64,000 nucleotides of DNA, from contig NC_057385.1 of assembly GCF_016906535.1 (NCBI RefSeq), forward strand, positions 3,410,001 to 3,474,000, given 5' to 3'. This stretch comes from Rhizoctonia solani. Its lineage: Eukaryota > Basidiomycota > Agaricomycetes > Cantharellales > Ceratobasidiaceae. A model generated the notes under the pieces. The model was not told where the DNA came from and did no database searches. It saw nothing but the letters and a program-made list of their open reading frames with translations. The position numbers and the translations under genes were made by a program. This document shows, piece after piece, positions 1 through 64,000 of the stretch (the first letter of the stretch is position 1; each line of letters starts with the position of its first letter).

Positions 1-130
1 CAGTGGCACCCCAGTCCGGCGTTCCGCCTCACCTGCCCCCATCTCTCTTCGTCCTCCGGTCCCGGTCGTTTGTATCTACCTTATATCCTTCGCCCTCGTC
101 TATCACTTATTCCCTTTCTCGGCCCAAGGC
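1..130 (-). repeat. Dispersed repeat family, partial copy 1
   Basis: The first ~80 bases resemble, in inverted orientation, segments near 1250-1330 and 16850-16920, and in the same orientation 9540-9620. The shared core contains a CACCCCGGTTCGG-like block followed by a CCGCCTC block and a CCCATCTCT stretch. The copy is truncated by the window edge. No coding potential was recognised. Confidence 0.4.
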
Positions 131-1179
131 CAAGTAAGGGGACAAGCACTATACATGACTGAAACACTAAACGAAACTTGATCAGTGGCTGATAGATGTA
201 ACGGGTAACTAGTTGAGGGAGTAAAGTGGGTGAATCAAATTCATCCACGGGCAAGATTTTTCTTGTCATCCTGCTAGTAGAATTCAAATAATCTTTTCTG
301 AGGCTGTAATATGCCTACTGCTTGCTCCAAATACATAGCCTTGGTTTCAAAGCTTTCTGATTATAGGAGATACAAGGCAGCAAAGCTGACCGTGGGTGAA
401 TCAAATTCACCCGTTTTGCTCCCTATATGAGACACTGAGAATGAAATTGGTTACCTATTCGTTACAATACGATCCTGGCCCGACCGAGAGCAGTAAAGGT
501 ATAGGAGCTCAATCCATGGCTTCAAGTCCACTTTATCCGTTCCTCATCTTAAAGTGACTGAATCAGCCTTTCGGTTCGCCCGGGAAATTACAGGTGTGTC
601 GGAAGACGATTAAGACGGTGTAGCAAAGCATCCGGGTAAGAGGATTGTGCGTTTGCAAGCAGAAAAGGCATAGGAAGGGTGGTGAAAGAGGTGGGGAGTG
701 CGGCGCAGAATAGGGAAGCCATACGCGTCAACCTGCCAAGGCTCCCGTTGGTGAAGGAAGTAAGAAGAGCGCGCTCATGTGCACCGTGTTTTCTCTTCTA
801 TCCCAATTAGCTAGTGTGGGTTTGCAGAAGGGAATGCAATTCGAGTATTAGCTTTCAACAACACTTTACTTACCACCTCATCCTCTTGACCTGATAAGCA
901 TCTTTTTCCTTGCGATTTGTGACAACGAGACGGGTTCGTCTTTGTTTTTCCCGTTTTGTTTTGTTCTTTCTGTTTTTTCTTGTCTTGTCTTGTTTTGTTT
1001 TTCTTATTTTCTTGCGCAACTCGACCGAATACCCCTGTTAAACCGGATAGAAATCGAATACTTTAAGTGTAAATAAATGCAGTAAATAAAGCAATAATAA
1101 GCTCAATAGAGCGAACTTGAACAAGCTAAGATGAGAATGAAGAAAACCCGTAGATCATCCCGACGGTATAAGTTCTAAC
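131..1179. other. Intergenic, no gene recognised
   Basis: Only short unsupported reading frames are present. There is a T/G-rich stretch at about 940-1010 and little else. No RNA gene or conserved protein motif was recognised. Confidence 0.5.
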
Positions 1180-1880
1180 TTGGTCTTGGGCCGGCACAGC
1201 GAGAGAGGGGGCACAGCACGATAAGTAAGACAAACGACTGGGACCGGCGGATGAGGAGGAGTGGGTGTCGGAGAGGCGGAACACCGAAGCAGGGTGCCAC
1301 CGGGGCCGCGCCACCGAATGAGCTGGGTGGGCGGCCAAACCGGGTCGAATGGGAGAATAAGGTGCGGGTGGGATGGACTCACAGAAAAAGGGGAGGAAAC
1401 GAGTGACTGATGCTGCGGATGACGGCGAGCTTGTAGGATGTGGTATGAATGGAAAGGAACAAAAAGGCGCAAGCTCCGAACTATGGTGTTACACCGGGTA
1501 GCGCCGATCTAAATCCCCGGCCTGGGCGGCCCAGTATAAGTTTTGCGGCCTCCGGCCTCCGGCACAAAACCCCACTTCCTTTATACTGAGCACAAGAGGA
1601 GGTACCTCCAAGAAGTAAAGTCCTCGGGGCATATGTGGGAATGTGAGAGAGTAAAATACGGAAAATTCAGAAGACGCAAAAATATTCCAATTTCAATACG
1701 TGTGAGGCATTGTGCCGCGTGGCCGCAGGTATGGCGCGACTATGCGACATGTTCAACATCTCATCGATAGGGTTCCCTTCTCAGCCACTGCACTCCTATG
1801 TACTGTTGTAAGGCACCGCCCACTCGACCTTGGATTTCTGCTAGCCTCTCGACTCCCAGACCACCCGATGCCGCGAAGTT
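1180..1880 (+). repeat. Dispersed repeat family, long copy 2
   Basis: This segment aligns by eye, in the same order and orientation, with 16760-17350. Shared blocks are a GGCGGAACRCCGAA block near 1275, a GCCACCGARYGAGCTGGG block near 1310, a GGCCCAGTA...TTTTGCGGCC block near 1530, and a GCACCGCCCACTCGACCT block near 1815. The copies are diverged, and the open frames inside are not conserved between copies, so it is probably a non-coding element. Its termini could not be fixed. Confidence 0.5.
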
Positions 1881-2148
1881 GCGGCGCCGAATGGCCCACC
1901 CTTCTTATCTAGAGCCAAAAGGTGATCTCTATCGATGAGTCTAACAACTATCCAAGCTCTGAAGACTAAGGAGAGTTTTTATGCTCTTATGGGGCCAATA
2001 TATATCATTCCAGCCACATTTGACCCCGTAGCAACCATAATACATCTACACCAGAAACCAAAGTAACCTGTGTATATAGTCAGCGTCCGGGCCGGCCTTA
2101 TAGATAGTTTCTTATTATATACCATCCAAAATACCAGACCCAGATTTG

Positions 2149-5100
2149 CTAGTTTTCAGCTGACACCTGAGATCCCGATTGTGCTTGATCTGGAACGTTG
2201 AACGCGGAAATGCTCTGAGCCCATTCCGTTTCAGGGTACAATACAGACTTACCATGATGTGATTCCGAAGAGGGGTTCCCGATCTCTTGGACACCATAAT
2301 TACCCAGTATTTGTTCCTAAAATAGTATGTGCGAATATCGCATTTGACAAAATAAGAAGAATCAAATTCTACTGATATACGCACCAACTGCGGAATATAT
2401 TGACCGTAATCAGGACTAGAGCATATCGTTATACAAGAGATTCTATGCACTCACCCGCTGAAAGAACAAAACAACAGTGCTTCTGTATTAGTTAAAGCCC
2501 ACCCCAAAACATTGAGCCAAGTACACATACACTCTAAGATCATGAATACCGGTCCTCAAGCCATCAATGTGCTGTTACAGGGAACACAACTCATACAAAC
2601 CATCTATGGTAGAGGTTCCCAATCCTCAGCTGTGAGTATAAATTTGTTCTAAAGAAGAAATAGGTCCATACAGCCTAAAAAAAAAGAGATCGGATTCTCT
2701 AGTTATTGACGGATATTCGAGCAAGTTGCTGCCGTATTTGTACCTTCTGGGAGGTTAGACACGAGCTTCTGTTAGTGAAAATCGCTTAGATAAAACTGGT
2801 ATTAGGTACACACGAGCTGGGACATCAAGCGGGAAGGTCTCGAGTGATCAACGGGTGCCCTCTGCGGCAGTGATAAATGACCAGATAAAACATACCCACT
2901 GAGAAAATAAGTAAGCCGATCAAAGAGTGGTAAGTACATGCGATATGGCTTGAGATCCATAGCAGACTCACGGGCTGAGATTAAAGCCACCAAACCGCGA
3001 AGATGAGTGCACAATGCCTCCTGATCGTTGTTTTGTACACACGTTCTATAAATACGAAAAGGGAGAGGGGTGGCAGAGGTGTCAGTCACCATTCGTACGC
3101 TCAAAGTAAAATCTAGGCACATGCTGCGTAGAAGTCGTAAACATTTGTCACGGTGCAAATAAAGGAAACATGGGCCCACTCTCTAAATTGTTAAGCACTA
3201 CTTCGTAAGCTAGTCCGATCTATGCCATACATTACGCACCCGCTGAGGAGCCAAACAGCATGTAGTGTGTCGTCAGTGCATATCCATCCTCGACATGAAC
3301 ACTATACGCACAAGCTGAGGTACCGAACGGCACGCATTGTGTCGTCAGCGCATATCCATCCTTGACATGAACACTATACGCACCTCCTGAGGTACCGAAC
3401 GGCACGCATTGTGTCGTCAGTGCATATCTATCCTCGACATGAACACTATACGCACCCACTGAGGTACCGAACGGCACGCAGTGTGTCGTCAGTACATATC
3501 CATCCTCCACACCAGCCCTATACGCACCCGCTGAGGTACCGAACGGCACGCAGTGTGTCGTCAGCGCATATCGATCCTCGACATGAACACTATACGCACC
3601 CACTGAGGTACCGAAGGGCACGCATTGTGCCGTCAGTGCGTATCCATCCTCGACATCAATCCTATACGCACCTCCTGAGGTACCAAACGGCATGCAGTGT
3701 GTCGTCAGCGCATATCCATCCTTGACATGAACACTATACGCACCTCCTGAGGTACCGAACGGCACGCATTGTGTCGTCAGTGCATATCTATCCTCGACAT
3801 GAACACTATACGCACCCACTGAGGTACCGAACGGCACGCAGTGTGTCGTCAGTACATATCCATCCTCCACACCAGCCCTATACGCACCCGCTGAGGTACC
3901 GAACGGCACGCAGTGTGTCGTCAGCGCATATCGATCCTCGACATGAACACTATACGCACCCACTGAGGTACCGAAGGGCACGCATTGTGCCGTCAGTGCG
4001 TATCCATCCTCGACATCAATCCTATACGTACCCACTGATGTACCGGACGGCACACAGTCGATCGTCAGTACAGACCTATGCTTGACATTCATGCAGTACG
4101 CACATCCTACATTACCGCATGCAGATTAATTATCTATCGCCAGGTATATTCTCTCTCAGTTTGCTCAATACGCACCGACTTGATTCCCACCGGTATCGAG
4201 TATCACGCATTGAACAAGCATTTCTATCGCGAACTTATTTTCACCGAACCTTCTGAAATACAACATGTCAGTATGAAAGCTGTGGGCACACACATCATCT
4301 CCAGAAACATCATTCACTTACTGTCTGGTATTGTAGTTCCGAATAATTTACTTGAATATCCATGTACTCGTGGGTCACCGTCTACGTACCTCCTACAGTC
4401 CCAAAATTCAGTGCTTCCACCCTTGGCTCAATCACAAACTGTGAATGAATGTACCATCTATTTATTCCCGACCGCCACAACGTCATTAGTACTCAATCAC
4501 AATGTTAAGATTCATATTTAGCTACGTACTGCCTGCCATGTGGTCCGTTGATGAATACTTTGTCAAGCCTTCATACAATCATTAGCCAATCAATGACCTC
4601 GAACCACCGTGCATGTTTTTCGTACTTGTTACTGTAGTAGTTATAATCGGCTCACTCTCTATTCATCAATACCCTGCATCAGACACTGCTGTCTTCTTCA
4701 AAAAAATCCCCTACCTGCTATTCGTATGACACGTGTTTAGCTCTGGCGACACGCGCCTCCTTTCTTTGGATAAGTAAGCTATATTTGATTTGTTTACGAA
4801 ACCATCTGAGACTCACACACTTTTAGGCAGTCCCCCAGTAGGCACCACCAGATTGGGTTGTGAGTACTCACTTCCTAAATGCTATTGATACCGATCAACC
4901 ATTTGTTAGCATATAGGCTGATAACCGGCATGCCTATTGGTAGCGTACAGAACGTACTTACAAATTGTCTCATTTATCGCGCTCAGATCTATGTGTTAGG
5001 ATTTTCTACACGACAGCCTAACAGATCGGCGATAAGTGTAATCGAATATATTGTCACGTGGACCTTGAATGTAGGAGACCTACCACCAACTAATGGAATT

Positions 5101-5981
5101 GTTATTATGACTTCTACATCAAGAAAAGATACGAATAGGATGATAGTAAATGCGATATATACCTTCTGTGAAAGCACGTTGATCAGTCCTTTGCCTCAGC
5201 CCCACTCTAAGGCACCCACCATCTATAAATAATGTGAGAAACGAGGTCACACTCATATGGCTTTTGGGAACCCTGACTTTCTGTTCATTGTGAAGTCCGA
5301 GTTAGCAGCGAATCTCAAAACCATAGCCGCACACTCGAACGTACGATCTATATTGATATATGGTCCCGGCCTAAGGTCATAACTCCCGATACTGTTGTCA
5401 TTTGGACATACCCACTGCTCAAAAGTTATCATGCCATGTATAGATACCTCAGTTGGCGCATACTCACATCCTGTTTCCGAACGGACTCAAACTCTTTAGT
5501 ACATCAGTATGACAATTCACTCACCCTCTGTTGAAGCGTTCCCGACGACCATCGTCAGCACCTAGGTCTTATCTGAAGATTTGCGTACGAACCGCCTATC
5601 AACGCTTTAGCTTTCTTCGCTTCAATCATGATCAGGATTAGGGTTTAGTACGCACTCGCTGTACAGATTCGTTGAGACCGATTGTCAATCGGACTGCAAA
5701 ACCGGATCGCCAAGTCCAAATCCCACTCACTTCCTATATGGGTATATCATATTTTGTCAGGATCATATACTGTTATACACAGAGCTCTATCTTACATCCT
5801 TCAGAATACGCGGGGGATTGGGCTAGACTCAGCAAGTCGAAGCGCTTCGTATGTTTTTACATCTCATACCTTTGAACCCTGCATATCGGAAATCGCACAA
5901 TAATAGAACGATAGGATTATGGTATATAATTATCGGCGATGCTTGATAAATGGGAAATATAGGCGCGAGAGACCGTACCAT
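2149..5981 (-). CDS. Candidate gene built from 49 successive single-codon microexons
   Basis: I do not recognise the product. The model starts with ATG 5979-5981, followed at once by a GTACGG donor, then a 9-nt exon 5870-5878, then 49 exons of exactly 3 nt. Their lower coordinates are 5796, 5731, 5656, 5593, 5525, 5468, 5412, 5345, 5278, 5220, 5163, 5087, 5015, 4954, 4872, 4803, 4715, 4656, 4530, 4455, 4390, 4322, 4250, 4176, 4104, 4032, then every 72 bp from 3960 to 3240, then 3180, 3121, 3043, 2972, 2896, 2814, 2744, 2672, 2601, 2531, 2455, 2385. Two longer exons, 2253-2316 and 2149-2189, end the gene at TAG. Every microexon has the form AG|NNN|GT, usually with a good donor (GTGCGT, GTGAGT, GTATGT, GTACGT), a branch-like CTNAY and a pyrimidine-containing acceptor. 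The spliced frame is 264 nt (87 aa) without a stop. It begins MGSKDERARDWIKMK and is rich in Trp, Arg and Glu in the middle. An in-frame TGA lies just upstream of the ATG. Ambiguous exons: 5087 (or 6 nt, 5084-5089), 5015 (or 6 nt, 5012-5017), 4954 (or 7 nt, 4962-4968), 4803 (or 4817-4819), 4250 (or 8 nt). Transcription is unproven. Confidence 0.6.
3232..4180. repeat. 72-bp tandem repeat with 360-bp higher-order period
   Basis: Units are nearly identical between about 3260 and 4090 and repeat every 72 bp. A five-unit block is itself duplicated, so 3411-3725 matches 3771-4085 at an offset of 360 bp. Fourteen AG|NNN|GT modules fall exactly 72 bp apart, at 3240, 3312 and so on to 4176, although the last two units are strongly diverged in sequence. 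Read on the minus strand, each unit contains a GTGCGT donor, a CTGAC branch-like site and a TACCTCAG acceptor, so each is one intron plus one codon. The array also leaves a 286-codon minus frame and two plus frames open, simply because 72 is a multiple of three. Confidence 0.9.
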
Positions 5982-6283
5982 TGCGAGTAGTCAATTTATA
6001 TGAGTTATATGATATTCTTGAATGCCTCGACGCTTGGTCGTGATCTGTGCAAGTGTTAGTTATGCGGAGCTATCGACTCACTGGTGAGTGATAGAGAGCA
6101 GAACGAGAACCGGAGAGGGCGAGATTATAAATACTCGTGACTTAGAGACTTGCAGCTAATTTACCTCGAGGCAGACCTCGAGGTGACCACCAGGCCGATT
6201 CGGGACCGGCCCTGAAGATGGAGACCACAGCTTTAACCCAGTGACCAAACCTGCACGAGCTACATATCCCCTCAAACTGAACC
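5982..6283. other. Upstream region of the microexon gene
   Basis: A possible 5'-UTR intron on the minus strand runs 6081 to 6045, with donor GTGAGT, a CTAAC site and acceptor CACAG. At 37 nt it is shorter than other introns here, so it is weakly supported. The region also separates the microexon gene from the divergently transcribed gene at 6284 and must hold both promoters. Confidence 0.35.
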
Positions 6284-8015
6284 ATGCCCACTAATAAACA
6301 TAAATCTCAATCGCGCCGCTTCGACCCGACCCGCTATGTAGCAGCCGTGATGTATCGATACGCCTTGGCTCCCACTATCCGCGCAATCGGCGCTTCCTCC
6401 CGGAGCCAACCAAAGCTTCTATCATTCATCCCGAATAAGCGACAACCAATCCAGGTCGTACTGGACTTTCCTCTGGATTCGAACTGGGATAGCGGAGCAC
6501 CTCATGAATGGTATACGGGGCAGCCGGAGAAGATTTTTTATAGCCTTGAATATAGAAAGGAAAAGAGCGGAGTTCGACACGAGTTTATCGTGTGTGGTGT
6601 TTAAGGATGGCACCCGTTGTCGCTTTGATCGGGCGGCTGAGGATGCCGGTCGTATAAATGCCCCACTTGAAGAAGGAACAAAGTCCAAAGACACTGCACG
6701 GATTATAAAAACCGACGACGATCAGAAAGAGGTAGACAGCTCCGAGCTACTGCTCACCCTTTTTTCCCCAACGAGAGAGATTTATCGCTTATCCTTTCCA
6801 TCTGCCACAGCATAAAGACACACCCACTTGCTGCCTCATAAACCTTTTTATATATAATTGCTACTTCTTCTCTTGGACAATAACCGCATTGCTTGCTGCT
6901 CGAAGGGCGGTTGACTGGGATGGATTTGCGCAGTCGGAGGAGACTTGGGCAACGATTGTCAACGATTCTCTCAAACATCTAGCACCGGCTTCCTTGAATC
7001 GCTCAAAGGCATCAACTGGAAAAAGGTTCTTAGCCCGGGTTTCGAAGATTGGCAAGTTTGTTGGTTTCAAGCCAAAGCCCTCGTTGCCGGACGCCCCCAT
7101 GTTCCATAGTCTCGTAGACGGGGCAGAGTCGCATCAAGAGAAGTTCAGTTCGCTCCTTAGGAAACCATTGATCGAGCTTCGCGAGACCATCCGATTATCC
7201 ATTCGTAACCTTCTCCTTCGGTCCCAGCTAGCATCCACCCTCGAGGAGCAAATCGACAAGGACGTGAGGGACGCCGCAACCCAAGTTATCAGTCTCTCTG
7301 CTGTGCGTGCGGCAGGTGAGATGGCCATGAGGGTGATTACAGCACTACATCCAGCAAAACCAGAGAGTTTGGTGTACGCAGGGCTTGAGTGGAGCGACCA
7401 TTGTGACATCGCATGGGACGTAACATGCGCAGCTGCGGCTGCCGCGGAGTCCGCAAAGGCCGCCCCGGCTGACGGCTGGGTTCAAGAGTGGGATCGAGTA
7501 TGGCAACTTCAGTGGGATGCGAAAATAACGGCCGGAGATGGTGATCAGAATAGACCTATTGGTCAGAATGCGTGCAGACAAGCCAGAGCAGCATGGCGAC
7601 GAGAATGGGACCATATGCATTCAGTACGAGAGGAACATATTTCGCAAATAGTAAACAGTATGCAAGAAGGCATTCTTGCAAAGATTCCAGACCTGGACGA
7701 TGACCGATTGAAGATAGGAGAACGTGCCAAGGTAAATGATATTATGTATAGAATATACACCACCTTACTGATCTACTTGTACGATAGGCTAATGTGGTCA
7801 AGCGCCTGTTCATTGATAAGAAAGCGCAGGTCCAAAACGAAGTGCCTCAGCCACCGCTACAAGAATATATTGAGAGCCGGATCGTGAAGCATTGTGAAAC
7901 GGTACAAAACTTTGGATTTGCTTCCTACGAAGATGGTTTAGAGAAGATTGAAAGTGCCATGCATCAGATATGGATAAAAACTGTTGAAGCTCTACCCGAT
8001 AAAAATTCGAAGTAA
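6284..8015 (+). CDS. Hypothetical protein, alanine- and tryptophan-rich
   Basis: I do not recognise a family. The frame begins at ATG 6284. A second exon frame runs to about 6731. An in-phase intron 6732-6810 (GTAGAC to CCACAG) joins it to a long frame through 7731. A 56-nt intron, 7732-7787 (GTAAAT, CTGAT branch, GATAG), leads to the last exon ending at 8015. The frames around 6500-6605 do not join cleanly, so there may be an unseen intron or an indel. The product is about 500 residues. It has an Ala-rich patch near 7425-7470 and repeated acidic/Trp segments with the pattern EWDxxW, and no clear membrane segment. The continuous long frame and good introns argue that it is a real gene. Confidence 0.55.
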
Positions 8016-8860
8016 TCGCTGGCTTGTACATGTATCACACTATAACTGTATATTGATAGTACTTAAATATGAGATACGGGTGGTCTTGGTCGAACGAGAG
8101 AGTGTGGCGTCGATGCGGGAGCTTATGAGCTCGCGTAGCCTACGAAATGTTATACTATTTGACAGAAAGGCGAGGACATGTTGGAGCGTCGTGTGTTCGG
8201 CGCTTAGTCTCTATGTATTCGTGCTATACAGGACCACAGAATACCTTCCAAAGAGTTTCCTCTCATTGTGCACATCAATTTTTCTCACTTGCCTCTGGAT
8301 AAGCCTACGTATACTTTGAATTGATGGCCCTTATCCTTGAAAAAGGCCTAACTACAGGGGAGACGATAGATGTATATATATCACGACGAGCCCACAAAAT
8401 GCGGAAAATCTGCATATGTGGGATTCACGGCAGCTGCCACCGTACTTGAGCGGTGGTACTAAAATTTCGCTAGAAATGATAATTATATGCTCTACATAGT
8501 TAGGAGAGTAATAGTCCAGAAGACTAACGGACGCTCAGTTTTGTGTTTTTTTTTTTGTTATGTTTACGTCCCACAGTGTGATTTATCTGCGAGTATCCAT
8601 CTTGAACCGAAGTCATTTTACTACTTTCGAAAGTTTCAATAAATTTTTGTATCTCCTGGATTTTTGTATCTCCTGGTATGAGCGATCGTGAAAACTGCCA
8701 AGGTGGTGGTTGACCACATGCTCAGTTAGGTCCATTTTGAAGGAAAGGAGGAGAACGAAACTTGAACCAACCCTTCGCGAACTTCATGAATGCGCTATTG
8801 AGTACCTATTGTGGGATTTCAATATACCTTATACGACTTTGCACGCTTGACAAAACGGAT
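8016..8860. other. Intergenic, no gene recognised
   Basis: Downstream of the hypothetical gene. It contains a perfect 17-bp direct duplication at 8643-8659 and 8660-8676, a T9-10 run near 8550, and no supported coding region. Confidence 0.5.
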
Positions 8861-8958
8861 GACGAGGGTGGGATTCGAACCCACGCTCCGAAGAACTAGA
8901 TTTCAACTGCCTCACAAGCACCTTAGTCTAGCGCCTTAGACCGCTTGGCTACCTCGCC
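8861..8958 (-). tRNA. tRNA-Leu (anticodon AAG) with an intron
   Basis: On the minus strand the acceptor stem GGCGAGG pairs with CCTCGTC. The D-arm contains AGCCAAGCGGTCTAAGGC, and the T-arm is the canonical GGGTTCGAATCCC. The anticodon stem CTAGA/TCTAG encloses a loop with anticodon AAG followed by G37 and an intron of roughly 19 nt. A long variable arm marks it as class II, as expected for tRNA-Leu. The CCA end is not encoded. The exact intron ends are inferred from the usual position after nucleotide 37. Confidence 0.88.
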
Positions 8959-9479
8959 TTGGCCCTCATTCTAAAGATGACATCCAGGATATACGGCCTT
9001 CACGCGAATGTTAAGTGGTCGGATGTTATTCAGTATACATGCCTCCTCGATGGCTTATTTCCTCTTTAGAATCTGGAAAGGGCACCAAATGTGACTATTA
9101 GATACTCATCATCCAGGCTCTCATCACAGAAATGCAAAGCTGGAATTTAATTCAGCTCAATTGCAAGCCAGTTGCTTTTCTTAGTTCGGGGAACTCCGTG
9201 CTGAACACAAGCTCACCACCTTATCAAGTTCAATTGACACAAAAGAGAATCAAACCAAGTGGAGTTTTGCCACAGAGCTCACGGAGTCTGAAAGACTTGT
9301 ACTGGGCCGATCAAGCCGGTCTCTATATAGACACTATTTGTCTTTGATTGATTACGGTACTACGATACGACGCTCGTGCGCCTCGCCTTTTCCTTCTATA
9401 CTACGCACTGCGAGCCTGTTATGCTCGCTTCAGGGGTCCTTATAACTACTGTATGTTTTCTCTGAGAAGTTAGCCCATC
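8959..9479. other. Intergenic, no gene recognised
   Basis: There is a 71-codon plus frame at 9132-9347 without recognisable motifs or splice context, which I do not call a gene. Confidence 0.5.
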
Positions 9480-9625
9480 CACACCACTGTTACTTGCATG
9501 AGGCTTGGTTTGGCCACCCGTCCAGCTCACTCGATAGCGCAGCCCCAGTAGCACCCCGGTTCGGTAGTACCGCCTCTTCCACCCCCATCTCTTCCCGTCC
9601 TCTAGTCCTGGGATAAGTGTCGCCT
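9480..9625 (-). repeat. Dispersed repeat family, partial copy 3
   Basis: This is similar in inverted orientation to 1230-1350 and 16830-16930. The shared features are a TTTGGCCRCCCG block, an AGCTCACTCG block, and a CACCCCGGTTCGG block followed by CCGCCTC. It is the shortest interior copy. Confidence 0.45.
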
Positions 9626-9800
9626 GACAAACGCTTACAATCTGGGGCTCATCAGGACTAGAGCGCATAATGGGCTCGAACTTTTCCTCTGATATTCCAA
9701 CGGTTATCAACGATAGGTGATGTATAGAATACCCGAGGCCAGATTTACATGTTTGCTATAACATTCATCTATCATTAGCTTGTGTCTTAACGGAAGCAAG

Positions 9801-11650
9801 CTAATTGAACCACTGCGCGACGCTACTCCAAACAAACTGTGCTTTCTATCTCTCCACACCCAAGACACCAATCCAGATCCCAAGCTGTACCAACCTGGCC
9901 CGGTGCAACACCATGAATAGGAGAGTCAAACGAAAGCGAATATATTGTCCCTGATAATTGAGAATAATCAGTCAGCAGCTCGATAGTCAGCGATCCGATT
10001 GCTACAAGGTGAGGGGCATTATTGCAGAAGTATCACAAAACTGGACGCATATACCCACACCTTTCGCAATATACCGGAAACAGGCACCATTCGATGTCGA
10101 ATTTGAGTAAAGACTGGTATTCCCCTCGGGCCCGACGCTTTCTCTGTTGTAATTAAGTAGCTAGAATTGTCCGAAACGCGAAAGCATACCATCTAACTCC
10201 ATAACCTCATCCTGATCCTGTGAAATCCATTTCCAGTTTGCGAGAGTAACGGATTGGCACATTAGAGCAGGATGATTCCTTTTTAAAAAAAGGTGAATTG
10301 ATGACCTCGATGCATCACGTATGACACTCACACATCATCGACAACCAAAATAGCTTCCGCAGTTTTCTTCGCCACAAACAATTTCTTTGGTTGGCCAGGA
10401 ATACGAGCATTTTGACCGATGGTAAGTGTGTGCAACCCTTTATGTTCGCCCACTTGCTTCATGCTAGGGTAAAGAAGTATAGGGCCGCTGGAGGGAGGTA
10501 TATATTCTGCTGCATAGATGCATTAATACTCATTAGAGGTGGGCAGAATGAAAACTTGCATAAGAATTGATCAAACTTTCTCCGTTCACCGACAAAGCAC
10601 AGTCCCATGCTTTCCCCTCTCTCGGCCGTTGGGAGCCGCATCTCTTGAGCCAGGGCTCTAATTCTAGGTTTTGTGAGGTCGGATAGGGGGAAGAGTGTCT
10701 ATATGCGAAACACGAGTAAGGCATCAGCGAATGTGTCGTACGCTGTGGTATTGTTGGGTGTGGGGTACATTCATAGGACGACTTACCCTTTTGAGTTTGC
10801 TTTCTCTGACACTTGATAGGTAGTACGTTTGATCTTTGTTTGGATCATCGGAACGCATCAACCTTGGTCTCCCGTGGTAGTACGCAATCCTTGCATAGTG
10901 GCCTATTTGGCCTCAGTAAGAGGCAACGACCAAGATGACTACAGATAATGCATTTACCTGTCGCTAGCCAAGTATTCTCATCGTTCGGGGGAATGATCGA
11001 TTCAAACAAAGCACCAAACTTGATCTCGCTGTTCCAGAAAGCTCAGAATTACGACCAGACGTCATCCATCACTAGCAAATGTGGCGTACCGGTTACAAAA
11101 CACGTCAGGATTCGGCGTCCTTCTCGTTTGCCCAGGCGTCGAGGGCAGGTGTGAATACCCGGGTCCAATATTGTCGAGAAAAATCTTTCTAATTGTAGTA
11201 AATAAACTAATGACCGGTTAAGAGGTGGGAAAATTACTTACGAGCTCGTAAGGAATACCGATATGCTGGCATACGCGCTTCACATCTTCCCAATCTTCTC
11301 CCACTCGCATCCCACGTCTGAGCCAGTCTCGTCACGGGTGTCCCAGTTGCGCATGAATACCGCTGATATTTGGAGGTCCTAAAGAGGGGGTCGATTAGAG
11401 TTAGTAGGGATGGATGTGTTGTGGAGTGCTTGCTTTGCGATCTCGTTTTAAAAGCGCTGCTGTGACGGAAGAGTCTACTCCGCCAGACATGGCCACCACC
11501 ACTACCGCACGGGGACAGAAACAGTCAACTAGAGATTGAGGTTTTAGGAGTGAAGCTCACCTTTGCTACCCAGCGGTGGGACCAAATCAGACCGCGTCGC
11601 ACTCGTTCCGAGTCTCCTCCCGTGGCGCACGAGCCGAGTATCAAGCACAT
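9801..11650 (-). CDS. Mitochondrial tRNA-specific 2-thiouridylase (MnmA/MTU1 family)
   Basis: The family transfers sulfur to the wobble uridine of mitochondrial tRNAs, activating the base with ATP. The PP-loop signature MSGGVDSSV is at about 11490, followed by VFMRNWDTRDE, a catalytic-region motif TPNPDVFCN, then EIKFG, GHYARI, YYLSSV, a second-Cys motif GLCFVGER, GEHKGLHTLTIGQ, HPALMCQSVTLANWKWI, IRHRMVPVSG and SPIHGVAPGQ. Two introns appear to use GC donors: GCAAGC at about 11436, and GCAAGT at about 10564. Splicing there restores ...FLSEYIPPSSGPI. Near 11289-11298 one G seems to be missing (EWEK-DWEDV), and a second shift lies near 11110. The N-terminus and the stop (9801 or 9823) are uncertain. 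The gene is divergent from the CENP-C gene. Confidence 0.85.
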
Positions 11651-11920
11651 TTAACTTAAAGCGCACTAAACGATATGTCAGTGGTTTACAGATAGATGAG
11701 TCAGCCCCTCAATTCTATAGTACCTTGACTACCACCGCCAAGTGGTCGGATACACAAGTCCCATATCCCATACCTTCCAAGTTGTCGAAACATTCACGAT
11801 CCAGTAATTTTGATCACCCGATCACTCTCTGTATTTGCAAAGCAATATCCTGCCACGTGACCTCTGTTTTGGATCACGTGGCTCACGCAGTGATTTCCAT
11901 TCAGTACACACTACGCAACG

Positions 11921-14643
11921 ATGAACGACCGCCGGCGGAGTAGGGCAGAGTTACGCAAGGGAGCTCCTGCATTCGTGGATGACGCCAATACAGGACGGTA
12001 GGTGCAAATTTAATATATTTAATTGGTCTAGTGTTTACTGTGGATAAATAGACGGACAGGGAAATTCATCCCTACAGTTCAACTGGATGAGGATGGATTC
12101 GAATCGATTGAAGGGCTATTTGGTAGCCAGGCCTATGCCGTCGATGCTCCTAAACAACGAGCAAGGAAGAAGCGGCTACCGTGGTGGAGTACAGCTATAT
12201 CGAGGAGGAAGAGGAAGAAGGAGAGAGCATGGAGTTGACCCGCAGTAGGTCCCTTCCCATCATCCTCACCATGACCTTGCTGATGGTAGTACAGTAGCCG
12301 AAAATGAAGATGATATGGACGACTACGATATTCCCGAGGTCCAGCGTGCGTCTTGTGCTCATTCCGTCGTTCGTTGGTCGCTCACTTGATATTGTTTACA
12401 GCCGCTCCAGCACCTGTGCGACGACCGGTCGTACACAGGTCCTCGCCTATCATGGACGATCACGTTCCCTCTCCTCAACGATTCTCCCAATCTTCGCAAT
12501 CCACACGAGCAAGGGCTCCGCTTAATTCCGCGACGGAGTCACAGTCTCATGCGGAGCTCGTCGCCTATTGCACCTGACCCCGAACCAGAGGAGGAAGAGG
12601 AAGAGGAGGAACCCGAGCCACAGCCTGAACCGGAGAAGAGCAGGAGACGAACGATCTCAAGGAGGTCCACGCTCGGGAATGGTGATCATAGCGTGGACAT
12701 GGAGTTGGACGAACCCACTCTGTCCGTGGTACAGGAGCAGGACGAGGAAATCGATGTTGATGTTGGATCGCCACCTCCCCCACCACCTCCCCTCCAAAGG
12801 TCGTCAAGAAGGAGAAGCTATCGCTCCTGCGGAGAAACCCTCTTCCTCGTCGGGCAACAAGTCCAACCGCCGCCTCGTCTGTTAACAAGCCTGCTTCCAA
12901 GACTGCCCAACCACCAGCCCGCACTCTCACACCGACCCCGCCGCCACCTGCGAACGATGATATGGAGGAAGAAATTGCCAATGGCTTAGCACAGCTGGAT
13001 GCCGGAGGACGAAGAGGACGAGCCAGAACCCGAGCCTCCCGCCAAATCCGGCGCAAAAGCCAAGGGCAGGCCAAAGGGCAAGGGCAACGCCAAAGAAAAG
13101 AGGCCGAGATGAGGAAGAGGACGGCCAAAAATCACCCAAGAAGCCTAGAGCAGGAAAGGGCAAGGAGAATGCGAATGCGAGGGAAACCACTGTTGAGCCT
13201 GTGGGTCGGAGGAAAAAGCGCGATTTCAGTGGTATGTTCTATTTACTGTGCTAGGCTGATTGGTCCTGATATCGACTTCTTACCTCGCTTTCCTTCTCGC
13301 CATCGCCTAACCTCGCTCATATTCCGATCCAAAGCAAACACACCCCAACGTGCGACGCTCCCAACGTGAAAGATTTTCTCCCTGGAGTGGTGGCGCGGTG
13401 AAAAGTTCGTCTACGGGCGCTCTCCAGATCCAGAAGAAGGCCCACTACTCGTTCCCCTCATCCGCGCCATTGAACGACCTCCCAAACCCCGCAGCCGCAC
13501 TATCCAAAAAGGTACCCAAGAAAGGCGGAAGGAAGACCAAGGTAAAAAAGAAGAGGAAGACCAGGAGCTGGGAGAGGTGGGCGTCTTTGGTGCGCCAAGG
13601 ACGCAAGAGGATGGGCTGGACGAAGAAACCGAGGAGCTCGGGGTTGTCATGGACTATGCGACCGGGAGGGAAGTTGAACGACGTGAGTATCTCGTTCTCC
13701 CCCTTGGCCAAGTACAGGTACTAACCGCTTCCTCAGGAATCGCATTCCCGGTGCTCGAGTGACTTTAGTCCTTCTGAAGGTCCATTCAGCTTCCAGAAGA
13801 TTTTTGGAGATTCGGATTACTTTGCTGCTGGTGTGATGAAGATACCGGTTGGCGGGGAGGAAGCCGAATAGGCCGAGTAAAGAGAACACATTCGTAAGTG
13901 CCTATCCATTTTGGTCGAGTTCAATATGGCAAATTTGTCGGGCTGGACCAAACATCATTTTTTCCACGATAAATTTCGGGTGCCAATCGCTAACTTTTTT
14001 TCCAGGCTTTTTACTGTGTATCTGGAGCTGTCGAGGTCAAAGTCCACAAGAGCACGTTTACATCGCTCCGGTGGGATGTTTTTGGCTCCGAGAGGTAAGT
14101 TGGCCATTTCTGGTACTCTCCGACGTCATAAGCACGTTGCCGCCGGCTCGTCCATGTGGTTTCTGGGCTGGACCTGATTGGTGACAAGGTGGAGATGGGC
14201 TAGGCCAAATGGATACAGCACTAGTCCCCTCTGGTCCAGACACGGCACTGGCCCAATGAAGTTGGGGCAGTCGACCGTTGTAGCCTGTAGGGGGGATAGC
14301 AGAGACAAGTCGTGTGGGGGACACGCCCAGGATGGTTCAGGTATCAAGGCCCGCGCGACTCGTTGCCTAATCCACCCACGTTCACACCTTCCATATACCC
14401 AAGCGCTGTCCAGTTTCAGCTACTCTCGAAACACCCTCCTCAATCTCTCACGAACTAGATTCGAGCTGACTTATTCTTCTAGGCAACGTATACACCATCG
14501 CCAATATATCACAACGCGATGCCTACATCTTCTTTGCCCAGTCACGCAAGGTGCTCGATGATTCGGAGGAGCCGCCGCCACTCCCGCGTGAGAAAGAGAG
14601 CTTGCCGACCAAGGCAAAGGCAAAAGTCGTGGCGAAGAAGTAA
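11921..14643 (+). CDS. CENP-C / Mif2 inner kinetochore protein
   Basis: CENP-C bridges CENP-A nucleosomes to the outer kinetochore. Exon 1 starts at ATG 11921. The N-terminal part (12060-12140) has the conserved PTVQLDEDGFESIEGLF segment. The middle is acidic, then Pro- and Lys-rich (12580-13210), as in the family. The CENP-C motif is clear at about 13350-13420: RRSQRER followed by LEWWRGEKFVYGR. The C-terminal cupin dimerisation domain is seen from 13780 in pieces: FQKIFGDSDYFAAGVMKIP, then ENTFVFYCVSGAVEVKVH, then GNVYTIANISQRDAYIFFAQ (14480-14540). The stop TAA is at 14641. The frame is broken at several places (near 12170, 12545, 13005, 13095, 13375, 13850), mostly consistent with single lost bases, so splice and protein details are approximate. 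Confidence 0.88.
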
Positions 14644-16759
14644 GGCGGCGTTGGATCTGGTTCGGCAAGACGGAGATATGTGTGCACGGGCTCGGTTTTC
14701 AATCAAGCATGGTTGGCTTGGCGTTGTGCGTTGCTTGAAGATCGTTTGCCTACTTTCAGGGATGCATAGTGTATTGTATGATTATTTTCTCGTATATGCG
14801 ATGTGCGCTGCAACTTGTAGGATACAAATATGTTTTCTTTTCCTTTTTTATTTGGTTCCTAGTTACCTGTTTGACTCTCTAGTATATATATGTCAATGAC
14901 ACCTACGAATTTTAAACATAGGAATGAACTGGCTTGGGGATCTCGACATTGTGAGTTACGACCCGGATCGAACCAAACTTGATATCTATGCTATAGCGCT
15001 GCCGTATACTGGATATAGTATTACGACATATTTTTCAGACACCGATACTATTTTTATCAAGGTCGTGCATCTACAGGGAGATTGCTCCAGCATTCTGAAT
15101 TTAAAGCCAGAGATCACCAACCTGCGGCTGCACCTGGAAGATCGACTTTTATTGTCGTACCTTGCCAGCCAACACAAGTGATCGGACTGATCATCACGGA
15201 GTTACTGAGAAGTTATCTCCATTTGGTTGGAATGTGGTTGGCTATATGGGAGTGGTGTGGCTCCGCGGACTACCTCGAGCGACCGGTACCCGGCCCAGGA
15301 AACCGGCGCTTGTGAGACCACGGTGGCACGTGGCTATCGCCTGTCCCGTGTGGCTACGAATATCGACCACGTCCCGCCCGCAGACGAGTCGAGCAACGGG
15401 TTGTTGTCTTTTCTTCCTAGCCTCATTCCCTGCTACCACGCGCGATGTCGGGCGCAGGAGGCCTCTGCCCGACCCTCGAGTCGTACTCACGCCTGGGCAA
15501 CTCCGGCTCGGGAGTCTCCCCACTTGTCGGTGTTTTCGCTCGCCTTTGTGGTGGCAGTATTCCCCATGTAGGATTACCCGCATACATCGAAAGATCTCGG
15601 CTCTAGGCTCTAGGCTCAGCAATAGCAAAATACCATTCAGAATTTAGAAATGCAGCGCAAGCTCTCTAATTTGAATGTCGAAAATATTCTTCAAGTGGCC
15701 GCTGGATTTGCTCATGCTACTGAAGCTGTTCCCTACCAGTTTGTGAATTCCCGGCCCTTCCTCACGCTGCCATTTACTTTCAATTGCCCACTTCCTGCGA
15801 AATCATTATAGGCTCATCTTTGAGCCATTACTTACATCAAAACATCAATTCTGGCATAGATAGCACACTGCAACAACCACACGTCCCATTGCAAAACCAG
15901 TAAAGGTATGATTTTTGCGTATTCACTGATCTTTACGACTAACGCAATATCTTATCTAGCCTGCGATCGTCTGTATCCTCTGAACGCGCTTTTTGTCAAG
16001 TAAATTGGCATGCACGCGTGAACATAACAAGATCTCCGCAGAGCACATGGAGAATTATGGGTCCTCAAGCACTCGCTGCATCGCCGTCGTGCAGACGATA
16101 CTAACCAACACTGTATAAGGTTAAAATACTGAAAATAAAAATGTGTGTTTAAGTAGAAATTGAGCTGAAATCAAGGTCGATATATGCTAACTTTAAATTT
16201 CAATTCTCCCTTAGTCTGATTCACTGAGGAAGGCATACTGACGTTGTAGTTTTTCGATCGAATTATACTGAAAAAAAATCTTTTACTTACATACTGATTT
16301 TCAAGATCTTATCACACCACAGTGCAAAGTTTGGATTTTATGTCTCATATTATTGAACCAGTAGATATTGAGAGCAGCGACTCCCAATCCGAGTAGATTA
16401 GAGATACCCATGTAACTACATGTCCTATTCAAATAATCAACTGGCAACCTTTCACTTTCCGGTATGTGTCAGCAAGAAATCCCGTGCCTCGCGTGCTTCT
16501 CGTCTTTGGTCCCTGCCTCATTTCATCCCGTCTTGTCTCACGGAAGCACCACACATGGCGTTGCCGACTCTCAACGACACAAACTAAGCACAAAGAAACT
16601 GAGGAAGAAAATTTGCAAAGAATCGAGGGCTTGACTCCCAATGATTTGATGATATACCCCTTGCTTCCTCGTTCTGTACTATTTTTTTTTGTCTTTCAGA
16701 ATGGTTATATCTCGCTTGTTTCGACTAATTTATGCGTATACCCGAATGGCTACTTGGCC
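14644..16759. other. Intergenic, no gene recognised
   Basis: About 2.1 kb with only short, overlapping frames on both strands (for example 14924-15181 and 15162-15647) that lack motifs or consistent splice sites. Nothing else was recognised. Confidence 0.5.
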
Positions 16760-17350
16760 TCGGGCCGGCCCATACAAGAAAGGAAAATGAAAGTATATCA
16801 AATGAGGAAATACGCATACGACCAGGACTGGCGGATAGAAGAAGGGCGAGGGACCGAGGAGGCGGAACGCCGAACCGGGGTGTCACCAGGGCCGAGCCAC
16901 CGAGCGAGCTGGGCGGACGGCCAAACTCGGTCGTATACCAATAGAAAAGATGCGAGTGGGAATCACAGAAAAAGGGACGAGAGATTGCAGTAAGTAGTAA
17001 GGAAGGGAGATGGACAAGGCGCGCAAGCACCGGAACGCGGTACTATAAGCAACACACAAATACGATACATAGTCCGTGAAAAATGGTACCGGCTCCGGCC
17101 TGATCGGCCCAGTACACGCTTCACGGCCCCCGCAGGCTCCGTCGCAAAACTCCACGAATATCACACCTACAGATTGAATCAGGTTACCTACCCTCATTTT
17201 AGATTCATTTCTACCAGAATTTCTCCCTCAACGAATCGATCGAAGACTACTTCTTGCTATTCCTGCATCTGCCACGGTTGTCGTCAGGCATCGCCCACCC
17301 GACCTACGCGTGAGTTCTGCTCGCCTCTCAGTACCTCAGAGACTATCCAG
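16760..17350 (+). repeat. Dispersed repeat family, long copy 4
   Basis: Colinear with 1180-1880: the GGCGGAACGCCGAACC block is at about 16860, GCCACCGAGCGAGCTGGG at about 16900, GGCCCAGTACACGCTTCACGG at about 17105, and GCATCGCCCACCCGACCT at about 17290. Divergence is substantial, with small indels between blocks. Confidence 0.5.
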
Positions 17351-17685
17351 TGTATGATGTGGTGTGCCGGATCCCCTAGCCCATATTCGGGGTCTGACGA
17401 TAATCTGTAATAACGGACCTCGCGACATCCGGATTTCCGAGACCTAAATTTTCCGGACAAGACGGCAGAGATAGAGACTTAGTCTAGGCGCGCTCGTGAC
17501 GTGATGCGGTATAAATGTGCATACATATAAGATATATGAACACGGTAGTGGAAACAGACATATAAGGGAGAAACACAGACATCGACTACGATGGGAAACA
17601 GACCGGGGAAGGTGGGAGAATACAGAAACAAGGTGAGGAACCAATAGCGGGTAGTCGCGACATGAGCTCCGGCTAGTCCTCCCTA

Positions 17686-17882
17686 CGGGGCCCCGAAAAT
17701 CTCGGGAGCGCTCCGGGACTCGCTATTGTCAGCGAGCATTCCGGAGCGTTTGGTATGACGCTCGGAAGGGCTCGTGGAGTGCTCTCAAGTCCTCGCCGAG
17801 CAATCCGGATTCGTCGGATCCTAACGAGGAGGCTCCCAAAACCGGAGCACTTCAGAGCGCTCCCGGGTTTTTGGGGCCCCCG
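17686..17882. mobile_element. MITE-like element with TA flanks
   Basis: The left end CGGGGCCCCGAAAATCTCGG and the right end, read inverted, CGGGGGCCCCAAAAACCCGG continue into a shared GGAGCGCTC block, giving imperfect terminal inverted repeats of about 33 bp. The 197-bp unit is flanked on both sides by TA (17684-17685 and 17883-17884), which fits a Tc1/mariner-type target. The interior is GC-rich and self-complementary and has no open frame of note. Confidence 0.75.
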
Positions 17883-18387
17883 TAGAGCTGGTTGTGCAAC
17901 TGCGCAGGCTACGATGCACAACGCTCTATTTGTGGGGGCTGACGGGAGGGAGGAGCGAAAACCCATATTCCCACTCCATTGATATTGGCTATTGGTTCGT
18001 GATCTGCTACCTGCATTTAGCTGAGGCTATACGCTCGATCCTGTCCTCGTGTCCCGACTCTTTTGTGTAGCGGCGACTGCTTGCAGTGGGTTCGGACACG
18101 AGCAGAGAGCATAAACTCAGGCATTAACGAGCCGATAGGCCTTGTTGGATAGCTGGACTTAGCTGCGCTCTGGAGTACCGGGAACTGGTCGTCATATTCT
18201 CAAGAAATGTATCAATCAAGAGTCATTCCGGTTCGAGAATTTGAATAATACATGTAAACTCAAACTCGGACTTTAGCATTAGAAACTTCCGCCCTTAATT
18301 CCGGAGTACCTAAACTTGGAATCGGCGGCCTTTCCTCCAGTAACACTCAGTTTTGACCAGTCCCAGGTGCCTAGTAAAAACGTAGCG
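17883..18387. other. Intergenic, 3' flank of the polygalacturonase gene
   Basis: No gene or RNA was recognised between the MITE and the polygalacturonase stop codon. Confidence 0.5.
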
Positions 18388-19663
18388 TTAGCCTATTTGT
18401 GAAAGCATGCCCAAACCAATCTTGTTCTCACCGGAGCACTTGGATCCGCAGTTAACGGCGACCCGTTGGGCTTTATCGATGACAGCAATCTTATTGTTAC
18501 TTCCGGTGAAATTAATGCCCTAAAAAGATAGTGCATGAATGACCTCAACTATCGTATACATTTGGGCGTTAACTTAGTACTTACGGACATCGACACGCCA
18601 TTTCCTGGGGACCCCAAAGTCGTAGGATAACCTTGATCGATGATTATTCCAAATCTCCTCAACCCTGTTCCAGTATTACCAGAATATGTGATATCGGAAA
18701 CTGCTGCGTTTGTGGCATCCTTCTTGGTCTTGATGCGCAGGGCTTGATCGTTGTTCACAATTTGGTTGTCGAGAATTTTAATTCCTTTAACCGTTGCGTC
18801 CGAGGAGATCGAACCAATGGATATCCCATGGCCACCACTGCAATAGTTGCGTTGAAATATTATATTCGAACCTTTGTTAATAGCAATACAATCGTCTTGA
18901 TTGTAAATCTTGCTATCCTCGATAGTCAAATCGGTAGTCGAGGCATCGAATCCATCCCTAAACAAGACCAAATGATTCAAGCCGATATCTATATTGACCA
19001 TAGGCATGGAATACTCACGTGTTGTGGCCGGCAGCTTTGCCGCCCGACTTGTTATTTGGTTGATCCCCGGCAGCTTGAAATGGCACTCATTAGTTCGCAT
19101 CCAATAATTGAGCGGATAAAGCTTACAGTTATCAATCGTAAGTTTCGACATAACTAGTTTGGCGGGATTCGAGATACTATAGGTATGGGCGGGAGAGTTG
19201 AGCACCTTGACATTTGTGTAGGTCCCCGACATCTTAATCTTCATCATCGGGTGGGGTTTAGTGGCCCCTCCGTTCCCACCTTGGCCATCCCAGTACGAGG
19301 GCCCTTGTCCATCAAAGGTGTGCCCGTTGCCGTTGACTAACTTCAATTAGTGGGTGGTATTATACAGATACACAGAGAGGAGCTAACAAGTAATACCCTT
19401 TCCGGTAATTTGGAAGAGTGGGCCCCCCCAATTGGCTACCTCAAACTTGATATCACCTTGTAGATTGACTGAGTATTCTCGAGCAGGCTGAGTGCAAAGG
19501 TCTTGCCGGCTGGGACGGTGAAACCCTTGATATTTATGGTGGTGCATTTCTGGGCTGCAGAAACATCATTAAGTGAGGATATAGTTCCGGTACAACGACC
19601 GATTGGAGAAGCAGTTGCCAGCAACGGAGCAAGTGCAAGCACACCGAGGGGGAGGTAATGCAT
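18388..19663 (-). CDS. Secreted polygalacturonase, glycoside hydrolase family 28
   Basis: The enzyme hydrolyses alpha-1,4-galacturonosyl bonds of pectin outside the cell. It starts at ATG 19661-19663 with a signal peptide (MHYLPLGVLALAPLLATAS). Catalytic motifs are YNQDDCIAIN (the Asp-Asp pair), GGHGISIGS (catalytic His), and RIKT. GPSYWDGQGG and SPAHTYSIS are also typical. Introns are supported at about 19092-19145 (GTAAGC), 18974-19018 (GTGAGT), 18520-18585 (GTAAGT), and 19338-19390. The last exon encodes GINFTGSNNKIAVID and VAVNCGSKCSG, and ends at TAA 18388-18390. One base seems to be missing near 19480, where SVNLQGDIKFEV shifts frame. Length, about 360 residues, is normal for the family. 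Confidence 0.93.
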
Positions 19664-21111
19664 GAGCTGAAAGGCCTAAAAGTAGAGAAGGAATGAGAGG
19701 GGTACTGGTATAGGCTAATACTGGAGAACTGTGGAACCCGAGTTGATGCATGGCTACGAGCGATGTGTTCCCTTAAATACTAACGGTACGACACCACAAG
19801 GCCTGCTCTCATCTCTCATGAGCCCCGACCCCGGCCCGCTCATGAACCGCCGTACGTGATAGTGCTAAACATATGACCAGAGCACTCGAAGTTTGAGAGC
19901 TCTGCCGAACTTGTAGCCTCCATGGGAATTACCATAATTTACCCGAGATCGAGTTATCAATGACCTTGGTTGAGGCCTGTGTATCTCAGAGGTACCCAAT
20001 AGGACTTTCAGAGAAGCACTTACAAGTGTATGTATGTTCCAAGGATTACTTGTCATTACTGGCCGTGGATTATACTTAGAACCATACCAAGGAGCATCTA
20101 TTACGAAAGGCCATGATTCTTAGCTAAATTAACATGCCATGCCTGATCACTTGTCCAGTCAGCCTGGGGAATCGGCATGAATTATCTTCCCCTTAACGTA
20201 CATTTAGACGTGGCACGGTACTTAGCGAAGTATAGGACTGCGCCAGCTGAGGTTTTTCGTAGCCTGATAGCCTACGTTTGCTGTTCGGAGAAGCCACCTG
20301 ACTTGCAGCCCATATGGAGTATACGTGTAATTGTTAATAAGCCTTCACATAGCTACATCTGGGGGTTTCCAGTACCCACACTCCTTGGCGAGCTTTCGGT
20401 GATGGCTGTGACTCGCAGAGCTAAATTGAAACTTCTGCAATGTATACTTGATCCCAAAATTTAAACAAATCATAGAAAATTAGTTATGTAAGACCCGGTC
20501 AAATTGGCCTGCTGTAGGTCCGTGCTACGGCTAATTCCGTCTGGTATTTTCCACTCGCATAGGAGTCCAGAATTCAGAATGGAGCCCATGAGATTGATAC
20601 CCCATTGGCATGGTTCATTCAAGTGGCACGCTGGTCCATAGTTCAATTAAAATCTTCAACTCCTTTACCATATTTACTGTTGATATGTGACGAGAGGCTT
20701 ATGCAGTCTATGATCACAGACCCACAATGTTCAATCGAGGACAACTCGTTCGAACACTCTTCGAAAGCAATGGAGCTGGTAAGTACTCAGAATCTCCATT
20801 CTCCACTTTTTACATATCCTTGTTGTGAACTATGAGGTCGGCGGATTTGGCTGTCTCACAAGCTGACTACGTCTTCTGGCTGAAGTAGGGAGTAGGCGCC
20901 AAGTTCTTTCCTGATTTTACGGCACATATTAATGTTATAAATTCAGATATAAAGTTTTTTTGAATTTCAGGCAATCTTTTGTAGCATACAAGCACTCAGC
21001 CTTGGTGGATGAAGTGGCTCAGATAGCAAACGCATTCAGTGGTTCCAATACAGAATCGATCGAGACAATGGAAATCTTGATATCTTAACTCATTTGATGC
21101 TCTTGTCGTAT
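19664..21111. other. Intergenic, no gene recognised
   Basis: This 1.4-kb stretch holds the polygalacturonase promoter and the 3' end of the alcohol oxidase gene. The frames at 20177-20464 and 20605-20835 show no motifs and are not called. Confidence 0.5.
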
Positions 21112-24100
21112 TCAAATTTGCTGGCCGGACGCTTGGGTGCTCTGCGCTTGCTGTTGCTTGGTAGAGGCACGGCGCATGATGGGAATATGAGCTGCAGCCT
21201 TTGGATCAGCATACACCTGAGTTCTCAGTTGACACTTGACTTACGGTTCGTGATTGTGAGACCCAGCTCCTCAGCAATGAGCTCGGCGCACTTCTCTCCA
21301 CATCTAGTTGGGTCGATTAGTGATGTTCTTTGGAGGAGGACCGTTGCAGTGCTTACAGGAGGGCAGAGCTGTAAGTATTGGTTCCAAGGTTGTCGGGGCT
21401 GCAAAAATAACAAGGAACGAAGAGAAAACTCGATTAATAACCTATAAGCCTAATAAAGGAAAGGTGCCCGAACCAGAGAGAGAGGTCCTATTAAGATTAA
21501 CTTTATTAGCTGAGATCAAATCAGGATAGATTGGGTAACTTACGCCAACTTTCAGGTTAGTTGTACCATAAACATTCAGGCTAGTTAGACGAACTAGATA
21601 AGCAAGGGTACTAAGAACCAAAGAAAGAGTAATTCCTACCGAGGATCAAGGACACCCTCTTGGTCGCGTGGTTTCATCGCACAAGTTCCAAGGCTGTGCC
21701 ATGTGGTCTCAACGTGGTCGCGCACCCAGTTGCTATGAAAAATGGTTAGTCGACAACGATGTGGGAATGAATGCGGGGGCTTACTCGATAGCTTCGTCAT
21801 CTTCCTTGCCTAAGAAACTTTAGTTAGAGCCGAATGCAGAAAAATATGGATGAAACGTACTATATTTGATTTCATCGACTATACGCCTCTCTCCAGGAGC
21901 CAGAGGCTTACGAGGTTTAGACCAGGTGCCCATGTGAATACCGACAGTAAGTTGGCCAGCAGGCATGTACTCCCTGACATCATGCTTAAGAAAACCAAAC
22001 AATTATTACGCATACAAGAACGTACTTTGCGGTTTGGAGATCAACATCTTCACATGCCGCGGGTGAGTCAGGGTGGAAGTGGGGGTGAAGAGAGGTAAGC
22101 TCCCCTGCGGGATTGTTTAGTGATCGATAATGCATGGAATAAGCGGAAAGGAAGCATACCTCGGTACGCGTCCATCCGGCGTGCTACCTCGCGAACCTTC
22201 TTATAAGACCATCTATACGTGTGCATATTGAGCAACTGGATAGTTGGTCCCGTACAGTACTCACCTAATTGGCGCAACATCAGCCTCATGGTTAAGGAAA
22301 CCACTATCAAAGATGGGGTCCGCATAAGGATCGCTGCTTGAGATATGGATAGAGCCTCGCGAGAATGGATACTCTATGAAAGATTGTGAATAAGACGCGC
22401 GCCGGCCTACAGTCTTACGGACACACCGAGATATTGGAACATTGAGAAATACTTTCCAGGGGGAACTATAATAATCGAGAAGTTAGATGAGCCGGGCCAC
22501 AAGCCGTGTCTGCTGACCGAGAGTATGATCGCCGAAGAACCCGTTGACAATACTGGCGAACATGACTGGTTTATCGGGTTTATCCTACATTCCATCGTTA
22601 AACTCCGGCTAAACCCGTGGCCACACACATATTGCCTTTACCTTGAAATATGAATCCCATGCTTTTTGGAATGCGGGCCCCATTTCCTTCAACTCTTCCT
22701 CGGTGGGCCTGATTTTGAATCCAGCATCAATACCATTAGATGCCGCGGGTCCCTTGCCAGTGGCGGCGTGTAGTCGCATCCATTCTTCTTGTACTTTGGG
22801 GTCACCGCGGAGCCAGTCGTCAGCAGTAGGCTCACTAGCGCGAGCGCGGAAGACGGAGAAGGTAGTGTAATGGTCCTGGTATTGTTTTCCGACACCCGGT
22901 AGATCTAGGGAACTGGTATTTAGTCGACCCCTGTATGCTGGTGATAGGGCACTTACCAACGAGGGTCTTGACGCCAGCTTTATCAAGTATGTCCTTTCCG
23001 CCGATGCCAGAGCGTTCCAAAATCTACCATAGCTGATCAGTGGAGAATAATAATACGGGAGTCAAGACCCGTACCTGGGGGGTAGATAACGTTCCGGAGG
23101 TCAAAACCACCATCTTGCGAGCTTTTACGATAGTCTCCACCGTCTTGGTTTGACCATGATCCCTGGAATAGATGTCGGTCAGGAACAGTCGCAGGGTATG
23201 GAGCGCTAACTTGCCTAGAGTTTACATAGGCAACACCGACCGCCTTGTTGCCCTCAAAGATAACACGGGCAACTTTGGAGTTGCAGCGCAAGTGGAGGTT
23301 ACTTTGTTCTGCCATTATGGGATGAACATATGCGGATGCAGCATCGCTAGAATTAGAGATTGGTAAATTGTTGAGCAGAAGAGATAGAGTGTTCAGATAC
23401 CTTCTACGCCCGGTATCCTTATTAATCCATTTTGCCCAAATCTCAGCCGCGTGTGATTGTTGGCAGTCTTGAAGGTCGTCAGTCAAAGGAATCCCGACAG
23501 CCGTCGAAGCGCGCAAGAAATCTTGGGCAATAGGCGCAACCCATCCACCATTGGAAATTGCAACAGGTCCGTCAAACCCATGGGTATCCTGCCAAATGGA
23601 GATAGCTTAGAGGAAGTGACGGAAGGAATGAACACGGAGCTTACATTGTTGCATGGCTTCTGATAGTTCTCAAGGCGCTTCATCAGGGGCAACAGATCTT
23701 CCAAGTGCGCATTAAGTCCGGTCCCGTAGATGAACAGAATGAAACTTACCTTGATAATTCCAGCCTTCGGTCTTGAAGTCATCTATATCGGCCTTGTGAG
23801 TATGTATTCTTAAAGATCTAGATAAATACCCACTCCAGTCTGAGCAGAGGCGCGGGTGTACATTTGGAAGTTAATTGAGCTTCCGCCGCCTGATTATATA
23901 CTCAGTATACACTGCATTTGGGTTAACCCTGAATAACAACGTACCAAGCACCTACAATATAACATTAGTCAGAAAGAAGATACCGAATGGAACGGAGCGG
24001 AACATACCTTTGCACAAGGGACAATAGTCTTCGGCCACGGAGATGTGATGACTTGTTAGTATCATAGTAGAAGTGGGCCTTGTCCGATTCGAGTAAACGC

Positions 24101-24399
24101 ATATTGCGAGGGTAGACGGCGGAGTTGAAACCATGGGGTCCTACGCAACAATTGAGTGGCAAGCACGAGAAGAGCGATAGCTCACATACGTCGATGTTGT
24201 TGGGGCCATACTCAATAACATGACCTGTAAGTTGGGGTCCGCTTTGGCCAAACGGCCGGCGACCACGCAACCCGCGGGTCCACCTACACTCCCAGATAGG
24301 TCAGCATAGCCAGTGTATATGCGCATTCAAGAACGAACCTCCCGCGACGATGACATCGACCTCCTGGGGCTCAGGTTTAGGGACTCTGAATGGTTGCAT
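21112..24399 (-). CDS. GMC oxidoreductase of the alcohol (methanol) oxidase type
   Basis: An FAD-dependent enzyme that oxidises short primary alcohols to aldehydes with release of hydrogen peroxide. It starts at ATG 24397-24399, and the Rossmann segment VDVIVAGGGPAGCVVAGRLA is split by a short intron. Next come YPRNMRL, GGGSSINFQMYTRASAQ (GMC signature 1, about 23860), EIWAKWINKDTGRR, DLPGVGKQYQDHYTTFSVFR, FKIRPTEEELKEMGPAF, PPGKYFSMFQYLEYPFSRG, WSYKKVREVARRMDAYRGEL, and HVETTWHSLGTCAMKPR with the active-site His. GTNTYSSALL and GEKCAELIAEELG close the fold, and the stop TGA is at 21112. Many short introns are present. The combination of motifs matches alcohol oxidases better than aryl-alcohol oxidases. 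Single-base shifts occur near 24030 and 24220. Confidence 0.9.
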
Positions 24400-25478
24400 A
24401 GTAAAGAGGAGTCAAGGACAAGATCTGGAGTATGTTGGCCGTGTACCAAGCTCTTAAATTATCGCCTGATGAGTGGAGGGTCTTTGCTATGTCAACTTGC
24501 CACTATCACCAAGCTCCACTAAGAAGAGCTGGGTCACCTGCCATAATACCAAGCAGCGCAGAGACTTCAATATAGGTCCAGCCTGAGACGGGACCCGGAC
24601 CGCCGAATTTCGATCAAAAATGGAAGTTGTTAAGACGCCGCGTGGTGATTCATGATGTTACATGATCCTTTGGGTTTAGGATGCGGAAGTTGTAGTACTT
24701 TAAGTATATATTAGTAGTCGCGATTGCGCCTGGAAGACAGGGTCGCGGTGTTAGGTCATTTGTAGAGGCTGAACGCCGGCTGAGAAGCAATATACCAGTG
24801 CAATGCATATCAGAAAAGCAAATGAATAACGTTAGCGAGCGGGTCGAACAAAATGTCTTTGTCTCATTGACTCGGAAGTTCGACCCGGGAATTCTTTGAC
24901 GGGACCGAGCTTCATGAAGTCCTGACAAATGCCGGGCTATGGTCAAAACGGCAGATGCGAGTCCTTCTCTGCGCATCAACGCATGTTGGAGTGGGATGAA
25001 ATGCTCTGTTGGAGGTAGGTTTACCACAGACTTCGAGTAGTTGCTAGTTGTTCGGTTACCTGAGGGTCTCATGGTGTCGAGTTGTTTCGGTCACATATTT
25101 CAAGTGTCCTGAAAGACAGATGATGAATTTCCCTAACCCGTACTAGGAAAGTGATTTATTCATTAGTGGAGAGTATCATAAAATGTATCGAGGGATGTAC
25201 TGTGTGTCATAGATCTGAGGCTTTCGAGAGGTTTGTCATCAAAGCATTGCAAGAAGATATCATGGCCCTGAAATCAGAGGACAAAGACAAGATAATCGAT
25301 CAGAGATTCACCAAATTCCCGACGCGCTTGGACCGGGCCCCACATGGTGAAGTCGAGTGATGGTGGCCAACGTAGCGAGATGGACGTAGGTCACGTGTCT
25401 ACTGGACGCTGGGATCAATTGCGACATCACTCCTTAATACTCTCTTCGGACTTCGGCTTCTTCAGACTGATCGACCAC
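24400..25478. other. Divergent intergenic region between alcohol oxidase and MTHFR
   Basis: A 140-codon minus frame at 24650-25072 has no recognisable motif or splice context and is not called. Promoters of both flanking genes should lie here. Confidence 0.5.
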
Positions 25479-27848
25479 ATGAAATTATCAGAAAAACTGC
25501 AAATATACATCGATGCACCATATTTTACTTTTGAATTCTTCCCACCTCGCACAGAACAAGTATGCCCCGTATTGACTGGACATGATTCGAATTGACAATA
25601 TTGGAATAGGGATACTCGAATCTTCTGACTCGAATCACCGGTCTAGCGAGTTTGAAGCCCATTGCTGCTAGTGTGACTTGGGGAGCTGGCGGCTCAACGA
25701 GAGACCGGAGCCTAGACCTGGCAGCGTTCTGTCAAGCAGAGAATGGACTAGATACCATCCTGCATTTGACATGCACGAATATGGAAAAGGGAACAATCGA
25801 CGAGGCGTTGACGGTACGTTTACAACTGTCCAGTATTATAGTATTAAATAGGCCTGACCGGGGTAGACCGCAATGGAAAAAGGTGTAAGCACTACTGGCA
25901 CTTCGAGGAGGTGTGCATTTAGTTCTGACCCACATCCTTGATATTTGACCTATTTTTACCAGATCCTCCCAGAGGCGAGGAGTACTGGATTCCTACCGAC
26001 CCCGGTTCCAACACGCGGAAGATTTGGTTACGTACATCAAGCAGCACCCAAAGTTTGGAAATCATTTCTGTATTGGTGTGGCGGGTAAGCGATACCATGT
26101 AGCTCATGCCTTCGTCAGCTGATCTTTTTGGGTATGTGTACAGGATATCCAGATGGACATAGTGAAGGCGGCAGTGAAGAAGAACAGCTAACGCATCTCA
26201 AACGGAAGGTTGAAGCCGGTGCGGAATTTATCATCACACAGCTTTTCTACGATGTGGAAAAGTTCAAATCGTGGCTTCGAAAAGTACGAAATACGGGTGA
26301 GTTAAACTGTATCTCAGAAGCAACAGCCCTTGCTCAATCCGTTAGTTAGGTATCCGTACCAGTAATACCTGGAATGATGCCCCTACAAACGTACGCAACT
26401 TTTACCCGGATGACAGATTTATGCAAAGCTACGGTACCTCAACATATCCAAGCCAATCTAGACGCCATCAAGGTAATTCATCTTTGAATGACTCTATCGT
26501 ATTCAGCCCCGGGTTGATTCTAGCACGATGATCAATTGGTAAAGAATATGGCGCAAGCCTGGCGGTTTCTATGATACGGAGTATTCTAGTAGACGGAGAT
26601 GTCAAAGGAGTGCATTTTTGTACCCTAAATCTTGAGAAGAGTGTTCGAAAAATCCTAGACGAGTTAGGATGGACGCACGGAACACACCATCCCAACCAAA
26701 TTATCACGGTAAGCACCTTTATTTCATAGATACAAAAGTTAAACAATACCCAAAATATGTTAGGATGCGAGCCAATCTCCACACATCTTGCCTGCACCAG
26801 CAGATGCCCCTCACCCCGTGACATTTACGATCAGCCCTTGAGGCAACTCAACATGCCGCGACCTCTCTAGCAGAACACACCCGGACCGGAACACTCCGGA
26901 CGGCGGCTGAGGCCATTAATAGCGGCTGGGACGACTTCCCCAACGGCCGGTTCGGTGACTCCAAGAGTCCCGCATTCGGAGCCGTCGACCCATGGGATGG
27001 AGGAGGACTGGGTGTTCCGGTGCGTTTCGCAGTTGTAAGATTATGTGATCGAGTGATCGAAGAGTTGTTTTGATTGCTAGCCGCATGTAGCCATCTCTCA
27101 ATGGGGCCGCCCTACAACAGAACAAGATCTAGCTGACCTGTTTCTTGCATACTTAAACCATAAAGCACCCACAACACCCTTCTCCCCGACTCCCCTTTCA
27201 GACGAATCCATCACCATTCTACCTCATCTCATATCGCTCACTTCGAAAGGTCTCTGGACCGTGGCATCTCAGCCAGCCGTGGATGGTATCTTATCGAGCG
27301 ACCCGGTCGTAGGATGGGGCCCGAAAGACGGACGAGTCTTCCAGAAATCGTTTGTTGAGTTCTTTGCGACCGAAGAAGAGTTAGTGAAGTTGCCAAAGCT
27401 ATTGAAGATTCGGGAGACGGATGGGTCACTTTTTTCGCGGGGAACAATGATGTGAGTGCTTTCAAGGTGCCGGTTGTGAGGCAAAGTTGAAATAAATATG
27501 CAGGACGGATTCTTATCGAATATCCCAGATAGCGGTAGTAACGCGGTAACCTGGGGCGTTTTTCCAGGCCAGGAAATTGCTCAGCCGACAATCATTGATC
27601 GGGATTCATTCCTTGCTTGGAAGGCAAGTATTTATACATGGACCATGCGAGAAATTGCAATTGAGTATATGGAACAGGATGACGCGTTTATGATATGGCA
27701 CGACTTTGGGCTGTGCTATTCTCCCGACTCGCCAACACGCAAGTTGCTCGAAAATGTGACAAAGACGCGCTGGCTAGTGAGCATCGTGCATCACGATTAC
27801 AAAGACCCGAACGCGTTGTGGGATTTCTTGGCAAAGCATCTCAACTAG
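25479..27848 (+). CDS. Methylenetetrahydrofolate reductase
   Basis: The enzyme reduces 5,10-methylene-THF to 5-methyl-THF, feeding methionine synthesis. It starts at ATG 25479 with FTFEFFPPRTEQ. Then come SVTWGAGGSTRDRS, HLTCTNMEKGTIDEAL, LALRGDPPRGEEYW (split by an intron at about 25913-25962), GYPDGHSE, AGAEFIITQLFYDVEKF and VPVIPGMMPLQTYATF, which form the N-terminal TIM-barrel catalytic domain. From about 26860 the eukaryotic C-terminal regulatory domain follows (WDDFPNGRFGDSKSPAFG, GWGPKDGRVFQKSFVEFF, NAVTWGVFPGQEI), ending HDYKDPNALWDFLAKHLN. Frame breaks lie near 25880 and 26005. The length fits the 600-650 residue eukaryotic form. Confidence 0.94.
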
Positions 27849-28063
27849 GCCTCGTGTAATTATTGACATAAAATTAGTGATTGAAGCATAAATATCGAAA
27901 CAAAGCTCGGAATTTTCGGCTTTCGGTACACACCAGATTAAGTCCAAAAGTCTAATCCGTAGCTGTATTATGTATAAAAGAATAGGACACAATAGTGTTA
28001 CATACACATGAATAACCACAAGATATGAATCTCGTCCCTCAGTCATACCGAGCCGTAAGTAGT

Positions 28064-28992
<929 letters not shown>

Positions 28993-29505
28993 CGTGGACG
29001 AAACGAGTCGAATAGACGTGAACGAGGTGGTCGTGTAATTATAGGGACCGAATGAGGGAATCAGTCACGAGGAGCCGCCAGAAGCGCCGGGCGCTCGCTC
29101 GCTCTCGGCTCGCTGCATATTCGCTTCCCAATAGTCGCACAATTGACTCACACAATACATCCACAACAAAAACTCACACCTCGAAAAAATCCCAGTATAT
29201 TTAAAACCACAGCGCTTACATTCCGAATCAATTACCCAAAGACAAAAACAAATGAGACGCATATTTTAGCCCATTCGAACTTCTATCGCTCGAGCTCCTC
29301 GACCGCTCTACGTATAATCTATCAGCCCTGCCAGTACAACTTCTCAATCAGACATTGCTTACCATTATAGAATCGACACTACTACGCATATTGCTATCTT
29401 GTTCGCGACTAACAATGGAATCCGTCTGCTCAGTATGCTCACTCAAGTCTGGAGACAAAATCGAATCCCCCTCCGACCGCATCACCAGATTACTGGCCTC
29501 TTGGA
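28993..29505. other. Intergenic, promoter side of the Ypt6 gene
   Basis: A purine-poor, C/A-rich stretch at 29130-29340 would be a pyrimidine-poor leader on the plus strand. No gene is supported. Confidence 0.45.
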
Positions 29506-31782
29506 TTACCTCGAATGATAGAACTCCGGCGTTTCCATTCGTGTCCGCGCCCTCGCCTTGCTCAACCGAATTTCGCCAACTCTAGTCAGCACGAGACATC
29601 CTTGCGATAAATCATCAGTCGGAAGGAGCATGATATCGGACTCTTCTCGATGAGTCAAGTCGCTACGAACAGTTCCGTCGAGGGTAGAACGGGAGTATTG
29701 AGCATTGGAGTGTTGAGCGACACGTCTTCTGGAAAACACGACAGGCTCCCACGTAGCATAGCTGGGAACGAATCCAAAGCACGCAACGACCGGTCTGCGC
29801 GCCCATACTCAACCCTGAGCGAGTTGCTCGAATTTCCTGTGTCAAGCGCCCCGTATACGATCTCTCCTTTGGATACGATCATGGTGTCCGGGCCCGTGAT
29901 GAATGGCGAAGTCGCAACATTGTCAAATTCAACAATCTGCGAATGCAAGGTGATTGGACTCCCAATAACAACGCACTCTGGAATCCCTGGTCCATCGTTA
30001 GGGGAATCCTGTCCACTTTGAACTCCAGGAGACACGCCTGATTCCGACGCCGTCACGTATACCGTAGCGAGCGTTTCTTGAGAGTGACCAATTTTAACCA
30101 TTCGTTCAGAGGATACCTCGCCGTACCTTGGTTCTGGGTTGGATTGCCCTTTGACAGGCGAAAAGAACGAGTCAAAAGTAATACCTAGGGCTCCGTTTAC
30201 TGGCTTTGTATGCATATCTTCTGGCGGATTAACAGCGCCACGCCGAGCTGATTAGTCCGTTCGACATAACTTTCCGCCCGGCTTGGTATGGCTGGAATCT
30301 GAGGAGTAACCTGTGCGCTCGATCCAAGCTGTGTCGAGTTGTCGTTCATGAATCCTAGATTTCCAGTATGGTCATAGCGGTTCGGAGAAATACCCGAATC
30401 ATCGACAGCAACGCCGGGTCCGGATTCGTTTCCCAAATGATCAGGGGGAATAACTCGCTTACACTCATTGTTCTGTTCCCTCGAATACGGAGGGCCTTGT
30501 TTGGAGTAGGTGAAATTGGTCGTTCCCGTTCTATCCCCACCACCGAGTCTGCCTTTTGCCCAGGAGAATGGAAGGGATCCAACCGAAGAGCACTGGACCA
30601 CGAGTTCATATAAATAGGGGATTTTTCGATGCCTAGTGAATCCTTTTCCTTCTTGGGACTTTCCTCGATGTGAAACTCGGCGAAAACTGACTCAGACCAA
30701 GTCTAGGAGAAAATGCCTTTCGGGCTGTTATCGAAGAAGAATCCAAGCTGAATCTGCTAGTACTATTCACAAGTCCAATTTTAGGAGATCCATGGATAGT
30801 GCGAGTTTGGATTGTCTGTAATAACGTCGTCGCGCGTTTTCGCGCACTATGAGGGCTGGATCCTTTTGTATCGTTTTGTCCAGGAGAGAGCTGAAACCCA
30901 GATTTGGAAGGACTTTGAATTTCGTGGTCGGCCGTTCGAACCCGTCGGCGGGTTAATGTAATGCTCGTATTTCGGTTGGAAGTTGAGGGAATTGAGGGAC
31001 TATTTGACCGGTGGGGTCGGATAGTACTTTGGTGGTGAGAGTTCGTATCACTATAACGATGATCTTGTTTGAAATACTCCCTCATAGATATCATCCATCC
31101 TATGCCACCAATAATTAATAGCGCGAGCAGGACGCATGCGGTAATCAGTGCCCCTAACACTGGACCTCTTGGACTCGAAGCCTGTTGGTCTGTTGGAACC
31201 AAGGAAACGGTGGGGGCGCTATTTGGTTCTGTAATCTCACTCGCTTCTCGGATGATGAGTCCCAGGACAGCGCGAAGTCGGTAAGAGCGGTCGGTTCCAA
31301 TGTAGACATATATGTCTAAATACGCTGGACTACCTGAGGGTATAGGTAGCGGTTGCGCAATAGGGGGTGTTCCTCGCAAGATATGTTTTGTCCTGATGTT
31401 AACTATGTGAACCCTCGGGATCACAGATTTACAGTTAATCTACTCACTGGTCGAATCCCATCCAGTTAAACATGGCCAAATCTGGTTCCACTTCGTAGGT
31501 AAGTTTTGAAAGTGGGTGGCCCTTAACGAGCATGTTTTCCTCTAACGCCCGCCCAAGCTCATAATCTGCGGTGCGACCATAGATAAGCTCAAAGACCGGA
31601 AGATTCGTGCGCAATCTGGCGGTTCGAGTGGTTATAGACGAGGTTTCTTGGCCGAATATGGTCGCATTTTCAAGAAATCGTTCACTTCTTTTCAGGTTTT
31701 GTCGCTCAAGTTGTGTGTCATGGTTCGTCAAGGCAAGGGCGATGGAGTAAAAACAAATCCCGACCAGCAGGCGCCTGGCCAT
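29506..31782 (-). CDS. Single-pass membrane protein with a cadherin-like (CADG) segment, Axl2-like
   Basis: It starts at ATG 31780-31782 with a signal peptide (RRLLVGICFYSIALAL). An intron near 31388-31446 joins FNWMGFDQ to TKHILRGTPPI. This W-GFD...RGTPP pattern is typical of dystroglycan-type cadherin-like domains, as in fungal Axl2. A membrane segment follows (GALITACVLLALLIIGGIGW, about 31090-31150), then a Ser/Thr- and Pro-rich cytoplasmic tail of several hundred residues, which reads in three frames and therefore contains indels near 30640, 30430 and 29660. The assignment to Axl2 rests on domain order only. A generic CADG membrane protein is the alternative. Confidence 0.55.
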
Positions 31783-32011
31783 CTCGGTGCGACTTGTGGT
31801 TGTTAGTGGAAACTCTAGAGGACAGGGGTCAGTCTTACCTTGGCATATATATGATAGGGGCAAGATGATTGTACCAGTCTTCCAGATTTGGAAATAGATT
31901 AAATTCATTCAGCTTGTACTTTTCCGAAACATTCGCGCTTTGATTTTGTTGGCGATCTTGTGTATCAATGGTGAATTTTATTATATATACGTATATAAGC
32001 CGCGAAATATA

Positions 32012-35000
32012 TCAAAACACAACAAGAGTTTTGGAAGTGTCCCAACCCAACCGCTCGAGACCGGGCTTAACCGTTTGTTTGATCAGATTATCCGGCCCTA
32101 GATCGCCGATTAGAATAGACAGAAGCAAGCATCAAACCCACGTACCGCAGATCAAGATCAAGGTGTCCGGAGTATCTGGAGAAGGCAGGTGGGCTTTCAT
32201 CATCTCATCGTTGATTCTGCCGGTGCTGAATGTCCACCCCTCGCTCGGTGATTTACTGAGGTGAAGTGGGCTTCATCCGACCCTTTCGCTCGGCAAAGGT
32301 TAACAGTTCATCACGGCACAGAATGTCTTGCTCGGTGCGGTTGCTATCCAATAGCCACAACGTAGTTTCATGGTCAGTGCCGTCCTCAGCACTCCTGAGA
32401 ACTTGTAAAATTGGCGTAATGCCTGAGATTCACGAGGTTATATTGTTTTCGAGCAGCTTTGGTCAACTAGACTCACCACTTCCAGCACATATCAATCCAA
32501 TATTCCTTACGCGGCGCTCGATTCCCTTCCATAAAGCGGTGCCATTGCCGTTCCATATGAAGGAGCCAAGTGGTCCTTTGAGTTCGTGTCGTCAACTATG
32601 AGTTGGTGGAAACCAATGCTCATCTTGCCTCCCTGGGGATACTCATCGGTCGGGAGGTACATCCTTGGTGTCTAGTCAGTAAGAGCATTAAAAGTTGTGG
32701 AAGAGAAAGCACTCACTTGACCAATAGATCAATGTGACCAACTTCCTGTTCTCGAGAGACTGGTGTGTAAGCTCGTTGCACACCTCTCCTGTATCTTTCC
32801 TTTTCAGTCTAACAAACACGTGTTGACCAACAGGTAGTCCAAGACGCTGTTCGGGTGTTTGTAGGGCGAAGCGAAAGATCGAAGTGTCTGGAGAAATGGG
32901 GTGATAGTTTGAAGTTTAATTGGTTTCCACTTAGTCTTGTGAAGGAAGTGAGACGATTCCTCATCATCACTGGAATCGTCGCTTGAAGGCTACCCTCGCC
33001 TTTGACTAGAGTGCCAATATGGAACTATAGAAATCACATCAGAACTGATTATTAGATGCATGTAAATGCCAATTCTACACACCGCAGCCATCTTCTTCTT
33101 TGCGTCAGGACTATGAATGGCAAAGAAGTCCTCGGACGCGTCTTGTCCCGCAGTGAGTATAATCGAATCCGCTCCGGGGTGATCGGCGAGGTAGCCAGTA
33201 CCATCGTATACTGGAACGAAATTAATTAGATTTTGGAAGTTTCTGAAAATACTGCAACAAACCTTCTCCATCGACCACAAACCACGGTTGCTCCTTGGGC
33301 TGGGCTTTTAGTTCTTCAATTGTAATCACTCGCTTGATACCAGGGTTTTTCATTGATTATTTCAACCGGTTGGGGGGCGTAGTTGGCTCGTTCAAGGAGG
33401 TTTGGAGTGTCCCGAATATAGGGGTTGTGACACTTTGGCCCGCTTCTTTCATACGCTTATACGAAAATATCAGAGCCCATTCCGAAGTTTCAACCTCCTG
33501 GGAACTAACCTGCATCCAGCCACCGGAGGCGGTTCCTGCGAGAGTTGGGTGTTCAAACTGGAGAACAGTTCGGCCCTCAACTTCGACTCGATGTACGGCA
33601 ATTCGGAACCACCTAAAATATCCATAAGCGGACTACAAATACTCAGATGAAATAAAGCTACCAATTACTAATGAATGGTTAGTATTTACTCTTCACTCTT
33701 CCAAAAAAGGGCTTACTTCATCATACCAGTCGGACTAAAATCACGAAGAGGATTTAGTGCATACATCAAGGGGCGTTGGGTAAATCACATACTTCCAATA
33801 CATGTCCCGCTGCTGGAGAGCAAGACTCTCGTCCATTGCTCGACACATGATAGAGTGGCTCCTAGAGAGTTCCGACAACGATATTGGGAATGTCCAGAAA
33901 CACCAGCAGCTGTTTATAGTACATGTGAGTGCTGATTCTCCATGGTCTACGGAGTACTCACAAGCAGGTGTCCCTTTCTGTGAGGTCCAATGTCCCGTAT
34001 GACTCATCATTATAACACACTGTTCGGTATAGATCCTCGGGATATGTTCTAAAAATACACTGCGTGAGTGCTTTTTGATTTCACCAACAGAGACAGCCTT
34101 ACATTTCAGCCAGAGTCCACGTGGTTCCTTCATCGAGGGAAATCTCGACTCGGGTGATCCTCCGACCTCCGCCTGCGTATGCATAGCCGCGAATAGGGTA
34201 AAATAGATCTTTCGCATCTTCCGGCTGAGGTATCTCGACCCTCTCTTCATGATCAGGTTTTGCAATAGCGCTATTGACATTCAAATCACTGAGTGTGGGG
34301 GTAAGTTCAATGAATCTAAGAAAGAGCTACTATATCCTACTTGATGAGGTATCTGGTAAAAGATTATATCAGAATGATGGTTTGGCGGATGCTATGGTAT
34401 GACTCACTTGGGATCATACCACCACTTCTTCTCGTCGCGAGCTTCAAATACGGATTAGCGATTTAATTGGTAAATTATGACAGTTGTACCTTGTTCAGGT
34501 GAAAGCTGTGTTGGAAGCACTTTGTTGTCGAAGAAATGTAGCTGGGGAGATAGTCAGTTTCCTGTCTGAAATCTGCGTATATGCACTCACGTAATGTTGA
34601 CTTTCTTCTTCGCTGACTTCGATACGATTCAACCATTTTACAGACCTCCCACCAATCTGACCAGGTACCTGGAAGCTAATGTATTAGCAAATGTTTATAA
34701 AAGAGATAAAAGTCACTCACAACTACTCGCAAGGGAAACCCATGGTCAGGGGTCAATGACAGGCCGTTCATTGCCCAGGCAAGGAGCATTCCCTTCTCCT
34801 TGCTTGCCGCCCATGAGAGTCGTTGGGAGGTCCCGTATGGACCGTTTGGTAGGGAGTCAGTTCCTTCAAAGACAACATGTTTCGCGGCGGGTCGTATGGG
34901 TTGGACGTATTCAAGGACATCAGCGAGGTATACCCCGGTGAACAGTGCAGTTGAAACTAAAACATTTTCCGTCAATGAAGCCCCATTCGAGGGACGAAGA

Positions 35001-35637
35001 GGATATTATTTTACCTCCGGCAGCTCCCCAACTGAAGCCCAGTCCCTTGAGAACCATGTTTTGTTCTTTGCGGCGGTTGCCTGCACAGACCAATGTGACA
35101 GGCAGTGTTACTACAGGGAACTTGCGCTTGAGATCGTCCAGCGTAAGCGCACATTCGTTTTTGACTAGCCCATGGACCCGTAAGGACCAGTTCCGAGCAA
35201 GCTCTTCATCAACTCTAGGAACTGCGCCGTGGTTGCGCACATAGAAGAGCTCAGTTGGAGTGAGAAATCCCTGAATGTATAATGAGGCTGAGAGCGATAG
35301 CCCAAACACAAGTCGTACTCACTGCCGCGAAGAGATCTGAGAGCTTGGCCTCGCAGTTAAAGGGGTGCTTTCCGGTCAATCTGATCAATCTACCATCGCG
35401 CACAACCCAGTTATCAGGTGTTTGCACATCTTGAGAACTGACTTGAGAGGGCGGGGTGGACTCGGGAAGAGCGGGGAAATGACTCGGTAATCGGTTGGTG
35501 TGGCTAAGCTTGTGATCGATGATGACGGTGGATGGAGAGGATGGAGCAGTGCTCTCAGGTGAGTAGTCGGGTGAGGAGTTTGAAGACGAGTCTGTCGTCT
35601 CAAAAGACTGGACGCTGGCAAGGAGCGGGCTGGGCAT
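32012..35637 (-). CDS. Assimilatory nitrate reductase (Mo-cofactor, cytochrome b5, FAD)
   Basis: Reduces nitrate to nitrite with NAD(P)H. The N-terminal region from ATG 35635-35637 is Ser/Pro-rich. The molybdopterin domain shows [28 protein letters not shown] with the Mo-ligand Cys, [24 protein letters not shown] and [13 protein letters not shown]. The dimerisation domain shows [19 protein letters not shown] and [11 protein letters not shown], then CFWWCFW and QRDMYWKY. The cytochrome b5 domain keeps both haem histidines (LADHPG and FFAIHS, about 33100-33200). The FAD domain has RAYTPVS (about 32770), and the NAD-binding end has [11 protein letters not shown] and LICGPDNLI. The stop TGA is at 32012. 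The first gene of the nitrate cluster. Confidence 0.94.
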
Positions 35638-37945
35638 ATCGATAGATGGCAGGTGGTTAGTGAGCTAAAGGAGTGGCTGGAGGGGTAATAAATTATATAG
35701 AATATAGAATATAGAATAACCAATCGAACGACAATGAATAGCCAATCGAGCTCCGCTTGCGGATGAGGTTGACACCACGAGTTGTGACAGCTATGGATCA
35801 TTCCGGACTAGACCACGAAGCTTGGCTTGGTCGCGCTTATTCGGAGATTGAAGGCGCATCTTGTACTCCCACCTATCTGAAAAAGATTGCTCCTGGAGCT
35901 GTTATCGCCCCCGCAAAGTCTTTCAGTCGGTCAGGGACTAGGAGAGATACGAGAAACCACTCATTATTATTTGAAAACATTACGAGAAGCAGAAAAAGCT
36001 GGTTAAGCCACGTGACCGATTTCCCCTAACGCATCTCTGTTTCTGGGTTCTGTTGATATAGTTCATAATTTATAGAATACGATCATCTGCAAAGGTCAAT
36101 TTTAAAGTCTTTAACAATAGGATAAAACTGTTCATAGATTAGCATCCGGCACATGTGTTGTATAGAAACTAAGTTCTTGTAATCGTAAGACCAAGTTTAC
36201 TATAAATAAAACTACCCATCACCATTGAGATGAAAGCCATAATAAATAGTTGCATAAGAGTTATGAGGTAATTTAAATTGACGCTCTTCATGCGCATTTA
36301 GCCTGCCGTTTATCAACGGCATACATCTCTCGCGTTGACCGAATCGCCCGCGATCATGACCCGTCGTAGCACGGATGAGCCGGGGAAGGACATGTGCGCT
36401 GAATCGACATGGCAACATCACTGAGGTCGAGAATGAAATGGAGTTTGAGCGAATATGCGCGTGAAATACAGGATTTTTTTTCAAGTGGAGATATGTCTGG
36501 AAGGTTGATTGATGGCTGTCATGTTGTAGAGAAGTGATGAATATGCCACGGCTATAGCACCAGCGTGCGAGAATATACTTGTGCGAGACATTATGCCACC
36601 AAGTCAGCGTATATCAAGACCCAGATGGAGGAATTGAGTGTTTCAATGTTTGGAATCTTAACCGATCCCTATCTATTCAACGCTACGGACTAGTTATACT
36701 GACGTGAGAATTGTGTGGCCTGGAGAAATGGCGAAATAATGAGCAAAACGCTCTCTTAGAAATAATTCGATTCTCATTAAGTACGTATCTCACTGTTAGC
36801 AGCGAGGTTCTTGAAGAGACTGAAGTAACACGTATCGCACTTATGGCGCATTGTGAATGTACTATTGTAGCTATACTACCCAAAATACCAGAATAATCTT
36901 GAGAATATTTAAGAAGATGTAAAGCTTAAGGGTAGTATCAGAAAATAACAAAGACCAGAGAGATATGCTAGTATATCTGTTAGAGCCCTCAATTACTGCC
37001 GTCCTTAGAGAGAGTTAAGAGATCACCGCGAACCCCGGACTGATGGGCCAGTTTCCTGATAGAGGAAGAACGTATACATCTGCGTCAAAGCCGTCTCAAC
37101 TGTCTGCTTAAACGTTTCAATGATATTGTTCTCCCCGGCGCTGTCAATACCGGCTGTGTATGCCAATCAAGTTGGATCGATCAGAGAGTGAGGTGAATCA
37201 TGAAGCTCCGGAGCGGTCGGGCGGGTTTGAACACGGACATGGCTATGGGCCATGGAACGGCCGGACAAAGACAGGCAGTTCATGAAAAACTACATGCGTA
37301 CCTAAAATTATCAAACAGGTACAGTTTTGTACCAGCTCAATAACATGTCACACATACTTCAGTCGTGGGTCACGGCCCATGGCCATAGTCTCTGGAAATT
37401 CAAAGAGAAACTGAAGTCCATGACAGCTCGCTACTTCCTCATTCTTCGACGGATTCGGAGAGAGAATGTCTTTGTTGGCGTACTTTATGAAATATAGTGT
37501 ATTACTTCTAGCCAGAGACTACAGTGCACATAGTAGTTGGATCGACTTCTGCCGTTTGAATTTGAAAGTACTATTTATAGGCGCATTTCAGCAGGCCAGG
37601 CGGGCTGTGTAAAGTTCCTCAAGCTGAGTAGCCAATGGATGTTCCGAACCCAACCTAGTATTGCGCATACCCTTAAAAGGGGCACATAATGCAACCACGT
37701 AGCGGATTCGCGAATCAGAATTTGGTCAAAAGAAAAAGGTCAAGGACCAGCCAGGCCTTACTTAGCCGCCCTTGGGATTGTATCATGGATCCTAATTGCA
37801 ATACAATTCGAGCTGAATTCAAATCTTGCTATAAATATATCTGGGATCCACCGTAACGCTAAGGAGTGTAACGCCATCAAATTGTTATTATGATGACACA
37901 ATAATTTTTAATCATGCTGGTCATACACTATATCAAACTGACTGT
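35638..37945. other. Intergenic, 2.3 kb inside the nitrate cluster
   Basis: It lies between the nitrate reductase start and the transporter stop. No open frame here has motifs, and no RNA was recognised. It should include the nitrate reductase promoter near 35640-36000. Confidence 0.5.
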
Positions 37946-39928
37946 TCATTTTGCTGGGACTCGAATCCAGACCAAGGATGCATTGAGGGTCATGACAATC
38001 ACACCACAAATCCAAAAGGCCTTGCCGAGCGGGGCAGGTTGGAATCGGAACACGAGTGCAAAGATGATTCCTCCGAGATTACCCATGCTGCCGACGATCC
38101 CACTCATGAGACCATTGGAATCTAAAGGTGCATAGTTATAATTTCATCAAATAACACGAGTTCAATCGGCTTACATGGATTACAGTGGGGGACGAGAGCA
38201 AAGTTTGCCCCGCAGCCTGCCTCGTTGAAGATCGCCATGACGACAAAGATCCCAATAATAGTTGCGACTGATAAAAGGCATTATTAGCACTGCGCAGCGG
38301 AGGTTTACAGACTACCCTTCTAGGACGCAAGACTCACGTTGGGGAGTACTTCCGCTTTTGTGGTGTGTCTCAATGTATAGGCCGAGAGCGATGGCCAAGG
38401 CTCCTTCAATGAATCCGCACAATAGCATGAACCATTTCTTCCCCGGAACGCCCCAACGACGATAGACTGCGTCACCGATCAGACCACCAAGCGGACGAGT
38501 CCATATATTGAGAAGGCCGTAGATGGCCGTGATCTGGTGGATCATGCCGACGGAGTGAGTTTCCGCAGAGAGGTGAAGAAATGAATACACATACGTATCC
38601 TGCCTCGAGTTGCCCAAATGTGGGTGATTGATAGAGACCGTAGAGGACATTGACCAAGTTGGCGTCAACGGCCAACTCAAACCCAAAGCTAAAAATAGGA
38701 TCAGTAAAGTTTCCGCAAAGAAGCAAGATGGCTTACGTAGTCACATAAGCAATAGCCGGAAGCCAGGTAAGTGGGTTTGATACAATGGCCATAGCGGTTT
38801 TAAGAGTAAGTGGCTCATTGACGGCCACATCGAGCTCGGATTGAACTAAAAATAAGATAAGAAGTGTATACCCACCCATTATAGTTGGATAACATACTAT
38901 TATTAGGAGCATCAGAAACTTCTTTGACCTGAACACTGACGCCTTGACTCTTCTCCTTATCGAAGTCCTTTTCGTTAACTTCCTTTTCTTGTACCATAAT
39001 GGGACCATGTCCCGGTACTGCGGTATGCGCAGAAAGTTTGTGTCGATCTTCCCATTTTCCGGCAGGATGATCCCACCCAAAGATCATTGTAAGTGCGGCG
39101 ACGGACAGCAGCACGGGCACTGGAACGGCCACAAACGCAACTCTCCATGCAATATGGTCGCTTAAACCAGAGTGAATGAGTTGCTGGAAAAGTGAGACCA
39201 TGATGATAAAGGTGATACCACCGCCCATGTTACCCCATCCACCCACAAGAGCATTGGCAGTGCCGACAACGTTTTTGTCGAAAAATGCTGTCGTCCAGGC
39301 TTGGCACGGGACAAATGTGCCCCCTAGAATGCCTATGAAGAAACGAATAGCATATAGGTGAGAAGCCTTAGTCGCAGTTCCAGCGAGTCCAGATGGAATG
39401 GCTCCGAGAACAAGGAGGCTTGCCATGACCTGATCAATAGTGAGCGATCGTAGAAATCTTATTGAAGTAGGAACTACCTTGCGAGGACCATAACGGTCGA
39501 CAAGAGGTCCAACGACTATACGAACCAAGAGAGTAGCTAGTAACGCAATAATGTTTGAGTTTGCTACAGGATAGATGTGTTTCAGACATCGAGAGCGAAC
39601 TTTGTTAAGAAGTATACGGACCAACTTGGGCATTGGTGAGCTTCAAGTCAGACTTTATAGCCTCCGGGATCAAGGGAGGGAATGCAAACCACGAAAGACT
39701 AATAAATAAAATGTGAATGGTGATCCCTGGGTGTCCATTGTCCGCAACTCACAAGGCAACCAGAAAGCCGAGCCAAGACAGATGAAAACTAACGCTATAC
39801 CGATTGTTCAAGTTGAAAATGGGAATAGTGTAGCTCTTGAGGTTTAGCGGATTGACTACGGGTGCTTTCCATAGCGAAGACCACCTGAAAGGCGGAGGTC
39901 CGTCGGAAAGAGCATCATGGGAATGCAT
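37946..39928 (-). CDS. High-affinity nitrate transporter (NRT2/CrnA-type, MFS)
   Basis: A 12-helix plasma-membrane symporter of nitrate. I chose ATG 39926-39928, which precedes SSLWKAPVVNPLNLKSYTIPIFNL. The family signature is visible at about 39200-39330: FFIGILGGTFVPCQAWTTAF, then NVVGTANALVGGWGNMGGG. A long cytoplasmic loop, typical of fungal NRT2, runs about 38940-39070 (acidic and Lys-rich). The C-terminal half has SFGFELAVDANLVNVLYGLY, NIWTRPLGGLIGDAVYRRWG and a second glycine-rich GIVGSMGNLGGIIF. The stop TGA is at 37946. It is divergent from nitrite reductase, with about 660 bp between the starts. Confidence 0.93.
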
Positions 39929-40587
39929 AATGCGACCGTGGAGAGCGGAAAACGTAAGTTGCAGGTGAATGAAGCACCAAAGAGACGCGGAAACTGCAGA
40001 CCCGCAAGATATAGTTCTTGAAGACCAGATACTGAGTATGAGCCAAGGCACAATCGAGTTAACGTGTCGATCGGAACGACAAGGTGCGCCGGGGATTCAG
40101 GAACTTTGCGCAGAAAAAAGTCCAGAACGATGAATAATAGCCCTGGTTATCATTTTCGGCCGAGTAAAGAACTCCATATTGAGAAGTTAATAACGAATAA
40201 AGCTTGAGATAACGGGGCGCGTTTGTATCAACGAACCAGCATATCTCCAAAGGTACAGAGATAAGAGCTGAGAAGCGCCACCGGAATCGTTTGCATCCGA
40301 AGCTGAGCGGCGCTTAATAGCTTCTGGCCGGGGTTCGAGGTGCTTTTTTGATTCCCCACAACAGTTGCTACCAGTCGCATGCGCGATCGTTTGATGCTCC
40401 CCCCTTCGCTCGCCTGCAATAGATTCGGGATATTTCCGCATGGCGAAAAACGTCCACCTATCAGGATGCTCGGGTTCGATATCCGATTCTATCAGGACAC
40501 CAGGCCCTTGGTGTTGCTCAAGCGCCTAGTAATAGCTGAGCATCTCCATGAATCTTTGCTCCGGACCCCGTTCGAACTACCTCCAGC
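39929..40587. promoter_or_regulatory. Divergent promoter of nitrate transporter and nitrite reductase
   Basis: This 659-bp spacer separates the two divergent start codons. HGATAR-type sites, recognised by AreA/Nit2-type GATA factors in nitrogen regulation, occur at 40147-40152 (TTATCA), 40207-40212 (AGATAA), 40458-40463 (CTATCA) and 40489-40494 (CTATCA). Such short sites are expected by chance too, so their role is an inference from the cluster. Confidence 0.45.
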
Positions 40588-43500
40588 ATGGCTCCAGTAG
40601 CTGTCTCTGAGCCCTCTATGGCTGATCGAAAAACCATATTGGTCGTCGGCCTTGGGATGGTCGGCATCGGTAAGATCTTCGTGCACGACCTGGTAGTCTT
40701 GACTTATATATGCTTACTAGCCTTTATCGAGAAGATACTGGCCCTAGATGATGAAAACCGTTATCGCATTGTGACTTGTGGAGAAGAGACGCATCTCGCC
40801 TACAATCGCGTACGTAACCAAAGGCTGGATACCGAGATGTATCATTAACCTCCACTTCTAACTAGGTCGCACTCACTGAGTATTTGTGAGCTTTTGGCAG
40901 CTGAACAACCTGTTTTCGAAGTCTGACAACGACCAAATTTAGCCAACACCGCTCCGTTGAGGAACTCTACCTCAACTCGCCGGCCTGGTATGCGGAGCAA
41001 GATCCTGAACGATTCACTTTCCACGTCGGAGAGCAAGTCACCAAACTAGACCATCAAGCACAATGCGCGACTACAAGCAAGCATCGCATTATTCCTGTAA
41101 GCCCATATGTACGACCTAGTGATGAGTGCACTCACCCTTTCGCAGTACGATGTATGTGTTCTTGCAACTGGTTCCGAAGCCAGCGTGCCCCCATACATAA
41201 CACCGGAAACCAGCCCTAAGACACGAGTGCGTAGCATGCGGACTGGAGGCTCCATTACATTAACTTTGTTTCCCAGGGTATATTTGTGTATAGATCTATC
41301 GCCGATCTCGATGCCATGCTCGCCTACTCTGATAGGCCTAATGTAAAGAAAGCAGTAGTTGTGGGGGGTGGCCTGCTAGGTCTTGAAGCGGCCAAGGCTC
41401 TTTATGACTTGTGAGTCGTCCCCCAGAGTTCTAATATATGAATTTACCCCCGCACTAGACCGGCCATTCCGGATGTAGCTATTATTAACCGCCAGGCTTA
41501 TCCGTTATCTCGCCAATTAGACAGCGAGGCCGGGGAAATGGTACTGCGTAAGATAGAAGGGATGGGTGTCAAGGTGATAACTAAAGTCAACGTCGCAAAC
41601 ATCACTACCAAAAAGATTGTGGGTTGCTTCTCGCTTTTTACGAAGCTTTTTCATCAAAAATAACCGTGTTCATGATTAGCCAGAAACAGAAATCGAGAGC
41701 GACGGGAAGTCCGAGGTGATGACCGGATTCGATCTCGTCGATGGAACACACGTGGAATGTGATTTAGCCGTCTTTGGTAGGTCAGCTCATTGTAGCTGGT
41801 TCCGTTGGATTTATTCGGTATCTGAATAGCGATCGGGATCAAGTCCCGGGATGACCTTGCACGATCAGCGAATATCGAATGCCACTCACGTGGTGGGGTT
41901 ATTGTGAATGATGATCTCAGTACTTCTGCACCGAATGTCTATGCCATCGGCGAGTGTACTAGTTGGAAGGGGAACACTTACGGGTTGATTGCGCCCGGAG
42001 GTAGGTACTCTTGAAAGGTCCATGAGCCATTGCTAACGTGCCTCTTAGTCGAGATGGCCGATATTCTGAGCTTCAATTTGACCCAAACACACAATGGAAC
42101 ACATAAACCACGCAAGATGAATGATCCAGACTTATCGACCAAACTCAAGTTGATGGGTGTCGACGTGAGTCAATGTCGAACCCGTATGATTTTAGGATGC
42201 GAAACGAGTTTGTAGGTCGCGTCGTTTGGTGACTTTTTTGCAGACAAGCGGATGCAAGAACGTATGAAGGCCGAAGAATCGGAGAGCAAAGCAAAAGAGA
42301 TTTCACAAGAAGAGTCGAACGGAAAGCCTTCAGTGTGGGAATTAAACACCTCCAATGCACCTTCTCTCAAGGTTGAAAATGGAAATCGGGTTTCCTTGAC
42401 CTCGAATGGTGCCAAGTGAGTCCATATATGCGAGATAGCGAGCAGATGGTTGAAAATGTGCCAAGGTCGTCGAATGGAAAGAGGATACATAGGCACCGGA
42501 ATATGAGGGATGAGCCTATCAAGTGTTTGACCTACAAGGATCCATTTTCGAGCGTGTACAAAAAGTACGCGGGGATGCTATGTGTTGATAAGCAGGTTGC
42601 TAATAATGGGTTTTAGGTATATCTTCAGTGCCGACGGGAAATACTTGCTAGGAGGTACGTATAGGAAATTATAGAAACTTGGAAATAGGCGTTGACCCAA
42701 ATCGTCAAGGTATGATGATTGGTGATACCAGCGACTATGTCAAACTTGTCGCGATCGTCAAGAAAAAGGTGTGCTGTATGTCCAAATAATAAAGTTAGCA
42801 ACCTTTGACCATGTTTCGGCACTCTCAGAAAGCATTAGACGTCCCACCTTCGCAGTTTATCATTGGTGCCAGCAAGGGTGGTGACGAGGACGGCGCAGAT
42901 CTAGACGACGACACACAGATTTGTAGTTGCCACGTGAGTATCCAGGAAATGGACTCTTTTTCGGAAGTGAATAAATTTCGATATCCAGAATGTCACCAAA
43001 GGGCAAGTTGTGGATGCAGTCAAGAATGGTGTCGACAATATCGGGGACATAAAGCTCAAAACTAAAGCTGGCACAGGTGCGTGAATCGCATTTGTTGTAC
43101 ATCTCGTACGCTGATGTAGCCTACCTAGGGTGCGGTGGTTGCATCCCCCTGGTGACAAACATATTTAAAGTGAGTGCCCTGTTGAAGCAGTTAGATGGTA
43201 CTAACCGAATGTAAGGTCGAGATGAAGAAAGCAGGAAAAGAGACTAACAACAATCTCTGTGTTCACTTTCCGATGTCTCGAACTGATCTCTTTAACATTG
43301 TCAAGTACGACCACTTGCTCGATCTCTTCCGTAAACCATCTTTGACATACTTTTTTCAGAATCAAGCAACTGAGGACATTCAATGAGATCGCTGTAGTCG
43401 TCTCGCCGATTCCAAAGTGTGTGGGATGTGAGACCTGCAAACCTGCGATCGGGAGCATCTTGAGTTCACTTTACAATGAACATGTGATGGATCCCCCTCA

Positions 43501-45785
43501 CCATCAATTGCAAGATACGAACGACAGATATCTGGCGAATATCCAGCGAAATGGCACGTTCTCCGTTATCCCTAGAGTAGCTGGAGGAGAGGTGAGTAGT
43601 TCTCAAGCTAAGGGTGGTGGAGCAGATGATCAAGGGATGGCCACAGATTACGCCGGACGGACTCATTGTAATTGGTCAAATTGCAAAGAAATGTGAGTAA
43701 CCAAGTTTGGTAATATTGAGTGATAACACGTGCTGATCCCGAGATGTTCAAACAGACAACCTTTATACGAAGATTACCGGAGGGTAAGTTTGACCTTCTT
43801 AAGTTATTCAAGCCCGTACTAATTATAAACAGGCAAAGAATAGACATGTTTGGTGCACAGAAGCAGGATCTGCCCGATATCTGGGTGCGTATATTTCGCT
43901 GGTGTGCCTTCAGATATGAACCTACCCCGAATTGTAGGAGGAGCTGGTAAATGCCGGATTTGAGAGCGGGCACGCATACGGGAAATCGTTGCGGACAGTC
44001 AAATCATGCGTAAGTAGTATTTTTTACGAAGTCAGCAACTTCCTAAACGGCTATTGTTTCCTAGGTTGGAACTGCCTGGTGTCGCTATGGTGTAGGTGAT
44101 AGTGTTGGCCTGGCAATTCAGCTCGAGGAGCGATACAAGGGCGTCAGATCGCCTCACAAGATCAAAGGTGGCGTTAGTGGCTGTATTCGCGAATGTGCGG
44201 AAGCACAGTCTAAGGTAGGGATTCTTGTATAACCTAGGCATTTTGTGACTAACGGTATAACAATAGGATTTTGGTTTGATTGGTGGGTTTTGCTGAACTA
44301 TATGCGTAGCGCACATACTTATAGATTTTATCATATAAATAGCGACGGACAAGGGTTGGAATGGTACATTCAGATATCATACGTATCGGACAATTATATG
44401 GACTAATTGGGTGCACACAGTTTATCTCGCAGGCAACGGCGGGTCGAACCCCCGCCATGCAACCCTTTTTGCGACCGATGTTCCTCCCTCCAAGGTCGTA
44501 CGCATCATTGACAGATTCTTGATGTTTTACATTCGCACAGCGGACAAATTGATGCGCACGTGGGTTTCAGCATATGATCAAGTCTCGCGCGTCAGACTGA
44601 CGAAAACTTGAAACAGTGCCCGATGGATAGAGCAATTCGAAGGAGGGATTGAGGTAAGTGAGGCATTTGCCGTATGATCTACAGGCTAACAACCACCTAG
44701 AAACTGAAAAAAATCATCCTCGAAGATGAACTAGGCGTATGCGCCGACCTTGACCGTGAAATGGATGCACTCGTAGGGACGTACCAGTGTGAATGGACTA
44801 CCGTTGTCAAGAACCCAGAGCGTCGAAAGCAATTCCGCCAATTTGTCAACTCGGTGTGTTTCAGTTATACGCCACATTGAATTAAGTTAGAGATCTAATT
44901 ATTACTTCCCAGGATGAGCGGCAATCTCAAATCGAGCCCATCATTGAACGTGGTCAAACTCGACCAGCAGACTGGCCCAAGGAGTTCCCTCCTGTAAAAT
45001 TCAACGAATCAGATATCCCCTCGCCCAAATCGCAGTGGAGTTGGCAGCCTCTGGCCAAGACGTCGGACATGCGTCCCACTCCTGCGGGTACAACGTACGT
45101 TTGCCAACAGGAATGAAGTTCTAGTGTGGTACTCATAGTTTACCAATTACAGATCCGCAGTGGCCAAGTATGGAGACACGCAGATTGCGATTTTTCATGT
45201 ACCTGGTCGGGGCTATTTCGCTACTCAGCAGGTAGGCGTAACAAAACATCGTGCGAATAATCTCACTTGCTAATAGATACCGCCAGATGTGTCCTCATAA
45301 ACGAGCGTTCGTTCTGGATCATGGCATAGTTGGAGACGTGAGTAATTGGCTAAACTAGAAGACCTGGTTTTACAATTAATAAATCAAATAAGGATGCGAA
45401 CGGGAATCTCTACGTCTCATGTGAGTATTATCTAATTTGTGTAACGATAGTAGGTACCAACCGAGTATGATCAGGTCCTCTGCACAAGCGAAATTATGGG
45501 TTGAAAGGGGGCAACTGCAGCAGCGACCCTGAAATGAAGATCCTCACCTTTGACGCCAGGGAGGAAGATGGGGTTATCTCGGTTCTGCTCCCCGATTCTG
45601 ACGCCCTCGACTCGGTCATTGGTACCAGCAAGTGGATGGTTCGTCAAGCTACCGCACAAGTTTACGGCAAAGGATCTGCGGGTATGATTGAAATCATTGG
45701 TCCGGATGGCCGAGTAGCACCCGAAATCGCCAAGGCAGCTTGTGCAGGAGGGTCAAGTTGCGGAGACAGTAAACTCGAGTGGTGA
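40588..45785 (+). CDS. Assimilatory nitrite reductase with C-terminal Rieske domain
   Basis: Reduces nitrite to ammonium with six electrons from NAD(P)H. It starts at ATG 40588. The FAD/NAD domain has ILVVGLGMVG, THLAYNRV, LATGSEASVPP, VVVGGGLLGLEAA and NVYAIGEC. The BFD-like [2Fe-2S] domain has CSCHNVTKGQVVDA and GCGGCIPL (about 42920-43150). The sirohaem/[4Fe-4S] region has CVGTAWCRYGVGDS (about 44070) and SGCIRECAEAQSKDFGL (about 44180-44270). The Rieske domain has CPHKRAF (about 45290) and CPLHKRNYGL (about 45475-45500). The stop is at 45783-45785. About 25 short introns are likely. A frame break lies near 42435. This is the third gene of the cluster. Confidence 0.95.
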
Positions 45786-46018
45786 TTTATATTTTCTGAG
45801 ATTCCGACACAGGCTTGTGTTGTATTATAATCGCATTGCGGTCGTGTAATTGAACAATGTTATCCTACTTTCCACATACAAACAAACCGTTCTGGTAAAG
45901 ACGGATACAAATTAGGATAGGCTCAGCCCGAGAAATCGTAAGGGAATAAAAACAAAAATCAAGAGCACAACAACAAGGAAGGAGCGGCGACTGGAGGTGA
46001 AGATAAATAGAATAAGAT

Positions 46019-47833
46019 TTAAATAGGCACGGCGACGAGGATGCCTGAGACGATCAAGGCAAACAGGGCTGCAACCACCATGGAACGAATAACAACCTCC
46101 CATTGAGCCCTACTAATCACCGGACTGCTAACGCGAGTGACAGGACCAGCTACCTTGGTCAACATTCTCTTGATCCCGTTTCCGCGAGCAGCTTCGAGGG
46201 TAGGAGGGCCAGAAGTAGAGTTCAAAGTCTTGGAAGGAAGTGCGTCGAAATCAAAGTTGAACTTGGTGACGCTCGATCGGGCACCAGCGGTCTGAGCAGA
46301 GGCCGACGGGGCGATAGTCGACTCTACGTAGGTGCTCGCATGATCGCTCATAGTCGCAGTGTCGTCATCGTCCTGAGAGGGAATAAAGCCCGCAGTCTCG
46401 AACTCGAACGCCGATTCCATAATCGGGGTTCCTGGGCGGATGCGTGGAAGAACGTAAACATCCGGGCGGGAGCTGAGATCAACGTGAGCGCGAGCTTGTT
46501 GAGGAGAGTGCACAGCATTCGGGTACTGGACAAAACTCGAACCGAGGGGTTGGCCCTTGACGTCGTGTGAGGTGTCGATGGTCGTGAATGATGCTTGATA
46601 GGGGGATTGTGGCTCGCGGGGGACCGGGGCAGAGATAGCTGGTCGTACCAATTCGAAAGGGTGCAGTTGGCGAGAGCCGCCCATCAAATACTACATCCAG
46701 TTAATAAAATTCCAAAGCCAATACAGTTGGAACCTACCAGAATTAGACAAACACCGTTGGCAGAGCACAAGAATACAGTAAGGCCGAGCCAGAGTGGAGG
46801 AATCATCCCGAATCGAATGTACCGGTTTCGTTCAGAGAAGTGACTAACCATCAAAGGCGCAAGCGCGATCGCCATGGTCAACAATCCCCCAAAGATCACA
46901 CAAAGCACGCGTTGGGTGCCCGCATTGCGGCTGCGGGACTTGACAAAACGGCGAGCCGAGGTACGAAGCATGACCTCGACATCCGTTCGGATGGCGGCAA
47001 AGGCGTCGGGGTGTGGAGGTGCTGGGGTCTCCTGGTGCAACTCCGTCGACGAGGCCATCGACGAGGGCATAGAACTCAGAGATGCGCACAGCGGCAAGGT
47101 TGAGCTCGTACTGGGAGTCGGATGAGAAGAATGTTGCCTTGGCACGAACCAGCGAGTGATAGAGGCGAAGCGGAGAGTTACCAGCGTGATAAAGTGCAGC
47201 ATAGTCGTTGAGCCAGAGAAGGAAATATCTAAATGATGAAATTGGTGAGTCAAATTAAAAGGGAATATCAAAGAAGAGAATAGAAGAGAAGAGAGCTAAG
47301 AATGAGATAGTTGAGTTGATAATGATTTTTCACTCACAGGTTCTCTGCTCCATACTCCTCGAACAAGAGGTACTGTTCGAAATCCTTGAGACTCAAGGGT
47401 GAGAGATGCCGCATCGCCAAAATTTCATCAAGGCTGACAGACATTTCGGGAACCACTAGAAGGTGAGCAGGCAAATGATAAGCATACAGTCGGCAAAATA
47501 AGAAAGTAAATGAAATGGGAGGGGAAGAGGAGGGAGGGGCTGAAAAACCAAAGCAAACTTGCGAGACTTGTACTGACTTGTCCATTGCTTCCCAACACTT
47601 TTAACGCTCGGAGGCCTGGCGAGCCTACTTGGGATGTCGAGTAGGGTAGATCCCGAAAATACATACGGGCGAGGCCTGGGTGGAATGCTGTTGTCTAGCG
47701 TAGACCTGGGCGGGGTGTTGGTATTGATAGGAGGGGGATAAACCGAAGGTGAAGCTTTGGCTGTAGAAGCGGACATTTCGCCGTCATTGATTTTATCGGA
47801 CTGAAAGTTGAGAGTCACGGGTGGCCGAGCCAT
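46019..47833 (-). CDS. RGS-domain protein with three C-terminal membrane segments (Rax1-like)
   Basis: It starts at ATG 47831-47833 with a Pro/Ser-rich N-terminus. The RGS-like part reads SLDEILAMRHLSPLSLKDFE, QYLLFEEYGAENLYFLLWLN and SQYELNLAAV (about 47470-47080). Membrane segments follow: VLCVIFGGLLTMAIALAPLM (about 46880), IPPLWLGLTVFLCSANGVCL (about 46780), and VVAALFALIVSGILVAVPI at the very C-terminus (ending TAA 46019). A low-complexity loop separates segments two and three. RGS plus three helices is the layout of fungal Rax1, a polarity factor. Family membership is inferred from layout. A frame break may lie near 47000. Confidence 0.65.
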
Positions 47834-48412
47834 GTCGAATCGCAGGAGAAGAGTATGCGAGGGCAAAGAGAACGAGCGGAGGATAGAAGGCCACGAGTGG
47901 GAACGACATAAACTACGGCGGGAATTTATACTCTGAGAGTACAATCTGAAAATGACCAAATTAAAATAGAACGCCCAATGCTCACTGAAATTCGACTAGT
48001 CAATCGTGGTCCAATTTATTTGTCTTATTAATTTGCCCGCGATAGAAGGCGTTGAGTTGCGGGTTCTCATACCCCTCTTGGTCTCCCGATGACCATCCGA
48101 GGCCATTACGAAAGCGTCGCGCAGCAGCCGAGCGGGAGTATTTTCGGGAAGTGTGGAGCTAGCCGCAAAAAATACGAGGCGTACATCGAATATACTGTAC
48201 CATCAATCTCAGCGCGAGGGGGAGGGACCAGCAAGGACTCTGGTTGTGTCGGTATTTCAGATCTAGACTAGCAGGTTAAATTGATTTCAGAACCCGGACA
48301 CTCGGTATGAGAACAGCCAAACAAAGCCTTACAAGGATTGGTCACGTGGGTATTGTGACTTGATCAGCGGTTTACTTCTGGACTCGAGGAGTGGGTTGAT
48401 AATTGGACCATA
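47834..48412. promoter_or_regulatory. Divergent promoter region of Rax1-like gene and HAP3
   Basis: A CCAAT motif occurs near 48011, and inverted CCAAT (ATTGG) motifs at 48337-48341 and 48402-48406. A CACGTG E-box lies at 48343-48348, directly beside one of them. Since HAP3 is itself a CCAAT-binding subunit, autoregulation is conceivable but unproven. A small frame at 48089-48271 is not called. Confidence 0.35.
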
Positions 48413-49006
48413 ATGTCGATGTCTGGCGCAGGCCCCTCGCAACCGGCGAACATAGAAAACAGCAGCGGAATCATGCTAATTGATCCGCATAATCCGCACG
48501 CTCCACCCGAGGAGCCGCACAACATCACGGAGCAGGAAGTGGGCGAGTATCGAGAACAGGACAGGTACCTTCCGGTGCGTATTCAGCAGGCCCCACTCCG
48601 TATTCTCCCGCTCTCAACCCCGTGGTCTGTTCAGATCGCTAATGTTGCCCGAATCATGAAAGCCGCCATACCGGAAAACGCCAAAATTGCAAAGGATGCA
48701 AAGGAATGCCTCCAAGAGTGTGTCTCCGAACTCATAAGTTTCATTACCAGTGAAGCCGCCGAAAAATGTTTCATGGAGAAACGGAAGACTATCGGCGGAG
48801 AGGATATTCTCTATGCCATGACCAGCCTAGGCTTTGACGATTACGAGGCCACCCTCAAGATCTATCTCGCCAAGTTGAGGCAGGTAAGCGCCATGTCACT
48901 TTGAATGTGCGCCGATTGATCTCGCCCGATCCAGCACCAAGCCGCTGCTGCTCAAGGCGTTCATCCCCCGGATGAAGACCATCACTCACACGATGACGAA
49001 GAGTAG
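48413..49006 (+). CDS. HAP3: CCAAT-binding factor subunit HAP3 / NF-YB
   Basis: A histone-fold subunit of the nuclear CCAAT-binding complex. ATG is at 48413. The first exon is acidic and ends REQDRYLP. An intron of about 60 nt (GTGCGT to GTTCAG, about 48574-48633) joins it to the histone fold: [54 protein letters not shown], and YLAKLRQ. A second intron (GTAAGC to ATCCAG, about 48883-48936) leads to a short His/Asp-rich tail ending DDEE at TAG 49004-49006. No frame damage was seen. Confidence 0.95.
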
Positions 49007-49253
49007 CACGCAATCTTGCCAAACTTGACTCTGCACTGAAGTTCATATCCATAATTTATTCTACGCTGTCCTTGTGCGCCATTGTACCTGTCTCTAAATG
49101 TTGTTGTCAAAATACTGATGAGATAAGACCATGTGAGCATGGCACGTGCCCCGCCATTGGCATGTGAATCGCCTGAACCGGTCCGATGTGCTCTAAAGCA
49201 GCCTCATCTGTAGGTCGACCCGCCAAGTTGAGCGACCACCACTACGCCCTGCT

Positions 49254-51100
49254 ATGAACACCTCCAGAGCATTTCCCAAGGTTTTAAGGCCTCTCTCCCT
49301 GGCTCAATGCCGACGGATGGCCACACAAGCACCGGGCCCTAGCGGAGTTGGATTTGCCCTCTCTGAAGAACAGGCAGGAATACAAGGTACGAGGCACATG
49401 CCATATGCAAAACGGCTATTTTATCTCTACGATTATAGACCTGGCCAGGAAATTTACACGAGAGAACATTGTGCCTGTCGCAGCCCAGTACGATCGATCC
49501 ATGGTCAGTACCTCGCGGGCATGTTCACTCTCAAGCTCGTTCTCAATATGGTGCATCGCAGCAATACCCTTGGCCGATTATCAAGAAAGCCCATGGTGTT
49601 GGCTTGCTCAATACACATATTCCCGAGGAGGTTCGTCCGTAATGCGTATTTTTTATTGCCGTGCTGACTTTGTCCTAGTATGGGGGCCCTGGTCTGGGAT
49701 TGGTGGAGTGCGCGTTAATTTCCGAAGGTGGGCCTGCAGTGGAGATCGTGATCGTGTTCTCATTCATTAACTCCCCAGAACTCGCTTATGGATGCACGGG
49801 GATACAAACTGCGATCGAAGCAAACGGACTGGCACAGGCTCCTCTCATTGTCGCTGCGAGCGAAGAAATCAAGAAAAAATACCTCGGGCGAATGACCGAG
49901 GCTCCGTTGGTAGCAGCGTATGGTGTGGTGAGTGTTTGCCCGAACCTGCCCACTGTCAGATCTCATGTAATTGTTTTAGACCGAGCCCGGGGCCGGTTCC
50001 GATGTCGCCAATATCAGCACCAAAGCAGTCAAAAAAGGGGACAAGTGGATCTTGAACGGAACGAAGATGTGGTGCGTTTCCATAAAATGAATCAACTCGG
50101 ATGGTTTCTGAGAATCAGTTAGGATCACGAATGCAGGCCATGCAAATTGGTTTTTCGTCTTGGCGCGTACAGATGGCTCGCAGCCGGCCTCGCGCGGAAT
50201 GACAGGATTTGTGGTGGATGCTGACTCGCCTGGGATAAGTCTGGGGAAAAAAAAATAAATATGGGGCAGCGTTGCTCCGATACAAGGATGGTGACATTCG
50301 AGGACGTCGAGGTACCAGAGGAGGTGGGTTAACCTGTTTCGATAGACAAGTCACTTGGGTCGAACTGTTGCCATCACAGAACGTTATTGGGGCTCCTGGA
50401 GAGGGATTCAAAATTGCTATGAGTAAGTACTTAAAGAACAAGGGCCAGACCGAATATCATCAACTTGCTGACGCGGTATTAAGAGGCCTTTGATATCACT
50501 CGTCCTTTGGTTGCTTCTGCAGCAGTTGGGCTGGCTCAACGAGCCTTGGAAGAGGCAACACAATACGCCCAAACCCGCAAGGTGGGTGGATAGATGCTCG
50601 TCTACTGGCTTCAACTCATGTATGGCGCATGATCCGTTCCTCATGGTGCAGACGATGGGTGTGCCGATCATTCAACACCAGGCGGTGGCCTTTATGTTGG
50701 CTGATATGGCGATCCAGACAGAGGCGGCGCGTGCGCTTGTGTGGAAGGCAGCTTGGAGTAAAGATGCGGGTCATCGCAATAGTAAGTAGCGTAATATCGA
50801 ACTGTTAAGACTTGATTCAAATCAAATTAGCATTGTATGCGTCGATGGCAAAAACGTTAGCATCTCGAACAGCCGTTGAGAACGCCAATCTTGCCGTTCA
50901 AGTGTTTGGTGGGGCAGGTTTCAATACCGAATACCCCGTCGAAAAGTTGTTCAGAGACAGCAAAATTTTCGAGCTTTATGAAGGTAGTACGACCCAGTCT
51001 ACATTCACAGGATCAACTGACCTTTGATTATCCAGGAACCAGCCAAATTCAGAGATTGATTATCTCGCGGACTTTGTCTTCATTGTATCCTGGTGCTTGA
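49254..51100 (+). CDS. Mitochondrial medium-chain-type acyl-CoA dehydrogenase
   Basis: Catalyses the first step of beta-oxidation with FAD. It starts at ATG 49254 with an Arg-rich mitochondrial presequence. [19 protein letters not shown] is followed by [40 protein letters not shown] (signature 1), [74 protein letters not shown] (signature 2), and [15 protein letters not shown] with the catalytic-base Glu. At least seven short introns are needed. The stop is at 51098-51100. The gene lies just before the transposon-rich compartment. Confidence 0.94.
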
Positions 51101-52913
51101 AGAGTATTATTAGAATCCTAACATGCGTTGTAAATCGCTGGAGAGCCACCGGAAAGCTCCATTTGGCTAAGTTGAGAAGTATGGTCCCATGAAAGTCCAC
51201 AAATTTGCTAGAGCCGGCTATTATCGTAGAGACCATGCCAGTGACTGTAAAATCTGGTTTGAATGGCTGGGCGGGGACGGTATGAAGTCAAAGGTTCAAC
51301 GGAGCTTTCTCGCAGAGCATATAGCTTACTTGGCCTCATAGAGGCAGGCTATGACTAACCGGCTAACAAGATGTAACTGAGATTCAACCTTTTGAAGCAT
51401 CTGGTCAGCGGATCTTGATACGCACGTGAGTAGCTCTCAAAATATGAATTAAAAAAAGATACGCATGTGATTGTTTGCTTGTTGCTCTTTAAATATGAAT
51501 AATAATAAAAAATGATACGCACGTGAGGTGGATGTGAAATAGCCCTGGGCTGTACATTTATCCGTCCTAGTCACTGGACCATAAGTATGTCTATACTTAG
51601 TGAATATATACATTATCTCAGACCTGTCCCTCTCACTGTGGAATGAACATAATATTTAATATCAGCCCAGCTCTGGTGCTTGCAATAAAGCAACTGCTCC
51701 TGTTGACTGTGATCTTTGAAACTATAGTGACAGTGAAAGATAAACATTGAAAATTGGTATGTACTTTTTTGTCCCCTTCTACACCCCTCCTGGGCAATAG
51801 TTGGGCTTACAAGCCACCCTTGTCAATTTTTGAGGTGCCAGAGGGATTAATTTTGCACAGCCAGGGGTATGAAACAGTCTGTATAAGTGCAGCTAACTCA
51901 AAATAGCTTTAACTTCAACAAAACAAATGCACAGAACACACCTTCTCCAATAACTAGTTGGGCAACCTCTGGTCCACAGCAGAACCCCCAAACTCCCTTG
52001 GGCCAGTTGAACCACAAATGCTGCAATGATGGTGGGGCCTGTTCAACTGAACTTGTGCACTGAAGGAACCAATGAATGCATTTGCTCCCACCAAAGCCTC
52101 ATAGACAACTTTCAAATCAATAGTGTGGATCTGAAAGATAAACAAGAGGAACACACCATTGAAATTGATTATATTAAGTCTCAGCTTACACAAGTCTAGG
52201 CAAATTTAGGTGTTGTAATTGAAGCATTAGGTATTGGTTTAGGAGCACTGCTTCTTCTGAAGTTCAGCACAATTGGCAGGCTAATGCAGAGGGTCAATAG
52301 GAGGTAGACTGGGAGCAATAGATTCATACCATTTCTCAGGTTGAAGGTATTCATGAATCAGCCATGCAACAAGCATCTCAAGGTCTGGTGGCAGTAGCTG
52401 GCAAGCTTAGGAGCATATAATATTTTATTCCATTTACGTGGCCCACTGTCCTGGACATGGTCACATGACCAGTACAAGCGGTTGCATGCTGGCCCAAGCC
52501 CAAATTTGGGGGGTAGCAGGTGTAATCATGGGTTGTCAGCAGAGGTAATAGGGCTCTATGGCTTAGTGGTCAAGCTGGTTCAATTCTGGCTAGTTCTATT
52601 TTCCTCTGTTTATGACACCCACTATATTACAATTAAGGTTCATCTGTGAGTGTTCAAGATATATGCAAGATGGCACATGACGTCCAGATGTATTAAGACA
52701 TGCAATTTGATACATCTGGGGGGGCATCTGATGGCATCTGTCCTAGACATTGTGTGGGATGCCAAGGAGGTTGGTGTTATGGATATGACATTTCTTCAAT
52801 AATCTGTACTTATTTTATTATTTACACAAGTAATAATACAGTAAATAAAATGAGATGAAGATGCAAACTAAGGTTTTCAAGGTCCCTCCATCCAATTGCA
52901 ACCTTTAAAAAAC
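51101..52913. other. CpG-depleted repeat region with possible SINE-like promoter
   Basis: No gene is supported. From about 51500 CpG becomes nearly absent. A frame at 52080-52420 looks like a coiled retroelement gag remnant (IGLGALLLLKF), which is weak. At about 52559-52590 an A-box-like TGGCTTAGTGG and a B-box-like GGTTCAATTC sit close together, as in decayed tRNA-derived SINEs. Confidence 0.4.
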
Positions 52914-53481
52914 TGTTGTACACCACTGTAAGGTGGGTACACACTAGTGGCAGGTGCTTGGGGCTGTAACTAATACAAGGTGAATGCTGACTAAGCTAAC
53001 TATCTAGGCTAACTACTGGGATAACTGCTTAAGATGGCAACTACTAATCTAACTACAACAACAAGGGGGCCTTAGGCCTAGAGGTGTGGTAGGTCTGTCT
53101 GAGGCAGGGGTGAGTGTGTTGCTTCTGAAGGTTCCAGCTACTTAGCTGGACTACTGGACCTGTCTGTGCTTAGAGACAAGGTAAAATTGACTTGGGGTCT
53201 CCAAGCAAATTTCCTGCTGTATATAGACCAAGCTTCTAAGTACATGTGGTCTGTGCATGTGTGAATAGAAGACTACATGTGAAAAGAGAAGCATGCTGCA
53301 GGCTGTGCAGAAGTGTGGATTTCTCCTAAGCACCCTTGGCATGGCATCTTGGTGTGGGATCTTGGCAAAATAAGCATTGAGGTCATGTGATCAAAAAACA
53401 AAAGATAATGAGTCCAAAAAAATTGTACAAATATCAGAAAATTTGTCTGATTCTAATGGTATATGTTAGGAGGTTGTAACA
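52914..53481 (-). mobile_element. Solo LTR, copy A
   Basis: 568 bp, flanked by the 5-bp duplication AAAAC (52909-52913 and 53482-53486). Ends are TGTTGTAC...GTAACA on the plus strand, so the element is inverted relative to copies B and D. It is the most CpG-decayed copy, and TG or CA dinucleotides stand where copy B has CG. Confidence 0.93.
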
Positions 53482-54574
53482 AAAACTTAAAGGCTTCAGG
53501 AATACCCTCAATATGCAATATTCTTTGCATATATGCTGTTTTCTCACTCATTTAAATATATGTAAATTCTGCTGAGTAGATAAATAGTAACTACCAATAT
53601 TTTCCTTGTTTGTAGTATTTATTATACAAGATTTGTCATGACCCACTCCATTATTTTCTATGAGTCCTGACCTAGTCAAGCCTCTAACACACTCATGTTC
53701 CACACCAGCATGACCACAAGCACGCATATACTTGCACTTACACACTCAGAACCTCCAAGTTCCCACATATAAGAGACTGATGGTTAACATGGCTGGACTT
53801 AGTGATATTCTCTAAGTCCAGGTCATGTGACCTCCCCCCTCCAGTCCTTTATCAAATGCTATACTAAACTACTATGGATGTGAGGTGGGGGGGTGACATA
53901 ATCTCTTCTATAATAATATATTATTCAGACCTCACCCATGGGCCTTAATGTTGGCCTGCAGCAAGGGGGGCAAGGGGAGTGCAACATCCCCCAGCAACAT
54001 ATATTATTCATGTATCACTGTGCGTCACATATACTATATATATCTTTGACAGTGGATATATATGGTAATAACCTTTCCAGATATGGGTTATGACAAATGG
54101 AAGGGGGGACATCTTGAGACCAAGTAAGCCTCAATTTATGCACATATATTTGTACTCACATTTCCCTAATGCCAGTGCTGAACCTAATTCTTGGTTAGTG
54201 CCTGCATGCCCAGGGTTGTGCAGATGCACTTGCAAAACCAACAGCAACCTAGACAGCAACATTCAAGGTGTGCTAGGTGGTAGCACAGGGTCTTTGGATG
54301 TAAATGACCTTTCAGTCATTGCAATGCAGCAATTGTACTGAGGGATGTCAAGGTTGATGGTAGGAGGTGTTTGGGTGAGTACCTTGACATTTGCAGCTTC
54401 TGATGCACTGACCAGCATACCAAAAAACACCCCCCCTGTCCCCCCTTCTGGGGGAGGGTGGGTGCATCCTATTCAGGTGTTGGACAGTAATGGATTGAAA
54501 TGTAATAATGAAACCATTATGTATGTAATCAAATAAATATATTCAATTTATCTTAAAGAAACAAAGGGCCCAAA
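53482..54574. other. CpG-depleted repeat region, no gene recognised
   Basis: AT-rich with very few CpG dinucleotides. The frame at 54090-54341 shows no motif. It probably consists of old transposon sequence. Confidence 0.45.
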
Positions 54575-54926
54575 GTGTACATATACATTGGTCCCAGACA
54601 TAGCAGAGATATTGTCAAGTGGTGGGCCAGCATTTGTATCCCAATAATCAACAAATGCTGGACAGTCTGGTCTATTACTGTACCAGACACAACAAAAAAG
54701 TCCAGTTCAAGCCTTGACAAAGGCTGGACATGTGCTGTCCAAGTCCTGTGCCCACCACACACCCTTTGTCAAAAAGAGGGTGAAGTCCTGTGTCAGTTGG
54801 ATTCAATGCATTTGTTACAGCAAGCATGGAACAAAGTCTCTGCATCAAGCATCCAGAATTGCTGGCAAAACACTGGTATTATTCCCAAGCTCTGGGAGGT
54901 TGAGCACCAGTTGTCTAATGTTTCCC
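54575..54926 (+). pseudogene. Remnant of a pogo/Tigger-type transposase C-terminus
   Basis: The frame encodes DSMHLLQQAWNKVSASSIQN followed by CWQNTGII, resembling the AWxxVxxxTIxNCWxxTGI block at the end of pogo-type DDE transposases. The catalytic core was not seen. Solo LTR copy B is inserted immediately downstream, at 54927. Confidence 0.4.
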
Positions 54927-55488
54927 TGTTACACCCTCAAGAATTATACCATTGGATTCGCCTATTTTTTCTATTATTTTTAGTATTTTTTACGGACTCT
55001 TTATCTTTACTTTTTCGATCACGTGATCTCGGCGCTTATTATGCCGAGATGCCGCGCCGAGATGCCGTGCCAAGGGCGCTTAGAAGTAATCCACGCTTCT
55101 GCGCAGCCCGCAGCATGCTTCTCATTTGTCTTTTGTACTTCTTTCTCTCACACGCACAGACCATGTAGATAGTGCGTTTTGTCTATATATACAGCAGGGA
55201 AATTGACTGGGAACACCAAGTCAATTTTACCTTGTCTCTTACTCATTAGAGAAGGTAGCCAGCCAGCTAAGTAGCCGGCCCCTAGTAACATCAGTCGCTT
55301 ACCCCTCATATTCACCTACCACACCTCCCAGGCCTAAGGCCCCCACGCAGTAGTATAGAAGCAGCAGACTGCCTTAAGCGGTATTAGGATAGCCTTAGTT
55401 AGTTAGTTAGATTACATAAGCTTGTAGTAGTACGGCCTCAAGTGCCCGCCTCCACTAGCGTGTACCCACATTACAGTGGTGTACAACA
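54927..55488 (+). mobile_element. Solo LTR, copy B (CpG-rich, least decayed)
   Basis: 562 bp from TGTTACACC to GTACAACA, flanked by the perfect duplication TTCCC (54922-54926 and 55489-55493). It contains a CpG-rich block at about 55017-55110, including a palindromic GATCACGTGATC and a repeated ATGCCG(A/C)G pattern, and a TATA-like TATATATACAG at about 55185. The retained CpGs suggest it is the youngest of the four. Confidence 0.95.
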
Positions 55489-56043
55489 TTCCCTTTAAAT
55501 TTTTTAAATTCCACTTTGCTTGTCTTACTTTAGCATGTAGCAACACACTTGTTTACCTTCTACTCAATGTACCAAGCTTTCATTAAAAGGGCTGGTTAGA
55601 CAAGGTAGATAAAGTGCACCTGGACATACAGGTTTGTTTCCTGTAACATTTATTGCTTGAAGTTCTATCTGACAAAACTCCAACCATTGTAGACCTCCCC
55701 ACAGGCGCAATTTACTCCCCCATAATCTGACCCCTTGTAAGTGACGTTTTGTTGTTATGTCAAGCATATACTAATTAACACCCCAGGTTGTTAAACCTCT
55801 TGCTAGATACATCTAATTGAATCAATCATTCAAATAGGAGGGGGCCTGGCCCACTATTGGGATCTATTGGTTATGTTTTGTATACATATACAAGAAACAC
55901 ATACATTTCAAACTGTCAATATTATCATTTGCACAATACTTTCATAATTATACAAAATAGATATTCAATGTAACATTTGCAGTATAATTTTGCCCAGTTC
56001 CCATGTGTGTGATATACATTGATACACACCATGTATGGTTATA
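55489..56043. other. Repeat-rich spacer, no gene recognised
   Basis: AT-rich sequence between solo LTR copies B and C. A 67-codon minus frame at 55564-55767 has no motif. Confidence 0.45.
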
Positions 56044-56603
56044 TGTTGTACTCCACTGTAAGGTGGGGTACATGCTGGTGGGCAGGCACTTAAGGCCATA
56101 CTACTACACTACAATCTAACTATGTAAGGCTAACTACTGTCTGACTGCTTAAGGTGGCATCTACTGATGTATCTACATCAACAAAGGGGCCTGAGGCCTA
56201 GGAGGTGTGGTGAGTGAAGGTAAGGGCTAAGTCTGTGATACTGCTGGGGGGCCAGCTACTTAGCTGGCTACTACTGCCTCCTCAATGAATATGAGACAAG
56301 GTAAAATCAACTTGGGGTCTCCAAGCAATTTCCCTGCTGTATATATAGACAAGAAGGTAAATACATGTGGTCTGTGCGTGTGTGAAAAGAAGACTACATG
56401 GGAAATAAGAAGAGTGCTGCACGCTTGCGCAGAAGCATGGATTTCTCCTAAGCGCCCTTGGCACAGCATCTTGGCGCGGCATCTTGGCATAATAAGCGCC
56501 AAGATCACGTGATTGGAAAACAAAAGATATAGACTTTGTAAAAAATACAAAAATAATAGAAAAATCAGGCAATTCCAATGGTATATGTTAAGAGGGTGTA
56601 ACA
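56044..56603 (-). mobile_element. Solo LTR, copy C
   Basis: 560 bp, flanked by TTATA on both sides (56039-56043 and 56604-56608), inverted relative to copies B and D. CpG content is intermediate between copies A and B. Confidence 0.94.
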
Positions 56604-57637
56604 TTATAGCAAAAGCTGTGCAAAGACATATATGGGGGGATATATGTTGGAACACACAGCAAAATTTGATGGATACCTACTGCTCAGTATATTGTCAACT
56701 AGTATGAACTGATGGTGCCTGAGTGGATAGCGTTCCACTGACTGGTTCAGAATTCAACTGCTCCACATGAGTCATTATTCTATTGGCAGCAACAGACATC
56801 ATTGGCCAATGTGTGCAGGTACGATCATGGAGTTCATAGAACAGTACAGTGGAGCATCTGCATGAGAGGTCAAAGACCAGTTTGGTCTTGATAGGTTTGT
56901 ATAATGCTGCTCTTATATAAACAAGCGCCAAACTGTGGGTTTATGACCCTCCAATATACAGTGTAATTTATGGTTTCTGGTCAGGTCTCCACTTGCAGAC
57001 TAGGGTGTAGTTAGAAACTGTTATGTTTGTAACATATGTTTGTAACAATGTGTTACAAACATATTGATAACACAACCAGGCCAGACAGACAAAACAGAGT
57101 GTGTTAAAAACAATTTCAAGTAGATAAATAGATAAATTGGCAATTTAATCTCAACTTGTCCTCAACTTGCCCCAAACTACTGAATTTCAATGATTGAGAA
57201 GCAAATTCAGCCCAGATTCCTGGGTTGAACCAAGTATATGGCAGGCATAATTTGAGATTGCACCATAACCAATGTTTAAAGTAATAATGACACAATGCCA
57301 ACAACAAAAACCATCCAGGCATGATGATTAGCCCTGAACAAAGCAACCATAGCTGAAGGAAAGTACACACAGCAATTTCCACTTACTGAGAGCTATTCTG
57401 AGGGGGATACTACAGAGTTTGGGGTAAGACTGACCCTGGAAAGAGCTCAATCTACTTGAACCAAACATGTTTTACTGGAACTTGCTGACTGGCACAGCTA
57501 GTACTTTCTGACTTCCTTGCAGCTTGGGGATTGGCTGTTAATCCAGCACAACATATTATCAACTTGTCCTATCATTAACACCAGCTCAAACCATTGTAGA
57601 TAGAACTTGAGTTAGAAACACAGCTGTAGTACCAATA
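56604..57637. other. Repeat-rich spacer with a perfect palindrome
   Basis: It contains a perfect 13-bp inverted repeat with a 3-nt loop at 57035-57063 (TATGTTTGTAACA). At 56703-56750 there is an A/B-box-like arrangement (GTGCCTGAGTGG, then GGTTCAGAATTC) that could be a decayed tRNA-derived SINE. No gene is supported. Confidence 0.4.
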
Positions 57638-58202
57638 TGTCATAACCTCCTTAACTATACCATTGGATTTGCCTGATTTTTCTAATATTTTTACTATTTT
57701 TTACGGACTCAATATCTTTACTTTTTTAATCACATGATCTTGGCGCTTATTATGCCGAGATGCCGCGCCAAGATGCCGTGCCAAGGGCGCTTAGGGAAAA
57801 TCCACGCTTCTGCGCAGCCTGCAGCATGCTTCTCATTTCACACATGTACTTCTTTTCACATGTGCACAGACCATGTAGATAGTGCACATACTTCTATATA
57901 TACAGCAGGGAAATTGCTTGGAAACCCCAAGTCAATTTTACCTTGTCTCATACTCATTGAGGAGGATTAGTCAGCCAGCTGAGTAGCCAGCCCCCAGTAG
58001 TTCTCAGAAGCTAAACTCCTTTACCTTACTCACCACACCTCCCAGGCCTAAGGCCCCCCCTTGCTGATAGAAGTTAGCAGTAGAGCGCCTTAAGCGCTAG
58101 TAGCATAGCCTTTAGATTAGATTACATAAGCAATATCTGTAGTAGTACAGCTGTAAGCGCCCATTCCACTAGCAAGTACCCACATTACAGTGGTGTACAA
58201 CA
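57638..58202 (+). mobile_element. Solo LTR, copy D
   Basis: 565 bp from TGTCATAACC to GTACAACA, flanked by the perfect duplication CAATA (57633-57637 and 58203-58207). Same orientation as copy B, with partial CpG loss. Confidence 0.95.
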
Positions 58203-58297
58203 CAATATTACTTGCTTCAAAGGACAGTAAACAAGAACAGGGCTATAAATACACTGGATAGAGTGCATAAAGTTCACTATCTTTTGTATCCTCTTTA

Positions 58298-58930
58298 ATG
58301 ACTTCTAATCTGCTCTATACTGCCCACATAAGTTGGCTTTGTGCAGCGCTTCACCTGCTTCCACCCAACTTGCCAGCCAGAAGCTCATTGTATAACTTTC
58401 AAGGCTGGTGCCCCAATCTCAAGCTTCTTGACAGGTTTGGCTCAGAATGTGGCATGCTAAGTGCTGAGCTGGAGAATATATTTGGGCTACAAGCAACATC
58501 ACCTCTTGTATTCAAGGAACAGGGCCCAGGAATTGAATTGCTTACTGACCTACTGTCCAAATATCTACTACGCAACTATAAAGAGAAGCCTGTGCTGGCC
58601 AAGTGGCTTGAAGACCTGACTACTGCTGCAGAAGAAGTCTCAAAGGGCAATCCAACTTCTATCCAGGTAAGGGAGGGTTAGAGCTACTGGTATCAACAAC
58701 ACTGACTTAAATACTTTATATACAAGCTTAAGCAAACTTCCAAGTTGTCAGTGGTACAGAAACAAACCAACAAGTACCTGGAACTTGAGGCCAGTAAGGT
58801 AGCAGACCAAAAGTGACTTACACTTGAAGCAACCAAAAAAGCAAACAAGTGTGCTACAGAAATGGCTAAAACAGCACAAGGGGTGGGTATATGCAATTTC
58901 TTTTTTGACTGTAGATAGCTAACCCACAAT
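58298..58930 (+). pseudogene. Open frame of unknown function upstream of the hAT remnant
   Basis: 127 codons from ATG 58298, ending in a GTAAG donor-like site after NPTSIQ. A following segment (about 58720-58880) encodes a Lys/Ala-rich coiled-coil-like stretch broken by one TGA. I do not recognise it. Proximity and decay suggest it belongs to the transposon cargo or the transposase N-terminus. Confidence 0.35.
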
Positions 58931-59742
58931 AACTAGTGTAACTGGAGACATGGAATTGATGACCTAGAGGATGTACCAGAGGAAGCAACCCTGTACACAA
59001 CAGGACAACATGGCTATTCCAAAGTTGACAAGTTAGTTATCAAGTGTAAAAGCAAGACAACAAACAAAATCCAATTTCAATGTTCTGCAGCTGGTTGCCA
59101 AAAGTCCTGGACCAATTGTCAGCCTCAGTGCCAATTTGCTCATGCAATTGAAGAATTTTGTTTTATTGACCCTAATATGCTCACTGAGATTTCTATGGTG
59201 GCTAGTAAAATTGCACTTGGATCCAAAGTTGCAGAACTTGACTCCCAGGTAACTTAATTAGCCAATTCTACATTGTCTAAAGCTTCTGGTACATCAGCTT
59301 TGACTAAATCAACCTCTCAGCCCTCAGTATTTTCTGCTGCTCCTGCTGCGGGCCAACAAGCCAAGCAACTTTGCTTTGACCTATCAGATGTTAACTATGT
59401 CTGCACAGCACAGATTCTCCCTAGCAAAGTTAATCTCCCTGAGTTTGGCAAAATGATTCAAACAGCTGACTCCTATACTACACCTAAGTCTGGCTCCTAC
59501 CTTGCTCAGTGTCAACTTCCAATGGAATCAGCTAGGATTTGTTGCAGCACAGTCAAAGAACTACAACTATACAAGGACCTCACAATATCTTTTGACAGGG
59601 GGACAGCAATTTGTCCACAAAGCTTCACCACCATTCATATTACAACACCAGATACTTGGGAAGCCCACTTGATGAAGGCAGTTGAAGCGTCTGGCATATC
59701 TTGTACTGGGCAGTATTATGTGAAGAGCTGAAGAAGGTTAGA
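58931..59742 (+). pseudogene. hAT-like transposase remnant, N-terminal part
   Basis: A zinc-finger segment FQCSAAGCQKSWTNC...CQFAHAI (about 59080-59150) is followed by a transposase-like region containing VNLPEFGKMIQTADSYTTPK, SGSYLAQCQLPMESARI, DLTISFDRGTA, and TTIHITTPDTWEAHLMKAVE. These match the fungal hAT/DUF659 layout. The frame is interrupted at 59743 by the Tc1/mariner element and resumes at 61363. Confidence 0.6.
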
Positions 59743-59744
59743 TA

Positions 59745-61360
59745 CACTTGTGCCCAAAAAGATTGAGCCATGTGAGCTCAAATCAATGATGCTCACACAT
59801 CACCTGCACAATTGAGAATTTGTTTACAATGTAATAGTAAATTATGTAGATACAGTAGTATAGAACATATATACAAAGTTTTAGATTGAAACTAAGTTTC
59901 CTTGTGGAGATACGCATGAGCAAAATTTTTGGGCTGGCTCATTCTTTTTGAGCATTTTCATATTGCACCTGCAACTGCATGCATGCACCCAAAATGACAT
60001 GCAAAACTGAATAATTTGGATACAAATCTTAGCATTTGGTGTTTCCACCTTTAGCTAAATACACAGCTTGTACTTGATGTGGTAATGAATCATACAAATT
60101 GCCAATATATATTGGGGAAATTTGTTTCCATTTGTCCTTCACTATTTTCCATAAATCTTCCTTATTTGAAGTGGGAGGTTGGTGAGTACTCATGCACTCC
60201 TTCAGATGCAACCAGATGTTCTCAATTATATTCAAATCCAGGCTTTTTGATGGCCATGGGAGGATGCTTATGCCCCAACTGGTGAGCCAACATTGTGTCA
60301 GCCTGGCTGTATGCTTTGGATCTTGGTTGTGCTGGAATATAATGTCAAATGGGGTGATTTTATAGTTTGCAAGGGTTCCAAAGAAGGCATCCCCAAGGAT
60401 TTCAATGTATCCTGGGGTGTTCAGCTTGCATTGTATAAGGTACAATCACCCAACTCCCTCTTGGGTAATGCACCCCCAAATGAAGATACCCCTGCCACCA
60501 TGAGATATTGTCTTTTTGGTGTATCAGGGATTATACAGGGACTCACTAGGTTGCCTCCAGTAATATTGGCCACTGTCAGCCCCAAATAACTTGATTTGGA
60601 CTTTGTCCAAGAAGACAATGTTGTCCCAGCGTGATTGTGGCCAGAATAATCAACTGTGGGCCCACACGCAACAGGCTTTTCTATGCCAATAAGTGAGCAG
60701 GGGTACTTGGCAGCATTTGTATGGCTGTAAACCCAGCTCTTGGAGGTAGTGGCAGAGGGTAGAGGACCCAACAGCAGGGAAGTACTGCCATCTAATATTT
60801 GCTGCTGTTGGTACTCTACTCCAAGCTAGGGCCAAAGCAGCAAATCTGACATTGCTGGGGGTTAATTTTTGTGGGCGCCCAGGAATGGGATTGTGTCAAT
60901 CAAGTGGGCAGTCAGTAAGTCCATACTTGGCCCAGATACAACCAACAGTAGTGTGAGAGACCTTGGTCAGAGGTTGCAAAAGCTGAACAATAGCCCAATC
61001 TGAGTATTTGAGCTTTTTCAGCGCAATTATCTGAGTCTTAGTCTTGGGACTAGTGTTTCAAGCCATTTGCGCACTTTTGGCAGGTGTTTGAGCGTAAAAA
61101 GGGGTGGTAAATGGCACTCAACAAGGGAGGACCAAGTAGCTTATATAAAGTGATCAAAAAGAATGAGCCAGCCCAAAAATTTTGCTCACATGTATCTCCA
61201 CAGGGAGCCTTAGTTTCAATCTAAAACTTTGTATATATGTTCTATACTACTGTATCTATGTAATTTACTATTACATTGTAAATGAATTCTCAATTGTGTG
61301 GGTGACGTGTGAGCGTCATTGATTTGAGCTCATGTGGCTCAATCTTTTTGGGTGCAAGTG
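59745..61360 (-). mobile_element. Complete Tc1/mariner-type element
   Basis: 1616 bp flanked by TA (59743-59744 and 61361-61362). It has long terminal inverted repeats of about 207 bp, at 59745-59951 and 61154-61360, starting CACTTG(T/C)(G/A)CCCAAAAAGAT and highly similar throughout. Many differences between the two repeats are CG versus TG or CA. The element sits inside the hAT-like sequence, so it inserted later. Confidence 0.95.
60029..61066 (-). pseudogene. Tc1/mariner DDE transposase, inactivated
   Basis: It starts at ATG 61064-61066. A helix-turn-helix part (KTQIIALKKLKYSDWAIVQL, then TKVSHTTVGCIWAKYGL) precedes the catalytic domain with WDNIVFLDK, FQHNQDPKHTARLTQCWL, and PWPSKSLDLNIIENIWLHLK, i.e. 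the last catalytic acid region. The stop is at 60029. In-frame stops early (third codon TGA, and TGA about residue 60) are where CGA would give Arg, consistent with deamination of methylated CpG. Frame shifts also occur. Confidence 0.85.
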
Positions 61361-61362
61361 TA

Positions 61363-61961
61363 TATGTGCTCATTTAACCAACTTCACTAAGCTAACTGGA
61401 CTCCAAGGTCATTGAAGAGATTGGTGCTCCCATGTTTTCTGGAATTAGTTGCAATAGCACTGGGAACACACAATTGGCTTGGGAACTCATTAACCAGATA
61501 TACCCCTGTATCATTATCCTTCCAGACCCATGCCATCAACTTCATAATGCAATCAACAATATCTGTCAATTAGAGTACTTTAAAGAGGTAAGTGATTCTT
61601 CTCCACCATTTCTATGGCTTAATGTAACCTTCTATTAGTTAAAGATCCAGCTCCATGTGGTTTGCTCATATCTCAGTAAATCAACTTTTGCAGCCACACA
61701 TTTCAACAACTATTGTGTTCAACAGAAGATCACTTGGGGGACAGAAAAGCCAGGGAAAACTTGATTTGCAGGCTGGCATTACTGTGCTGCAAGCATTAGG
61801 CGGTGCTTACCTGCTATTGAGTATGTGGTCAACAGGGTTTTAGACCCTAAAAAGATGAAGGTATGCAAGTCTAAGTATATTCTGTTGGTGTGTCTGTTCT
61901 CTGACTCCTATCAAATTGTAGAACCATAAGCTTGGATTTGTTAGAAATCTGGAACAGTATG
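61363..61961 (+). pseudogene. hAT-like transposase remnant, middle part
   Basis: It encodes EEIGAPMFSGISCNSTGNTQ and LAWELINQIYPCIIILPDPC followed by HQLHNAINNICQLEYFKE, the conserved DUF659/hAT core (S.DSTGNT...LPDPCH.LHN). Then, after an intron-like gap, come SKSTFAATHFNNY and VVNRVLDPKKMK. It is interrupted at 61962 by the gag-only LTR element. Confidence 0.7.
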
Positions 61962-63478
61962 TGTTGGAATATTGTTATTTGGCATCTATTCTGCATGTAC
62001 TGTACAGGACCAGAAGAGATCTTCCAAAGACTTCTCCCTGTGTACTTAAAATTTTTGTCTGACTTTGAATACATTTTGGCCCCTCTGCATTGACAACTTT
62101 GTGTGTCTTTCAACAGGTTATGAGTCCCAATGACAACTTCTATCAATTCACTCATTGCTGCTATGCCAAAGCTCAATGGCAATAACTATCATGACTGGGC
62201 CTTCAACATCAAAATGATAGCAATGCGCGCCAGCGCTTGGGACGTGCTGACAAGAGTACAGAAGCCGCCTAAAGATGGCAGGGGAGACTGGGAAAAGCTT
62301 GATTAGGACGCATATACTATGATTGGTCTATTGGTTGGTCAATTGGAAATGGTACATGTACAGGACTGCAAGACAGCGCATCAAGCGTGGGCCACACTCA
62401 AGGAAATATATGCAAGAAGTTCAAGGGCAAATTGAATTGCACTACAACAGAAAATGAATATGGTATTGCTAGTTGACAATGATGTTCAAGATTATGTAGC
62501 TCAAATCAGTGATCTTGCAGCACGTTTACAAGCATTGGGAGTCAACATATCAGACAAGGAAGAAGCAGACATACTAATCATGAACCTACCATCCACGTGG
62601 AATCATGTTGCGTCCTTGTTAATGATTTGACCCAGAATTCTAACAGTGAAGGATGTGGCAACAGTTTTGTGTGAAGATCTAGTGCAAAGAGAACACAAGA
62701 AGAATGGCGGAAGGATAGCTGCATTTACTGCACAAAGCACAACAGGCCAGAAGAATAAAAACCAGGCCCTGTTTGTCAATTGTTGTGAATGCTATTGTTG
62801 CCGCAAACATGGGCACATTGCTGCAAATTGCAACGCGCCAGCACCAGTATTGAGATTGGAATTGCCCTTGAAGGAGCCAAAGAAGACCAAGAACGCCAAT
62901 GTAGCTCAAGATCATACGGATCAAGCTGTTCAAAGGAGTTACTGGCAATGATTTATGCTCTATGAATATATCAAGCAACAACAAGACACGGCTGAGTGCC
63001 CCCTTGTTAAGCTCTTTATTGGGATTATTTTGGTGTGGGCGTAGGATGCTGCTGTGTGCTCCCTACTGCTTGTGTGTTTTTGGGTCAACTGTGTGTCCCC
63101 TCATGTGTTTTTGGGTTGACTATGTGTCCCTGTGCAATCTTACGCAAGCAACTGTGTGTCCTTGACTTTGTGTTTGGTCTTGGGTTCAGTGGGAGCTGCA
63201 AGTTCTTTCTTTCTTATGTTTTTCATGACCATTTTCTTTCCAGCTTCAGTGGGAGCTACCCATTGTTTTTCTGTTGATTTTTCTTTCTCTCTCCATGTGT
63301 TTGCGCCTCTACCCAAGTGGGAGTATTGGAATATTGTGTATTTGGCATCTATTCTGCATGTACTGTACAGGACTGGAAGAGATCTTCCAAAGACTTCTCC
63401 CCATGTACTTAAAATTTTTGTCTGACTTTGAATACATTTTGGCCCCTCTGCATTGACAACTTTGTGTGTCTTTCAACA
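61962..63478 (+). mobile_element. Compact gag-only Copia-type LTR element
   Basis: 1517 bp flanked by the perfect duplication GTATG (61957-61961 and 63479-63483). LTRs are 154 and 155 bp (61962-62115 and 63324-63478), starting TGTTGG (right copy TATTGG) and ending CAACA, and nearly identical. A purine-rich AAGTGGGAG precedes the right LTR. There is no protease, integrase or reverse transcriptase sequence, so it is non-autonomous or internally deleted. It interrupts the hAT frame cleanly. Confidence 0.94.
62130..62951 (+). pseudogene. Copia-type gag with CCHC zinc knuckle, inactivated
   Basis: The frame starts at ATG 62130 with MPKLNGNNYHDWAFNIKMIA, typical of Copia gag. It continues with LQALGVNISDKEEADILIMN and LPSTWNH, and ends with the zinc knuckle CYCCRKHGHIAANC (C-x2-C-x4-H-x4-C, about 62790-62830). 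Internal TAG and TGA stops occur near 62306, 62436 and 62627. At least the TGA codons fit CGA-to-TGA change. Confidence 0.85.
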
Positions 63479-63483
63479 GTATG

Positions 63484-64000
63484 ATTGTTTTAAACAACAG
63501 TTGGGCCAACTCAAGAAAGTTACTGTACCATTTGCAAAGGCTACCAAGTGCTTAGAGTCTGGACACTCAACTGCAAGCAATGTCTTTCTGTTCAACTTGA
63601 GCATTGTGGCATTGCTTTGAAAACTATTCAAAAATAACAAATCAGAACTTGCACTTCCTGTTGATGTTATTGACAGCATTTGTTCCATCTCCAAGTCCCA
63701 TTACTATGATATGGTCCTTGCAGCTGGGAATGAAGTCTATCTTGCCAGATTCTTCCTTCACCCAAGTATGTTAATTCATTCTATACGTTGGCCAGAGGAT
63801 TACCAAATTTGATATATTTACAAATAGACTATTGAGACACTGATATCCTTTGGCGCAATAATCTCAATCCACTTTCCACTGGAACTTGATACTCTGACCA
63901 GCCAGAGATCAGCCCCTGGCAGTGCTGATGATCTCACTAAAGCTTTCCTGTTGTTTATTAAGGTTGCATTATACTTGAAGAAGTTGCTTTGTGTTGAGCT
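63484..64000 (+). pseudogene. hAT-like transposase remnant, C-terminal part
   Basis: The frame continues directly from 61961 if the LTR element and one copy of its duplication are ignored: ...RNLEQ then YDCFKQQLGQLKKVTVPFAK. It then shows VDVIDSICSISKSHYYDMVL and AGNEVYLARFFLHP, typical of hAT transposases before the dimerisation domain. It contains stops and runs off the window. Confidence 0.6.

Follow-up and report, generated by a model that had tools for sequence, protein, structure and literature searches.

Genes predicted to be spliced codon by codon in Rhizoctonia solani, with intron-plus-codon units as putative recombining cassettes for a hypervariable peptide

Results and discussion

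In the genome of Rhizoctonia solani (GCF_016906535.1; 40.7 Mb, 16 contigs) we found genes which, judged from the DNA sequence, are predicted to be spliced codon by codon; probably, units consisting of one intron plus one codon serve in these genes as recombining cassettes for a hypervariable peptide. The window, i.e. the whole stretch of DNA analysed, comprises 64,000 nt of the forward strand (NC_057385.1:3,410,001-3,474,000), and all positions given below are window-based. A gene assembled from tens of consecutive single-codon exons, as proposed in the preliminary description of this window, is the best fit to the comparative evidence. This reading is favoured because the modules are conserved where the introns have diverged, synonymous changes are in excess, the chosen modules are free of stops, and a second gene of the same build leads in frame into a kinase.

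Exon model of the window gene

The whole coding span of the predicted gene is 2149..5981 on the minus strand, on which all features described in this section lie; 51 exons, 47 of them single codons, give a CDS of 258 nt and a protein of 85 aa. The coding part of exon 1 is merely the ATG at 5979..5981, followed by the conserved donor GTACG. A likely 5' UTR intron of 37 nt (6045..6081; GTGAGT...CTAAC...CACAG) was recognized by eye in the alignment and occurs in all seven aligned copies of the gene; it is an addition to the preliminary description. Exon 2 (5870..5878) has 9 nt and encodes GSK; in the other copies it has 9 or 15 nt, the length difference being two whole codons. The conserved N-terminal part consists of 22 single-codon exons (4176..5798) encoding the peptide DERARDWIKMKLAEQRAMETKS. 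Their first bases are 5798, 5733, 5658, 5595, 5527, 5470, 5414, 5347, 5280, 5222, and 5165 for exons 1-11, and 5089, 5017, 4874, 4717, 4658, 4532, 4457, 4392, 4324, 4252, and 4178 for exons 12-22. A central array (3240..4106) follows, in which 13 single-codon exons with a variable codon are spaced exactly 72 bp apart and encode DWWRWEEWRWELR; the last of them (3242) was assigned to the 3' block in the gene models. To the C-terminal half belong 12 further single-codon exons (2385..3182; peptide RHNPWLKAMSRL) with first bases 3182, 3123, 3045, 2974, 2898, 2816, 2746, 2674, 2603, 2533, 2457, and 2387. The gene ends with a 64-nt exon (2253..2316) and the last exon (2149..2189), which has TAG at its end; a conserved HHDQAQS motif straddles the junction between the two. 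The ATG, the 9-nt exon, the 64-nt exon, and the last exon with its stop codon had been placed at the same positions before.

All 50 introns of the window model are GT-AG introns of 53-154 nt, three of which are long (140, 154, and 123 nt). Across the gene models, introns have 53-170 nt, and the single-codon exons are flanked by phase-0 introns with a median of 69 nt. Of the 49 single-codon exons originally claimed, 47 have counterparts in the copies. The other two, TAC 4956 and ATG 4805, were given up: at neither position do the aligned copies contain a corresponding AG/NNN/GT, and the introns there have 140 and 154 nt. Consequently, the single open frame stands, with 85 aa and 50 introns instead of the 87 codons and 52 introns first proposed. 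The exon TTG 5089 may comprise 6 nt (TTGGTG) rather than a single codon, because the donor common to the copies lies 3 nt further on.

The modules are far denser than expected by chance. In the 64 kb, AG/NNN/GT[AG]NGT matches the minus strand 41 times, with 33 matches within 2149-5981, and the plus strand 11 times, with none in this range. The stricter module YAG/NNN/GT[AG]NG occurs 35 times in the 3833 bases of 2149-5981, and the longest chain with a spacing of 45-100 nt has 14 members; note that 13 of the 47 window exons are inside the 72-bp tandem array and are therefore no independent observations. In 1000 first-order Markov simulations of the same bases, the mean number of stricter modules was 1.38, the maximum was 6, and no chain exceeded 2. 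The predicted branch sites held up as well: CTNAY was found 6-60 nt upstream of the acceptor in 279 of 339 introns from five copies, whereas 50 mononucleotide shuffles gave 103 of 339 on average and 131 at most.

Copies of the gene in the genome

Genome searches with the array and the 5' half as queries identified copies on contigs C9, C12 (three), C13, and C11, besides C16. These copies constitute family A, which comprises six full-length members and a truncated one (L011, on C12; 3' end missing) on five contigs. A weak array match on C3 (L015), which has only a few modules, was left out of the gene models. As searches with array units score the best candidates only, the counts they give are lower bounds. 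L013 and L014 differ by 4 mismatches in 6435 aligned bases and 5 gap columns; these near-identical sisters were counted as one unless stated.

The six full-length copies follow a common plan: a coding exon 1 reduced to ATG, an exon 2 of 9 or 15 nt, 22 single-codon exons, an array of 12-48 single-codon exons, a 3' block of 13 single-codon exons whose first member (window 3242) is still part of the 72-bp array, the 64-nt exon, and the last exon. A single open frame runs through each of the models, which contain 47 (window), 67, 68, 59, 83, and 83 single-codon exons and encode proteins of 85-123 residues. With one exception, their introns are all GT-AG; the exception is in L014, where an acceptor is mutated that is retained in L013.

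Conservation, synonymous changes, and stops

For 34 aligned modules from five copies, mean pairwise identity was about 0.64 in introns and 0.88, 0.89, and 0.79 at codon positions 1, 2, and 3; thus, outside the arrays, the third codon position is the least conserved of the triplet. In the donors, identity was 0.92 for G5 and 0.90 for T6; the value of 1.00 for AG and GT is due to selection of the modules. In the comparison of six copies, 35 codons were aligned, namely the 34 outside the array plus the array's last unit. Sixteen of these do not vary at all; of the other 19, 6 change synonymously only. Among the 30 single-base steps, 14 are synonymous and 16 nonsynonymous, where a synonymous fraction of 0.206 is expected (P = 0.0012); 3 additional steps involve several bases each.

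These values also bear on the possibility that the exons are real, their main point being combinatorial skipping, which would yield many peptide isoforms per gene, as is reported for truffle. Each of the 47 to 83 single-codon exons could be removed without a frameshift in the models, and skipping is compatible with the recombination of cassettes proposed here. However, the identities of G5 and T6 and the share of invariant codons suggest that the outer codons, at least, are constitutively included, and we consider it unlikely that isoform production is the main point.

Not one of the 324 chosen family A modules is a stop triplet, compared with 23 of 438 background AG/NNN/GT sites, and 144 of the 324 are one change away from a stop. 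The nominal probability of this absence, 2.6e-8, is too small, as the array units are related by duplication; being copies of each other, they do not provide independent samples for stop counts or for the diversity values given below. Moreover, the modules were chosen non-blind. Several candidate sites were dropped during modelling. L009, L010, L011, and L012 have a TTAG/TAA/GT between GCT and GAA (window 5017 and 4874), which, read as an exon, would be a stop; its spacing is good (117-118 and 55 nt where given). Because the donors of these TAA sites have no G at +5 and three copies (window copy, L013, L014) do not have the site, the stretch from GCT to GAA was modelled as one long intron (window copy, 140 nt; other copies, about 170 nt). 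Inspection of the copies by eye for alternative exons between GCT 5017 and GAA 4874 gave candidates of 5, 8, and 18 nt, which were dropped since they broke the frame or contained stops. A column of AG/TAA/GT sites (TAA in L009, L010, L013, and L014; CAA in L012) was dropped, as it lies only some 28-30 nt past the preceding exon. Sites nested 4 nt into a true module, such as the AG/TGA/GT within AG/GAA/GTGAGT, were likewise omitted; several of these are stops.

An unrelated kinase gene of the same build

As a control, both strands of 20 random 10-kb regions were scanned (200 kb from four of the 16 contigs, with an overlap of about 950 bases between two regions). Of the 40 strand-regions, 37 had no chain beyond a single module and two had a chain of 2; the remaining one, L025 on C9, had a chain of 65. 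This array of 65 units, here termed family B, has a period of 67, which is not a multiple of 3, and therefore contains no repeated reading frame. In the spliced model, a first exon encoding MNNSNP is followed by single codons for RLFSAESARAEFRALLEELASLNEEEQQAREPEFRALFNELRRAQQAEEENAEEWRRRASENEPL and, after the array, by an 18-codon exon and protein kinase exons, stop-free and in frame; downstream of the array, the exon junctions were placed manually. In the joined model, the single-codon N-terminus shares its frame with a Pkinase domain at residues 122-372 (PF00069, E 8.5e-41). On the same contig there is a duplicate, which is identical at 864 of 899 bases upstream and at 476 of 508 bases downstream of the array. 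It has 16 single codons encoding PYPQQPTQVQYTIEPL, and the two peptides share just the last three residues. In B1, none of 64 units is a stop, although 36 are one step away from one.

In principle, the arrays could be a non-coding satellite or part of a dead gene, or the microexons could be confined to an untranslated leader. The kinase family could indeed begin translation downstream of its array, and the candidate stop-bearing sites described above were omitted from the models. Nevertheless, the lack of stops in both the 324 family A modules and the B1 units, as well as the conservation of codon positions 1 and 2, argue against it. A further indicator is the truncated copy L011, where AG or GT is missing in 3 of 22 five-prime modules that are kept by the window copy, L009, L010, L012, and L013, a contrast favoured by our choice of columns for being shared. 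Taken as a whole, an explanation of this kind is highly improbable.

Hypervariable codon arrays

Six arrays were analysed, five from family A and one from family B, and in each of them no other triplet window of the unit varies as much as the codon. Diversity amounts to 0.535-0.653 for the triplet and 0.036-0.174 for the intron, which corresponds to ratios of 3.1 to 17.0. Units with identical introns frequently carry different codons: this holds for 30 of 57 such pairs in L009, 61 of 77 in L010, 10 of 14 in L012, 10 of 30 in B1, and 1 of 1 in B2; for the window copy the count is 0 of 4, and L013 has no pair to compare. All three codon bases differ in 19 of the 57 pairs in L009 and in 26 of the 77 in L010. 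Codon and intron type are partially linked in L010 (permutation p 0.0005), B1 (0.0015), L013 (0.003), and L012 (0.04); no significant linkage was detected in the window copy (0.06), L009 (0.16), and B2 (0.34). Unit pairs encoding the same amino acid rarely use different codons, with counts of 0/282 in B1, 0/14 in B2, 0/4 in the window copy, 0/46 in L009, 2/59 in L010, 0/47 in L012, and 10/107 in L013. Many array codons are common to several copies. We prefer the reading that the codon alphabet predates the present arrays, and that units were copied or exchanged and introns homogenised while codon variety was selected for. None of the seven spliced peptides showed significant helical periodicity (p 0.06 to 0.71), and the RNA folding stability of three array introns was ordinary (z -0.24, 1.10, and -0.02).

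Near-identical introns beside different codons would also be found if an introner, a mobile intron, had inserted itself between all codons of an ordinary coding sequence. Yet the array sequences turned up only at the seven family A loci and, weakly, on C3, or at the two family B loci (lower bounds in both cases), and an invaded gene should presumably mix synonymous codons more than these units do, in which one amino acid nearly always means one codon; an invasion is thus very improbable. It is scarcely credible that the array encodes 24-residue protein repeats without splicing: a 286-aa ORF exists at 3232-4092 on the minus strand, no more than one stop (0 or 1) interrupts this frame in the window copy, L009, L010, and L012, and third-position diversity outside the triplet is highest in four of five arrays by small margins (L013 0.164/0.153/0.187), but it is lowest in L009, where four of six frames are open so that openness is barely informative, the frame has 56 stops in L013 and 44 in L014 (probably from units of other lengths), and neither the period of 67 in family B nor the unevenly spaced modules outside the array would be explained.

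A model of codon cassettes

In the mechanism which we propose for the codon-by-codon reading, nearly every codon would be an exon of its own in working protein genes. Intron removal would probably be sequential, as simultaneous binding of a donor and an acceptor separated by 3 nt would hardly be feasible. The conserved outer codons would encode fixed protein ends, and the centre would be a tandem array with one intron and one codon as its unit. Homologous recombination acting on this unit of 67 or 72 bp might then let the protein gain, lose, or reorder single residues; as unequal crossing-over or conversion would keep the frame, the peptide could be rewritten residue by residue. The homogenisation of introns at each locus with codon diversity being kept suggests that the peptide is under diversifying selection. 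From the truffle and NLR cases one may speculate, by analogy, that the array peptide is perhaps selected for self/nonself recognition.

A broader claim would be that of a genome-wide codon-cassette system, in which several unrelated families edit their proteins residue by residue through recombination and duplicates with nearly the same flanks carry almost wholly different peptides; we advance it tentatively and rate it at a little below an even chance. The array in one of the 20 random regions implies that many more such arrays are possible, even if a single positive is a very rough guide to their frequency.

Such genes would push splicing close to its lower limit dozens of times running, which raises the question how the spliceosome treats a donor/acceptor distance of 3 nt. 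The recombining unit, the intron, would be separate from the coding unit, the codon, which suggests that peptide length and sequence can change without frameshifts. If the arrays are recognition regions, they would offer a testable nonself-recognition system in a basidiomycete.

Database and literature searches

Gene finders may miss genes of this kind. Of 3596 candidates in a protein search with five spliced family A proteins, a single one, AG1IA_08049 of Rhizoctonia solani AG-1 IA, matched at E <= 10. This database protein is identical at 34 of 34 residues to the L012 gene model, but only to its final two exons, whose junction the match crosses; upstream of these residues the protein does not align to the model. 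The example, which stems from another assembly, illustrates how automatic annotation renders such a gene. The N-terminus of family B (residues 1-92) gave 190 candidates, none of which reached E 1. Thus, within a search limited to shared 5-residue words and similar lengths, the spliced N-terminal parts had no database protein match. A Pfam scan of two family A proteins gave no match, including none to NACHT or ankyrin. Literature searches on fungal microexons, single-codon or 3-nt exons, and Rhizoctonia microexons yielded no report of these genes among the matches listed; in PMC4014442, the sole microexon passage concerns an aligner setting.

Comparison with known systems

The preliminary description knew of no family with such an architecture. 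This has to be corrected, as NACHT-ANK genes of Tuber melanosporum are reported to contain tens of codon-sized (3-bp) microexons, described as alternatively spliced (PMC3689799, PMC4986451, PMC10197012). These truffle nank genes resemble ours in their tens of 3-bp exons, of which the copy alignment supports 47 to 83 in six models, and in belonging to a fast-diversifying protein family of a filamentous fungus. In contrast, they are reported from an ascomycete and encode NLR proteins with ankyrin repeats, whereas our genes belong to a basidiomycete and encode a short orphan protein and a kinase; NACHT and ankyrin domains were not found in the two family A proteins scanned, and family B is a protein kinase. 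Furthermore, compared with the genes as described for truffle, the orphan coding region consists mostly of single codons, and its codon arrays are hypervariable.

Schistosome micro-exon genes, which are reported to have 10 to 20 exons each, mostly of 15 bp (given as 6-81 in the paper's text and as 3-81 in its abstract), with introns of 0.1 to 5 kb, and to encode secreted proteins (PMC10526429), are a looser parallel, similar in having many tiny, mostly in-frame exons that are hard for automatic annotation. They differ in exon and intron size, as our models have 47-83 exons of 3 nt and introns of 53-170 nt. Even smaller exons are reportedly spliced: single-nucleotide exons have been described for Arabidopsis (PMC4674806) and, in a fungus, for Fusarium CYP621A (PMC12940212), one per gene and not in series according to these reports. 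By analogy, this suggests that an exon as small as one codon can be spliced.

Hypervariable WD, ANK, and TPR repeats of fungal NLR/HET genes are, as reported, likewise shuffled, evolve in concert, and are under diversifying selection at chosen codons; there, however, the repeat is a whole structural protein motif, whereas here it carries one codon and the homology is in the intron (PMC4986451). Introner-like elements of fungi share the near-identical short introns, but are described as scattered over unrelated genes (PMC4457414), whereas our introns stand in tandem within one family, and the array units matched only their own families and, weakly, C3 (lower bounds). The genes of families A and B would add to the codon-sized microexon genes a variant from another phylum and in unrelated proteins.

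Central array and neighbouring reading frame

The central array of the predicted single-codon-exon gene (3240-4106 of the window, 72-bp units of intron plus codon) seems, when the sequence is read by eye, to contain a 360-bp block, five units long, that has been duplicated. The array is crossed on the minus strand by a 286-aa ORF of 24-residue repeats (3232-4092), by which annotation could be misled. Elsewhere in the genome, locus L015 (contig C3, 58500-65000) carries a small number of array-like modules and is perhaps a decayed relative. A further minus-strand ORF of the window (18549-19346, 265 aa) looks, judging by its motifs, like a polygalacturonase.

Other copies of the gene

Between the codons matching window positions 5017 and 4874, four other copies of the gene (L009, L010, L011 and L012) have in common a TTAG|TAA|GT site, which as an exon would put a stop codon into the frame, and likewise a CATTA|GTAAG site; both are perhaps remnants of lost modules. 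Two further copies on separate contigs, L013 (C13) and L014 (C11), are near-identical, with 4 mismatches in 6435 bases, and one of the pair has lost a splice acceptor. Their near-identity reflects either a recent duplication or an assembly matter.

Predicted single-codon exons in a kinase gene

Among the random 10-kb control regions, there turned up a gene unrelated to that of the window (L025 and L038; contig C9, 1777600-1790562, minus strand), for which 65 single-codon exons with a period of 67 are predicted in frame with a protein kinase. Its near duplicate L039 (C9, 1925800-1928300, minus strand) has only 16 such predicted exons, and the two peptides differ except in the last three residues.
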